DNA of 64,000 bases from the NCBI GenBank assembly GCA_933228895.1, contig OW121850.1, positions 30,885,773-30,949,772 on the forward strand, given 5' to 3'. Positions 1-64,000 of the stretch are shown here, piece by piece (the first letter of the stretch is position 1; each line of letters starts with the position of its first letter). The position numbers and the translations under genes were made by a program. This DNA is from Platycnemis pennipes (Eukaryota; Arthropoda; Insecta; Odonata; Platycnemididae). The notes beneath the pieces are model-generated. The model searched no databases, was not told the origin of the DNA, and was given only the letters and a program-made list of their open reading frames with translations.

Positions 1-469
1 ACAGCGGACTAGTTCTCCAACTAGCACACCCTTCCCGTCTACTATGACAACCAATCTCGCCTCTGCCTGGTTAGGTTCCTGCGGCCACGTGTACCTATTC
101 TGCTGAGGTTTCGTAAATGCACTGGGATGGAAATCTGACATCGATATCTTCAGTCAGTACTTCAAAACAAAATGAAGTTGCTAACAGGAGACGTACATTT
201 ATCGAGAACCCATAGCAAAGCTGCCATAAAACTGCGAAGTTAGCCAAGACATGTGTGACAGTTTAATTGCTTCCGTGGCATTCTGGGCAAAGAAGAACCT
301 TGCCCATATATGATCAATGATAATGGGAGAACTAGAAGATACTAGAAGACACATTGAATTGGATAATTTGGTTAGTGAATGCTATTTAAATCTTGATAAA
401 ATTCAGTGTAACACTTCGTATGGAACGTGACTTCATATGGTTGTGAGACCTGGAATAATTGAAGAAGAA

Positions 470-720
470 TAAAGAAACGGTAGTGGACTTCAAGGAGGAG
501 GAAGGAAGAAGTGCTGAGTGTGTTTTGGGGAGGAGAGTAGTGACGGAATGTTGAGTAGGAACAATTGAGTAACAACGACAGTTATTGGAAGTAGACTATT
601 GGCTAACGGAGGAAGAGGAACGAAAAGAATAGGTATTTCGGGTAATTGGAAGAGGAGTAGGAGAGATGCTGATTAGGAGAAAGAGGTAGGAGAGGACCAA
701 TTTAGAAAATACTGTTTAGT
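470..720. repeat. purine-rich low-complexity block
   Basis: The + strand is dominated by A and G with repeated GGAGGA, GAAGA and GTAGGAG-type words. It looks like decayed simple sequence, not coding DNA. Similar polypurine stretches occur at about 29,980-30,350 and 47,030-47,260. Confidence 0.5.
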
Positions 721-1392
721 CGGGATATTCCATCAAAATCTGCCATAACAGGTAAAATGAAATTTCGGTGATTATAACGCCTTATGTAAACTTAAATTTA
801 GACTATTTTATAGTTTTATTGATATTCTTCTCTAGCATGGACAAATGACATGTCCGAGGCAGCATTGGAACTCGTTTATCCTTTGTTTTGTTCCTGCTCA
901 TACGGCATACGATTTGATTTGACAACTTTTATTGATTCAAATGCAGAAAATGGCCAAGTGTTGAAATATTGAGCCCACGGCCCTGGTCTTGAAAATATAC
1001 TCTTTATGTCTGAATATACCTATATCTGTTCTTTAAACTCTTATTTTGATATTTATGAATCAGTTGCAGTGAGAGTAATTTAAGGAGTAGAATATGATAC
1101 CATGTCTATCATATTTGAAAATAACATAAAAATAAAACACGAGCCAAATACACAAAAATAATATAATTTACTACGACCCAGGTTTCACTGTATTATAGCA
1201 TAACCAGAATCTTCAGAATTAATTATCTTTGAAAATCTTTGTTTGGTAATCCTTTGATTGAAAAAAATAGAAAATTGACTAATGCGAGGCGAAGCATGGA
1301 GTCGATTCTTCCCCGGAGGAGTGACTGGTTGTCATTCAGTATATGCTATATAAGTAAGTAAAATAAACCTTATTTGAGTTTATCTGAACATA

Positions 1393-1464
1393 ATCGTTAT
1401 CTCATCATAATGGTGCTATTACTACGGGTGATCGTTATCTCATCATAATGGTGCTATTACTACG
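1393..1464. repeat. 34-bp tandem duplication
   Basis: A 34-bp word beginning ATCGTTATCTCATCATAATG occurs at 1393-1426 and again at 1431-1464, identical apart from a 4-bp spacer. It is probably a local slippage or repair duplication. Confidence 0.9.
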
Positions 1465-4059
1465 ATTCCACTTCATTCGATATTTCCACTTCATTTTGAT
1501 ACATATTCCAATTACACTATGAGCCAACGGAAAAATTCATATACTAAGAGAGGTGTACTTTGTTCACCTTTTGCTATCTTGACCAAAGTTGCCCTTCCTG
1601 CGTTGTTGTCAAAAAAAAGTCGATAAGTTGACGCCTAGCGATATAATATTCTCCAAGCGGGATGTACTATATATATGCTTGCAATTTCACAAAAAATGCC
1701 ATTTCTTTTGCGTAATCAGTTGTGAGTCCTGAAGATTGATTAAAAAAATAATTGCGTTTCTTAATTTGGCTTTGTAAGTCGTCTAAAGACACGATCAGAA
1801 GTACTACAACCTGAAGGTAAAAAAAGGAACCCTTCAAACAGGGATTTTAGGGTGTATATCTCGCGCCTGAACAACATCGGGGTTATCTGGATAAGATCGA
1901 TGTTGATTCCAGATAAAACGAAGTCGGTCAGGCACGGGAATTCTTCGTCGTAACCTACGTGGGGAAGATAGATCACTGTGGATGTATAATCTCTACGCTT
2001 GCTTGCTCACGGGCAACTATCGCGACTAACGTCATGGTGGTGTTCTACGAAACGAACTTTCGAGGTTGTGTTTTTCCTTTACCCGGCAAGGTTCCAGGAG
2101 GCAGATGACTTCTCTCCGGATATCTCGGATGCCGCTCTCTTTTTTTCTTCTGGTGCGGTTTAATAGGAAAGGCGTAGAAATCCTTTTACACATAAAACTT
2201 CTTGACTCGACGCGATAGTAGATATACTTTAATGCCCTCGATTTCGAGGTACGTAGAAAGGTTGGTGATTCGGGAACTTTCTTCATCCGTAGATTTTTTT
2301 CCCTCCCACCCGGAGTTCAACTTACGGAAGTTTACGGTCGATAGCACTCATTTCCTCGCGATGGCAGGTTGACGGTTGGACATATAAGATGACAAATGGC
2401 GCTGGGAATTAAGGGACTTGGATAGTACCTCATATTATCCAGGTTGGAATAAAACTTTGGGCTCAATTGACCAAGCGCCTAAGAACATTCTTTATAGCTT
2501 TAATCGGTCTTACTCTTCTCTTGGATGTGTCTGGTTTGTGGTCAAATTTATTATTTTCATAAGGAAAATTAATGAAATTGCAAAGTATTTATCAAAGTTT
2601 ATATTTAGTAACTAGCTACTAACAAAATATCCATTTGACAATGGACTATTTCTGTTAAGAGGCCTTTTGTTATTTTTACTGAAGTATCAGAATTCTAGCG
2701 CTTCTATAAAGAAATCAATAAACGTGAATAGCCCGATAATTTTTAATATTTAATAAAATATTACATTTTGCGTTTACTGTAATGAGCACAGTAAAAATCA
2801 TCGGATTGGCGTCATTAAATTGAGTGAAAGTTATGCATTGCTTGGTAACAAAATCATTATTATTATTACTATGAATAATGGCGTGAGGTTATTTATGGTG
2901 AGCTTTTTATGGTCAATTTTTTTTGTAATATCTATACTCTTTTAGTACTTTGTTTATAGCCATAAGTAAATAATTAGATCAGTAAAATCCACAGGATTGT
3001 TAAGAAAATTAAATTTATAGGACGTCCTTTCCTATTGCTCATTTTCAAAAAAATGTTTTCATTTCTAGGTTCAGTATTGCAAATGATAGTCTTTTGCTGG
3101 AAATGTCAAGCTGAAGCCTGGTATTGAAGTTGATCCTAGTGGTAATTTATCATTCTATGTTTTATCTATCAACATATACATCTACCACATCAAATTATAA
3201 TGCCTACTAATAATGAATTGTAATATACCTAGAGTATTCATTATAACCGTAGATAAATTTGGGAACATTTCCTCAAATGAAGTTTATAAATTGATCATTG
3301 TACATATATTTTGATTAGGGAAATTGCTGTCAATCGCAGTAAAGTTCGGGTACCGAAACAACTGAAAAAGGTAAGAATAGGAATAATTTCTGGTTTATCT
3401 CATCCTAATTTGGCAGTTACAGTATTCGAGCACAGCATATTAACCCAAAGTTATATTTTGCTCGGTTAAGATCAAGTTGACTTCATTCAACTTAGAAATA
3501 AACAAATTAGATACGACTCTGAATGATAATTTGCATTGCTGGCCTATTGATATCGATAAGGAGGTTATAATATACCGGAGGAGGATTCGCAGCTGTTTTG
3601 AGAAGCCAGCGGCCATCTTGGTAGGTACGGGCATACGGGCTTCCTACTCACGAAACTCGTGCGGATAAAGTAGTCTTTCGCACGGGAAACTTAAAGCAGT
3701 GAGATGAATAATGTAGGATGCCTTTAAAATGCGTCAAAAACAGATAAGTGCACAAACACGCCAAAATCTCCAAATGTCTTGTTTAAATAAGATAAATTCG
3801 AACCAGTTGTAGCGATTTAGAAGCGAAGTTGACTCCCAGGTAATAATATGCCTTTATACCCCTTTAATATCCCTAGTAAGATTATTTGGTTCGATTGCGA
3901 GGAATTTCGGGTTCAATTCCATTTGCGTATTAACACCCATGCCGTCCCCATAAGAGGCCGTATGAATAACAATACTTTGTTCGGAGTAGGTGAGGCCCTA
4001 TCGTTCCCAAGCACCCATATTCTGGCTTCATTGTTACGCATAGGCTAGCGTGCCCATGC

Positions 4060-4760
4060 CTCTTCCAAATACATTGGGTAAATGTGACGAACATGTACGA
4101 GAAATCAGCTACTTTTCCCTTGTAAGACCTCATTTGGAATATGCTGCCAGTTTATGGGATCCCTACGAAATCGGTCTAAATAATGAACTTGAACGTGTGC
4201 AGCGAAGATCGGCATGATTTCTAAAGGGACGGTACGATAACTGTATTAGCGTAACCAGTCCATTAAATGAATTAAAATGGGAATCATTGTCAAATCGCAG
4301 GTTGAAATTTAGATTCTTAATCTCCTAAATAAACAAGATAATATTTTCAGTGACGACGTTGAAAATATTTTGCGAACCCCAACTTACTATGGTAGACTGG
4401 ACCATAATTACAAAATTAGAGAAATAGATTGCCGAACAGACAGATTCAAAATGTCCCTTTTTCCTCGTGCAATTTGGGATATGAATAGCAGTAAATATGT
4501 CCAATACGAGTGAATCAATCCATAGCATAGGTAGGTAGTTGCACGTTGGTGTAAGGACTTGAACGTAACCCAACTACCAGCACGTTTTTGCATGCTTAGT
4601 TTGCTATTTCCATCTTTTTAAATAGTGCAGTTTAGACTAATATATTAACACTAATCCTTTTTTATGCATGATATGTAGTGCATGTTTGGCAAGAATTCAG
4701 CCCCTGCCACACACCTTTGTGGTGACTTGCAGGGTATTATGTAGATGTAGATGTACATTC
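4060..4760 (+). pseudogene. LINE 3' fragment: end of reverse transcriptase plus 3' tail
   Basis: The + strand encodes the C-terminal end of a LINE reverse-transcriptase polyprotein. From 4062 the frame contains SLVRPHLEYAASLWDP and ELERVQRRSA, the conserved 'LVRP.LEYA..W.P..VQRR' block seen at the end of RT in many arthropod CR1/Jockey-type LINEs. It is broken by an in-frame stop just after the QRR motif (about 4216), another stop near 4327 and a frame change, after which RTPTYYGRLDHNYKIREIDC continues to about 4490. A short 3' UTR follows, ending in the hairpin and GATGTA tail near 4701-4756. Only the extreme 3' end survives, as expected for 5'-truncated LINE insertion. The clade assignment is tentative. 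A homologous relic lies at 37.9-38.55 kb. Confidence 0.8.
4701..4756 (+). repeat. LINE 3'-terminal hairpin and GATGTA tail, copy 1
   Basis: CCTGCCACACACC pairs imperfectly with GGTGACTTGCAGG, followed by TATTATGTAGATGTAGATGTA. The same arrangement recurs at 5174-5230 (-), 38491-38552 (+) and 51845-51895 (-), so it is a family-specific 3' end, probably the RT recognition structure. Confidence 0.75.
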
Positions 4761-4779
4761 TGGCCAGCTTGGTTAATAA

Positions 4780-5045
4780 TCTTGCTTACTTGCCTTGGTC
4801 GCGAGTCTTCAGGGTTCGCGTGTTGTAATCTCGGTGCCTTGTCGCTGATGCGAGATGGGCAGCCCACCCGAGGTCAGCTACGAGAGTGAGCTGTCGGGGT
4901 GTCAGAGAAACAAGGGAGGGAGTCGCTCCTGTCAAGAACAGTCAGACGGACGAACATCTTCAATGAGGGTACTCAAGATTCCAGTGGCGTTGGCAAGGGG
5001 GCGCCCGGAACCCAGTCCTGTCAAACTCTCCCCCTAGGGAGTATG
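4780..5045. other. GC-rich anonymous block
   Basis: A CpG-containing stretch directly downstream of the LINE tail. Short open frames exist but show no recognisable domain. It may be part of another degraded repeat. Confidence 0.3.
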
Positions 5046-5173
5046 TCCTCCTCAAATTATCCCCTTAGAGTTTGAAACCATGAAGCAAATGGTGAAAAAA
5101 GTGAATGATTAGAGTCATACAAACAAAAAACCTTAGCCGATGGAAGAATCAAGGAAAAGAGCTGCGTCAACCT

Positions 5174-5230
5174 GGATCTATATCTGAGTAATACCCTGCG
5201 AACCACCGCGAGGGTGTATGGCAGGGGCGA
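5174..5230 (-). repeat. LINE 3'-terminal hairpin, copy 2 (antisense)
   Basis: On the - strand this reads CCTGCCATACACCCTCGCGG then TGGTTCGCAGGGTATTACTC, the same hairpin/tail as at 4701-4756 with several substitutions. No RT coding sequence is recognised upstream of it, so it is a very short insertion or relic. Confidence 0.65.
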
Positions 5231-8200
5231 AAGATCACCAAGAATACGCTATTTACAAGCAACTAATGTAAGAGATACAATGCTACTACTACTTGGAAAC
5301 GTGTTGGATATAAGTGTTACGTGGAATTAAATTGTTAGTAATTACATATTAATGAAGAATTTCATTACTATGGCATTGCCATTAATGGCAGAAGTTTTCA
5401 CGTACTTTCTTTTTAAGACAGCTTTCTTTTTAAAAGAAAGTCAGTTGGAGACTTTTATTTTTTTAAGTAAGAAATAAAGTTATTAAAAAAATATTTGTTT
5501 AACCAGATTATAAAGGCAATGAATAGGGGCAGGACTGTGTCCGTTTCTTAAAAGTAACGTCTAAACCCTGCGTTTGACATCCACTCCAAACATCCACTAA
5601 TGAGTAAAATAAAACAGCGCTCATTTTCAGGAACAGGTTAACTTAGGATCCACCATACTCGCTTAAAAAAAGTTTAATATCTAAGTAAGAAAACAGTATT
5701 AATTATTGGATTGCGCACAAATTAAAATACATTAATTGACCTCATCAAACATGCAAGGGTGTAGTTAACTTGAGTTTGTTTTGTAAATAACATTATTTAA
5801 ATCCACTGAACACTATTTACATTTAGATGCTCTGAATGCTGCATATACATTACACCCACCCATTCGGTTGATATATTCCTTATCACGGTATCTTATTGTT
5901 CGCCAGAAGAAAATCATTTAAATTATATCCTTACAGCAGTATCTCTTTTGTTTTTTCGTTACTTCACCTGTACATTTTCAAGGGTGGTTATGTACCACCC
6001 GCAGTTTGAAAGGTTGAAGTAGATTATTCTTCTTTCCCTGATCAATCAGACATAATACGAGAGTGTTTTGCATTTTTGACGTCGTTGATGAACAGTCCTG
6101 CTTCAAATTTATGGAATAATTTCAGTTTAAACTTCAAACTTTTTGAATCCCTGCCGTGATATTTTAATACACTTGAGAAATTGTCAAAATTAAGCTGACG
6201 GCTAAAACGAATCTCGCAGATTTTCTCTGTCCATGCTCTTATTGTACGATTATGGAGACACTTAAATGTAAATGACGTCGATATCCTTCAGCCAAGTAGA
6301 ATAACCATACCATGATATACATTGATGATTATTTATTTCATTCGACTCCAAAACCGGAAGCCGTATTTTTTTATTTTTACGGTCGGTTGAGTCGTCGCGA
6401 AATTATAGTAGATAGAAAGCGGCGACATTAGTGAGAGTCGCATAGGTGATAAGCTCTGTCGTCGTGGTATTGGAATGTTGCTTTAGAGTCCGGGAGGGGT
6501 ATTAGGTTCACATCACTAACCCAGTTGCAGCGGCAGGGATTCCTAACAGGAGTGTGGTCGCCGCTCTCTACTCTTCCATGAATCGACTCGTGCCTCCGTG
6601 ATGGAAGATCCTTCCCCGTGAATCGATTAGTTTGTCGCGTCACGCGTGAGCGAACCACGAATGAAACGGCATGTCAGGCTCACATGATTAATGGACGTTG
6701 TTATCGAACTAGGAGGAGAATCAGTTCATAGCTGCTCAGAGAATGTTCTAGCCTGGCATGAGCTATTGACCATCGGTGTCATGCTCTTACGAAACATTCA
6801 TTCGTGAATTTGGTCGTCATGCCCAGAAGTACCACAGTAAGATTCAGGTTACTTATTTCGAATCGAAAATTTATTTATAGAGATAATATAATTCCTTTTC
6901 AGTATAAAACTACACGTTTAATACATTTAGGCAAGAGAATGTAACTTTGTCCAATTATTTGACCGATCATGGGATATTGATCGGAATACTGAATAAAAAT
7001 TTGACGCCCACCACTTTATGACAAACAGCGACCTTCAATAAATTGACATTCGTAGATAATATTATTTTGTGGTAAAAAAGCAATTGATTAGTTCTTTTGA
7101 TTATACTCGATTTTCCTTCTTAGGGGCAGAAAAAAAAGAGAACTCGATTGGCCAGAACGAGTGTTGGTTTTATTGAGTGTCTTCTGTTACATACATTTAT
7201 ATAACTATGATAGCCTCAGCAGAAGTGTGTGACCGGAATTATGGTATTGGTACCTCATCATCCGTGAAAATGAAGCTTTAAAAAAAGTTTCGGAATCAAT
7301 GGTAAACTGTGATTGGTTTGCAAGAATCATGCTTTGCCTTTTAGTCGTGTATTGTGCGTAGGAAAATAATTTCTTGTATCTCTTGTGTCCTTTGATTTCA
7401 TTTTCTTCAATTTATCACTTATATTTGTCATATTGGTGTGGTGCGGGAGCAGGAATATGTCTGCTGCATCAGCTTCGAACTCGAGTTATCTGGAATTTTT
7501 TTATGAACAGGAAATTTTGGCACATCTATAAAATCAAAATTTCATTACAACTCTATAATCGGCGTTCAAACTCTACAGGTTGGAAAATGTGTCAGATTTG
7601 CGTCATCTAAGATCTTTTGGAAAGGATGAGTGCTTGCCAGGTTCAGTCACCAGAATGGTCACTGAGGTAACTCTGTTGAAAGTGGCCCTTGTTGACCGTT
7701 AATCGAAGAAAATCGATAGATGGATAGATAAACGTCTTTATGTTGGCTAGACTGGGACTAAAACCCCCCTCTTTCCCTTCGCAGGGAGGCAGCCGATGTC
7801 TTTTCCACCCGTTCGCAAACTATTAATTTTGAAACGAGGAAAAATTTCATCACATTTGTCGGTAATGGTAACATATATACTTTTAAAAATAAACAGGAAA
7901 TCAAGGAACATAAAAGAATCTAAATTTATAAAGAAAGCTATGCTACAGCATAAGGAAATATGTAGTGAACCTGTACGTAGCTTAGCAATATAATCCAAAT
8001 AGATATAAGCCCAATCGGTGTTGAAATATTAAGAAGTGTTAATGCAAGGAATGAAAATGTGATATGTAACGTCCATAATGCACTTTGCAAATCTACTTGG
8101 TAGAAGGGTCGCCAGACGGCATTTTAGCCATCTGCATTACCTAATGTAGATTCAATGTCTAATGTTATCAGTAATGGCGTTCCCTCAGTTCGAGTTTGGC

Positions 8201-9181
8201 CAAAAAAAATAGCTTCCATTCGATGCGCTGGGAAAAATGCATCAGAGTGTAGACAAACACCAATTCATGCATAATCATGGAAGAAATCTTTTATACCTGT
8301 GAGCTGACGTAAGTGGACTTGCCAAAAATCAAGGGGAAAGGAAAATAAAAAAGACAACTTCGGAATATCAGGGTAACCTCGACAATATATAAATCATTAC
8401 AAGGAGGGTGGGGACCTGAAAGTTCCAGATTTTGTGCAGGTGAAAGTTTGCCTATTTCTTAAAGTCTAACGTTAATTAAGCTCTTTGCTTTATACTTCAG
8501 ATATTATCCTAATCATGGCAGGTACCTATGATGTCGGGCACTCGATTAATGTTGCCCACGAATGAATGAAAGTTTCTCACTTTCAGTAAAGATGGGACAA
8601 ATCGAGTTTCCCCCCACTTTCTCTTCGATTGCGATTAATAATGCAAAGCGCATGAGCAACGGGATATGCTTATTAAAAAATCATTGCGCGGGCCGCGGGT
8701 ATTGTTCCCGAAACATTGTACCTTTTCGTCATAAAAGATTTCCGAGAGGGGTCCGAGAAAGTTTTCCAAAGTTTAACGAAACGAGATCGGCATGAAAATT
8801 AAATTTCCTTTGAGAAAGAAAGTTGACAAAATTTCCCAGAAGTCTCGGCATAAAGCTAAAAAAGAAAATGTGGATGGTTATGGCAATGGCTGTGGAGTAG
8901 AAGTGAAATAGTGTTCAACCCTCCCCGCTAAGAACCATCTTCTAACTAAGAACCATCTTCTAACTAAGAAGCTAACTTCAAAGAGTCACTACGTACATAA
9001 GATACTTCTCCAAACACAACAGGGTGACATTGGGGTAGTTTTCTATAATTTAATTATTTTTCCTCATTAATTAACTGCTGAAAAATTTCGATGGCGCGAA
9101 AACGCGATGGCAAACTATTGCTTGCCGGAGTTTGATGAGAAAGGAAAGTGCACTATTTTCTCTCCCTGCCACTAGGAGGTA
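5231..9181. other. anonymous DNA, no gene recognised
   Basis: I see no domain-bearing frame, tRNA or terminal repeat. A CpG-richer patch lies at 6370-6670. A small tandem duplication of a roughly 20-bp word (AAGAACCATCTTCTAACT) lies near 8930-8970. The last 100 bp is the flank of the foldback insertion. Confidence 0.5.
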
Positions 9182-9189
9182 CTGCAGAT
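9182..9189. repeat. 8-bp target-site duplication of FB-A, left
   Basis: CTGCAGAT immediately precedes the CAAGG terminus and is repeated exactly at 13708-13715, immediately after the CCTTG terminus. It fits the nTnnnnAn target preference often described for hAT elements. Confidence 0.95.
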
Positions 9190-9322
9190 CAAGGTCCGTG
9201 TATATCAGGTCGTGACACGATCCCATGATGCACCTTGATTTAGCCATTTTGTTTCGGAGGAACGGCGGGAATTCGAATTTCACATGCAAACAAACGTAGG
9301 TAATCGATGCAAAGTACCACAA
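9190..9322 (+). repeat. FB-A left TIR, non-array part
   Basis: It aligns with the reverse complement of 13575-13707. The shared blocks are the outer ~31 bp (CAAGGTC.GT..ATATCAGGTCGTG), then CCATTTTGTTTCG, then CGGCGGGAATTCGAATTT and CATGCAAACAAACGTAGG. A stretch between the first two blocks differs between the ends, so the TIR is diverged in the middle and conserved at the tip and next to the array. Confidence 0.9.
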
Positions 9323-11080
9323 TTTGCTGTTTTACTATTGGAGACAAATATATGAAATTTTTACCCTGTATAAGGGAAATAAGGGCCTTTTGGAAGCAGT
9401 TCTCGCATCACACCTGGAGGTCGTGGGTTCGACTCCAAAAATCTTAGAAATCACACATCCACCGCGCCAACGTACCATCACCTTAATTACAAGGAACCAC
9501 GATTTGCTGTTTTACTATTCACGACAGGTATATGAATTTTTTACCCTGTATAAAGGATATAAGGGCCTTTTGGAAGCAGTTCTCGCATCACACCCTGAGG
9601 TCGTGGGTTCGACTCCAAAAATCTTAGAAAACTCGCTTCCACCGTGCCAACGTACCATCGCCATATTTACAATGAACCACGATTTCTTGTTTTACTATTA
9701 TAGACAGATCTATGAATTTTTTACCCTGTATAAAGGATATAAGGGCCTTTTGGAAGCAGTTCTCGCATCACACCCGGAGGTCGTGGGTTCGACTCCAAAA
9801 ATCTTAGAAATTACACATCCACCGCGCCATATTTACAATGAACCACGATTTGCTGTTTTACTATTATAGACAGATCTATGAATTTTTTACCCTGTATAAA
9901 GGATATGAGGGCCTTTTGGAAGCAGTTCTCGCATCACACCCTGAGGTCGTGGGTTCGACTCCAAAAATCTTAGAAATTACACATCCACCGCGCCATATTT
10001 ACAATGAACCACGATTTGCTGTTTTACTATTGGAGACAGATCTATGAATTTTTTACCCTGTGTAAAGGATATGAGGATCTTTTGGAAGCAGTTCTCGCAT
10101 CACACCCGGAGGTCATGGGTTCGACTCCAAAAATCTTAGAAAAGTCGCTTCCACCGTGCCAACGTACCATCGCCATATTTACAATGAACCACGATTTCTT
10201 GTTTTACTATTATAGACAGATCTATGAATTTTTTACCCTGTATAAAGGATATGAGGATCTTTTGGAAGCAGTTCTCGCATCACACCCGGAGGTCGTGGGT
10301 TCGACTTAAAAAATCTTAGAAATTATACATCCACCGCGCCTTATTTACAATGAACCACGATTTGCTGTTTTACTATTGGAGACAGAGCTATGAATTTTTT
10401 ACCCTGTATAAAGGATATGAGGATCTTTTGGAAGCAGTTCTCGCATCACACCCGTAGGTCGTGGGTTCGACTCCAAAAATCTTAGAAATTACACATCCAC
10501 CGCACCAACGTACCATCGCCATATTTACAATGAACCACGATTTGCAGTTTTACTATCGGAGACAGATCTATGAATTTTTTACCCTGTATAAAGGATATGA
10601 GGATCTTTTGGAAGCAGTTCTCGCATCACACCCGGAGGTCGTGGGTTCGACTCAAAAAATCTTAGAAATTACACATCCACCGCGCCAACGTACCATCGCC
10701 ATATTTACAATGAACCACGATTTGCAGTTTTACTATTGGAGACAGATCTATGAATTTTTTACCCTGTATAAAGGATATGAGGATCTTTTGGAAGCAGTTC
10801 TCGAATCACACCCGGAGGTCGTGGGTTCGACTCAAAAAATCTTAGAAATTACACATCCACCGCGCCAACGTACCATCGCCATATTTACAATGAACCACGA
10901 TTTCCTGTTTTACTATTGGAGACAGATCTATGAATTTTTTACCCTGTATAAAGGATATGAGGGCCTTTTGGAAGCAGTTCTTGCATCACACCTGGAGGTC
11001 GTGAGTTCGACTCCAAAAATCTTAGAAATCACACATCCACCGCGCCAACGTACCATCGCCATATTTACAGTGAACCAGGA
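9323..11080 (+). repeat. FB-A left satellite arm, 10 monomers of 180/166 bp
   Basis: The T-arm-like GGTCGTGGGTTCGACTCC (and close variants) recurs with the base after its GG at 9421, 9601, 9781, 9947, 10113, 10293, 10459, 10639, 10819 and 10999. Spacings are 180 bp except three of 166 bp, where CAACGTACCATCGC (14 bp) is missing. The 180-bp length is a multiple of three, so a frame reading LLEAVLASHPEVVGSTPKIL stays open across runs of monomers but breaks at 166-bp units and at TCGACTTAA (10301). I regard this as satellite DNA, not a gene. Confidence 0.93.
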
Positions 11081-12460
11081 GAAGATAGGTACCAGAAGGA
11101 GCAGATGAGTTAGTAATTGGTTGAAGTGGATTTCCGTGATTGCGATGGAGTGAAACTTAGAGGAAACCATATCATTTACTGATATTTCGAGGCAACCAGT
11201 AGTGGAGGGGCATGTAAGTTCATTCAGCCAATAACATGAGTAAGTCATTTGCAGATCCTGCTGTTCCAACTCTGACTAGTTGGTTTTCGTTTACAGAATA
11301 CGGCCCCTGGCAATTCATCATCTTCAAACATGTCACCATATACAGAATTTTGATTGAAATCAATGGATGTGGTAGGCATGCTCAAGGAATGTTTAAGAGT
11401 GTAAGAAAAGGAGCAGATGAGTAGGTGGAGTTGTGTGAAATGAGTTTGCGTAAGCCATGCCATTCATTGTTATTTCGAGGCCACCAGTAATGGAGGAGCA
11501 TGTAAGATCATTTAGTCGATTACATGAGTATGGTATTTGCAGTTCCTGATCTTCCAACTGTAACTAGTTGCATTCATTTACAGAATATGACCCTAGTCAA
11601 CTCTGTATGTTTCAACCTGTCACCATATGCAGAAAGTTGATTGAAATTAATAGAAGTGGAAGGCGTGCTAAGGGAATGTTTAAGAGTGGTTGAAAAGTTG
11701 CAGATGACTTACCAGCGTTGGATGAAGTGAGTTTCACTGTATGCGAATGAGCAAACCAGTTGAAACTAAACCATAAAGGTGTCATGTAATGAAGTACATT
11801 GATTGTAATTTTGGAATGAAGTCAATCAATATTATTTTATGATTAAAATATCCTTTTCCTTCTCGGATTTTTTTGCAGGAAATATTCAGTGCTAATTCGT
11901 AATATTCCAATCAAACGAAATGTTAACTACCTTGATTAGATGTTGAAGGCATTATCATGGTAAGTACTGAGTGCAATAAATGATGCCTCTTTTCGATTCC
12001 TCATCCTGTCTTAGTATCTTGAAAGTTTATTTACTTTGGCCTGTATTTCCTTATTTTTGTGTAATAATTAAATAGTGAAAGTTACATGAAAGTAAAGAAA
12101 ATAAATAAATCAAAATTTACACGCTCAGTTGAAGATCATTAACTCAGGAGATGGATTCAATACACATCTATCTGCCAAATATAACTGATTATTACATTCC
12201 ATTAATAATTTTCAGGAGCCATTGCTGATAATTTGTATGACCTCCATCATTCATGGCATTAAAATATTTTCCTTATATCTGACTCTGTGCACTCCATGGT
12301 TGTTAATGTGACAGTTCCACCAATCATATAGGACTCAAATTGCAGCATTCTGGTGTACATAGGTAGTGTAATGTTTTAAGTAAATTAATGTTGCAGCAAA
12401 AATGTTTAAGAAAAAGAATAAGTATAATATTTATAGACTTGTCCATGAATGTTACACCGG
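11081..12460. other. FB-A central unique region
   Basis: This is the 1.4-kb centre between the two arms. It holds a degenerate direct repeat at 11099-11720 and then AT-rich sequence. The short open frames have no recognisable domain. The same sequence lies inverted at about 24,130-25,509. No transposase remnant is evident. Confidence 0.75.
11099..11720. repeat. degenerate ~300-bp direct repeat in the FB-A centre
   Basis: GGAGCAGATGAGT at 11099 recurs at 11408 and, weaker, as TTGCAGATGACTTA at about 11698. Between these anchors the units share TATTTCGAGGC.ACCAGTA, ACATGAGTA, a TTTACAGAATA.G.CCC motif, GTCACCATAT.CAGAA and GAATGTTTAAGAGTG. There are two full units plus the start of a third, roughly 309 and 290 bp apart. 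Confidence 0.8.
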
Positions 12461-12470
12461 GGTGAACTAT

Positions 12471-13577
12471 TCATAGATCTGTCTCCAATAGTAGAACAGA
12501 CAATTCGTGGTTCTTTGTAAATATGGTACGTTGGCGCGGTGGAAGCGAGTTTTCTAAGATTTTTGGAGTCGAACCCACGATCTCCGGGTTTGATGCGAGA
12601 ACTGCTTCCAAAAGGCCCTCATATCCTTTATACAGGGTAAAAAATTCATATACCTGTCTTGAAAAGTAAAACAGCAAATCATGGTTCCTTGTATATACGG
12701 TGATGGTACGTTGGCGCGGTGGAAGCGCGTTTTCTAAGATTTTTGGAGTCGAACCAACGACCTCCAGGTGTGATGCGAGAACTGTTTCCAAAAGGCCCTC
12801 ATATCCTTTATACAGGGTAAAAAATTCATATACCTGTCTTGAATAGTAAAACAGCAAATCGTGGTTCCTTGTATATACGGTGATGGTACGTTGGCGCGGT
12901 GGAAGCGCGTTTTCTAAGATTTTTGGAGTCGAACCAACGACCTCCAGGTGTGATGCGAGAACTGCTTCCAAAAGATCCTCATATCCTTTATACAGGGTAA
13001 AAAATTCATATACCTGTCTTGAATAGTAAAACAGCAAATCGTGGTTCCTTGTATATACGGTGATGGTACGTTGGCGCGGTGGAAGCGCGTTTTCTAAGAT
13101 TTTTGGAGTCGAACCAACGACCTCAGGGTGTGATGCAAGAACTGCTTCCAAAAGGCCATCATATCCTTTACACAGGGTAAAACATTCATAGATCTGTCTC
13201 CAATAGTAAAACAGCAAATCGTGGTTCATTGTAAATATGGCGATGGTACGTTGGCGTGGTGGAAGCGAGTTTTCTAAGATTTTTGGAGTCGAACCCACGA
13301 CCTCAGGGTGTGATGCGAGAACTGCTTCCAAAAGGCCATCATATCCTTTATAAAGGGTAAAAAATTCATATACCTGTCTTGAATAGTAAAACAGCAAATC
13401 GTGGTTCCTTGTAATTAAGGTGATGGTACGTTGGCGCGGTGGATTTGTGATTTCTAAGATTTTTGGAGTCGAACCCACGACCTCCAGGTGTGATGCGAGA
13501 ACTGCTTCCAAAAGACTCTTATATCCTTTATACAGGGTAAAAATTTCATAGATTTGTCTCCAATAGTAAAACAGCAA
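12471..13577 (-). repeat. FB-A right satellite arm, 6 monomers in opposite orientation
   Basis: The reverse complement of the T-arm-like word (GGAGTCGAACC.ACGA) begins at 12565 and recurs every 180 bp through about 13465, giving six regular units. On the - strand one 368-codon frame is open through all of them. The inner unit adjoins the sequence TTCATAGATCTGTCTCC near 12470; the outermost monomer adjoins the TIR. No start, splice or domain signal argues for a protein. Confidence 0.93.
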
Positions 13578-13707
13578 ATTGTGGTTCTTTGCATCGATTT
13601 CCTACGTTTGTTTGCATGGGAAATTCGAATTCCCGCCGCGAAGTCGAAACAAAATGGCGGATTACATTAGACAAATGCGTGTCACGACCTGATATTTACC
13701 GACCTTG
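13575..13707 (-). repeat. FB-A right TIR, non-array part
   Basis: This is the inverse partner of 9190-9322. It is identical in design to the inner end of FB-B (22883-23015), so each element has one end with the GATCCCATGATGCACC variant and one with the CATTTGTCTAATGTAATCC variant. Confidence 0.9.
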
Positions 13708-13715
13708 CTGCAGAT
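13708..13715. repeat. 8-bp target-site duplication of FB-A, right
   Basis: CTGCAGAT, an exact copy of 9182-9189, directly follows the element terminus. Removing the element and one copy joins the flanks ...GGAGGTA and GACACCAAG. Confidence 0.95.
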
Positions 13716-13885
13716 GACACCAAGCTAGAGTCCTCTAGATGACATTCTCAACACTACCTCACCAGGTTGTTTATTATTGGCAATCCAGAGGACACTGACA
13801 GAAGCATACGATGAACTCCGAGAAACCTTAATAACAAGTATGTAAGAAACATTTATTTCTTTCATTATATTGTACTTTTATTCAT
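13716..13885. other. spacer between FB-A and the LINE relic
   Basis: About 170 bp of host or older-repeat sequence. Nothing recognisable. Confidence 0.4.
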
Positions 13886-13935
13886 TCCGTTAATTTATTT
13901 CAACCCCCTGCGGGTAGGGGGATTGAGTGAAAGGG

Positions 13936-14004
13936 GCGCCTCATACGATAAGCAGGGATACTGCGGGAGTATTTCCCGCAGATCCCTGCTTATCGTATTA
14001 GGCG
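13936..14004. repeat. ~31-bp-stem hairpin in the LINE 5' region
   Basis: GCGCCTCATACGATAAGCAG pairs with CTGCTTATCGTATTAGGCG, continuing inward through GGATACTGCGGGA / TCCCGCAGATCC around a short loop. The stem has one base mismatch and one bulge. It is probably a conserved 5' UTR structure of the element. Confidence 0.9.
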
Positions 14005-14513
14005 ACTAAAAGGGTGGGGAGAAAACCCCAAAAACAAATCACGTGCCAGCTAGGGTTGAGCCCGGACTGTCTTGTGTGTCAACTGTCTGAGTGCGGCCAC
14101 GCCACCTGGCCTGCGATCCATCCGCATGTTTGCCGTGTGCGGACACCCGTAAGGAGGAGAAGGGGATCCTGGAAGGTGAGGTCCGTGGTTCCCAGCCGGG
14201 TGTCGGATGCCCGGTATGGACTACGGGCCAATACCCCTCTTTGGCCCCGGATTCTGTGTAAACGGGAGGCCGGGAGCCAGCCACTCCCGGTGATTCGGCT
14301 TCCGTGGCGAGTGCCAGGGAGTGGGAGCGGTCGGAGGTGTACGGGTTTGGTGGACCCGTGCATCGAAGACCCAACCCGAAACAGGCAACCACCTCTAGGG
14401 TGCTATAGCCCCTCGAGTAGCCCTGGCGACCGCACCGGTTTGCGGTGCGGCGTCCCGTGTGTGTGGCTCCGTGGTGGGTGGGGAGCCGTTGACGGAATAA
14501 AGACGTTGGTGGT

Positions 14514-14960
14514 ATGGAATATACTAATCTACCACCAATAAAAATATCCCGCCCGGACACGAGCGGGGGAGATATTTTTATAGGCAGTAAGAAATACCTT
14601 GTCATGAAATGCGCAAAAGAGGGTGAAACACTTAAAACTATGTCCCCTTTTTTGCCTAAGAAAATACTGTCCACCATAGTACTTGGAGAGCTTACTAGTG
14701 CCAAAAATACGGGTCGGCAATATACTTATAGAAACGGCTAATGAAACTCAAAGCGAAAAATGGTTGAAAATGTCGACTTTTAATGATATTCCAGTTATAG
14801 TGGATGTACATCACACTCTAAACACCAGTCGAGGAGTGATCAGCTGCTAATTTCGAGGGTAAACAGCCAGCTTACTCTCGTGACTGTCCCAAAATAATGG
14901 AAGAAAAGAAGATCATAGAGATCAAAACAACGCAAAAGATCCAAACTGGACTAAGGGTAA
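14514..14960 (+). pseudogene. LINE ORF1 (gag-like nucleic-acid-binding protein) relic
   Basis: ORF1 proteins of this LINE group bind the element RNA. From 14514 the frame includes YLVMKCAKEGETLKTMSPF and STIVLGELTSAKNT, resembling the RRM-like middle of ORF1. After about 14704 the reading continues in another frame as ILIETANETQSEKWL...NTSRGVISC, ending in a stop near 14849. A further fragment, AYSRDCPKIMEEKK near 14868-14910, looks like the last part of a zinc knuckle followed by the usual basic tail. The gene is therefore frameshifted and has lost the segment between the RRM-like and zinc-knuckle parts. Confidence 0.7.
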
Positions 14961-15081
14961 GTTGTTTACGCTTCCAGCCGCGTCTCTTACTTAAGGCTTT
15001 TGACAACAGTACATAACTTAGGGCTTCGTATCTCCACTGGTGCTTTCCGGACCAGCCCGGTCCTTATTATTTAAGCTGATT

Positions 15082-15187
15082 CCGGGGAGCCGCCGCCGTT
15101 ACCGTAGCGTAGTACGGTACGGTAACGGCGGCTCCCCGGCAGTGGTGTGGGATTTATGGAGCTCAGTAGGTGCCATAAATCCCACAC
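15082..15187. repeat. two adjacent strong hairpins at the LINE deletion junction
   Basis: Hairpin 1: CCGGGGAGCCGCC(GCC)GTTACCGTA at 15082-15106 pairs with TACGGTAACGGCGGCTCC at 15118 onward, with one 3-bp bulge. Hairpin 2: GTGTGGGATTTATGG (15145-15159) pairs perfectly with CCATAAATCCCACAC (15173-15187). They abut the start of the surviving ORF2 sequence. Confidence 0.9.
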
Positions 15188-15189
15188 AA

Positions 15190-16120
15190 CTGCTCTAGAA
15201 TACCAGCGTCTCTTCAATGAATTTCTCTGTCGCCACCCCGACTTCATCCCCGTATACACGGATGGATCGAAGTTGGATGCAGCTCGCTCGTGCGCGGTTG
15301 CCTCGTCTCATAACGGTGTCGTCCAGTCCAGGCTCAGCTACGCTGAACCTGGACTTGATGGCTACTTAGCTACTCAGCAGCTACGCTATGTAGTGTATAC
15401 ACTGCGGAGCCGCTGGCCATTAAGATCTTGAATATCTTTGAATCACTAAGACGAGGCTCTTGTGGAATTGGGGGTGTTCCGGGGTCTTTTGTCATTTGCA
15501 CGGACTCGATGAGCATGCTGAAATCCATTCCCGTCTTTCTTCACCACACCATATTGTCCAGCATACTACCCTTTTATCCCTTAATAGAAAGGGAATCAAA
15601 GTTATCTTTCTCTGGGTCCCAGGATATGGGTATATCTGGAAATGAGAAGGCGGATGCAGCTGCAAAAGAAGCCCTAAATATCCATGAAACGACGACGACG
15701 CTGGTGCCCTATCAGGACCTGCATGCTACTCTCCGTAGAGAAGTCCTAGAGCAGTGGATTGAACTTTGGAGGGATGTCCCAAACAATAAGTTACGGACAA
15801 TTAAACCGGTAACGTCAGGGTGGCCCACTTCCGTCAGGGGTAGTCTCAGAGAGGAAGTCGTCATCACACGTTTAAGAATCGGGCATTGCGCCCTGACCCA
15901 CTCGTTCCTCTTTACAGAGGAGAAAATTCCTCTTCGATGTGATGACTGTGACTGTCCTCTCAGTGTGCGACATATCCTGACGGAGTGTGACAAATACCGG
16001 CACACACGTAACAGGCTAGGCATCAGCGGTGACCTAGAACAAGTTCTAGGCAACGATGCTGATCGCCTAAGCCATGTCATTACTCTTTTAAAGGAAACTA
16101 ACCTCATAAGTAAAATCTAA
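15190..16120 (+). pseudogene. LINE ORF2 C-terminus: RNase H domain plus Cys/His motif
   Basis: ORF2 of the LINE would supply reverse transcription; only its end remains. VYTDGSKLD (near 15255) is the first catalytic block of RNase H, FVICTDSMSML (near 15490) the later Asp block, and GISGNEKADAAAKEAL (near 15630) the final block. After it come LRIGHCALTHSF and CDDCDCPLSVRHILTECDKY, the C-x2-C...H-x4-C terminal motif of I/Jockey-like ORF2. There is a stop and frame change near 15430, a second frame change near 15620 (VPG and GISGN lie in different frames) and loss of the RNase H Glu region. It ends at 16120. Non-functional. Confidence 0.85.
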
Positions 16121-16466
16121 TATATTTTCATACATTTGGGCCTTTTATACTGCCAATATTTATTTCTTTCTTTTTCTATGTTTATATTTATGCATATTTA
16201 TTGATATAAATTAGATTGTGCGTTGTGCAAAATGACCATAGTTTCCGACGCACCCTATATATTTAAATCTACTTACCTACCTAATTTATTTAAAAACATT
16301 TTTTCAATCTACTACGCATAGTGCGAACTTGTATGTGTGCACGGTGGTGGGCCAGGTTCACAACATGCTTCGTAGTAGCAGAGGACTTCATGATCAGGAA
16401 GCGCAGGAACTTATAAAACTACCATACTCAGGGGAGAAGACTTTCCGGGGTGTAAACATTTTCATA
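16121..16466. other. LINE 3' UTR and flank of the Harbinger element
   Basis: AT-rich sequence after the LINE stop, with no poly(A) tract visible, then about 130 bp of flanking sequence up to the Harbinger terminus. The ATA at 16464-16466 is the left target duplication. Confidence 0.5.
16464..16466. repeat. 3-bp target duplication of the Harbinger element (left)
   Basis: ATA precedes the AGCTGCGTCCGAATTC terminus and is repeated at 27507-27509. Three base pairs is the usual PIF/Harbinger length, although the common target is TWA, not ATA. Confidence 0.6.
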
Positions 16467-16600
16467 AGCTGCGTCCGAATTCACTATCGAGGATCCTTCG
16501 AAGGACGCATATCCGTCCTTCCGAGGACGGCGGCCATCTTGAAGGACGTCCGAATTTCTTGAGCCTCCTCGCAAGGGTCCTCGCGAGGGCGCTTCCATCG
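16467..16600 (+). repeat. Harbinger left TIR and GGACG-rich subterminal region
   Basis: The perfect 16-bp terminal repeat is followed by alternating AAGGACG, CGTCC and CGAGGA words on both strands, including GTCCTTCCGAGGAC. These look like clustered binding sites for the SANT protein or nuclease; that role is inferred. Confidence 0.8.
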
Positions 16601-16792
16601 AGGATGTAAAGGGTGCACACTTCAACGTGTCCTTGACGGCCATGTTGGACTGTTGCCCCATGGGTGGATGATTTCCGCATCACGCCATGCATTTGTTTGT
16701 AACAACCTCAACACCACTCAACACGAACCTCATCCACAATCAACCATCTTGGAATTCTTTGAGGGAAGATACGTGTGTGCTGCTCCGGAAAA

Positions 16793-19195
16793 ATGGAAAA
16801 TTTCACTTTCAAATGTAAGTTTCATCGGGCGTACGTTTATAATTTATCCCATTTATGTATAAATTTAAGTGGTGTATTGCATTTCATTTCAGGGACCAAA
16901 GAAATGACGGAGCAGCTTGTGCGTAATCGCAAAAAGAACGCTGCCCTGTTCTCAGGGAAAAAGAACTCCGCAGCAAACGCGTGGAGGTAGGTTTATGTAG
17001 ATGTTAATATTTTTGTAAGTTAATGTTAATTATTGTCCTTTTGACAAAAGCTAAGATTATTAGTTTTTAAGTAGCCGCGGTGTTTTTCTTTTACAGGGTA
17101 GTCATTGAGGAGCTACATCTAGAGGGCAGCGTCACTGTGAAGCAGTGTAAGAAGAAGTGGGACAATTTAGTCCAAAAATACAAGGTAAGAAAATAATCCA
17201 ATTACGTCCGTTATGTCCTGTCTGTTGAAGGGAAAAGTTTTTTATTTGGGGTAATTATTTCGTGTAACATTCATAACAAAACTTACAGAAGTAGGTAGTT
17301 GTTATCATTCATTTGATAGCGTTTTCGTTGGCTACTTTATTTGCGTTGGGTGCGCTTTTAGATTCCTGTGTTTACCTAGAAATTCATTAAATGAATATTT
17401 TTTGGCTATAAACTTAAAATTCCGCTGTAGTGTAGTGTATTAGGCGTGAAAGCTAGGAATGGAAGTAAAGATATCAATAGTTCTTGCCTTTTTAACATTA
17501 ACGAGAAAGTCACTCACAATGGGTATGAAACTTAAAACAACTTCTAGAATCTCATTCAGGTTACCTTAAGTTTTCACCAGAAATGTAATTTCGCAATACA
17601 TAAATCTTTCTAAATCATGATATGCTTCTAATCTAAATAAATGGTGTACAGGCTAGCATCCGAGTTTATACAAAGCATTTCTGGTCGCATGTAAATAACT
17701 GTCGAAAAACAAATAATATCGTATGTGCAGTAACCTACTGTAGTATTAAGGGGTGTAATCATTATAATAATTCAAATGTAGTGGCTAAGTACTTTTCTGG
17801 AGTTTATTCCATCAAGGATAATAATTTACTGTACCTCATTTTAATTTCAACCATCGTATTAATATTTCAATATTGAATATTGCTGTTGATGAAATAGAAC
17901 AAAAAAACATTTGAGGATAACAAGTAACAAAGAGCCCTGGTGCTGACAAGTTACCCCCATTGCTAATCAACAACTATTGTGATGCCTGTTTTATCTAATT
18001 TCTTAAAAACTTTGTCATTCCAGTGAATGACAGTGGTAACAAATATGAAGTAAATAACTTAACACATAGTTATCCAATCTGTTTTTTTAAAGATGCTTGA
18101 AAGTTTGATTGCAAATAGACTAACCCCTCTAGTTTATGATGTTGTACTGGATGAACGACAGGGATTTAGGAGTGGTAGATCTACTGCCACCAACCTGTTA
18201 TGTTTTCAGTATTTTGTCACTACCACAGCACATGATCATTACCAAGTTGATACTATTTACTGTGATTTTAGTGAAGCAGTTGATAAGGTCTGTCATGCTA
18301 TGCTTCTAGCCAAGCTTAATGCTATAACAATAATAAATATATTGAGGTAAAAAACCCATTTACTAAGTAAATTTGGTGTACTTACAATGGATATGATACA
18401 TATGACCAGAGATGCCATGTGCATTTAGCTTAGCTAGTGGAATGTTATGGTTAATTTTATCAAAAGCTTGGGAAAAATCTGTGTAAATGGAATGAACCTG
18501 ATAACCTTGATGTTTGCAGCTTGAAAAAGTTTGGGAAACACTGCTGTCAAACATAAAGATTAATATTTTCCATTGTGAAACAATTATTCCCTTGGTGCTT
18601 GCCACTACATAGCTAATATCTTTCTGGGATGGAACTTGCTAAGAACTTGGGGTATTAAGTTATACATTATTACATCAGGAATTTCATATTGAGTGTGAAG
18701 TTATGGCTTCAGTTATATCAGGATGTCAAGTTATTCACATCTCTTTTCCAATACCTTCAGGAACTCAAAACCCCGAGGACAGGGAGTGGGCGAATGGAGG
18801 GAGGAGATTGCGCCGACACATGGCCCTATTTTGAGCTGATGCACTGGGCTATAGGCGAAAGAGACGCCATATGTCCTCCGTCTATTTTTGATTCCACTGA
18901 AGATCCCTCCCTTGCAAACCCCACTTCACCTTCCACCCATCCTGATTCAGCAGATAGTCCCCTCCCATCATCTTCCCGATCCCTTACTCCCGAACCCCAG
19001 TGCCCCGTTACCCCAAAGCCCAGTGCATCAGCCAATAGAAAAAGGAGGCGACTGCATTCCAGCAGTGAAGAAGATTTGCAGTCAGCCTTGGCTGCAATCG
19101 TAGAAAACTTAAATGAAGCTGGTAAGCAGAGGGCTGAATTCGTAGCGCTATTTGCAAAAGCAGTGGAGTCTTTGACTGCAAATAAAGACAAATGA
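16793..19195 (+). CDS. Harbinger SANT/Myb-like DNA-binding protein (4 exons, 212 aa)
   Basis: In PIF/Harbinger elements the Myb/SANT-like protein binds the transposon ends and helps the nuclease reach DNA in the nucleus. The exons I infer are 16793-16814, 16893-16986, 17097-17184 and 18761-19195, with GT...AG junctions at each (GTAAGT, GTAGGT and GTAAGA donors). The joined frame is open throughout. MENFTFKWTKEM begins the domain. Tryptophans at about residues 8, 38 and 60 (KWTKEM, ANAWR, KKKWDNL) have SANT/Myb spacing, and HWAIGERDAI follows near residue 97. The middle is Ser/Pro-rich, a basic NRKRRR (about 153) could be a nuclear signal, and the last 40 residues look helical. It ends 1.6 kb from the convergent nuclease gene. 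Start chosen because the first exon supplies the residues before W8. Intron 3 is swollen by RT relics. Confidence 0.85.
17930..18350 (+). pseudogene. reverse-transcriptase fragment inside SANT intron 3
   Basis: KSPGADKLPP (near 17930) and, after stops, MLESLIANRLTPL, DERQGFRSGRSTATNLL and IYCDFSEAVDKVCHAMLLAK match the fingers/palm start of Jockey/I-type LINE RT, whose usual motif is 'DFS.AFDKV.H..LL.KL'. No catalytic YADD region is present. It lies within the 17185-18760 intron and is not part of the SANT coding sequence. Confidence 0.8.
18363..18605 (-). pseudogene. second reverse-transcriptase fragment, inverted
   Basis: On the - strand the frame reads IYTDFSQAFDKINHN and LAKLNAHGISGH, the same RT segment as 18,255-18,330 but diverged and in opposite orientation. 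The two pieces form an imperfect inverted repeat around a short spacer near 18,360, within the SANT intron. Confidence 0.8.
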
Positions 19196-20791
19196 AAAAA
19201 AATAACATTTGTATTCATTTACCTTTGCAGTCTTCCACTGCAGAAGTTATCATGTGTGCCATTCATTACTTTTACATCGGCTAATTAATCTTTTTGTGCC
19301 ATAAAAGGTCCATTTTCCATAGTGGAACATGTTATTAATAATTTCACAGATAGCTTGAAACTAAATTAGACTAAAAGTTTTTATTTTATTCGTTACCGTG
19401 AATATGCTATTAATAATTTTTTCATAAAACATGTCCTCCAATGAGAGTGCCAAAAAGCACGTTATTTCTGAGCATTTGTCAAGAATTCCTATTCTGTTCC
19501 CCAGGAGTTATGTACATGGTTTGAAAGCTTTAATTCCTATAAAACATGCACTCAACATATTTCGTTAATGAATAAGGTACTTCATATTATTTTCCCATAG
19601 ACCTATCAATGTTACTTGAATGCGGAATGTAAGCACGAAAAGCGTTTAGTTCCCATATTTTATTAGGAACCAATGCTGGAAGAATCTTAAAGCTTAGGTA
19701 AATGCCTTAAAATAAAGTGAGACATTGCTCCATTGTGAGACCAGTTGAGAGATGAAGGATTCAATTTTTGTTTCCACGCGAAAAAAAAGATGTCGATCTG
19801 AGCCTACGATAAAATGTTTTGGAACTGAAAAGGTAAGGAATAAGGTGAGAAGAAATAGCCGGTGTCGGCATTAACCTAATCACGACGAATCACACCAAGG
19901 GGTTCATATTTCATTAATGAATAAGGTACATATTTATTTCCCATAGAAAACTTGTTTCCTACACTAATTTGTCCATTCAATGCTCTTCACTCCCTCAGGA
20001 TTAAGATTATGGGAATACAATGTCTTCATTCTGTTGCCAAAAAGCTCTCTGAATGTCACTTACTGATATGCCGAAAAAATTTGTAGAACTTCACGAGGCT
20101 CTAAATCTGTGCCAAGCACCAATTGTCATTTCCTGCTTCTCATTATGTGCCTGCATGTTACCATAAAGCTGCTGGCTATGAAAACATTTCGTTCCCTACG
20201 ATCAACTTATAAGCACTTTACCTGGTCCCCTACTATTTGATGGACAATTTTCTCTGCAATTACATTTGGTTTACCTAACTTGGTGAGCATAGTTCAATCA
20301 TGCCAAGGCACTTCTTATTACATATAAATTCTTCTCTAACAATGGCTATTATGTTGAATAAAGCAAGACATTTTGTACTTTATGGTCCACACTGAAATTC
20401 AAGTTTAATAGTGAACTTTGTTATTTAAAATAGCAGTTTAGCTTAATAAGAAGTTCGATAACACTAATAAGAATACTATTAGGCTGAAACAATGGATTGT
20501 AAAACTATACCTACACGTAGTGTTTATACTTAGAATTATCACAAAAATACTCAATGGATTCAACTGGAAGCCATGCCATTTACAAACAGTTCAAGTCTTC
20601 AACTTTACTGCACATACAAATTCACCATTGTGGATGCCAACCATGGAAAGGGTCTAATCACAACTTTCAATAACAGTTCCTATGTCCATCTCACCATAGA
20701 ATTACCCAAATGTATGAAAACGTCTTAGGTTTGAGGCAATAAAATCAAATATTCCAATCATTCCTTTACTTTTTTTATTAACATAAACATT
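19196..20791. other. non-coding spacer between convergent Harbinger genes
   Basis: About 1.6 kb with no recognised gene. A word AATGAATAAGGTAC with flanking TTTCCCATAGA occurs twice (near 19567 and 19917), a diverged direct repeat about 350 bp apart. AATAAA on the - strand at 20779-20774 lies just beyond the nuclease stop and could be its polyadenylation signal. Confidence 0.5.
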
Positions 20792-22251
20792 TTAAAAGTA
20801 ATCATGCTCATTAAGATGAGGTGGTAACTGTTGTGGTCTCGAAATGGCTGCAGCAATGCCATCTCTCAAGCGAAAGCCAGGCACCTGATTCAAATCCTGG
20901 GGAGCAGGAACAGGGGGTGCTGCAGCATCTGCCTGCTCCACTGGGGCTATATCCCCGTTTCTTATGCATATATTATGCATAATGCAGCATGCCCCAATAA
21001 CATTAGCAACTTTGGTATGTTTCACTGGGACACGCTGCATGAAAATGCACCTCCACCTACTCTTCAGCATTCCAAAAGCCCTCTCTATAATATTTCTCCC
21101 ACGCCGGTGGTGGTAATTATATCTGGCCTGAACATTTCCCTCTACTGGTTCCCTATAGGGAGTCATTATTGCTATTGGTTCCCTGATACACGGATACCCA
21201 CTGTCCCCCAGAATGGCATAACCCTGGGGAGGATAACTGGCTGCCATCAGGCTGCTCTCTCGCAGAACCCTTGCATCATGAACGGAGCCAGGATAGCCCG
21301 CAAAGAGATGAATAAAGCACCCCTGGTGGTCACAAACAGCCTGAAACTGAATGCTGTACCTCAGCTTCCGACTGAAATAGTCAGCTTGATGAGGCCCTCC
21401 TGCAATAAGTAAGCATTGCAGTTATAAATAAGTGAAAAAAGCTGAACCAGGATCATTGCCTATGAATATTTACAGCTTTCAATTTGCCAAACGAATAAAA
21501 GGGGCAGAGAGAATAAGCCCTGATTCATTTAGCTAATTTCCAAATTGACAAGTGAAAAGAAGTAGTCACAACATAGGGACAAAAATACCTGCTACAATCT
21601 CCACATGACAACCATCTATTGCTCCCACGATGTTTCTAAATTCCTCCGTTCGTGAAAGGGCCACAAAACCTCGTCCAATTCCTTCCAATTCCTCACCCAA
21701 AGGCAAACGAATAACCCTTCTCCGAAGAGCGACAACCTTCCTCATCATCTGATGCACCATCTGATGGACACTGGATTTCGGCACATGGAATGATGTACTG
21801 ACCACCCTGTATGAGGCTCCACTTGCCAACCAGAACAAAAACACGGCAAGTTTCAACTGCTGATCCCAGCCACTTCTCTGTTCTGTCATAATCAGCTGCA
21901 GGAGGTTGTGGAAGGATTCCCTGGATTCCCTGTTTTTTCATCTCCCACCCATCGCTCAGGAGAGCCCTTATCAGTTGCTGCTCCCTGTTCATGATGGCAT
22001 ACCTAGCTGGAGGAGCCTGGTAGGAAGAGTAAATTGTCCTTATATTTCATTGCTACAAGTACACAGAGGATATGTCGTCATATTAACTTGGATTGCATTG
22101 AAAAACTATTTCAGCTAATCCTTACCTGATTGATCCTTAGTACAGCTGCCATATGCACCAATAGCACGGCACATAAAGCAACTACTCCTTCCCACTGCTG
22201 CAGGTCGTCATGCCAATTGGCGGCCATCATCAGCAACATTTCCCTATCCAT
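20792..22251 (-). pseudogene. PIF/Harbinger DDE nuclease (transposase), 3 exons with one frameshift
   Basis: This is the enzyme that would cut and paste the Harbinger element. On the - strand I infer exons 22251-22126, 22016-21589 and 21399-20792, with GTAAGG and GTATTT donors and CAG acceptors. Removing one base would give 387 codons including the stop. Exon 1 starts MDREMLLMMAANWHDD. Exon 2 holds the helix-turn-helix-like ASYRVVSTSFHVPKSSVHQM and GAIDGCHVEIV (first catalytic Asp, about residue 176). Exon 3 has GYPGSVHDARVL, ILGDSGYPC (second Asp, about 250) and RNIIERAFGMLKSRW (catalytic Glu, about 290), ending LNEHDYF. All three DDE residues are therefore present. The frame shifts inside a run of six T (+ strand 21933-21938), between GWEMK and SFHNLL. 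That is either an inactivating indel or a homopolymer error. FB-B sits 624 bp upstream of the start. Confidence 0.88.
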
Positions 22252-22874
22252 ACTAATCCAAAACTAGTCCTATACGAATTACATAATAAATACAAAATCA
22301 AGTAAATACTACAATTCGCCTACAGAAATGCATCGAATATCACTTCACTCTATAACCAAAACTTAAGATAAACATATTATACGTGAATTACAGCCTATAT
22401 TACAAAAACTAAAAAATATCTAGTTCAACACGAAATGTATATCAATAGTAACTGAATCAATAATATCTCAATTCGAGGCATAACCTCATCACTAAATTCA
22501 GCTCTCCATTCCTACGTACAAAAAAGGTAAAAATCCCACACCTAATTGAAAAATTAATCAGGTTAACTATAGCAAATAAATGTAGTGATTAAAATTGAAT
22601 ACTACAATAGAAACGACATAAACTATGCAACATGTCCTAAAAATTGCTCTTTCAAACTCCGGAAAAAACTGAAGCCTATTAGATAATTATTCTAAATGTA
22701 AATAAACTACAGAAACCAAAAATTACAATTAACTAACCTCACAAAAAAGCGATAATAACCACAATAGGCACAAGGTCTAATTTATCTCATTAAAGGCAAA
22801 GGATATCGGGATTTGCGATAGTCTTTTACTTTTTAGTACTCTTTCTCTCTCGGAGATGGCAGCGCTACGCACTG
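22252..22874. other. upstream region of the nuclease gene
   Basis: AT-rich, no gene recognised. It should contain the nuclease promoter and the internal part of the right subterminal region, now separated from the right TIR by FB-B. Confidence 0.5.
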
Positions 22875-22882
22875 GAACTGTC
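22875..22882. repeat. 8-bp target-site duplication of FB-B, left
   Basis: GAACTGTC precedes the CAAGG terminus and is repeated at 27401-27408. It differs from the FB-A target CTGCAGAT, so the two copies are independent insertions. Confidence 0.95.
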
Positions 22883-23012
22883 CAAGGTCGGTAAATATCA
22901 GGTCGTGTCACGCATTTGTCTAATGTAATCCGCCATTTTGTTTCGACTTCGCGGCGGGAATTCGAATTTCCCATGCAAACAAACGTAGGAAATCGATGCA
23001 AAGAACCACAAT

Positions 23013-24119
23013 TTGCTGTTTTACTATTGGAGACAAATCTATGAAATTTTTACCCTGTATAAAGGATATAAGAGTCTTTTGGAAGCAGTTCTCGCATCAC
23101 ACCTGGAGGTCGTGGGTTCGACTCCAAAAATCTTAGAAATCACAAATCCACCGCGCCAACGTACCATCACCTTAATTACAAGGAACCACGATTTGCTGTT
23201 TTACTATTCAAGACAGGTATATGAATTTTTTACCCTTTATAAAGGATATGATGGCCTTTTGGAAGCAGTTCTCGCATCACACCCTGAGGTCGTGGGTTCG
23301 ACTCCAAAAATCTTAGAAAACTCGCTTCCACCACGCCAACGTACCATCGCCATATTTACAATGAACCACGATTTGCTGTTTTACTATTGGAGACAGATCT
23401 ATGAATTTTTTACCCTGTGTAAAGGATATGATGGCCTTTTGGAAGCAGTTCTTGCATCACACCCTGAGGTCGTTGGTTCGACTCCAAAAATCTTAGAAAA
23501 CGCGCTTCCACCGCGCCAACGTACCATCACCGTATATACAAGGAACCACGATTTGCTGTTTTACTATTCAAGACAGGTATATGAATTTTTTACCCTGTAT
23601 AAAGGATATGAGGATCTTTTGGAAGCAGTTCTCGCATCACACCTGGAGGTCGTTGGTTCGACTCCAAAAATCTTAGAAAACGCGCTTCCACCGCGCCAAC
23701 GTACCATCACCGTATATACAAGGAACCACGATTTGCTGTTTTACTATTCAAGACAGGTATATGAATTTTTTACCCTGTATAAAGGATATGAGGGCCTTTT
23801 GGAAACAGTTCTCGCATCACACCTGGAGGTCGTTGGTTCGACTCCAAAAATCTTAGAAAACGCGCTTCCACCGCGCCAACGTACCATCACCGTATATACA
23901 AGGAACCATGATTTGCTGTTTTACTTTTCAAGACAGGTATATGAATTTTTTACCCTGTATAAAGGATATGAGGGCCTTTTGGAAGCAGTTCTCGCATCAA
24001 ACCCGGAGATCGTGGGTTCGACTCCAAAAATCTTAGAAAACTCGCTTCCACCGCGCCAACGTACCATATTTACAAAGAACCACGAATTGTCTGTTCTACT
24101 ATTGGAGACAGATCTATGA
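23013..24119 (+). repeat. FB-B 6-monomer satellite arm
   Basis: Six 180-bp units, T-arm-like GGTCGT(G/T)GGTTCGACTCC in each, starting near 23108 and spaced exactly 180 bp. One frame is open through all six (368 codons). It is the inverse of 12471-13577. Confidence 0.93.
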
Positions 24120-24129
24120 ATAGTTCACC

Positions 24130-25509
24130 CCGGTGTAACATTCATGGACAAGTCTATAAATATTATACTTATTCTTTTTCTTAAACATTTTTGCTGCAAC
24201 ATTAATTTACTTAAAACATTACACTACCTATGTACACCAGAATGCTGCAATTTGAGTCCTATATGATTGGTGGAACTGTCACATTAACAACCATGGAGTG
24301 CACAGAGTCAGATATAAGGAAAATATTTTAATGCCATGAATGATGGAGGTCATACAAATTATCAGCAATGGCTCCTGAAAATTATTAATGGAATGTAATA
24401 ATCAGTTATATTTGGCAGATAGATGTGTATTGAATCCATCTCCTGAGTTAATGATCTTCAACTGAGCGTGTAAATTTTGATTTATTTATTTTCTTTACTT
24501 TCATGTAACTTTCACTATTTAATTATTACACAAAAATAAGGAAATACAGGCCAAAGTAAATAAACTTTCAAGATACTAAGACAGGATGAGGAATCGAAAA
24601 GAGGCATCATTTATTGCACTCAGTACTTACCATGATAATGCCTTCAACATCTAATCAAGGTAGTTAACATTTCGTTTGATTGGAATATTACGAATTAGCA
24701 CTGAATATTTCCTGCAAAAAAATCCGAGAAGGAAAAGGATATTTTAATCATAAAATAATATTGATTGACTTCATTCCAAAATTACAATCAATGTACTTCA
24801 TTACATGACACCTTTATGGTTTAGTTTCAACTGGTTTGCTCATTCGCATACAGTGAAACTCACTTCATCCAACGCTGGTAAGTCATCTGCAACTTTTCAA
24901 CCACTCTTAAACATTCCCTTAGCACGCCTTCCACTTCTATTAATTTCAATCAACTTTCTGCATATGGTGACAGGTTGAAACATACAGAGTTGACTAGGGT
25001 CATATTCTGTAAATGAATGCAACTAGTTACAGTTGGAAGATCAGGAACTGCAAATACCATACTCATGTAATCGACTAAATGATCTTACATGCTCCTCCAT
25101 TACTGGTGGCCTCGAAATAACAATGAATGGCATGGCTTACGCAAACTCATTTCACACAACTCCACCTACTCATCTGCTCCTTTTCTTACACTCTTAAACA
25201 TTCCTTGAGCATGCCTACCACATCCATTGATTTCAATCAAAATTCTGTATATGGTGACATGTTTGAAGATGATGAATTGCCAGGGGCCGTATTCTGTAAA
25301 CGAAAACCAACTAGTCAGAGTTGGAACAGCAGGATCTGCAAATGACTTACTCATGTTATTGGCTGAATGAACTTACATGCCCCTCCACTACTGGTTGCCT
25401 CGAAATATCAGTAAATGATATGGTTTCCTCTAAGTTTCACTCCATCGCAATCACGGAAATCCACTTCAACCAATTACTAACTCATCTGCTCCTTCTGGTA
25501 CCTATCTTC
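24130..25509. other. FB-B central region
   Basis: Inverse of 11081-12460, including the degenerate ~300-bp direct repeat (here 24,870-25,491). No recognisable gene. Confidence 0.75.
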
Positions 25510-27267
25510 TCCTGGTTCACTGTAAATATGGCGATGGTACGTTGGCGCGGTGGATGTGTGATTTCTAAGATTTTTGGAGTCGAACTCACGACCTCCAGGT
25601 GTGATGCAAGAACTGCTTCCAAAAGGCCCTCATATCCTTTATACAGGGTAAAAAATTCATAGATCTGTCTCCAATAGTAAAACAGGAAATCGTGGTTCAT
25701 TGTAAATATGGCGATGGTACGTTGGCGCGGTGGATGTGTAATTTCTAAGATTTTTTGAGTCGAACCCACGACCTCCGGGTGTGATTCGAGAACTGCTTCC
25801 AAAAGATCCTCATATCCTTTATACAGGGTAAAAAATTCATAGATCTGTCTCCAATAGTAAAACTGCAAATCGTGGTTCATTGTAAATATGGCGATGGTAC
25901 GTTGGCGCGGTGGATGTGTAATTTCTAAGATTTTTTGAGTCGAACCCACGACCTCCGGGTGTGATGCGAGAACTGCTTCCAAAAGATCCTCATATCCTTT
26001 ATACAGGGTAAAAAATTCATAGATCTGTCTCCGATAGTAAAACTGCAAATCGTGGTTCATTGTAAATATGGCGATGGTACGTTGGTGCGGTGGATGTGTA
26101 ATTTCTAAGATTTTTGGAGTCGAACCCACGACCTACGGGTGTGATGCGAGAACTGCTTCCAAAAGATCCTCATATCCTTTATACAGGGTAAAAAATTCAT
26201 AGCTCTGTCTCCAATAGTAAAACAGCAAATCGTGGTTCATTGTAAATAAGGCGCGGTGGATGTATAATTTCTAAGATTTTTTAAGTCGAACCCACGACCT
26301 CCGGGTGTGATGCGAGAACTGCTTCCAAAAGATCCTCATATCCTTTATACAGGGTAAAAAATTCATAGATCTGTCTATAATAGTAAAACAAGAAATCGTG
26401 GTTCATTGTAAATATGGCGATGGTACGTTGGCACGGTGGAAGCGACTTTTCTAAGATTTTTGGAGTCGAACCCATGACCTCCGGGTGTGATGCGAGAACT
26501 GCTTCCAAAAGATCCTCATATCCTTTACACAGGGTAAAAAATTCATAGATCTGTCTCCAATAGTAAAACAGCAAATCGTGGTTCATTGTAAATATGGCGC
26601 GGTGGATGTGTAATTTCTAAGATTTTTGGAGTCGAACCCACGACCTCAGGGTGTGATGCGAGAACTGCTTCCAAAAGGCCCTCATATCCTTTATACAGGG
26701 TAAAAAATTCATAGATCTGTCTATAATAGTAAAACAGCAAATCGTGGTTCATTGTAAATATGGCGCGGTGGATGTGTAATTTCTAAGATTTTTGGAGTCG
26801 AACCCACGACCTCCGGGTGTGATGCGAGAACTGCTTCCAAAAGGCCCTTATATCCTTTATACAGGGTAAAAAATTCATAGATCTGTCTATAATAGTAAAA
26901 CAAGAAATCGTGGTTCATTGTAAATATGGCGATGGTACGTTGGCACGGTGGAAGCGAGTTTTCTAAGATTTTTGGAGTCGAACCCACGACCTCAGGGTGT
27001 GATGCGAGAACTGCTTCCAAAAGGCCATCATATCCTTTATACAGGGTAAAAAATTCATATACCTGTCGTGAATAGTAAAACAGCAAATCGTGGTTCCTTG
27101 TAATTAAGGTGATGGTACGTTGGCGCGGTGGATGTGTGATTTCTAAGATTTTTGGAGTCGAACCCACGACCTCCAGGTGTGATGCGAGAACTGCTTCCAA
27201 AAGGCCCTTATTTCCCTTATACAGGGTAAAAATTTCATATATTTGTCTCCAATAGTAAAACAGCAAA
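25510..27267 (-). repeat. FB-B 10-monomer satellite arm
   Basis: Inverse of 9323-11080, with the same mix of seven 180-bp and three 166-bp spacings and the same variant units, such as the TTAAGTCGAAC unit near 26281. The shared variants show that both copies descend from one source with this exact array. Confidence 0.93.
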
Positions 27268-27400
27268 TTGTGGTACTTTGCATCGATTACCTACGTTTGT
27301 TTGCATGTGAAATTCGAATTCCCGCCGTTCCTCCGAAACAAAATGGCTAAATCAAGGTGCATCATGGGATCGTGTCACGACCTGATATACACGGACCTTG

Positions 27401-27408
27401 GAACTGTC
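27401..27408. repeat. 8-bp target-site duplication of FB-B, right
   Basis: GAACTGTC, identical to 22875-22882, resumes the Harbinger sequence, which continues to its right TIR about 90 bp further on. Confidence 0.95.
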
Positions 27409-27506
27409 CGGATTCATTCGTCCTCGAGGAAGATCCTTGTTACCTTGCGACCTCTCCTTGTCATCCCTCCTTGAGTCCTTGCGTCCTTCCGAATTCGGAC
27501 GCAGCT
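27401..27506 (-). repeat. Harbinger right subterminal region and TIR
   Basis: Ends GAATTCGGACGCAGCT, the exact inverse of 16467-16482, followed by ATA. CGTCC, CTCGAGGA and TCCTTG words mirror the composition of the left end. Confidence 0.85.
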
Positions 27507-27509
27507 ATA

Positions 27510-28707
27510 GGCTCTTAGTAGCCACACCATTTTTAGTACTCATCCTCGAGAACTCCAGGGACTATGTATTACAATGGTAAATTCAAGCGGAGGATGTTTC
27601 CAATGCCTTGCATCGCAAACTATATTTCTATTATGTCAGCGGCAAGGCTGTCGCAGTTGGGAATTTGTGAGCTTTTTCAAAAGAATATAAAATTTACTTT
27701 AAAATTTCCCATGCATTCAGATTCATCAGTCCAAAACATTTGAGCTTAATAAATACATTTTTGGTGAGGCACAAATCGCAATTAACGAATTATATTTTCT
27801 TTGATGATGGAATTCGCACAATTAACACACTTTATTATGCAAGTAGAGTGACGAGCAACACATTTCCGAATATTCAGAATACACATAAAATGCTCTTATC
27901 TAAAACATAGCTCTTAAAAAATCGGTCAAACTCCTCACGTTTTTCCCAGCAATTGTACATTTTTGCTATTTGTTTTGTTTCCATTATTCATGATAGGAAA
28001 AAATTTGTATTTCCACAGTTATTTATTTCACACTGCTACTACCATGGTTTTGAAAGTTAACGTCATCTTCAGGTCCTGATGATGACGTTAACCGTCAATT
28101 TTCATCAGAGTGGCGTCAGTTTATCTTTCTTTGGCTACGCAGGGAGATATGAATGCATTTGATTCATATGGGTCTAAATTACTTTCCTTGAATATGGTTG
28201 AATAAAAATGCTTGTTTGCGTGTTTACGCACTTTTCTCTGTTCCTTTGACGAATTTTAAAAATGCATTACATCGTTCATCATATTATACAAAGTTTTACC
28301 ACTTAAAAAAATCAATTTAATGCATTCAAGAATCGCCAGTAGAAAGCCCGTTTGCCCATGGCTACCAAGATGACCACTGGCTCCCCAAATCAGCTGTAAT
28401 GCCTCCTCCAATACAGTCTAACCTTATTTTTGTAGACTCTTTTTTTCTACTAACAATTATTCTTTATTTTCCGTTTTTTATTTAAAATATCTCCAGGGTG
28501 ACATTTTTTCATAAAGCATTTTTCTAAAAGATTTTCGTTTAACTTAAATTATAAACAAACAATGTGTTATAACGTTAACTGAGTACGTTATCAGGTAAAG
28601 AAATCGTCTCTAATGGTATCTTATGCTATATACCTTGTATTAGTTCAAAAAAATTAAAATAAGTTATGTTAAATACGCATAAGTATTATCATAAGTGGTC
28701 AACAATC
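27510..28707. other. anonymous AT-rich DNA with one palindrome
   Basis: No gene recognised. A perfect 12-bp inverted repeat, GTTAACGTCATC...GATGACGTTAAC, lies at about 28056-28092 beside CTTCAGGTCCTGATGA. It is reminiscent of Penelope-like element ends, but too little is left to be sure. Confidence 0.4.
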
Positions 28708-28866
28708 CTAGGAATGGTTTGACGCAGCTTTCCACTCAATTCTTTTATCGGCCAACCTTTTTATTGTGATGTAATTATTCTCTTTTAGATCCCTCACTAC
28801 CTGTTCCATGTATTTCATACGAGGACTGCCTTTTCCAATCTTCCCATTCACTTTTCCCTCGACGAG
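28708..28866 (-). pseudogene. C-terminal fragment of a LINE endonuclease/reverse transcriptase
   Basis: The - strand frame reads LVEGKVNGKIGKGSPRMKYM then ...YITIKRLADKRIEWKAAS and a stop at 28710-28708. This matches the 'G.RGRGRPR..W.D.V...RLA.DR..WR' tail common to many arthropod and vertebrate LINE polyproteins. Only about 50 codons remain. It does not overlap in type with the LINE ends at 4.1 and 38 kb. Confidence 0.75.
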
Positions 28867-29979
28867 CGAAAACTGAATGTATAAGTATGTATGGTGACAA
28901 TTAGCGTCGTCTAAAATGCGTTAAGTCCAAGAGAATTGCTGAATGAGAAACATGGAATTTTACTCTCCCACAATAAGTTACCTTTAAGTATGAATAGCCC
29001 AGTATAATTTGCGCAGTCCTCTTCCTATATACAGTGTCGTTTATGAAAATCGTGATGGTGAACATAATTGCCTCTTGAAACTTTCTGAACGCCATTGGCA
29101 TGGAATGTGCCTTGCGCTCGGAGTATTTTGAAGTCCTACCAATGCAATATCCTGGTGGAACTAAACTAGGCCAGCGTTGATGGTCCTACACTGTGAATGA
29201 ATAGCTCTATGTAGTTGAAATACTTATTTGAGGCAGAATTGAAGTTTTGTCCTTATTTTTAGTCCATTTATATTACTTCATTGAAGTTGAAAAGTAATAC
29301 GCTTTAAAATTGTCGGGAAAAACAACCTCATACTCAATCCAGAAGAAGGAGTGAGGGAGGGAGATAAGACTGCTCGATCCTCAATCTGAAAACGGAAATG
29401 CGTACTTTGGAACATGACAAGGGACTTAGGGAAAGGTCCCACTAAAGGGAGGCACAAGAGGGCCATTTACCTCGGGCCAGAGTGATCAAGGAGATGAAAT
29501 TTGTTGACTCACTCACGTAGTTTTTGAAAATTTCTATCCTCACATAAGCACCCCCCGGTGTGCCAACGGACTAGGATCAAGCTTATCTCTGTGGGAACGT
29601 TTTTGAACTAAGGGTGCCATCTTTCACGCCGTAGTTAAGATATTGTGTAGAGAAATAAGCAGAAAATTGGAGAAGAGAACTTGTCAATTTCTATCCCTAT
29701 ATTATTTTAAGTATCGCATAGGTAAGGAGGTGGTGATAATGTAGCAGGAGGGAAGCTATGGTCAGAAGGTACTGGTATATTTAGTCAATTTTGAGGTACC
29801 GTTGGATAGAACTGACTGGGTATAGTTAGTCAAGGCATTTCCTAGCATAGGGAAGGATGGGGATGATATGAGACTGGCCCGAAATCAAAGTTTGGCTCAG
29901 GCCTGTAGTGAAGGCGTTGACGGAGAATTAATGTGAGCGGAGTCAGAGGTTCACGTTATCACCAGAGCTCTTAATCATT

Positions 29980-30350
29980 ACGTTATTATTAGGGTCTATT
30001 TTTTGGTACTGAGAGGTGAAAATCAAGGAGAGAAGATACGAATTTTCCTGCGGCTATTTGAGATGTGGGTGCGAATGAGAATGAAATAAAATTGATGGTG
30101 AAGGAGTGAAATAGATGGTGAAGGAGTATACCAACAAGAAAGTTATGAGCAATGTGGGGGAGGCGAGAGAGTTGCTAGCGGTAATTAGGAAGAAGCAAGT
30201 TAATTGGATTGAGTTGATGATTTGCAGCAGGGGAATTTTGAAGCCCATGACGGAGAGGAGAATGTTGGCCGAGTAGAGAAGATTTAGGGAGAGAAATGAG
30301 TTACTGGCTAGAACGGAAAGAAGTAGGAAGTTTGTGGTACTAGGCAGAGA
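29980..30350. repeat. purine-rich low-complexity block
   Basis: The + strand is strongly A/G-biased with GGAGAGGAGAA- and GTGAAGGAG-type words. It resembles the blocks at 470-720 and 47,030-47,260 in composition, not in precise sequence. Confidence 0.45.
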
Positions 30351-30599
30351 TTAAGTGAAATAGATTGGTTTATCCGGGTACAAGGTTAATTTTATTTCGT
30401 CTTTGGCATATAAGCCTACAGTTATTGGCGGAACTCCTAATATAATATACGTAACTGCAATCCTAAATTCCACTTTATTCTTCTTTCACATTCCTATTGA
30501 ACGATGAGAGGTTCATGCTTGAAGTAAATGAAAAACTATTATCGGAGAATATCAAAGTGAGGATGATCTCGCTGTTTCTAGAGTCACTGGAGGTACAAG

Positions 30600-30672
30600 T
30601 TGGAGTATTGGTTAGAGAAGAGTCAGGATTTGAACCTGGGTGTAGAGGATTCGGGTTTGAATCACGTCAGCA
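30600..30672 (+). repeat. degenerate tRNA-like (SINE head) sequence
   Basis: TTGGTTAGAGAAG resembles an A box, CAGGATTTGAACCTG an anticodon-arm hairpin, and TCGGGTTTGAATC a T-arm/B box, in tRNA order. The structure is imperfect and no discriminator/acceptor pairing is visible, so a SINE or tRNA pseudogene is more likely than a working tRNA. Confidence 0.4.
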
Positions 30673-31367
30673 GAAGATATTTTTCACTAGTAAACCGGCC
30701 CTAACTTGAGTTATATGTGGAGAGATTTCGAGTTCAGTACTCCATCCGTCGGATGGGACGTAAAGTCGTGGTCCCCTTGGTGCCTTTCGTTAAGACTGAG
30801 CTTGTGTTGACGCTAGGTTTCCACTCTTCCTCCTCCATAGTATTAGACATACAGACTAGGTATTGACTTGAAAATCATTGATGGATAGATTCGCTTGTAT
30901 CCGATATCATTTCCATGTGCTCGACGAGCACATTAATATCTTTCGTAACACGCCACCTGGATTTGCACTCAAGGGGAGGTCGGAGGTATTTGAGAGGGAT
31001 ACGAATTGCTGGAGCTCATTAGGTTGCCACACACCTCACATTGCCCGAGGAACATCACACTTTTCACCTCGGCAATTCCTTTTACCTTCACCCGTCACCT
31101 CCCAACCGTTCCACCCCTGGGAATTATGACGGGCAGCGAAGCAGCGAATCGCACCAGGGGGCTAATAGTTTGCTACCTCTGTGGCCCGGAAGGGTGAAAG
31201 GGGGTGATTCTCAGAACCCCTCGTATTCGTATTTTCAACTCCGCTGCTTCGGTAATGAACCAATCCTAATTCGAGGACGTAGAACGGAAGAGGAACGGGC
31301 CCAGAGGAATACATGTGGGAGGGGAGCGCTGGTGACGAACGGAAAGGCTTTGCGAGGAGAGGTGGAT

Positions 31368-31402
31368 GGGGGGGGGGGACGAAGGAGGAGGGGGCGAGGG
31401 GA
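31368..31402 (+). other. G-rich run, possible G-quadruplex
   Basis: A run of 11 G followed by GGAGGA, GGGGG and GGGG on the + strand, within a GC-rich patch. Such sequence can fold into a quadruplex; no function is inferred. Confidence 0.5.
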
Positions 31403-32989
31403 GATGGAGTGGTGAAGGGAGAACGAATCCCCCACTTATTTCCTGTCCCGGGGACATCATATTTTGTTTTGAATTCCCCCTCTCGTATTTCGGTGAAAAA
31501 TCTGTAAAGCGAGCGTGGCCTGATGGGAAGGAAACCAACCATTGATGGATTAGGTATTCGGTGTTTGAGTGGCGCAGATTGGAGATTCCAAAAAGGGTGT
31601 AAAATCAAAATTTGAATTTAAAATTTCCCTTAATTGATTTTCCACCAGCGAGTTGATGTTATATAATGATTTCGCCAGATTTACTTTAATTTTCATCGCT
31701 ATCATATGACCTATCTTTGAGTTTTTGCTCCTCTCTCTGCCGATATAAATAACCAAGTTGCCATTTAAACATTGATTCTCGGAATTAAATTTATTTATGA
31801 TTTGGAGTAATTGATTTTATGCACATATTTTTCAATTTATTGCTTGATTTTTTTAATAAATTGTAATTATTATTTTTTTACTGCTTTATTTTGACACTGT
31901 ATACTTTCCCCACATTTTTTTTAGATGTTTGGTACAACTCACTTAATTTTGGATCTATTTTACCATTTCATCAATTTATATCACTTTTCAGAACTTGACA
32001 TATTCATTGATTATGTGCTATTGCTTATATTCTCTCCGAGGAAAAATTGATAGCCAAAGTGTTTTTTTTATTTCAGCTTACTTGAAGCCAAGCTGTTTTC
32101 CATTTAAATATTCTCCCTCGCCTGCTTTGGTGCTTGGCCTGTCGTAATCTGATGATTCTTAAATTTTCAGCAAGAGGGCATAGGGGATAATGATCGTTCA
32201 ATATTCGCCCTTGGAAAGCATCTTTGGAGATAAACATGTGTACGTAAGCGTGCGTGTATAAGAAAACTTCCATTGCTGACTTCTCATCAGTAATTTTCTT
32301 CTGATTCGAGAGTTTAATTAAAAAAATTCTCAACTCTATTGAATATAAGGTGTTACTTGGAAGCTTTGGTAAAATTTTAGTCAGTATTTCCATTAGCAGT
32401 AAGTCATACAAAAATTAGTCTGAACAGTGACCTGTGAGCTGTTACGGCTTTGTAACAGCGGTTTGAATTCGCGCATGCGTTTTATCCAAGGTTCCGATCG
32501 AAAGAAGCGGGAGATACCTAGCTGGAATTGAACCGAGCGCATTGTCTCTGTCCATTCTTTCGGGTTGGAAACCCTTTTAGCAACCTTTCCCGATGGATCG
32601 CTTTCCATTCCTCTTCTCTCTTAATCACCAGCCATTTTACTCTGTAATAGGAGTAATGGCGGCACTTGAAAAGCCTCCTTTGCGTCCCTTCTGAGTAAAT
32701 GGGGGAAGGTTGCCTATGGTGTTAGCTCTGTAGAATTTTATTAGCGTGTTTTGATCTCCCTCCTCATCACGCGTCGTCACGATATCTTTACTCTCCCTCT
32801 CATGACGTACTATTGTATGTAGTGTGAATATTATCCCATTCTGAATAAATCATCGGCTGGGTATGGCTGTTGGAGTCAAGACTTTCAGGCCTAGATCCCG
32901 GCATCGGCAAAAATAACTCGGTGCTCTCCCCGATTGCTTGTTTAGAGGTAAGCCTTTAGAGGTAAGAACTCCTTTCTTCGAATGGGAGT

Positions 32990-33060
32990 GAAGCAGTGAA
33001 CTCCTTGGTCATATCACTGGCCTGATAACCAAAGGGTCGTGAGTTTGAATCCATACGGAA
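32990..33060 (+). repeat. tRNA-derived SINE head
   Basis: AGCAGTGAACTCCTTGGTCA followed by GGCCTGATAACC and AGGGTCGTGAGTTTGAATCC has tRNA-like order with a B-box-like end. The 96-bp repeat unit (33091-33186) begins about 30 bp downstream and may be this SINE's body. Confidence 0.5.
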
Positions 33061-33090
33061 GCATGGATGTTGTATTATATTTTTTAAACT

Positions 33091-33186
33091 AAGCTAAATA
33101 GTAAGTTAGATTATACGGTGCGATATAGCCTTTGCAGTTGGAGCATTTAGAAACCTAATGAACAGTCCTTTCGATTATCGCACAGC
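33091..33186 (+). repeat. 96-bp dispersed repeat, copy 1
   Basis: Shares its full length with 33809-33904: AAGCT.AAA.AGTAAGTTA, ACGGTGCGATATAGCC, GGAGCATTTAGAAACCTAAT and TATCGCACAGC. GTGCGATA near its start and TATCGCAC at its end form a short inverted repeat. Confidence 0.85.
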
Positions 33187-33808
33187 GTAAATAATACTAT
33201 ATCAATATTTTAAGTTTGGATTCTACAAGTTAAACAAATGACTGGGAGCAATTTCTCAATTATTCTCAATTAAAAAATCCTCCAGCATTGGATATATATC
33301 ATGGTAAGGTTTTCTCGCAAAATATAGACATGAATAATCAACAACACCACCATCTCGCTTGCCAAATCAGCAAGACATATGACTCATATTTGCCCATGCT
33401 TGATGTAGTTGGACGTAAAATCAATTTATTCAATGGTACCATCTTAATTGCCCCTTGTAATTCCGGATCATTCTCGTTACGACGGACCTCCAACTGCTAC
33501 GACAGAGGTTCCCTACCCTACTATCCCTGGTTAATTTTAAATTATTATTTAGAGATGAAGATGGACGATGCAAGGTTAAATTGAAAGCGTTAAACAACGG
33601 TAGGAATCAAGTAAGCTAATGAATGAATCACAGTTCGAGTTAACTCTATCTACTCACTCCTAGTGGCATCGTAATTTATGTAACTTTTAATGTATTTTCT
33701 CGTCGGTAAACCACTTGACATATTTCAGCCGGTTTATAATTAATTGTGATATATATTTTTATTGTCTCCCAAGTAATACATCATAATTATGATTGAAATT
33801 TTTATATT
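33187..33808. other. anonymous DNA between the 96-bp repeats
   Basis: No gene recognised. A 98-codon + frame from 33288 has no identifiable domain. Confidence 0.4.
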
Positions 33809-33904
33809 AAGCTTAAAAGTAAGTTAAATTATACGGTGCGATATAGCCTTCGCAGTTGGAGCATTTAGAAACCTAATAAACAGTCCTTTCGAATATCGCA
33901 CAGC
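33809..33904 (+). repeat. 96-bp dispersed repeat, copy 2
   Basis: Direct repeat of 33091-33186, same length, with a handful of substitutions. There is no tRNA-like head in front of it. Confidence 0.85.
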
Positions 33905-34492
33905 TTTTTCGTCCTATTTTGTATCCGTTAATCTCTTTGTACCAATACAATTCCTGTACTTTTTCATCCTTCATGACGGGTTCCTCATATTTCATTCGGA
34001 GTACTTCTTTACAAATCTCTCGAGCTAGTTTTCTCTCCATGATAACCTTCATTAAATCATAATCTAGTCTCGAAGGCCATTATTCCTCGATGTGTGCTAG
34101 TTAATGCTCTGTCCTCATATCTTTTTACAATTCTTATGAAATTTCGTTAAACCCAGCTATTACTGTAGCGTCTTCAGGAGTAACACGGATCATCTTTCTA
34201 ATCTTCTTACTTCTATATACATGCAAACTATTTCCGGTTTTACATTTTCTGCTGTTGTTATTAGCTCTTATGATGTCAATTTTGTTATTTTTTCGTGGTC
34301 TGAGGAATTTTGTGAAAGCCTTGCTTCATCGTTATGTTTCGTCTCCTAGTCACACCAAATGGTCTCTATAAAACCCCTTAACTATCGTGACCACGACATT
34401 AGGATAAGGCTCAAAATTATTTATGGTTGGTGTTGATTAGGAATAAAATTAGGTATACAATATAGAGAATAACGTGTCCCCAGGGTCGGTTG

Positions 34493-34560
34493 GGTGCTGT
34501 GGCTATAGTACTGGCCTCCCAAACCAAGGGTTCGGTCTCGAATCCTGGCGGTAGTAGAGG
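34493..34560 (+). repeat. tRNA-derived SINE head
   Basis: TGGCTATAGTACTGG (A-box-like), CTCCCAAACCAAGGG and GGTCTCGAATCCTGGCGG (B-box-like) occur in tRNA order and spacing. A SINE is likelier than a functional tRNA because the arms pair poorly. Confidence 0.55.
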
Positions 34561-35284
34561 TATGGTATTGAATTGAATTTATTATTTACTCGTATATTGA
34601 AAGCATTGGTATGCCGATACCCAACAGTCCACCTGTGTGGAGAGCCCTTCAAGTTCAGTTCCCTGTACATCTTATGGGATGTTGTGTAGTGAACTCCTTG
34701 GTGCCTTTCGTCAACATCAGGCTAATGATTTGTGTCCTGACATCTTTCCACTTTTCTTCAGTTTTCGGCCTCTTTTTAAATACCGACCAATCCTTCAGGG
34801 TTTAAATGAACTTAACTGTAAGTCACCTCCCCCGAATAATTGTAACGACAGCTCAAATAATTTAATGGTGAAAGCGCAGTCTATATTGAATTTATTTTAT
34901 CAGAATTAAGGTCAATCGTGAGCATTATTTCTTTCGTAGGAATAGTTTCTTATTATAATTGCTAATTAATAAGAAATCGTATAATTACAGGGATGCAGGC
35001 CAACTCATCTCTATTACTGCATGCGTTTGGGAATTTTTATCGAATATATTTGAATAACACGGAAACAAGTCGGAGGCAAACTCGAAAGAAAATCCTACCC
35101 TTGAACTTTATGTGGTTTAATGAAAAACGTTTCCCCTAATAAACGGGCTGAATTGTTACTAGCGTTGTAAACACTATTAAGTATATAAAAGCTAATGTTC
35201 ACTGTAAAAAAAACAATCCATGTATCAATGTCCATTTCTCCCCATCTATTCCCTCTGATTCATTATTTGATAGGATAGGGTAAG

Positions 35285-35355
35285 GGCCGGTCGTGGTAGC
35301 CATGCAACTTACCGACTGGCAACCCAAGGGTCGCGGGTTCAAACCCGGGTTCGTA
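35285..35355 (+). repeat. tRNA-derived SINE head
   Basis: GGCCGGTCGTGGTAGCCATG, then ACCGACTGGCAACCCAAGGG, then TCGCGGGTTCAAACCCGGG. The last forms a good T-arm with a canonical B box GGTTCAAACC. The body continues into AT-rich sequence. Confidence 0.6.
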
Positions 35356-35528
35356 GATGAATGCTGTGGTTCTTTTAGTTATAAAAACATCAATTAGATG
35401 ACATGATGTAACCTTATCTGCTGTATCTAAAATCCAAGTCTCCTACTACTAGTATAAGGAACAAATCACTGTACCAGATTTATATCCGATGGAAGGAATG
35501 TTTTGGGGCTCAAACCACAGACTCTGGA

Positions 35529-36330
35529 ATGAGAAACCAGTGCTTATCCTACTCCACCTCAACAGTTGTTTCTCAAAATAAAGTCGTATCATGTTTCCCT
35601 CCGAACTTTTTTGAAATACCTACATCATGGGATCCTGGGATAATCCGCGGAAGAGAAAAATTGTGCGCCGTTTTTTTATCGATCTCGTCCTTTTTATCCG
35701 TCCTCGTGGCGAATAATGAGTCGCCTCTAGATTTGCCGTCCCTTCGGTGGCGTCCTCTCCCTCTCTCTCTCTTCCGTAGATTTGGGAATTCCGGAGGTCG
35801 GGTCGTTCATCCCGGAAAGCCTCCTTCTCGCCCTGAGCGAACCCCCAATCTCCCTCACCTCCCGAATCCACTTCCTATCCCTCCCTCGGGCTTACATCTC
35901 TCCAGCCCTCAATCAGTTTTTCTTCCCCGCTGTCGCGCCCCCTCCCTCCCTCCCCCCTTCTCCGCCCCCTTTTCGATTCGCTGGGCAACCTCCCTCGGAT
36001 GAAGTAGGAATCGTTTTCCCAAAACTCAACCTCCTGACACTCATTCGTGCTGAAAAACCTCGAAATCTTCAGTTCGGCTGGCTGGGTGGTCGTGCCCGTT
36101 CGTTAAATACGAGATTTATCCGCCATCATCGGCCAATGCATGATCGATATCGATCCGTTTGATTCGGAGAAGTCGAAGTTTCCGATACATCGGAGGTCGA
36201 TGACTATCTTGGACACCCACGGTGACGAGATGGTCGTTTCGTGGTACCCACCCGTAGTCTCGTCCTTCAAATTTAAATCAAGATGTTTGTCTTTTTCTGG
36301 AGTTATGGAGTCTGGAGTATATGGAGCCAT
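35529..36330. other. CpG- and pyrimidine-rich block
   Basis: C/T-rich on the + strand with frequent CpG, and frames on both strands. A + frame at 36140-36355 beginning MIDIDPFDSEKSKF is complex enough to be an exon but matches nothing I know, and it runs into the MITE at 36335. Similar blocks occur near 43.8-44.2, 45.7-46.0, 47.8-48.1 and 52.6-53.0 kb. They could be promoters of unseen genes; this is not established. Confidence 0.35.
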
Positions 36331-36334
36331 TATA

Positions 36335-36630
36335 CACTGTAAAAAGTTGATCTGATTTTCAGTGCGATCTGAATTTAAGCGCTGTCTGGTTTAAGGCAGG
36401 AACACGGATGCAAGGTGCGGAAGAGGCAGGAACATGGATGGTTGGTACAGGAGCAGTTAAGCAGGAAGCAGAGGAAGCAGGATTCTGGATGGTCTGATTT
36501 TCAGTCGTTCACCTGCCTTATTTTTAGACAAGATATTACTGCTGAAATTCAACATACCCTGTCTTAAAATTGTTGCATCTGAAATTCAGATCGCTTTTGT
36601 GCCTTAAAATCAGATCTACTTTTTACAGTG
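36335..36630. mobile_element. 296-bp CACTG-ended MITE, copy 1
   Basis: Begins CACTGTAAAAAGTTGATCTG and ends with the near-inverse CAGATCTACTTTTTACAGTG, giving TIRs of about 25 bp with one mismatch. TA flanks each side. CACTG-type ends with a 2-bp duplication suggest a CACTA/EnSpm-like transposase acting in trans; this is an inference. It is non-coding. Copy 2 is at 48257-48552 and differs at only four positions that I can see. Confidence 0.9.
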
Positions 36631-37880
36631 TAGCGACCGAAATTTGGTGACGCCACGGCGCGCCGCACAGTGGGACCAAATAAAAAAAAACTGGCCAAAA
36701 GTGGAAAAATGAAGTTTGCGTAAAGCGGCCAAAATTAGGTGCTAAGTATTATTGATTATGTGCTCTTCACGACAGTATACTACACGGAGCAAGTAAAATT
36801 TCCGGATAATGTGTACGAATTGTCAAAGCATGTCAGTGTGATTTTGGCTGCTGTAGCTTTCTCGCCAAAAACATGAATGTTCTTATCTTCATTGAAAATT
36901 TTCTATGCAATATTTTGAATTTTTTAAATTCTACTTAAAATAACACTACCTTTACGCACAAAATGAGTTTAGAGTAGTTTACTTTAACTTTTTTCTTAAC
37001 GTGTTTAGATTTTTATTTAGAAAGTGCTGTTTTTACGTTAAATTTTATTTTAAAAGACAATTATCGTTTTCATCGACATCAGCCGACACGGAGTTATCTA
37101 TACTGCATGATATAGTAGAGTATTAATAACAGTTTAAAAGATAATTCTTTCAGATTTTCTAATTTTTCATTTTACCAACTATATTTCTTCGATAGTGCAC
37201 CGGCCACTTCGTCGCTGCAGCGGGGGCCGCCATTTGCCTCTGGGGAAATGGTGAAATTTTGGCGGAGAGGAATTTCAGTTTAACATATTCAGCAGGTAAT
37301 ATACATGTTGTGCACGTATATCACCCATACTTATTGAAACAGGTTACTGAATTAGCTAAAATTTGAGAATACTCTTGTCACATATTTTCGTCCCCGTTAA
37401 CCATTTGGCCATAAGGTGTACATGAAATTGAGACCGAATATACGAAATTTCTGCATGATTAGCCTTTACCTACAAAGTGTTCTTATGACCTGACGATCGC
37501 CCATAGACACAAGACGTTGCTGGAGGGGAGTGGAGGTGGGCACGGAAGAGGGCGTTGTCGTGCGAGTGCAGCGGAAGGCGCCAAGTGGGCAATAATCTGC
37601 TCTCTTAGATGTTGCCTACCCTTCTGAGTTGTACAGTCCTTTCTTATTGCTTTAATCCTCTGGTAACACTCCACGGATCTCTTTTACATGTCTACTGCGA
37701 CAAATGTCAGTTGCAACTTAACGTTAAACAGTTTGTGACTATTAATTTTTGGAGGAGGAATAATTCGATAACGCGATCCTATAAAATTTGAAACACGAAG
37801 ATCGAGCGCGCTCAAACCATATGGTATTTAAGTGTAACAATCACTAAAAAATAATCGCGGGGAAGTCACATCCGGGAAAT
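36631..37880. other. anonymous DNA
   Basis: AT-rich, with no recognised gene or repeat. Confidence 0.4.
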
Positions 37881-37884
37881 ATGC

Positions 37885-38552
37885 GGCCGAGCGAAGAGAA
37901 AGCTAAGAATTATAAAAAGAGTACTTGGGGAATGTGATGAGTTGACGAAAGAGCGATGTTACTTTTCACTAGTTAGGCCCCAAATTGAGTATGTAGCCAG
38001 TGTATGTCATCCGAATGAATTAGGTTTGATCAGAGAGTTAGACAGTGTGCAGCGTAGAACAGCTAGGCTCGTCAAAAGGTGTTACGATAGGTTGAGTAGC
38101 GTCTCAGAATTCGGGTGAGAATAATTATCAGAGCGTAGGTTAAAAGTACAGATTAAATCTATTTGAGAAATTTCAATCGGAGAGCTTTACTGAAGATGTT
38201 AGCCACATATTAAAAACACCAGCGTACTATGCTAGATTCGGCCAGATAAATAAGATTAGAGTGATAGATTGTCGTACTGATATATTCAAAATGGTATTTT
38301 TCCCCCGTACTATAAGAGAACAGAATAGGCAGCATTGTTAAGGAATAGGTAGGGGAAATATTTTAGAGTAGTCTGTAGTGCATGGTGCATGTATTAATCC
38401 TTTAAATACTATGGATACTAACAATCTAGTTGCATAACACCCTATAGTTGCTTGTTTGCATGGCAATCGTGCATGCTTGGTGATCTTCACTCCCTGCTAC
38501 ACACCCTCGTGGTGGCCTGCAGGATATCGTGTAGATGTAGATTTATATTTCC
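37885..38552 (+). pseudogene. LINE 3' fragment, homologous to 4060-4760
   Basis: KLRIIKRVLGECDELTKERC then YFSLVRPQIEYVASVCHP and ELDSVQRRTARLVKRCYDRL reproduce the RT C-terminal block of the 4.1-kb relic. A stop and frame changes follow (about 38117 onward), with later fragments such as SERRLKVQIKSI and a DRLSY-like remnant. The hairpin and GATGTA tail end it at about 38552. 5'-truncated and dead. Confidence 0.8.
38491..38552 (+). repeat. LINE 3'-terminal hairpin and tail, copy 3
   Basis: CCCTGCTACACACCCTCGTG pairs with GTGGCCTGCAGG, then ATATCGTGTAGATGTAGAT. It is the same family end as at 4701-4756. Confidence 0.75.
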
Positions 38553-41500
38553 GAGTTGAAAATGTCACGATTTGTTGGCCATTTTAACTAAAGTTTTAGG
38601 CTAAGGAAATAGGTTTCTCAGCTTATTTTCCTTAGATGTGTCAATTACTGATGAAGTTAAATTTTTTCACTGATTTAAGGACGAGAAAGAGAAGAATTAT
38701 ATTAATATGATGAGGTTAGTTCATCGTAAAATCAAGTGAAGTGCTGCGTCAACTACATCTTGGGATTTTTGACTCATGATGATGATGTAACGACAGGAAA
38801 CATTCGGTCCCGGTCACTAAAAAGAAAGAAAAAATGAATTATGTTTGCGGGTAAAAGGAAAACGCCTTTATGACACTTTCAAGTTCCATTAATTGTTTTG
38901 CGTTTTTAAATAGTGCAAGGGAAAATGCCATTTCCTTAGGAAAATGTATCTCTCGCATTGGTCAACACTATTTGATTTGCCTATATCCTTCGGCATTAGT
39001 AATTAAAAATATATGCTTGATATCTGTAAAATTATTTTACTTAAAACTGGTTCCAAACCCAGATTTTAAGCTAATTATGTGACGGTTTTTTAGTCCTTAG
39101 TCCTAGCAGTTTGGAGATTGATGATAGCTAATGTTCATTTTTGCTGTCTCAGATGTAGATACTTTAATGTCACTTTCCACATTTTGTTGCCATATATTTT
39201 CAATAAATAATATGTAATAAATTTTTCCTTCCCTCACTTTTACCCCTCCTTATCCCTTCCAGTCTCGCTAGGTATTAATTCTTAATCTTCATGAGAATTG
39301 TGCATCGCTGCAGAGTAACTTAATGCGTGGATTCTTTTAAGTTTATTTTCACATTTGACGAATGATATTCACTACACAGACGTGCATGTTGCTTAGAAAT
39401 ATATTGTGTTACTTTTACATTTGCCGTGATATACGATGTTGTACCGTAGGAGTTAACAGGAGAACTTCGAAAAAAGGTTGGAAAAAGAAAATTAGGTTCG
39501 AACTCAATTGAAAAATTTATGAATTTTATGCAATTCGTTAGCATATTTTGATTAAATTTTTTCTCCCAGTTTCTTCAGTCTGCTGGTACTAGCCTGCAGT
39601 TCTGTCCTTTGGCAACCTATTAGAAGTAATTTCATCATTGTCTCACCTCGAATTATTGAATGTTTGAAAAGGACTTGAGATAACGCTTGCAAGTTCACCT
39701 CGTGTTATCTTTCACAATGTATGGTCAAGTGTCAGTGTGCTGTACTGCAAGTCAGGGGCCATAACGCTCTCACATTTCCTAAGTTGTTTACTGCATGATA
39801 TGAGACAAGGACGGTGGTGTTACGCCGTTGTTAGGCCCATCCATCACCACCCGAATCCTAAATCTGCAATATTCTTGTAGCCATCCTATTATGCCGTAGT
39901 ATGTACCTGGCAATAAATGCATGGTCTAATTACTTCGTTGGATTTCTGTAATTGTATAGATTACGACCAAATAAGGATGAGCGATTTGATTCACATACCC
40001 TCCGGCATTCGATTCCAATCGGCCGACTCCTGTCATATCTTCTGGAATTTGACATGAAAATCGAACTTCTCGGTCCAATCGTATAAATGGAATTGGGTTT
40101 AAGGAGAGGGTCTGACGGGAGGGCTCGTTAATTTTCCCCGTCTGTTCCCCGTCTTTCATCCCTAATGTCTTCATCCCCCTCCCTCTGAAGTTCTAACGCT
40201 CCCTAACTTAGCCAGTCCCTTAATCTGAATCCCTAAGGGATTAATGGATGAGGTCGAGGTTTAGACTGTCTTCCCAGACTAAAGGGAAAATATTTTTCTT
40301 TTTTCATTTTTGGGATCGTGTATAATCCCTTTAATATGGGTCTTCTCCTTTCCATTCATAGCATCATTTCCTTTGGGAATGCCTTTGTTGATCTCCAATG
40401 TCTCTTCACTTGGAATCATCTTCAAGGATTAATCTGTCGTTTGGAGTAGCATGTTTCTTTTTATGCCCATTGCATTGCTATGCACATAATTAGACTTATT
40501 AAGAATCACATAGTCGTTTTCTCTTTTTTCGGCTATGAGAACTTCAAAGCTACGAATTATTTAATGGGTGGGTTTATGAAATATATTGGTAGCAAAAACG
40601 GACCACAAATTTGAAGTAGCGCTTTTAAGGCTACGTCGAAAACTGTTTAATATCATTTGCAAGCAAACGATTTAAAACAGCATCATGACTGCTGATCAGG
40701 CACTGAAGTACCAAGTTTTCTTTCTTACTTTTTAGTAGAGGCCTTTATATATTTCTCTGAGGAAGTGCTCCGATAATTTTTCTGGAGATTCATTGAAAAG
40801 CAGAGATCCTTCCGGTATGTGATTGTTCATAAGTTGCAAAGATCCTATGCTCAGGGCTGTAGGGTTTGCTTTAGTTTATACTATTAATCGAACATTGTTT
40901 TGTACACTTCTCCATAATTAGTTACCATTCAAGTGGGTGTTATGCCTTTTGATTTTACTATCTCGGGGATCAAAATCTTAAGACCATTAGTTACATTTTC
41001 TCACACCAAATGGGGATAGCTTCTCATTAGCTTTCTTTTACCATTCCAAGTAGCTTATGGTGAATAATTATGCAGAAATAACTTTTTTATCTATGATATT
41101 GATCATGACATTGTTTAAACAATGCATATTTGGGATATCACGGAGTGTCTCTTATATATTGACCTGAGAGCTCTTATGGCAGAAACCTGCAGGAACTAGC
41201 TAAAAACAACAAAGAAATACGTCAACTTTCGTCGAATAGTGTAATAAATTGAAAGTCGGTGATGTTTTGAATCTGTTTAAAGCGCCCTTAACCACTCATA
41301 TCTTTTATTTTGAGAAATGCTTCTTGACTGAAATTCGTCCTCCCGGTGGAGGTGAAAATATTTGAACCCTCTGCGTTCTGAGGTGTCAATTTCAATCGTA
41401 TTAGTTTTCATGGCTAAAAATTGAAATGATAATATTTCTGACACAACTGAAGCTTGACGTGGGGAAGCTCGGGGCTGCCAAAATAATGCCGGAATAGTTA

Positions 41501-41600
41501 GGGAACACCCAGACCTCTCTCGACGGTTTCTCAAGGGTGCCATACAGCTCTTGTCCTAGCTGAATGATGATTGCATCACAGCGAATATTAGTCTTCGGAG
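38553..41600. other. anonymous DNA
   Basis: No gene, tRNA or terminal repeat recognised. Frames are short and unremarkable. Confidence 0.4.
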
Positions 41601-41639
41601 TTCAAAGTGATACAACTCATCTGCAAGGTTAGGATTCTT

Positions 41640-42055
41640 GGATCTCGGATCAAGGGGATGAAGTGAAGGTTATGGATGCGATCGCACCCTCGGGCCATAA
41701 CCCACTTGACTCCGCAATGGACTTCCTCCTTTCTCGCAGCCACCCCTGGGCTACCCGCCCCTGACCTCTATCTCAATCGCTCTCCTGGGAAAACTTGTCC
41801 GTAATCGACCCTTCCTCGGGCGAAGCCACACAATAAATTACTTCCACCGTTCCCCTGAGGAATACGAAGCGTTGTTCGGTGCATCAAAACTGGGTGTGTG
41901 CGTTCAGCTTGGTGCGTGAAACCGTACGCGCGCGCGTCAGATGCGATGTTGCTATGGCGACCAGTTGGTACTGCAGCGGAGCGTAGCGTTGTATCCGAGC
42001 GCGCGGTGCTTTAGGGATGCTATGTAGCATATTTAGGAATTGAGGTCATTCCGCT
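41640..42055. other. CpG-rich block with an RFX/X-box-like site
   Basis: CpG-dense sequence including CGCGCGCG near 41929. GTTGCTATGGCGACC at 41948-41962 resembles the RFX X-box palindrome (GTNRCC..RGYAAC) with mismatches. It might be a promoter; no exon is recognised nearby. Confidence 0.3.
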
Positions 42056-42067
42056 ACAATGGGGGAG

Positions 42068-42593
42068 TTAACTCGGAACCGAAATCGCAATTTTGTACAC
42101 GAAATCGTTGGATGGAAACGAAAAAATAATTTTAGTGAAAAAATTAATCTTCTAACCACAACCATTCACTCATAAATCAAAACTTCAAATTCGCAAAAGG
42201 TGACGCCCACCGAAAAATCTGCTTTGATAACATTGACGTCATTTTCCTCCCGTCCTTGACTGCTTTTCGAGGAAGGGAAGGGAGTGGAGGGGGGTTCTCA
42301 GAAGGTCTACTCTCACAGATGCTGCTGCAGCTGCTCCGATTGGCAGAGTCAGCTGTGTCCCCCCATTGCGATGAGGCGAAGTAGATTACCGGGCTCAGTT
42401 GTGATTGGATGAGGTCGATATACGCCAGAGGTGGCACCACGCCCACTTTTACGAAAGGGTTAAGAACATCAGTTTTTCGCCGCTTATAACTCGAGAAATA
42501 ATTGACGGATCAAAAAACGGAAAAATACGTGTATTTTTATTTTACAAACTCTATCTGATTCGGCAATAAAAAATATGGTAAACGATCCCATTG
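42068..42593 (+). repeat. ~530-bp dispersed repeat with a CRE site, copy 1
   Basis: Direct repeat of about 59150-59680, with scattered substitutions and small indels. Conserved words include ACTCGGAACCGAAATCG, AGTGAAAAAATTAATCTTCT, CATTGACGTCATTTTCCTCC, CTTTTACGAAAGGGTTAA and CCGCTTATAACTCGAGAAAT. A palindromic TGACGTCA is at 42234-42241 and GTGATTGGA (inverted CCAAT) at about 42402. No coding frame or terminal repeat is visible. Confidence 0.9.
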
Positions 42594-45500
42594 TGAAAGA
42601 GCTAATTGAAATCTTTTGCGGGCACAAAGTACCTAATAAAATAATCCGCAGGTTCATAGTGAAGGCAGAGGGTATATTCCATTAAAATTAAGGTAATCAT
42701 CAAAATTAAAGGTACATTAATCTTGTATCTTTCAGGTTAATTGTTTATGTTGCTTGATCCGTTTAAAGAAAAAAGTGTAAATATTTCAACACATAGTTAT
42801 GTCGTGAACAAGAAAAATTTCCCATAGAAAATTCCACTGCAATACTCTTTATGAGATATCTACAGAGAAAATTATTAAGATCGTTCTAAGACATGGAAAA
42901 TTTCAGCTATAAAGCTTCTGCTATAGAAAATTGCGGTATATTTATTGGTTATTGCCTCATGCTTGAAATTTTTCTTCATTAGTACTATGATGTCACTTTT
43001 TTACTACGGAAAAAAGGATGAAATTTGCGACAATCATCTCTTATTGATTGGCGAATCTCTATTACAGCTGCATTAGGAAGAATGTATTTAGTGTAAATAT
43101 GCATAATAAGGGTGCCAGTTATATAGAAAATGCGCAACTCTGGGAGTTCCACTAGCTGGATTTTTTTGCAGGACTTGAAAATGTCCTCACTTCCTCGCGA
43201 ATCTCCCAGGAGTTGCTTTAGCTTAGCAAATTGTTTCAAAATAGTTAAAATTTCAGGACAAAAATGCCGTGAGAGTGTTTTTTCAGAGGTGGAGAAGCAC
43301 GCAATGCGAAGGGAGTGAGCAGAGAGAGTCATTTTTATATAAGAAGAACACCGTGGTCCATTAACTCCAAATTCCACGACGCTTCATTTCACGCCGAGAG
43401 GGCAAGAGATGTAATTTCCCCGCATTTTTCCTAAGGTGCTTGAACCTCTTAGTTTTCCACAATAATAGAGGGTTATTCGCGGCAAGAGGGAAGCTCTCAT
43501 TACATGCCAGCGCGACGCAGTCCAAGTTCATTCCCACTCCGACTCGCTCTCTGCCAAGCTTAGCCGCGACGCTCTTCCGCGTCGGAGTAAATATCTCGCA
43601 CCCCTCTCTTTTAACCCTCAAAGTCGCAATTTGAGACCCTTTGGTATATTCCGAGGATTGGTCTTAATTGTCGAGTGTAAGGAGATAGGATTCAAAGACT
43701 TGTTTGCCGTTTTGCGAGCCAGAAAATAAACCCTCGATTTTGGCGACGAGGGAGAAAAAAAATCTTCACCACTAACATGTTTACATCGCGGAGGGAGGGG
43801 TGGGGGCGGCGGTAACCTTGGCAACCGACCACTCGAACCGATTCCTCTCACCCTCCACCCTCATCTCCCTCCCTCCTCCGGCGACACCCTTAACCCCCGC
43901 CCCCTCCTCCCCTTTCCGCATATCCATTTTCCCTCAGGAGCACCCTTTCCCCTCTGTCCGGTCTTCTCGGGCACCTCTGACGCCACTGCTATGCCTCTAA
44001 CCCCTCCCCGCAGTCCGATCCCTTTGTATTCCGTCGCGTTTCACCACCCCCCTCTTCCTTCCGCCCTGATGTCATCCCTTTCCCGACCCTTTTGTCCTCT
44101 CCCTACGCTCCATCCCCCTCCCTTCCCCTTACTCCCCCTTCTCAGGGACCCCCACGCCCCTTGGCGTCCCTCTAATTTAGAGAGATCCTCGTAAAAACCC
44201 TTTATCCCCGCGCCCTGTTCCCTCCTTCACTCTCGTTGCATTCCGTTGCTGCTTCTACCATGGAGAGGGAGAGCCTTCGGAATATGGAACGGCGTCCATG
44301 AACAAATTCCACCTTGAACTTTAAGCAGGGGCGTATCAATTTTCTGGAAGGAGTTCCATGAAAGATTGGCAAAGGGGGCTGGATATTCAATCTTTGAATG
44401 AATTTTGCTTTGTCGCTTGGCTTTGAATGAAATGTCTAATGTTTCAAAACACGTATTTTTACTTATTTTCCATTTCAATCGGTTTCAGGTTTTCCTCAAT
44501 CGATTTGACAAATCCTCGCATTCATTTTGTCATTTTCCCATTGATACTATGCTTTTGTTATCCATTCTGGAAAAAACTGAGCATGCAAATGGCTGTTGTA
44601 GTGAACATCACGCCCGTGGTTTCCTAAAATGTTGGTAGAGGCTTAATAAGAATGTCAACATGGAAAAATTCATCAGCTGGCTACATGCTTTCAGCTTTCT
44701 TTCACTAACGGAATAAAATATGAAAATTGAAGAATGTGCAATTGCATAAAATAACTTACTGCATCATGACAGGTTAAATTAAGTTTTAATCTATATTTTA
44801 TATTATAATTTATTACACTCGCAATTTGTGTACTTGCAATCTGCTAAAATCAAAAACTCTTAGCTAACAAAATACGGTTCTGCCGAGTAAATTTGTTTAT
44901 TATACCGATCCAGTGTTAACATTACATGTATTATTTATACTTAAACACGTGATTTCCTATTCCCATCATAAAAAGAAAGTAAAGCACCAGAGTTAAAATG
45001 TAATATGTATCAGAGATTTGAGCAAGAAGTAACAGAATGGGAGAGAAATTTTAGATGATTCCAGCCATCACCAAAGGAGTCTTCCTGAAGTATCCAACCC
45101 CTCTGCCTCTTCCCCAATCCAGTGGTGTATGTCCAATTATATTGACTAGCTTTTCTTAATTTGTGTCAGATGGTGATAATGTGGTCTTGAAACTTTTTGT
45201 GAGGAAAAACAAAGTATTTCTTTTCATTATGAAGAAACGGTGACCACAATGTTACGCCAAAACTGTCAACTTTAGAAATTTAATTGAACATTGGTGAAAT
45301 CGGGTTTGTCTGTAGTCCAGCTGCTATCAGTTATCATCTGAAAATGGTTCTAGTTTTTAAAATTATTACTCGTCAGTGCATTTGGATGCCGGTTTAACAT
45401 CACCCCTTCTTCCATCAGTGAAAAAATCCTTCTTACTTACGAAAAACACACCATAAACATAAATGGAATCTTCTCGTGTCTTTTATGAGGAGTCATGCTA

Positions 45501-48256
45501 TTAGTTTCGGGTATTTTAAGTACTTGCTCTTCCACTTTAATCGGTATGTTTTAATTTTAAGTAGAGGACAATTGTATTGTCAGCCTTGGGAGATTTGGCT
45601 GCCTGGTCTCGAGGAAAATCTACGGAAGACCTACTACTTATGGAGGGTAGATAAATCTTACCGCTGCTTCGTGCCACTCCTTGATACCTGCTAAACGGAG
45701 TGGTGGCCGTTAGGTAGAGGATGAATTACTTTCTTTGGAGGCAGAAAGCTCTTTCGCCTTCACCGTCCCCACCTTAGGCGGCGACTCCACGTGGGCGTCA
45801 CGTCCCCCTGACTATTCTTCTCTCCTCTCCCTTCCTGAATCACCCCCTCTCGCCCGGTCTCCCGATGGCTTTCGGAGTAGTCCCCCTTCGCCGCGATTCT
45901 CTTGCCTGACTATAATGCCCACGGATCCTTCCCCCTTCGAGAGAGACTAACCACTCCTTCCCTCCCCCCTTCCGATCTCTTCATAATCCTCCTCCTCTCT
46001 CCAAAACCTCCCCTATCTCATCTCCTCGGAGCGACAACCAACCTCATTCTCTTACGTTAGGAAAAAAATAAAGTCTTCCTCGCGCTTACGCACACTGTTT
46101 TCCCACCCTCTTTCTTTCCCCCTTCCTTCGTTTGGATCTTCTCCCTTAATCAATGCATTGGAATTAGCGCAGTCCCTTGGAAGTTCGGTCCAATTCGACA
46201 AAAAATTAACCAGTTAGGAGAGGTGGAGTGAGTATGATAGGGATTGTTTTGTCACCCCCTTTCGTGGTGGAAATCCCTAGTGAGAAGTCTATATTTAATA
46301 TAATTAGCGCAGGATATATGCTAGCTAGAGAAGTTTTATTATAACGAGCTCTATGGATATTTTTCCTTGCGTTTCTTCGAACCCTGGTTTTCCGTCGTGT
46401 TCCCTACTGAGTTTTTGGAACACGTTTGCCACCCGATACCCAATCTCACGAGTGTTGCAGCGTATCAACATCGACAAATTGCTCAGTTTCATGAGAAGTA
46501 ATGATTCAATGACTCGATAAAGCATCCAAAACGTTCGAGAATTAAACTTTTAACATTAAACTATAGCTCTAATCAATCCCTTTGTGCCAGGCTTTACTTA
46601 TTGTCAGTGAAATTTCTTTATGAAAACATGTGAAGAAAACAATACCACTATATAGGAGAATTTAATAACTACATGATAATTGTTTCTATGCTAGGCAACA
46701 TCACCACCAGATGATCAATGCAGTTGTGCTTTGAAACATTTTCTTGCATCGCTTCTTTCACCAGTTACCTATAACAGAATGACATGCGTGATGACATTCT
46801 CAAACATGTAAAAGGCTAGCGGAATGAAAAGTTTGTTAGGCGTGTACGAGAACTGCTTGTTTATTTTGGGAGTAATTTTGATTATTATTTATTGATACAC
46901 CGGTTTATCGATAAGCATTGCTTTTGTTATAGGGAAAGGGATACGTTTGAGCTATTTAAAGGAGCTTTAGCTAAGAGGGGGTATTATTGAGGTTCTAATT
47001 AGAGACATGAAGATAATATTAAATATGTCTAATGTGGAACTTGGCGTTGGAGAGGAGGAGGAACGGAGGATCTCTAAAATTGGTAGGAGAGGGAAAGTGG
47101 TGGGTTGAAGTAATTACATGGGAGAAATTCAAGTGGAAGAGTAACATTCCAGCAGTAGTGGAAAGAATGTTAGGAAAGTGTGGAAGAGGGAGGTGAGGGA
47201 ATAGATTCTCTCGATGACTTCAAGAGAAGGGGCAGCAGAAGTCTGAAAATTATGGGATATAAAGAGTGATTTAATAAAGAAAATGTGGATTGGTTAGGTG
47301 TACGTATTGCGAAATAGCTGCAAGTGACTATTCATAAGCGAAACTACCAATTTTGGAGGAATGCTTGTGATGATGATGGCAAATTTTCAAGTACCAGAGC
47401 GTCGTTAATGGAATTAAAATACACATTCGCCTCTGTTATTCTTTCTGATGAAGATTTATTGAGGCGTTTACTTTCGGTGTCGGTAGTAATTGCTATACTG
47501 GTATATTTATTATTCCGTTAAGAGCTAGGGAATTCCTGCACCCTCCAGCTGAAATCAAAGGGTAGAAATCTAAGTGTGTAGGTATTGCTTCACTTGCAAA
47601 ATAAACAGAAGTGCTCCTCCTCCATTCTGGGTTTCTCTCGTGAAATAATACACTCGTAAAATACTGAAGTGGGTTGTTCAACGCTGTTGCGAAGGTAACA
47701 TCACTCAATTCCTCGAATCATTCCCGATGCATAGCTATCGTTCGCGACTCTTCCATGGGGCGTAAATCGCTGCGAGAGCAACCCGAAAATTCAAAAGCGA
47801 AGGGGGGAAAGGATGCGTTTCAACGCTCGTGGTACTCCCGGCAACCCAGGTGGGCCTGCGAAGTCAAAACCGGGCTGTGAATCGGGGGATGCGGTGGATA
47901 CGCGGGGGATGAACAAAAGGGAGGAGCAGAATTACTCCATTTGCTTTCGGAACGAGACCCCACCCCCTCTCGTGCACAAGAACCCTCCCCCTTCATCCCT
48001 CCGTAATTTTCCTCCCATACCCCGAGTAATCCCGAATCATCCGCTCACAAGTAAAACTACCACACCGCCGCACTCCTAAAAGTATCCTTCCCCCAAAAAA
48101 TCCTACCGGCCCCGGGCAAGAGGGGAATGGCTTGATATTCCGTACGTGGAGAGTAAGATTAAGGAAGGGAGGAAGGGATCCTGCGTAAATTAAACTGGCC
48201 GCAGTGTATGAGTTTATTTTTAAATTACTGGAAGGAATGAATGTTTAGGTTTACAA
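42594..48256. other. anonymous DNA with pyrimidine-rich blocks
   Basis: No gene can be supported. A 130-codon - frame (43377-42985) has no recognisable domain. C/T-rich, CpG-containing blocks lie at 43.79-44.19, 45.73-46.15 and 47.74-48.15 kb, with a purine-rich block at 47.03-47.26 kb. Confidence 0.4.
43812..43825. promoter_or_regulatory. X-box (RFX) consensus match
   Basis: GTAACCTTGGCAAC fits GTNRCC-NN-RGYAAC exactly and lies in a CpG/C-rich block. RFX sites occur in promoters of ciliary genes. No adjacent gene is recognised, so a role is speculative. Confidence 0.4.
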
Positions 48257-48552
48257 CACTGTAAAAAGTTGATCTGATTTTCAGTGCGATCTGAATTTAA
48301 GCGCTGTCTGGTTTAAGGCAGGAACACGGATGCAAGGTGCGGAAGAGGCAGGAACATGGATGGTTGGTACAGGAGCAGTTAAGCAGGAAGCAGAGGGAGC
48401 AGGATTGTGGATGGTCTGATTTTCAGTCGTTCACCTGCCTTATTTTTAGACAAGATATTACTGCTGAAATTCAACATACCCTGTCTTAAAATTGTTGCAT
48501 CTGAAATTCAGATCCCTTTTGTACCTTAAAATCAGATCTACTTTTTACAGTG
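48257..48552. mobile_element. 296-bp CACTG-ended MITE, copy 2
   Basis: Same ends and length as 36335-36630. The flanks are AA on both sides, so the 2-bp target duplication is not strictly TA, which argues against Tc1/mariner. Four differences from copy 1 are visible, near positions 140, 150, 270 and 280 of the element. Confidence 0.9.
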
Positions 48553-50470
48553 AATAATCTACATGTTGTGGAGCAGAAATATCTTCTGCTCCTCCTTGGT
48601 CGTATCCTGAACAGTATATGAGCACACATGACGACCACGCTCTGGAACAGTTTAGTGTCACTTAATGGACGTTATGGAAGTTATTGGATGACATTTTCTA
48701 GTATGCTGTAAACATTTCTTGCTTTTCTAAATATTGGTAAATTTTGAATGGGAACTTGTTAAGGAAATACAATCCCAATTAAGGTTCTTATTATGTTCAA
48801 AGGACCAATCGGTGAAATCAAATGGGTTACTAACATTTATTATTAAACTTTTCTCCTGAAATCATTCATCAAAATTTAGGCTTTCACCAACTGTATTCGG
48901 CAATTTAGTACGAAGTGCCTCAACACTTTGATGCCAGAAAATATCCTTTTATTTTTTTACCCTTCGAATAACAAAACAGAAAAAATTTGAGATAATTCCA
49001 AGTTATTTTAATGTAAACTATTTGCAATTCAACTGACTTTTATACCAGAGGGTAAAAAGATATATCTCACAGTACGTATATTTGTGTACATAGTTCTATC
49101 CAAAATTAGCCCGCCTCTATTCTCTGTAATATACATATTTTTTCCGTTCGAACATTTGCCGTGGGCCTCACAAAGTATCAATTTGTTGAACCTTAGAATG
49201 GAAAAATTATTTTAAAATTTCAAACCAGGTATTACGTAGTCAGGTTGTCAGGTCGAAAACGTTTCAGCATGATAATCCAAAGGTTTATGGTTCGATTACA
49301 CCCTAAAGAATCGATGTTGTGCTTATTATAGGTTAGAGGGGGTGATTTAACCTTAGTATATGGATCATAATACTGTTATTACAATAATACTAGCAGACCT
49401 GCGGCTTGCGTCGCAGGCAGTCTCTGTCTGGTGTGCTCTTGAGAAGAACTTTGTGTTCTAGTGTCAAATCAGGTTTTACAAAGTGTTTGAAAACTACTGA
49501 TGACACATCACTAATAGGTGGCAGTAGTGTTTGTGCTTCAGGCAGGCAGTTATTGCTTCACTACTTAAAGTAGTCTTTGAATTTTTTTATACTTTTGTGA
49601 ACCAACTTTTCATAAGCCTTTCGTATGCAGAGAGAAGGAAATGGCAATTTTATAAATAAAGAAATGTGTCCCACTCTAATTGTCCTATATGTTTGTGCAC
49701 CTTTTCTACACAATATTTTCATTATATTTCGTCTCCCACTCTCAAAAACCACGATTTATGCGTTTTTCTCTGCACCACAAACTGCTAAAAGTCCAAAACT
49801 ACTACCAAATCATATAGACAGAGAATCCACTCTACGCACCAAACCTCACTATTTTAGCTAAAAACTTGGGAGGGAACAAAACAAAACGAATACAGAATGA
49901 CTGACTGATTGACACGCTACAAAATTACACCTAAACCGATTCAAAGGTGGCTGTGATATTTTTTCTGGGAACGTCTGGGTGGTTTAAAAAGAGAATTGGT
50001 CCTTTTAGCCTTTTCAAATATTTTAGGTGGGTATTTAAGTGAATGTCTTTTTTAAAATTGATGAAAAATGGAATGTTCTAGGAGGTTTTAATATAGTCGA
50101 TCGAATGGTTTTGACGAATAATTGGTAAGCTTTATATCCAATGCGATGTAAAGGTTGGTGTAATATATTTCTTGGGAGAGTTTTATTGCGCACTTTGAAC
50201 AAAATGATTGCGGAATGAAGGGTTCACTCCTGGATTTCGATCACGGAATTTTGCCACGTTCGTGCTCACGTCGTCGTTATCTTACATAAAAATCCCAATT
50301 ACTACAGCAAAAATTTTACTAAAACTTCTTTAAAAATTTTTGTGCTTCAGATTCGAAATCTGAATGATTGGAAGAAATCTTTTAGATAATTACAGTAAGC
50401 AGTGCGCTTGTAGAGGGTTTGCGTCTTCAATTACAATAGTGACAGCAATACAATTGGTTCACCCTTGAGG
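48553..50470. other. anonymous DNA
   Basis: No gene recognised. A possible tRNA-like SINE fragment lies at about 49225-49310, with TATGGTTCGATTACACC as a weak B box. ACTGACTGATTGACAC near 49900 resembles simple-sequence inside a degraded repeat. Confidence 0.4.
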
Positions 50471-50474
50471 TGCG

Positions 50475-50778
50475 TGTGTTTGAAACCGTCGAAATAATCT
50501 CGAACAGGTGAACAAGGAGTCACTTGGTACTAACACGAATGGTTTGCAAATTTAGTGTGCCTGAATCGCTCGTTACGGCATCATGAATTGTTTTCACTTG
50601 AGTTTTACTCATCTGTGTCCATAGATGTATAGAGCCCCCAGGTGAGTTAAAACACAAGTGTAAACAATGTATGAGGCTGCAATCAGCGGTTTTAAAACGA
50701 AATTTGCGAGCCATTCGTGTTTACACCTCGTGACTCCTTGGTTACCTATTCAAAATAACCCCAACGGTTTCATACACA
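50475..50778. repeat. long imperfect hairpin element
   Basis: The left arm TGTGTTTGAAACCG...GGAGTCACTT..ACACGAATGG...TTTTCACTTGAGTTTTACTC pairs with a right arm ending CGGTTTCATACACA. The two arms are roughly 150 bp each with many mismatches around a short loop near 50627. It is typical of a foldback MITE. No target duplication identified. Confidence 0.8.
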
Positions 50779-50782
50779 GCCC

Positions 50783-51293
50783 CCCCTGGGGGGTTATTTT
50801 GTAATCTCACCTTTTTAATGACTTTCTGCGGGAAGGCGGGAGATCCGTTTCGCTCTCTTAATGATCGGCTCACGAACGGTTCGTGAATTGTTGAAGCTTC
50901 TATCGGTAGCGCTATATGTTGCCGATCTCGGTGTGCTGAAGTTCTTCACGTTGTGTAAATTCCAAAAATACAATTTAAAATCGTTTGTATCTTTCTCGCT
51001 CTTGCTTTTTTCCAACTCAAGCTTCAAGTGGAAAGGATAGTGGCTCCATTTCACGTTCTTTATGAAGATGAGATGGGAACTAATGGCAGGCGGAGAATAT
51101 GAAACGGATCAAGAGTCGAAATATACGGATCAGAGCGGATGAATCGTCTAAAAGACCAGCACATGACCGGCAGTGCACCGTTTGAGATCCGAAGATGGTC
51201 ATGCCGCCTGGGTGGCGGAGTTTAACTACGAAAAAGTGACATTTTATGTCGTATTCTCACTAAAGTGAGATTACAAAATAACCCCCCAGGGGG
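50783..51293. mobile_element. TIR element, ~510 bp, CCTGGGGGG-ended
   Basis: CCCCCTGGGGGGTTATTTTG (then TAATCTCAC) at 50784 is inverted as GTGAGATTACAAAATAACCCCCCAGG at 51264-51289, so TIRs are about 29 bp. The interior contains GAAGCTTCTATCGGT (50896), also present at 52320 in the neighbouring element, so the two are related. Non-coding. Its right end is contiguous with the next element's left end. Confidence 0.7.
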
Positions 51294-52556
51294 CCTATTC
51301 TGTAAAGTCGAAAGAATTTCGGCTCATATGGAGAGTCGTGGGTCACCGCGACGAACGATTCGCGAACATCGTTCACCGCCGAAATTACGTATAACAGTTG
51401 ACTGTTATCCAACGTTATGTCTATCCAGCGTGCCATTATTACAATGGAAGGAACAAGCTGAGGTAATTAACAATAGTTAATCAACATGACTTACTGTTGA
51501 TGTTTGTAATCATTCGCTTTAAAATGTAACAATATATGCTGGTATGGAATAACGGCGGACTTATTAAGAAAGTGAAACTTCTGAAAATTGAAAGTGATTA
51601 CACCTTTGGAATTAAATCACGAAATGTTTTGGTTTTATCAATTGATTGTGTCGACAGCTTCTGTAATGATATTGTTTTCTCGAGTGAATCATTACATCTT
51701 CGTGCATATATTCCTCCGTCCGCCTATGTTTCTATTTATATAGTACATTCATTTGGAATCATTGATATCACAGTAGCAGATAACAAATATAGAACAACCG
51801 TTCAATATCCTGCGATAATGTACGCGTCCGAAGACCAAAGGACGTCTACATATACCCTGCAAGCCACCATAAAGGTGTGTGGGAGGGGGAGATAGCCACA
51901 CAGGGGGGACGTCCATACTATTTCAGAATTTGTCGGTAGAATACAACCACACAAAGAAAGGTACTCGTACAAAACAATTGCCAGCATAATGAGATTTGCT
52001 CAAACAATGTGATTTCCAACATGATACCATCTCTCTCTACAATGTAGATCGCCCCTGCAGTAACATTAAAATATTACGTAGAAGTTTTACACGAATAAAA
52101 AACTTATACCTATGTCTAGTCCACTCGACAATTTTTAATCAACATTAAACAAAAACATTGCATGGCGACAATTGAAAACAAAACAAACATTTTATTATAC
52201 TTCTAACTGTATATGCGGCAAGGAAACGGAGACATGAAAGATTTAATCAAAAGCTAGAATTAGATACATTCTCACCTTGTATCCCGCGCGATAAATATCA
52301 ACAAGTCGTCTGCTACAATCGAAGCTTCTATCGGTGCCCACCGCGATAGCAGCGCCTGCTCGCCAGAAAATATTTGGCGACGGATTAGGAACGAAATGAT
52401 CCGCAAAATGATCCGACTCCGTCGCCTTGAGCCGGAGCGACCGTCGCGGCATCAAGGGAGCACGGTTTGTACTACAAACTATGACATTTTCCCATATATG
52501 GGTATTGTTGTGACGTCGGAATCTCGAATTCGACTTTACAGAATAAGGCCCCAGGT
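51283..52556. mobile_element. TIR element, ~1.27 kb, GGGGCCT.ATTCTGTAA-ended
   Basis: GGGGCCTATTCTGTAAAGTC at 51285 is inverted as GACTTTACAGAATAAGGCCCC at about 52534-52553. A LINE 3'-end relic sits inside (51845-51895). Short frames are present but have no domain. The same TTACAGAATA.GGCCCC motif occurs in the centre of FB-A/FB-B. Exact ends and target duplication are unclear. Confidence 0.65.
51845..51895 (-). repeat. LINE 3'-terminal hairpin, copy 4 (antisense)
   Basis: On the - strand: CTCCCACACACCTTTATGG then TGGCTTGCAGGGTATATGTAG, the same end structure as at 4701. It lies inside the TIR element at 51.3-52.6 kb. No RT sequence recognised. Confidence 0.65.
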
Positions 52557-54670
52557 CTCATTCGTTTGGGGCGTATCGAAGCGTGGATGAGAACTTATTC
52601 ACAGCGGAGTTACGGAAGTCGTCGGAACGCAACGGGAGTGTAACTATTCACACCGCATCCCAAAGGGAAGGAGGAAGGAAGAGCGGGGTTGGTCGTCTAG
52701 CTGGCCTTTTGGTGCGTGCAGACTTCCCGACATCCTCTGCGTTGCCCTTACTCGAGGGAGCAACCCCTCCCATCGTTCCCGGCAGAGCACCAAATTATCG
52801 ATCGAATCGCTGGACCCGACATCACACACGCGCGCGCGCCTGCTCCCCTATCCGACGGCGAGAGAGCGTGCTCACATACACGCGCACATATCCAAAGGGC
52901 TCACTCATACTCTTCTGAAGCGCATTTCACCCGCCCTTTCTCCCTTCCCTAACCAACTCAGATTCATCCCCCCTTCCAAATCGCATACTTCGCCTCCGAT
53001 ACCCCTACTCTTTTTCCTTAGAGCCCTTCCTCAAGATCTGGGTTGCGGATAAGAGAGAAAAGTCCGAGAGGGCCGTCCAGTCGGACGCTTGTGGTTATTC
53101 GCGTTCATTATCACGAAAGGCTTCTCTCGGTATTCACGTTTCTTTCCCTTCCTGATGGCCGGGATTTGTTTCCCCTCCCTTTTAGCCGTGGAGAGTTTTG
53201 TATGCATTCAGTTGCCGGAGTTTTTTGCCCGTGGTTTGATCGCATACCACGAATCAAAGGAAACGTGGACTCTCTGTCGATCCAGCCGAGATTAATCATC
53301 AAACTTCGGAACACTAAATACCTTTTATTATTTTTAATTCCCCCGCGCAAGATCAAAGGTTTTTTTATTACCCCTGTTTCAAAGAAATATCTTCGTGATG
53401 CAGGAAGAAGAAATATATTCGTGATGCATAAAAGGTCTCAAGAAGCGCTTAAAATGTACCTTTTTTATTAAGTGGAGAATAATTCCATCATAATAAACAT
53501 TCCGCAAACATAAAGTTTCCATGTTGAAATGAAGTACGTAAATTGTGTGGTTGATTGTTGGAACGAGACCACCCAGCGAATTCAGGCATGAATGGTTTCT
53601 CAATTTGCTGAATTGACCCTCCTATTTGGTACAACGAAATCTTGTGGGATAGGGTTTGTCGAAAAAATTTGCTACCATGATTGTATTTGTTTTCATCTGG
53701 CCTCTGAATATCACCCCTTTTGTAGAAACATGATTTATATTTCATCTAAAAATTGTCCGCGTTTATATCGTGGTGTTGACATTTTCCCTTCAGATTAGCG
53801 AAATCCTCATTGACTTTATTATCGACCAAATTAATCACCCTATCAATGATCTTAGCCGAGCAGATACCTACCTGAAGGCCTGGTTTAGATCCCGGGGGCG
53901 TTATTTTCAATTGAGTGCTGTGTGGAGAGCAATTCAACTGTGTACCTATTCTCTCGACTAGGTGGAACGTTAAACTGTGGAACCCTTCGAGCCTCACATT
54001 AAACCCGCCGTCCGACACTAGTTCCTATCCCGGTGTCATTTAACCTCTCCGTTTTCTGGAAATGGAAAATTATATCCATTTACCCTCCCATCATCCAAAA
54101 GTTCTTCCCATATTACGTTAACCACTCGTACTGTATAGCAAAGACCACCTCAGATGTCGGCTGCCTTACCGAAGTACAACGAGGAATTCTTTGCGTCCAG
54201 GTAGGTATTTTTTTAAGAGGGGGGAAATGAATTTACGCACAGAGTGTTGGACTCGCGATGACTAGTCGCCATACCAACTAAAACCCTAACATCTTTTCTC
54301 CAATGACCTTTATACACCCGCGGGACCGCCGCAAAGCATTACTTCGCGGGGGGTGATCGTAGCCTTTCTGACATTTTCAATTATCATGCGATTTGGTCAG
54401 CTAATCTTGTCATCCTTGTTTTTTCTTCATGGCGAAGTCTTTTAATGACAGTGGTAGCAAAGTTGCTCGCCACTGTCCAGCTCTCTTCTGTTGCCATCAT
54501 CAGGTCGATTAAGTTTTCTGGGTCAGGTTTTGTCCCGAGTGCATCTACCAGTTCGCTTCCCTCCTCGTTGATACGTGGGCCCCAGAAAATCACGTGTTCA
54601 GCATACTCCGGAAACCCACATCCAGCTGGACATGCGTCCAGGTAGGCAAGGTTTTGGGAGGGGTTTTTTT
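52557..54670. other. CpG-rich patch then anonymous DNA
   Basis: 52.58-53.05 kb is CpG-rich with a short CACACGCGCGCGCG simple repeat near 52827. The remainder is unremarkable. TGCGTCCAGGTAGG occurs at about 54192 and again near 54635. No gene recognised. Confidence 0.4.
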
Positions 54671-54673
54671 CTT

Positions 54674-54781
54674 CTCGAATATTCTAGATTTCAAAACCGG
54701 AAGCCACGTGTTACTGATCTACTGTCCTTGGTCCCTGTTAAAAATGCATTGCTTCCGGTTTAGAAGTCTAGAATATTCGAG
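54674..54781. repeat. 108-bp hairpin element with two heat-shock-element matches
   Basis: CTCGAATATTCTAGATTTCA (continuing AAACCGGAAGC) at the left is inverted at the right as GCTTCCGGTTTAGAAG then TCTAGAATATTCGAG, so arms are about 31 bp. Each arm begins with a 14-bp match to the classical HSE CTnGAAnnTTCnAG (CTCGAATATTCTAG and its inverse). The left site extends to cTTCt-cGAAt-aTTCt with the flank. Confidence 0.8.
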
Positions 54782-56443
54782 GAGTTCACATCTGCAAGGA
54801 ACATGGTCAGACAATTAATTAAGTAAGTTGTGATTCATAATATTTCATATTATTCTTATATTAATTATATTTTAATGTTTTGCTAAAAAATATATGATAA
54901 GTGAGATCATTTAATCAGTATCCATGTAGCATGAAGGGGTATTATCTACCGTTGCTTACCTACAGCTACAAATTGAATATAGTTACATTACATGTCTACA
55001 AATACCTTTCAAATATTCCCCATTTCCGACTCTGGCCAATACAGCAGCAGTAAATTAAAAAAGGTTACTGCTAATGTATCTAAATGGCAACTATAACCAT
55101 GCTGGAAAAACATTGACAAATTTCCAAGCTTAAAAATGTTTCTTCGCGAATGAATTACGGTACTTGCCCAAGAACGTGTGCATTTGTGAATACCTATAAG
55201 GAAAAGTTTTGGAGCAGTGTTGCGACTATTGGGGATGTATAAATCGGTATGCGATTGTGGTCGTATTTACAAGCGATTGCCAGAGTTTTGCATTAAAGTC
55301 TCTTTTCAGTCAAATATATTTAGGAGGGTATAAGTGACGTGATAAAAACTCATTTCTATCTAGTGTTGACTTACACTGACGTTCCAGTTCCTTGCAATGT
55401 ATGCAGGTGCTTTGCTAGTTCAAAAAAATTGAAAATAATGAAATTATAGCTGATACTCATGCAGCTCTTTCGGTCAAGGTTTAAAATGTCGAAAGACTGC
55501 CAAAGGTCTTGGTCTTATGATTCTGAATACTGGTTTTAAGAGCCAACTTGGTAACCAGCAAAATATCAAAACTGAGAAAGAACAATTTTTTCATTATTAA
55601 TGCATATTGCATTTTAATGCTTTATTTTGGTTCAAACACTCCATTTATGCACGAATAACATTTGTTCCAAGTTTATTTCTCACTGTATTTACAATATTGA
55701 TAGTTAAAATCAGAATCATTGAAAAACCTCTGAAGTTGTTAGAAAATTATAAAAATCACATAATAAATGAGTTTCATTCAATTGTCCCTCGCAATTTACT
55801 AGAGCAATATTTTTAAACTCTCGGAATTTAATTTAAAAGACAAATGGCTTTTGTAAAATTTCTAAAAGCTTAGAGCTATTCTTTGAGTAATCATTAAATT
55901 TTCGCCCGGCTAAACTTCGTTAAGTTTTTCCGGGAAAATCTAATTTTGTGCCCTGCGGTGACAAGGTTTACCGGGATTCGTGGAATAGAGACTCACGAAC
56001 TACGTAATATGATTAAGAGCCATTCGGCAACTTTAAAGGAACTCAGAGTTACTATCTCTTGCCCCTGAGTGTACCGTGCGAGCGTTGTCACGAAACTTCT
56101 CCAACATTTCTAAGTGCAGGTAACTGAAAAGATTTTGCAACATCTTCCAAGCCACTAAATGGAGAAAAAAATGCCGTAATTTGAACAAAAGATTGATATA
56201 ATTAAAATATTATACTTTGCTATAAGATATATCCATGAATTTCTTAAGTATTGATTGGCACTTCCCTAGATAATAAATTCAAAATGACACAATCTAAGAA
56301 AGCGATTTCATCTCTGGGCGAGTTTTTTTACTTCTGAATAGCATTTACTAGCGCAAAAACGTCATAAAATACATATTGCGGACAGGCTCACCGAATATTT
56401 ATATTTTGAAGAGTCTCAAGGTTGGTTATAGAGTGGATGGTGA
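54782..56443. other. anonymous AT-rich DNA
   Basis: No gene or repeat recognised. Confidence 0.4.
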
Positions 56444-56452
56444 ATCCCAAGG
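56444..56452. repeat. 9-bp target duplication (8/9) of the 2.3-kb TIR element
   Basis: ATCCCAAGG here and ATACCAAGG at 58787-58795 flank the TAGGGTGGCC termini; a single substitution separates them. Confidence 0.75.
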
Positions 56453-58786
56453 TAGGGTGGCCAAAATAATTTTTTTTTTTGAAAGTTGGAAGTACGGATG
56501 CAATTTTGGGTGCAATTTTATGAAAAACACACCTCACAAAAAATTCAGATCCATCGCACAGTATTTGACCCTGCCGAATTGCGTTTAAAATTTCATGCTC
56601 GGATGTAGACAAATGTGCCTACCTTACAGGGGCGTGTATACTATTATTAGAGATTCTACTGCAGAAATAGAGGTTATCCGAAAGAAAAAGAAACTGTGGT
56701 GATAAAATTTTTTTTTTCATTGAGTTTATTAACTTGAAATGGGTTGACTAAGGTTTTCGTTAACTTTACATTTTCCTTAACCTTTTCTCCTTCGTACTTA
56801 TCGAACATTTGCCATGTTTCTGCTGACTCTCACATTCACCCTTAGTGAGTTTTTTCTTCAAAATACAATCCTTGATAAGTGACACGTCCCTTTTGGCAGT
56901 GTTATTAACAGCATAATGTGTTTGATGATCTTGAAACCTTTCAGATACCTTTCATCCTGTAGCCATTCTTCAGGGTCCTTTGACAAAAAGCCTTCGTCAA
57001 TACCCGTTATCTCAAAGAATCGTCGAGAATTACGAGACACAAAGTCGCTCAGTTCCAGGTTCTTAATACAACGATCGGGAGGAAGTTGCACCCGAGGGCT
57101 GCAAACATCCAACGCTTCCTTTCCAAAAGAGCTAACCATCGTCCTCTAATCAGTTAAAGAAACATTGCGGTCAATCAAAGATAAGCACATAAAAGTTTTT
57201 GATAAATACCACATATGGCAGTAGAATTTGTTGAAAGCTGCTAGGTATTGTTTGTCTTGATTTGTTTGTTGATGAGTAAGAGAAAAAAAAATAAATTACC
57301 TTAAATACCTGCACTGCTCGGAAGTAGTTTTCCATCCCAATGGACGAATAACGGAACTTCCGGATCAAGCTCTTGCTTTATAAGTAGGGCAATTTCTTCT
57401 CTACATTCTGGCCGTTTTCTTTGCATTAGTGAATGGGAAGGAATTATTGATACCTCTTGATCCTCAAATCACAACGTTTTCACATTTGCCCGTGATACTG
57501 TTTTTATCAACATCGATCCCCCAGTGGAAGATGTCTGCATTCTATCAAACGCAGCAGAAACCATAGAGTCATTCACAACGTGAATTTTGAGTTACTTTGA
57601 TTTTCTCGCTATAAATTCTGTAACAACGCATATTATGAAGAAGAAGTCAATGAAATTACTCTCAAATTTTATCTTGACGATTTATGCCTACCGTCATCAC
57701 CATCTTCATCAGTACTTGCTTCATTAGAAGCCTCGGCAGAAAGCTGGCGGGTAAGAAATTAATTCTTCTCCTTTTTGCTGCGTGATTTGGCCCTTTTGTA
57801 GAGAAGCTGCTTCTGAATATTTTTTGGCGATTTTCTTCCTGCTCAGCACAACATTCCATATCAATTCCAGCCATATATTCTATGCGGTTACTCTGCATAG
57901 AAGTGTAAAAATGGCGGTCATCTTCAACTTCAATGAGCTCAAGAGCTCTCCTGAAACCGATGTCAAACCAACGGTCCAGCTTCATTTTGAATTCCTGTCT
58001 TCTACACTCATGCTTATCACTTTCCAGGTTCTTGTCCAGGCATTTTGAGTAGGAATATTTTCTTTAGCCAAAATTTTCAGCTATGAGATCAGCGTGTGTA
58101 TGGCGATGCCTTTGGAACTAGTGGTGCCAGGCGTGGAGTGCAGTATTGTGAAGGAACTCTTAAGAACTTCTCCCAGTGTTGGTAGTTTCCCATTCCTCGT
58201 CAGGTTTCCAGCAAAGAAGCCACCAAATAGCTACACATTCGTTCTCCCCCGTGTGATACGCGCATCACAAACAGAAAACTGCGTTCACTAATTCACCACT
58301 ACTTTCGCTACTTGCCTTCCACCGTAGTCACCCGTACCAAGAGATCCGCGCAACAATACAGTTGTTATCTAGAACTTTTGTTGCCTTTTTGCGTCATTGT
58401 ATTGCAATGATACTTAGTCGACAAATGATAACAGTACCGCTGTGAATGCTGATTCTCGCTCTCCATTCTGTTATTTTTGAAGATAAGCGAAATGTATTAT
58501 GCAGTATAATGGTTTTCGTCCCAACAGGGGGAACCTACTATCTGCATACGATATATCTACCAATTATCTTGGTTTTTACACACAATCTTAGAAGGACGCA
58601 AACTGAAGTCCCTGTGTGGTAGGCAATTTGACCTACATCGAAACTGGAAATTATAAACGTGATTCGGCAGGGTCAAATTTTATGCGATGTACTGAATTTT
58701 TTGTGAGGTGTTTTTATTCATAAAATTACACCCGAAAATGCATCCGCACTTCCAACTTTAAAAAAATGTTTTTTTGGGCCACCCTA
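56453..58786. mobile_element. 2,334-bp DNA transposon relic with ~178-bp TIRs
   Basis: Both ends start TAGGGTGGCC and stay alignable for about 178 bp (56453-56631 against the inverse of about 58611-58786), sharing AAGTTGGAAGT.CGGATGCA, CACCTCACAAAAAATTCAG and TTTGACCCTGCCGAAT. Imperfect 9-bp duplications flank it. Long TIRs with 9-bp duplications are typical of Mutator-like elements, but no MULE catalytic motif was identified, so the superfamily is open. The interior (- strand) has a decayed gene. Confidence 0.85.
56780..58060 (-). pseudogene. decayed protein gene of the 2.3-kb TIR element
   Basis: Function unknown. From upstream to downstream on the - strand: NIPTQNAW-like and KCLDKNLESDKHECRRQEFK fragments (about 58060-57990); then LDRWFDIGFRRALELIEVED and RHFYTSMQSNRIEYMAGID (about 57980-57860); then NLELSDFVSRNSRRFFEITG and DEGFLSKDPEEWLQDERY (about 57070-56940); then, after a frame change, VNNTAKRDVSLIKDCI (about 56895). 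From memory these blocks recall a protein family found repeatedly in arthropod genomes ('LFDIA..DAL..I..EED..FL..QR', 'SDFV..NS..FF'), usually annotated as uncharacterised. Stops and frame changes make it dead. It may be the element's transposase or an accessory protein. Confidence 0.6.
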
Positions 58787-59148
58787 ATACCAAGGGCTTA
58801 TTTGCTGAGGTGACGCTCTCGGTAGTGCTAAAATTTGAATTAATTAAATTGATAGAGTTTAAACGGCTTATTTTATCAGATTTCAGCGCAATGAACATCC
58901 TATTTTCTTCTCGCGGTCTAAACTTTTGTTCAGTGAGGTTCATTGCGGAGTCATCTTAGAGATTGAGCTATGGCCAGAGAGCAGAGTCTTCGATCTGCCA
59001 AGTACTTCTTGGCAGTCGCAAACAATATGAAAAGTGCCATTTGTGTGTTGTTTTATCTCTGAAACACCGGTGAATGCAACCAAAGAGGTTAAGAATTTAC
59101 TGGAGGTGGCATACTGATGGTAATCCACGGGTGGTAATGAAGCCAGGG
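58787..59148. other. anonymous DNA
   Basis: Nothing recognised between the TIR element and the 530-bp repeat. Confidence 0.4.
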
Positions 59149-59680
59149 CGTTTACTCGGAACCGAAATCGTAATTTTGTACACGAAATTGTTAGATAAAA
59201 ACGAAAAAAGAATTTTAGTGAAAAAATTAATCTTCTTACTACAACCATTCACTAATAAATCAAAAATTAAAATAATCAAAAGGTGACGCCCCCCGAAAAA
59301 GCTGCTGTGATAACATTGACGTCATTTTCCTCCCATACTTGACTGCTTTTAGGGTAAGGGAAGGGAGTGGATGGGAGTTCTCGGAAGGTCTGCTCGCACA
59401 GATCCTGTCGCAATCGCTCCTTTTGCCAGAGTCAGCTGTGTGTCCCCCTTTACGATAAGGCGAAATAGCTTCGCGGGCTCAGTTGTGATTGGACGAAGTC
59501 GCTGTACGTCAGAGGTTGAACCACACCCACTTTTACGAAAGGGTTAAAAACATCAGTTTTTTGCCGCTTATAACTCGAGAAATAATTGACGGGCCAAAAA
59601 ACGGAAAAATTCGGGTCTTTTTATTTTACAATCTCTATCAGATCCGGCAATAATAAAATATGGTAAACGACTCCATTATC
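59149..59680 (+). repeat. ~530-bp dispersed repeat with a CRE site, copy 2
   Basis: Direct repeat of 42068-42593. TGACGTCA is conserved at 59317-59324, as is GTGATTGGAC (inverted CCAAT) near 59485. Both copies start abruptly near TTACTCGGAACCGAAATCG-type sequence and end near ATGGTAAACGA, which may be the repeat limits. Confidence 0.9.
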
Positions 59681-60039
59681 TTCCTGTTAATTGCGATCCG
59701 TCAGTCGATTACTTTAAAGGAACCATTGAATGAAAACGAGTGAACCGTTGAATAGGTACATACATAAGCCTTCTCACTAAAGACTGGGTTACACGAACCT
59801 TTGAATTGCACAATTGGCAGGGGCTTCTAGTTGTAGAATTTGCATGAATGTAAGTAAGAAAATAGAACAGGGACATTGGTTGACGCATTTGGGAAATTGC
59901 CCATGCATTTAATTGCATTATCAGACGATATTCTCAATGCGTATCTTTTCAAACATTAGACTCCACAATGACAAGCGTCATATAAATGACTTTAACAAGG
60001 GCGCCAAGGAAACCTCCGTTCAACGTCCCAGTCGAAGGC

Positions 60040-60093
60040 AGAGATCTGAGATCTTTAGACCTGAGGTATTTGTGATATGCATTTGCTAACTTC
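60040..60093 (+). repeat. 54-bp perfect direct repeat, copy 1
   Basis: Starts AGAGATCTGAGATCTTTAGA and ends TTTGCTAACTTC. An identical copy is at 60817-60870, 777 bp downstream; similarity stops sharply at both ends. Confidence 0.9.
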
Positions 60094-60816
60094 TGCATAT
60101 AAATTGCTCTCTACAGGGCCATCTCAGTAAGGATCTTGGGCGCCTTTCTTAAAGGGTAGGCTAATGCCACCACCAAGCTTAACTCACCCTTTCTCCATTC
60201 GCCGAAAATCCCCATCTACTACCAGCTATCGCAAAAGGCGCAGATAACTTTGGCTTTTGTTTGTCTTCCAGGACTTGTCACTTAAACGACAGAGCAATCT
60301 TCCCAAGAAAAGTTTTTGCATGCTGTTTGCTCACTTCTAGGCAACCAGTTTATTCGGGTCCATATTACGAACCGAAATATTTTGCACTACAAACGTAAAT
60401 GTCTTACTTTTTAAATGCTGCACCACATGACCTGACCTTGCGGAAATAGAACCGTACTAAATAGCTATTATAATGGGTCGGTAATTCGTGGCATAGCGCT
60501 TGCATGCTATGTGTAGCACATGATCACTGATCACTTTCACAGTATCCTTGATGTTATAATCGGGACAGTCCTATTTTTTTACTTATCCTTTGCAGGTGCA
60601 TTTGAGGGACAATCAAATTGCAAATTGAACGAAGCAGGTGTGAATGCTGTAAAATTATAATTATTAGAGAATAACGGTATTCATCGATTAAATACCAAAA
60701 TGTAATTCTCTATTTTGTATATCTTGCTACTTAGTATGTACATGGAATATTGTTTGACTGTGAATTGAAATAGTTGCAAGTAGATTGACTTTGAGAAGCC
60801 GGTTTTTATCCAAGGT

Positions 60817-60870
60817 AGAGATCTGAGATCTTTAGACCTGAGGTATTTGTGATATGCATTTGCTAACTTC
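60817..60870 (+). repeat. 54-bp perfect direct repeat, copy 2
   Basis: Identical to 60040-60093. The intervening 723 bp has no recognised element. Confidence 0.9.
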
Positions 60871-62093
60871 CTGTTGGAAAGACCCGCAACATGGGTCATT
60901 CAAAGTGGAGGAAACGTTTACTCGAAAGGAAATCGAAAAGAAAACTTTGGTTTTTCACTGTGGAAAAACTGTAATTTTATGTGACATGATTCGCTCCGCA
61001 TATCCTGGTACAAGTGCAAAAAAGTGGAGAATGTCTTGCACATTCTCGGCATTCTGCATATTTTGCATTTTTACCTGAAGATTATACGAGAACGAGTGTA
61101 GCGAAATATTTCGCAATAGAGTACATATATTTTTTATTCAGAGGAACGCTAAAGATTACATTTCGATTTCCTTTAATAACCGAATTCCAAAAACACTCGG
61201 CCTCAGAAACCCACTGTAAACTTTTACTTGTCTATTGTTGATCGCAGGACTGGCGCTTAAATAGGTACCGAACATGAATTTCCGGAAATCATGTGGACCG
61301 TCCCCTTATCATCTTCACTACCACTCACAGTCGACATCGCCAAACATCGACGTCACAATGCTACATTTAACAAGCATCAACGAAACATAAAAACTATTTC
61401 AAACTGGTACATGTTCACGAATGGTGCGAGGTTTTAAGTATGGCTCCAGTCGCACCAAACCACACTCCCAGGAAACTCGGAAGTATTCCTTTGCAAAATC
61501 ATATTTCAAGTAATACAGGAAACAGCTTGTATGCTTTGCAGTGCAGAAATTACGAAATAAAACTGCACTAAGAAAAGAAGGTCATCGAATACAAGTAAAA
61601 CGCACAAACTGGCGTGTAAACTCCCAGCCAGCTCTTCCAATTTATGAACGCTGACCTACGACTGGTGGGAAAAAACATTCCCTCGTTCCGCAGTGCCACC
61701 AGAAAAGAGAGGATCTGGGCAATAAGACTGGACGGTTTATGGAAGAGTGCAGATTACCTCTCACCCTGGTTTCCAGGAGAGAGCAGGGATTTCCAAGCCC
61801 TTGGAGAAATGGGACGAGGGAAAAGAGAAAGGTCACTATGCACTGATATGGCCAGGCAATAAAAGATACGGTGGTGCCCTTTAACACCCCATGTCGAATG
61901 CCATGTCGCCATGGAATTCATGTCCACTCTCGATGGTGCGAAAAGGTGAGGAAGCGGCAGAACCATGTTCGCTCACTCTGCTGGATTCGGGAGACGTAAA
62001 GAAAGCAGAAGAGATTTAGCCTGTGAAAGCGTAAGGGAGCGATTTGAAGACTAAAGAAAACGATCTATATTCTGCAGTATAATTCAAGACTTA

Positions 62094-63412
62094 AGGCCAT
62101 ATTCAGAAACTCAACGGCAGTCACGTTTCCACTTCTAACGTCCTTAAATACCTGCAACGTGTCAAATTGGTGTAGGTATTGATTCTGCCCGTAAAGGTAG
62201 ACATTACTTCTCAGCGTACGCTAACACCTGAGATAAGAGCCGTATCCGAAAACCAAGTATGATCCGGCAAAGCATTCTTAGTGATGACGTATTGCTGACA
62301 CATGCTTGGGAAAGATTACTTCATATTCGAACAGTCTACGGTAAGGAGCGACATTAAGCAGTAGTGGCAACATAAAAAAACCACTAGGTATAGTGAAACA
62401 CGATAGAGGGCAACATCTATCAAATATTTAGATCGGAAGAAAAAGAGCGATTGTATGTATATTAACCTTTTCATTGATATGTATATTAATAATTATGTAA
62501 ATGTAATATATGAAGTAAAAATATAGATAGTACAAACATTTATGAGTAGCCAACGGCTCCGCCATCTTTTGTTATTCTCGTCAACAATGCTTCGAAGCCT
62601 ACATGGAAGGGTGCTTCTGTGCTTTGGCTTCGTAGCATGCTTCCCCCAGTACTTCGCGTTCGAACATACTTCGGGTGTTTCCGACGGTACCCCCCTCCAC
62701 TTGCAAGCAAGCATTTTAGTATACTTAGCGCTAGAAGCACACGTTTCGGTAATGGATAATATTGTGACGATGGGCCAGAATCTCAACTACAGTCTCCCTT
62801 CTACTGCTTACGTCATGAAATCTCTATTACGAGTAGAAAAGTGGATACAAAATCTCCTTGATATTGTCTGAAGCGTTATGCAGCGTGCTAATACGAACTT
62901 AGCAAGGTGAACTTGAACACAAATTTGGCTCTAAGTAGAGCTTTTATAGCGTAAGTAGTAGAAGCGAGACTGTAGTGGAGATTCGGTAAGAGATTCGAGT
63001 GCATACTAGTAATACCGACTGAGTGGAAAATGGATTTCATAGCCCACATTTAGAATCTCAGCTACAGTCTCGCTTCTATTGCTTACGTCCTATAATCCCT
63101 GCAAGTCAAATTGGTGATTCTACCTGCAAAGGTGGTATTGCTTCTCAGCATGATGCTGAGTTGAGAATTATGAATATATACTCAGCCATATTAATAATCT
63201 CAACTTCAGTCTCACTTCTGTATCCATCAGAAAATCTATTGCGCGTACGAAAGGATGTACAGATTCTCCTCGATATGGTTCTAAGCGGTATGCAGCGTAG
63301 TAATACCGACTTTGCAGGATGAATTTGCACACCACATTGAGACAAAAGTGGAGATTTTAAAGGCGTAACCAGTGGAAGCGAAACTGTAGTTCAGGTTCTG
63401 AATATGGTCCTA
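62094..63412. repeat. nested foldback MITE cluster
   Basis: A terminal word GGCCATATTCAGAA at 62097 is inverted as TTCTGAATATGGTCC near 63398. In between, AATCTCAACTACAGTCTC-type sequence recurs on + near 62782, 63053 and 63193 and inverted near 62955 and 63372. Two whole units (62782-62987 and 63193-63403) align along their length, including the GCGTTATGCAGCGT.CTAATAC/GCGGTATGCAGCGTAGTAATAC segment. The 62150-62220 and 63100-63160 segments (CAAATTGGTG...CTTCTCAGC) also align. Confidence 0.75.
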
Positions 63413-64000
63413 AAATTCTAATTCACTGTTGCACTTTTAATGCAGGCAGTTGGTAACCGGCAACAAGTTCAATTGAACCGTTTAAAAATTAAGATATTCG
63501 GGATTCAAAGCAACAGATTTCATGAAGAATTTCTCTGGTGAGCAGACAACTGCGCGGAAAGTAACCATATTCTGTTTCCAAGCTCTCACCCATTGAATTT
63601 TCAAGATTTTACCCTGCTTCAAGCCAAATCCTACATTGCCTGGTATAAAGCGGTCTTTACCTGCATAGACTTACTTCTCGCAAAATGGGTTTTACCTTCC
63701 CCACGAATTTTCCATGTCTCTCTCGAGTAAAGGATCAATGAACTCAAAGAAGATGTCCAGGGGTAATGTCCTCAGAGAAATAAAGAGCATGCTCAGTTTT
63801 TTCGACAAGATAGCTGTTATAGTAGAGGAAAATGGAACGCAAGCCATGTTTCTAGGAACCTTTGCACATGTCGTAAGTTATTGACAAGATATCACCTGAT
63901 TTTAAGAAAAGAAACATTTATTGGAAAATCAACGTTTTCCCGAAAAACTACTTAAACAGAAGGAAGTAATTCTGGAGGGTATAAGCAGAAAGGAAGTAAT
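63413..64000. other. anonymous DNA to the window end
   Basis: No gene or repeat recognised, apart from a short duplicated AGAAGGAAGTAAT/AGAAAGGAAGTAAT at the very end. Confidence 0.4.

Follow-up and report, generated by a model that had tools for sequence, protein, structure and literature searches.

The question raised by this locus is which transposase moves a 4,518-bp mobile DNA element (copy A, 9190-13707) that runs from CAAGG to CCTTG between perfect 8-bp duplications, CTGCAGAT, within the window, the 64,000-nucleotide stretch of DNA that we analyzed. An earlier note on the same DNA had described a non-autonomous foldback-type element and suggested that a hAT-like enzyme moves it. Its coordinates, length, ends and duplication all proved exact, and the opposed arrays that it had counted as 10 and 6 monomers of about 180 bp around a 1.4-kb centre were recovered by TRF as 10.0 and 6.3 copies. 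The features of copy A are as follows.

9182..9189, no strand: left 8-bp target site duplication of copy A, CTGCAGAT
9190..13707, + strand: copy A, probable non-autonomous foldback element of the P superfamily, 4,518 bp
9190..9219, + strand: left outer terminal repeat, 30 bp, 27/30 identical to the right end
9190..9267, + strand: 78-bp left terminus; the THAP/P-transposase-bearing copy at G000:C3:146181825 begins with the same sequence (100% identity)
9268..9315, + strand: link of right-arm-type sequence (not transposase gene) leading into the left array; putative inverted-right-arm junction
9316..11077, + strand: left array of ten monomers, each 180 or 166 bp long (TRF, 10.0 copies x 180 bp)
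11080..12460, + strand: centre, about 1.38 kb, which occurs complete or in fragments at 16 of the 20 loci fetched, and also in the C3 copy, after its transposase gene
11183..11734, + strand: tandem 287-bp dimer within the centre, 78% matches; an additional related unit is present in the C3 copy
12027..12033, + strand: point (element position ~2840) without the 1.26 kb that loci L024 and L025 and the C3 copy carry
12469..13591, - strand: right array, opposite orientation, 6.3 monomers (TRF)
13678..13707, - strand: right outer terminal repeat, 30 bp
13708..13715, no strand: right 8-bp target site duplication of copy A, CTGCAGAT

What had been described as terminal inverted repeats (TIRs) of about 130 bp are indeed inverted ends, but their make-up is composite: the 30-bp outer repeat is followed inward by an unrelated patch of about 20 bp and then by 72-77 bp at 88-89% inverted identity. 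Because this last stretch continues directly into the arrays, in which three of the ten left monomers are of the 166-bp length, the inverted similarity of the two arms reaches about 1.2 kb. With long inverted arms of tandem repeats flanking a middle domain, copy A has the structure of a foldback element. TIRs of the P superfamily begin with CA, and the short outer repeat of copy A begins with CAAGG and is identical at 27 of its 30 positions, within the range of about 27-31 bp given for P-type ends (PMC1562414). Six-frame translations of the centre revealed no transposase, the best matches (E 0.066 and 0.27) being below cut-offs.

The same window holds a second insertion of the element, overlooked in the earlier note, which differs from copy A at 4 of 4,518 bases (99.911% identity over exactly the same length) and has a target site duplication of its own.

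22875..22882, no strand: 8-bp target site duplication of copy B, GAACTGTC
22883..27400, - strand: copy B, second insertion of the copy A element, inverted
27401..27408, no strand: 8-bp target site duplication of copy B, other side

Copy B lies inside a PIF/Harbinger element (16467-27506, with a 16-bp TIR and ATA on either side). Inverted copies this similar, separated by a few kilobases, are a possible substrate for inversions.

A genome search with the 30-bp terminus pattern gave 193 matches at up to two mismatches, a number that counts both ends and all terminus classes, and none with the reversed control pattern. Both ends could be placed for 16 non-autonomous copies, two in the window and 14 among the 20 fetched loci (at the other six the right end was not found within the fetched stretch), and 15 of these 16 have a perfect 8-bp duplication, including 13 of the 14 outside the window; L025 has a 7-bp duplication in a shifted register. 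The earlier note was thus right about a multi-copy, non-autonomous family of foldback type with 8-bp duplications. A CAAGGTG stretch in L079 was a false lead as a terminus (16/30). In the 15 elements measured in full, the number of monomers of at least 150 bp varies from 3 to 15 in the left arm and from 2 to 21 in the right. The outermost monomers form a positional class: the mean divergence between the first left and first right monomers (L1-R1) is 7.3%, versus 9.7-12.4% between either of them and the other classes (218 of 268 monomers compared, leaving out the near-duplicates copy B and L039 and pieces shorter than 150 bp). A 394-aa protein encoded in L023 matches no Pfam family and seems to be nested.

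The earlier note had asked for an autonomous relative with the same termini, and our search found two transposase-bearing copies. At C3:146181825, the first 78 bp are 100% identical to 9190-9267 and are followed by a THAP-domain gene, a P-type transposase domain and the family's own centre, in that order. The ATG stands at element position 124, 46 bp past the identical stretch, and the 51 codons read match the THAP domain (PF05485, 2.3e-9, 38.3 bits against a cut-off of 23.9; partial, 51 aa). The P-type RNase H domain (PF21787, 1.2e-28, 100.5 bits, cut-off 24.6) lies on the same strand, 2.36 kb inward from the terminus, and among PDB sequences it matches, up to E 1, the P transposase alone (6p5a/6pe2, 1.2e-9). 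Downstream of it, the centre matches at 95.96% over 940 bp and 96.7% over 421 bp. Its right arm breaks off at the array boundary, where other sequence takes over, and the fetched sequence contained no right end, nor one with the expected duplication.

The second copy, of 17.6 kb (C24:1263561-1281139, minus strand), carries a perfect AATGCGCC on each side, the two 17,579 bp apart, and thus has the same 8-bp duplication length as the non-autonomous copies; 401 bp and the 41-bp left edge of this interval were read. Its left end and THAP exon match at 97% and its catalytic exon at 99%. The right end corresponds to that of the family (27/30, 93% over 60 bp); next to it come roughly one monomer and the beginning of the centre (94.8% over 306 bp). 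Because this arm lacks the sequence from R position ~62 to the monomer, the lone monomer may be a contracted array. The transposase genes of both copies were read in parts, as incomplete reading frames, and PF21789, the C-terminal part of the RNase H domain, was not listed at either copy among 150 scored of 738 candidates. In the genome as a whole, the catalytic exon occurs at five places, and the terminus match continues into the THAP exon at 7 of 40 scored places, ending at base 78 in the other 33.

Common termini and 8-bp duplications thus occur at many sites, with the left end and centre shared by the C3 copy and both ends by the C24 copy. Because of these shared ends, we regard copy A as a non-autonomous derivative, foldback in shape, of a THAP/P-superfamily transposon rather than of a hAT element, and as mobilized in trans by its low-copy relatives through their THAP-domain P-type transposase (probability about 0.88). 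This transposase, which would bind and cut copy A-type ends, is most likely the mobilizing enzyme, since its gene lies behind the same end in the same genome.

The helper might instead be another P-type element with related ends, for instance one of a third terminus class, CAAGGTCCGTCTATATCAGG. This class is frequent among the 100 listed terminus places, and the genome contains at least 150 P-type domains above cut-off. Against this, the 78-bp left end is identical in the C3 copy and 33 other scored places, and we consider such a helper improbable.

A hAT transposase, the earlier proposal, is very unlikely to be the enzyme. The hAT terminal consensus is compatible with a CAAGG end, and the 8-bp duplication would also fit. 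We examined the target sites of 37 termini (L025, L050 and L057 were dropped from 40) and found enrichment of G at position 1 (21/37, p=0.0015) and C at position 8 (20/37, p=0.0002), compared with 4-12 and 6-13 in windows shifted by 4-12 bp. Both agree with the P target consensus GTCCGGAC (PMC3276498). G at position 6 (19/37, p=0.01) would not survive correction for the eight positions tested, C at position 3 reaches 14/37 (p=0.065), and the other P-consensus positions are not enriched (T2 9/37, C4 6/37, G5 13/37, A7 12/37). With hobo also preferring GTNCGNAC (PMC3276498), the motif does not decide. The hAT consensus NTNNNNAN is not enriched (T2, p=0.35; A7, p=0.097), the gene behind the same end is of P type, and comparison by eye showed no hAT match within 40 kb of a terminus (150 scored of 6,070 candidates versus the 100 termini listed out of 193, which all lie on contigs C1-C10).

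A Mutator-like origin is still less credible. The Mutator-type foldback elements FB, Phantom and Tm1 resemble the copy A family in their repetitive foldback TIRs, but have a Mutator transposase and mostly 9-bp duplications. The Tm1 repeat is about 14 bp (PMC3169594). Tetris/DAIBAM of Drosophila virilis is a foldback element whose TIRs contain tandem repeats of about 220 bp that also form satellite-like arrays, but its duplications are 8-10 bp, no transposase was found for it, and its authors assign it to Mutator, where most foldback elements have been placed (PMC4079207). Here the duplication is exactly 8 bp in all but one of the 16 non-autonomous copies, the ends are CA...TG and a P gene lies behind the same end. 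That the locus is a satellite array, segmental duplication or assembly artefact can practically be dismissed: the arrays do resemble satellite DNA, and same-strand monomers, among the matches listed, extend over about 5.9 kb at C44:149995179-150001117, but flanks and perfect duplications differ from copy to copy.

The closest precedent found for the copy A family is Galileo of Drosophila, a likeness drawn from published descriptions. Galileo is described as having a P-superfamily transposase with a THAP domain, foldback-like, long, internally repetitive TIRs with unequal numbers of tandem repeats, many copies without transposase, and duplications of 7 or 8 bp (PMC3573991, PMC4168063, PMC3688188). 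In contrast, the duplication here is 8 bp, the outer inverted repeat is just 30 bp, the unit is about 180 bp with up to 21 per arm (Galileo repeats are about 140 or 210 bp), and C24, the one transposase copy with its right end read, has about one monomer on the right and none in the first 276 bp on the left. P-MITEs of Anopheles gambiae are likewise non-autonomous, with P-element ends, TIRs of 27-31 bp, 8-bp duplications and an unrelated interior, but the named families are mostly 205-675 bp, and no foldback arrays are described in the available part of that account (PMC1562414).

How did the foldback form arise? In this form, the left end changes beyond position 78 to sequence of the right-arm type. 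The most likely course is that the transposase gene gave way to an inverted right-arm copy and that the monomer went on to multiply in the left and the right arm. The ancestor would have had the layout left terminus, transposase gene, centre, right arm; after loss of the gene, the inverted right-arm copy would have become attached to the left terminus through a few bases common to both, CGGCG (element positions 74-78), the outcome that template switching during repair of an excision gap would predict, although this junction homology is just 5 bp. The ~180-bp unit would then have multiplied inward of the conserved outermost monomer.

The reverse order, in which the foldback form is ancestral and the transposase copies derive from it, by contraction of the right arm in C24 and C3 or by entry of a P gene into a long-armed element, seems unlikely. 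In its favour, the C24 right arm lacks the sequence before its monomer, the C3 right arm is interrupted at the array boundary, and Galileo transposase copies are described with long TIRs (PMC3573991, PMC4168063). Against it, the 1.26-kb segment of C3 is shared by just L024 and L025 among the 16 fetched loci with a centre, and the left-end switch looks like a secondary join. In addition, the seven terminus-THAP matches include divergent members (84-88%), so the join of terminus and THAP exon is old.

One genome may preserve the whole path from an ordinary P element to a foldback satellite element: from a transposase-bearing ancestor with about one subterminal unit, through copies with the ancestral 1.26-kb segment and a flipped centre, to a family with up to 21 units per arm, in which the arrays would be a competitive device. 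We offer this scenario tentatively, at somewhat less than even odds. The foldback family outnumbers its relatives (193 terminus matches, both ends and all classes, versus the five catalytic-exon places), and the arrays would, if the scenario is true, be many THAP binding sites capturing a scarce transposase. The arrays probably serve the transposase as additional binding sites, a role reported for Galileo. The origin and role of long repetitive arms have mostly been argued from end products, because foldback elements, such as Tetris, often lack a transposase. With transposase relatives, extra-segment copies and finished foldbacks in one genome, gene loss, inverted arm transfer and array growth become datable and testable, and a THAP domain is available along with the array that it may bind.

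Other readings of the arrays were tried. Open frames of up to 368 aa run through them, but these are probably not genes, since the 180-bp unit keeps frame and the 368-aa frame has no match at 1e-3 among 972 candidate proteins. Its whole-protein Pfam scores for SMC_hinge (29.7 bits, cut-off 22.5) and ARL2_Bind_BART (26.6, cut-off 23), for which no single stretch passed, are taken as sums over repeats. Because 154 of 218 monomers contain a B-box-like GGTTCGANTCC in exact form, we considered a tRNA/SINE origin, which we do not claim: Rfam gave no tRNA match in the window at gathering, in the element at E 5 or in one monomer at E 10, and ARAGORN found no tRNA gene. An octamer, AGGTCGTG, common to the termini and the monomer was dismissed as evidence, because 203 of 500 shuffled monomers also share an octamer. 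Distant blastn gave no match in phages or plasmids, nor did IMG/VR contigs match two exact patterns. Through the copy A family, P elements are connected with satellite-like DNA. Further P-type genes of the genome also adjoin tandem arrays, of 114-bp units by a 750-aa frame and of 186-bp units by an 866-aa frame, which would suggest, under the tentative scenario above, that the path from P element to foldback element was taken repeatedly.

Re-analysis of the window bore out the structure that the earlier note had described at 9190-13707 (its length, ends, 8-bp duplication, opposed arrays and centre), and a second copy lies nearby within another transposon:

9190-13707: copy A of the foldback element, 4,518 bp, with CAAGG...CCTTG ends and a perfect CTGCAGAT duplication on each side
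22883-27400: copy B, inverted relative to copy A, with its own duplication GAACTGTC and 4 differences in 4,518 bp
16467-27506: PIF/Harbinger element holding copy B, with a 16-bp TIR and ATA on both sides

The arrays of copy A comprise 10 and 6.3 inward-facing monomers (units of ~180 bp) around a 1.38-kb centre. When its ends are compared, 27 of the outer 30 bases are equal, ~20 bp are unlike, and similarity of 88-89% then extends into the arrays. The match between the two copies stops exactly at the element ends, and copy B is therefore a separate insertion. At two neighbouring differences, 9561 and 9563, copy B has the same bases as right monomer 2, an indication of exchange between arms. The Harbinger element contains a DDE_Tnp_4 match (1.4e-18) in a 151-aa frame at 20795-21247 on the minus strand; the best protein match of its transposase is HARBI1 of Ischnura elegans (66%), and further named matches are mostly from fish, together with ticks and a starfish, so that this only weakly hints at a host insect near Odonata.

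A search for further copies in the genome containing the window (1.79 Gb, 88 contigs), as the earlier note had proposed, found many. The left 133 bp gave 234 first-look candidates, the best 40 of which were scored, all at 98-100%. A terminus pattern allowing up to 2 mismatches matched 95 times forward and 98 times in reverse (reversed-pattern control, 0); 100 of these 193 matches, on contigs C1-C10, were listed by position. Twenty of the 38 scored places outside the window were fetched, ~9.9 kb each. Both ends were found in 14, and the duplication is a perfect 8 bp in 13 of these and 7 bp in locus L025; in the other six loci the right end was not found within the fetched sequence. Thirteen of the two-ended copies measure 3,266 to 7,351 bp. 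The remaining one, L034, reaches ~9.5 kb with a retrotransposon nested in its centre, and its outer duplication GTCTGGGT is intact. Counts of monomers no shorter than 150 bp, taken over the other 13 two-ended copies and the two in the window, are 3-15 for left arms and 2-21 for right arms. Pieces of the centre, at ~95-100% identity, occur in 16 of the 20 loci; two of the 16, L024 and L025, have an inverted centre with respect to the arms, with 1.26 kb of extra sequence. L029 and L039, 5,002 bp each with 4,991 identical positions, form another recent pair, since their duplications differ.

The retrotransposon in L034 (3471-7571 of the oriented sequence) has a 1,367-aa open frame that reads as Gypsy-like. 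In L023, a 394-aa open frame without a Pfam match (3515-4696, minus strand of the oriented sequence) adjoins the disrupted right array, beside a 790-aa frame that by eye resembles a non-LTR retrotransposon. Among the termini listed, a third class, CAAGGTCCGTCTATATCAGG, has ends that face one another across 3-5 kb (for example, C9:87469590-87472618 and C4:148522599-148527664).

The earlier note had proposed a hAT-like enzyme and a search for a transposase-bearing relative with the same termini; such relatives exist, and their gene is P-type. P-type transposases are very abundant in this genome: the profile of their RNase H domain (PF21787) gave 718 first-look candidates, and all 150 scored exceed the cut-off. 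A comparison of these 150 and the 100 termini listed, made by eye, placed one domain 2.36 kb downstream of terminus C3:146181825 (+), on the same strand; the next closest pair among the matches listed is separated by ~74 kb. The first 78 bp of this C3 copy are identical to 9190-9267. An ATG at position 124 opens a frame in which the initial 51 codons correspond to the THAP domain. For the catalytic piece, the PF21787 match has an E-value of 1.2e-28, and the sequence match to the P transposase structure 6p5a one of 1.2e-9. Downstream lies the family centre (positions 1904-2843 at 95.96% and 2838-3255 at 96.7%), its parts separated by 1.26 kb, the final 464 bp of which, the part read, match the extra sequence seen in L024 and L025 at 98.5-98.7%. 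The copy is broken by other sequence at the array boundary, and no right end was located in what was fetched. A query of terminus plus THAP exon entered the exon in 7 of 40 scored places (100, 97 and 84-88%) and matched only 78 bp in the other 33; the catalytic exon has five places in the genome.

A second such copy lies on C24 and has a right terminus. Its left flank is AATGCGCC. Genome-wide, CCTTG followed by AATGCGCC was matched at 18 sites (8 for the reversed control); the single C24 site is on the correct strand, and 17,579 bp separate it from the left end. This terminus equals the right end of the element in the window at 27 of 30 bases (93% over 60 bp); inward lie about one monomer and then the beginning of the centre (94.8% over 306 bp). 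The copy was read directly over 401 bp and 41 bp, the remainder being alignments reported by the searches.

Foldback and transposase-bearing copies have ends, duplications and centre in common, and in the latter the shared left end leads into a P-type gene. Foldback copies would be cut and pasted in trans by the transposase of their low-copy relatives. For 78 bp the foldback left end tracks the transposase-bearing copy; it then becomes right-arm-type sequence, switching at CGGCG, which is common to all three sequences. The gene would have been lost when an inverted right-arm copy was attached to the left terminus. The flipped centre of L024 and L025 is consistent with exchange between inverted arms.

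Target sites agree with P only in part and are insufficient as sole evidence. In duplications from 37 of 40 termini (three dropped), position 1 is G in 21 (p=0.0015) and position 8 is C in 20 (p=0.0002); G at position 6 (19 of 37) is weaker (p=0.01 for a single position of 8 tested), and T at 2, C at 4, G at 5 and A at 7 showed no enrichment. In windows shifted by 4-12 bp, G1 counts were 4-12 and C8 counts 6-13. In 51 half-sites, T occupies -2 in 47% and A or G occupies -1 in 70%. Consensus targets in an excerpt of PMC3276498 are GTCCGGAC for P, GTNCGNAC for hobo and NTNNNNAN as the older hAT consensus.

Because P-superfamily foldback elements are known (Galileo), this kind of element is not new. 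Searches of an open-licence library turned up no publication on the present family. It differs from Galileo in the extent of its arrays, in its short outer repeat and in that one transposase-bearing copy holds about one monomer. For Galileo, PMC3688188 places THAP-domain binding ~70 bp from the end and at additional positions within the tandem repeats; the arrays here may, by analogy, bind transposase.

Among 218 monomers, the outermost ones of left and right arms diverge from each other by 7.3% on average, compared with 9.7-12.4% between either of them and the other classes. Non-outermost monomers, with their own element left out, have nearest neighbours mostly on the same side. The closest monomer lies in another element for 128, in the same element for 70, with 20 ties. 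Given the likeness of the outermost monomers and this nearest-neighbour pattern, arrays turn over inside a conserved edge, with limited homogenisation within elements. Monomer positions 71-133, which include the B-box-like GGTTCGANTCC, are more conserved than the remainder (0.964 vs 0.896); a search for a tRNA fold in the monomer found none. Among the matches listed, same-strand monomers at C44:149995179-150001117 span at least about 5.9 kb, exceeding every arm measured, and are perhaps a free satellite array.

Several of the P-type matches contain frames open over 700-880 aa, and several fall into sets that share both score and frame length. Long tandem arrays were seen in two of 21 short stretches adjoining P-type genes:

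L076, 258-1260: 114-bp tandem units upstream of a 750-aa frame
L080, 226-924: 186-bp tandem units downstream of an 866-aa frame

Only short arrays were seen in L060, L068 and L069. Pieces matching PF21789, the C-terminal part of the domain, lie at C8:37854136-37854237 (minus) and C11:63692595-63692693 (minus), 2-3 kb outside the family termini C8:37856788 and C11:63690364, respectively.
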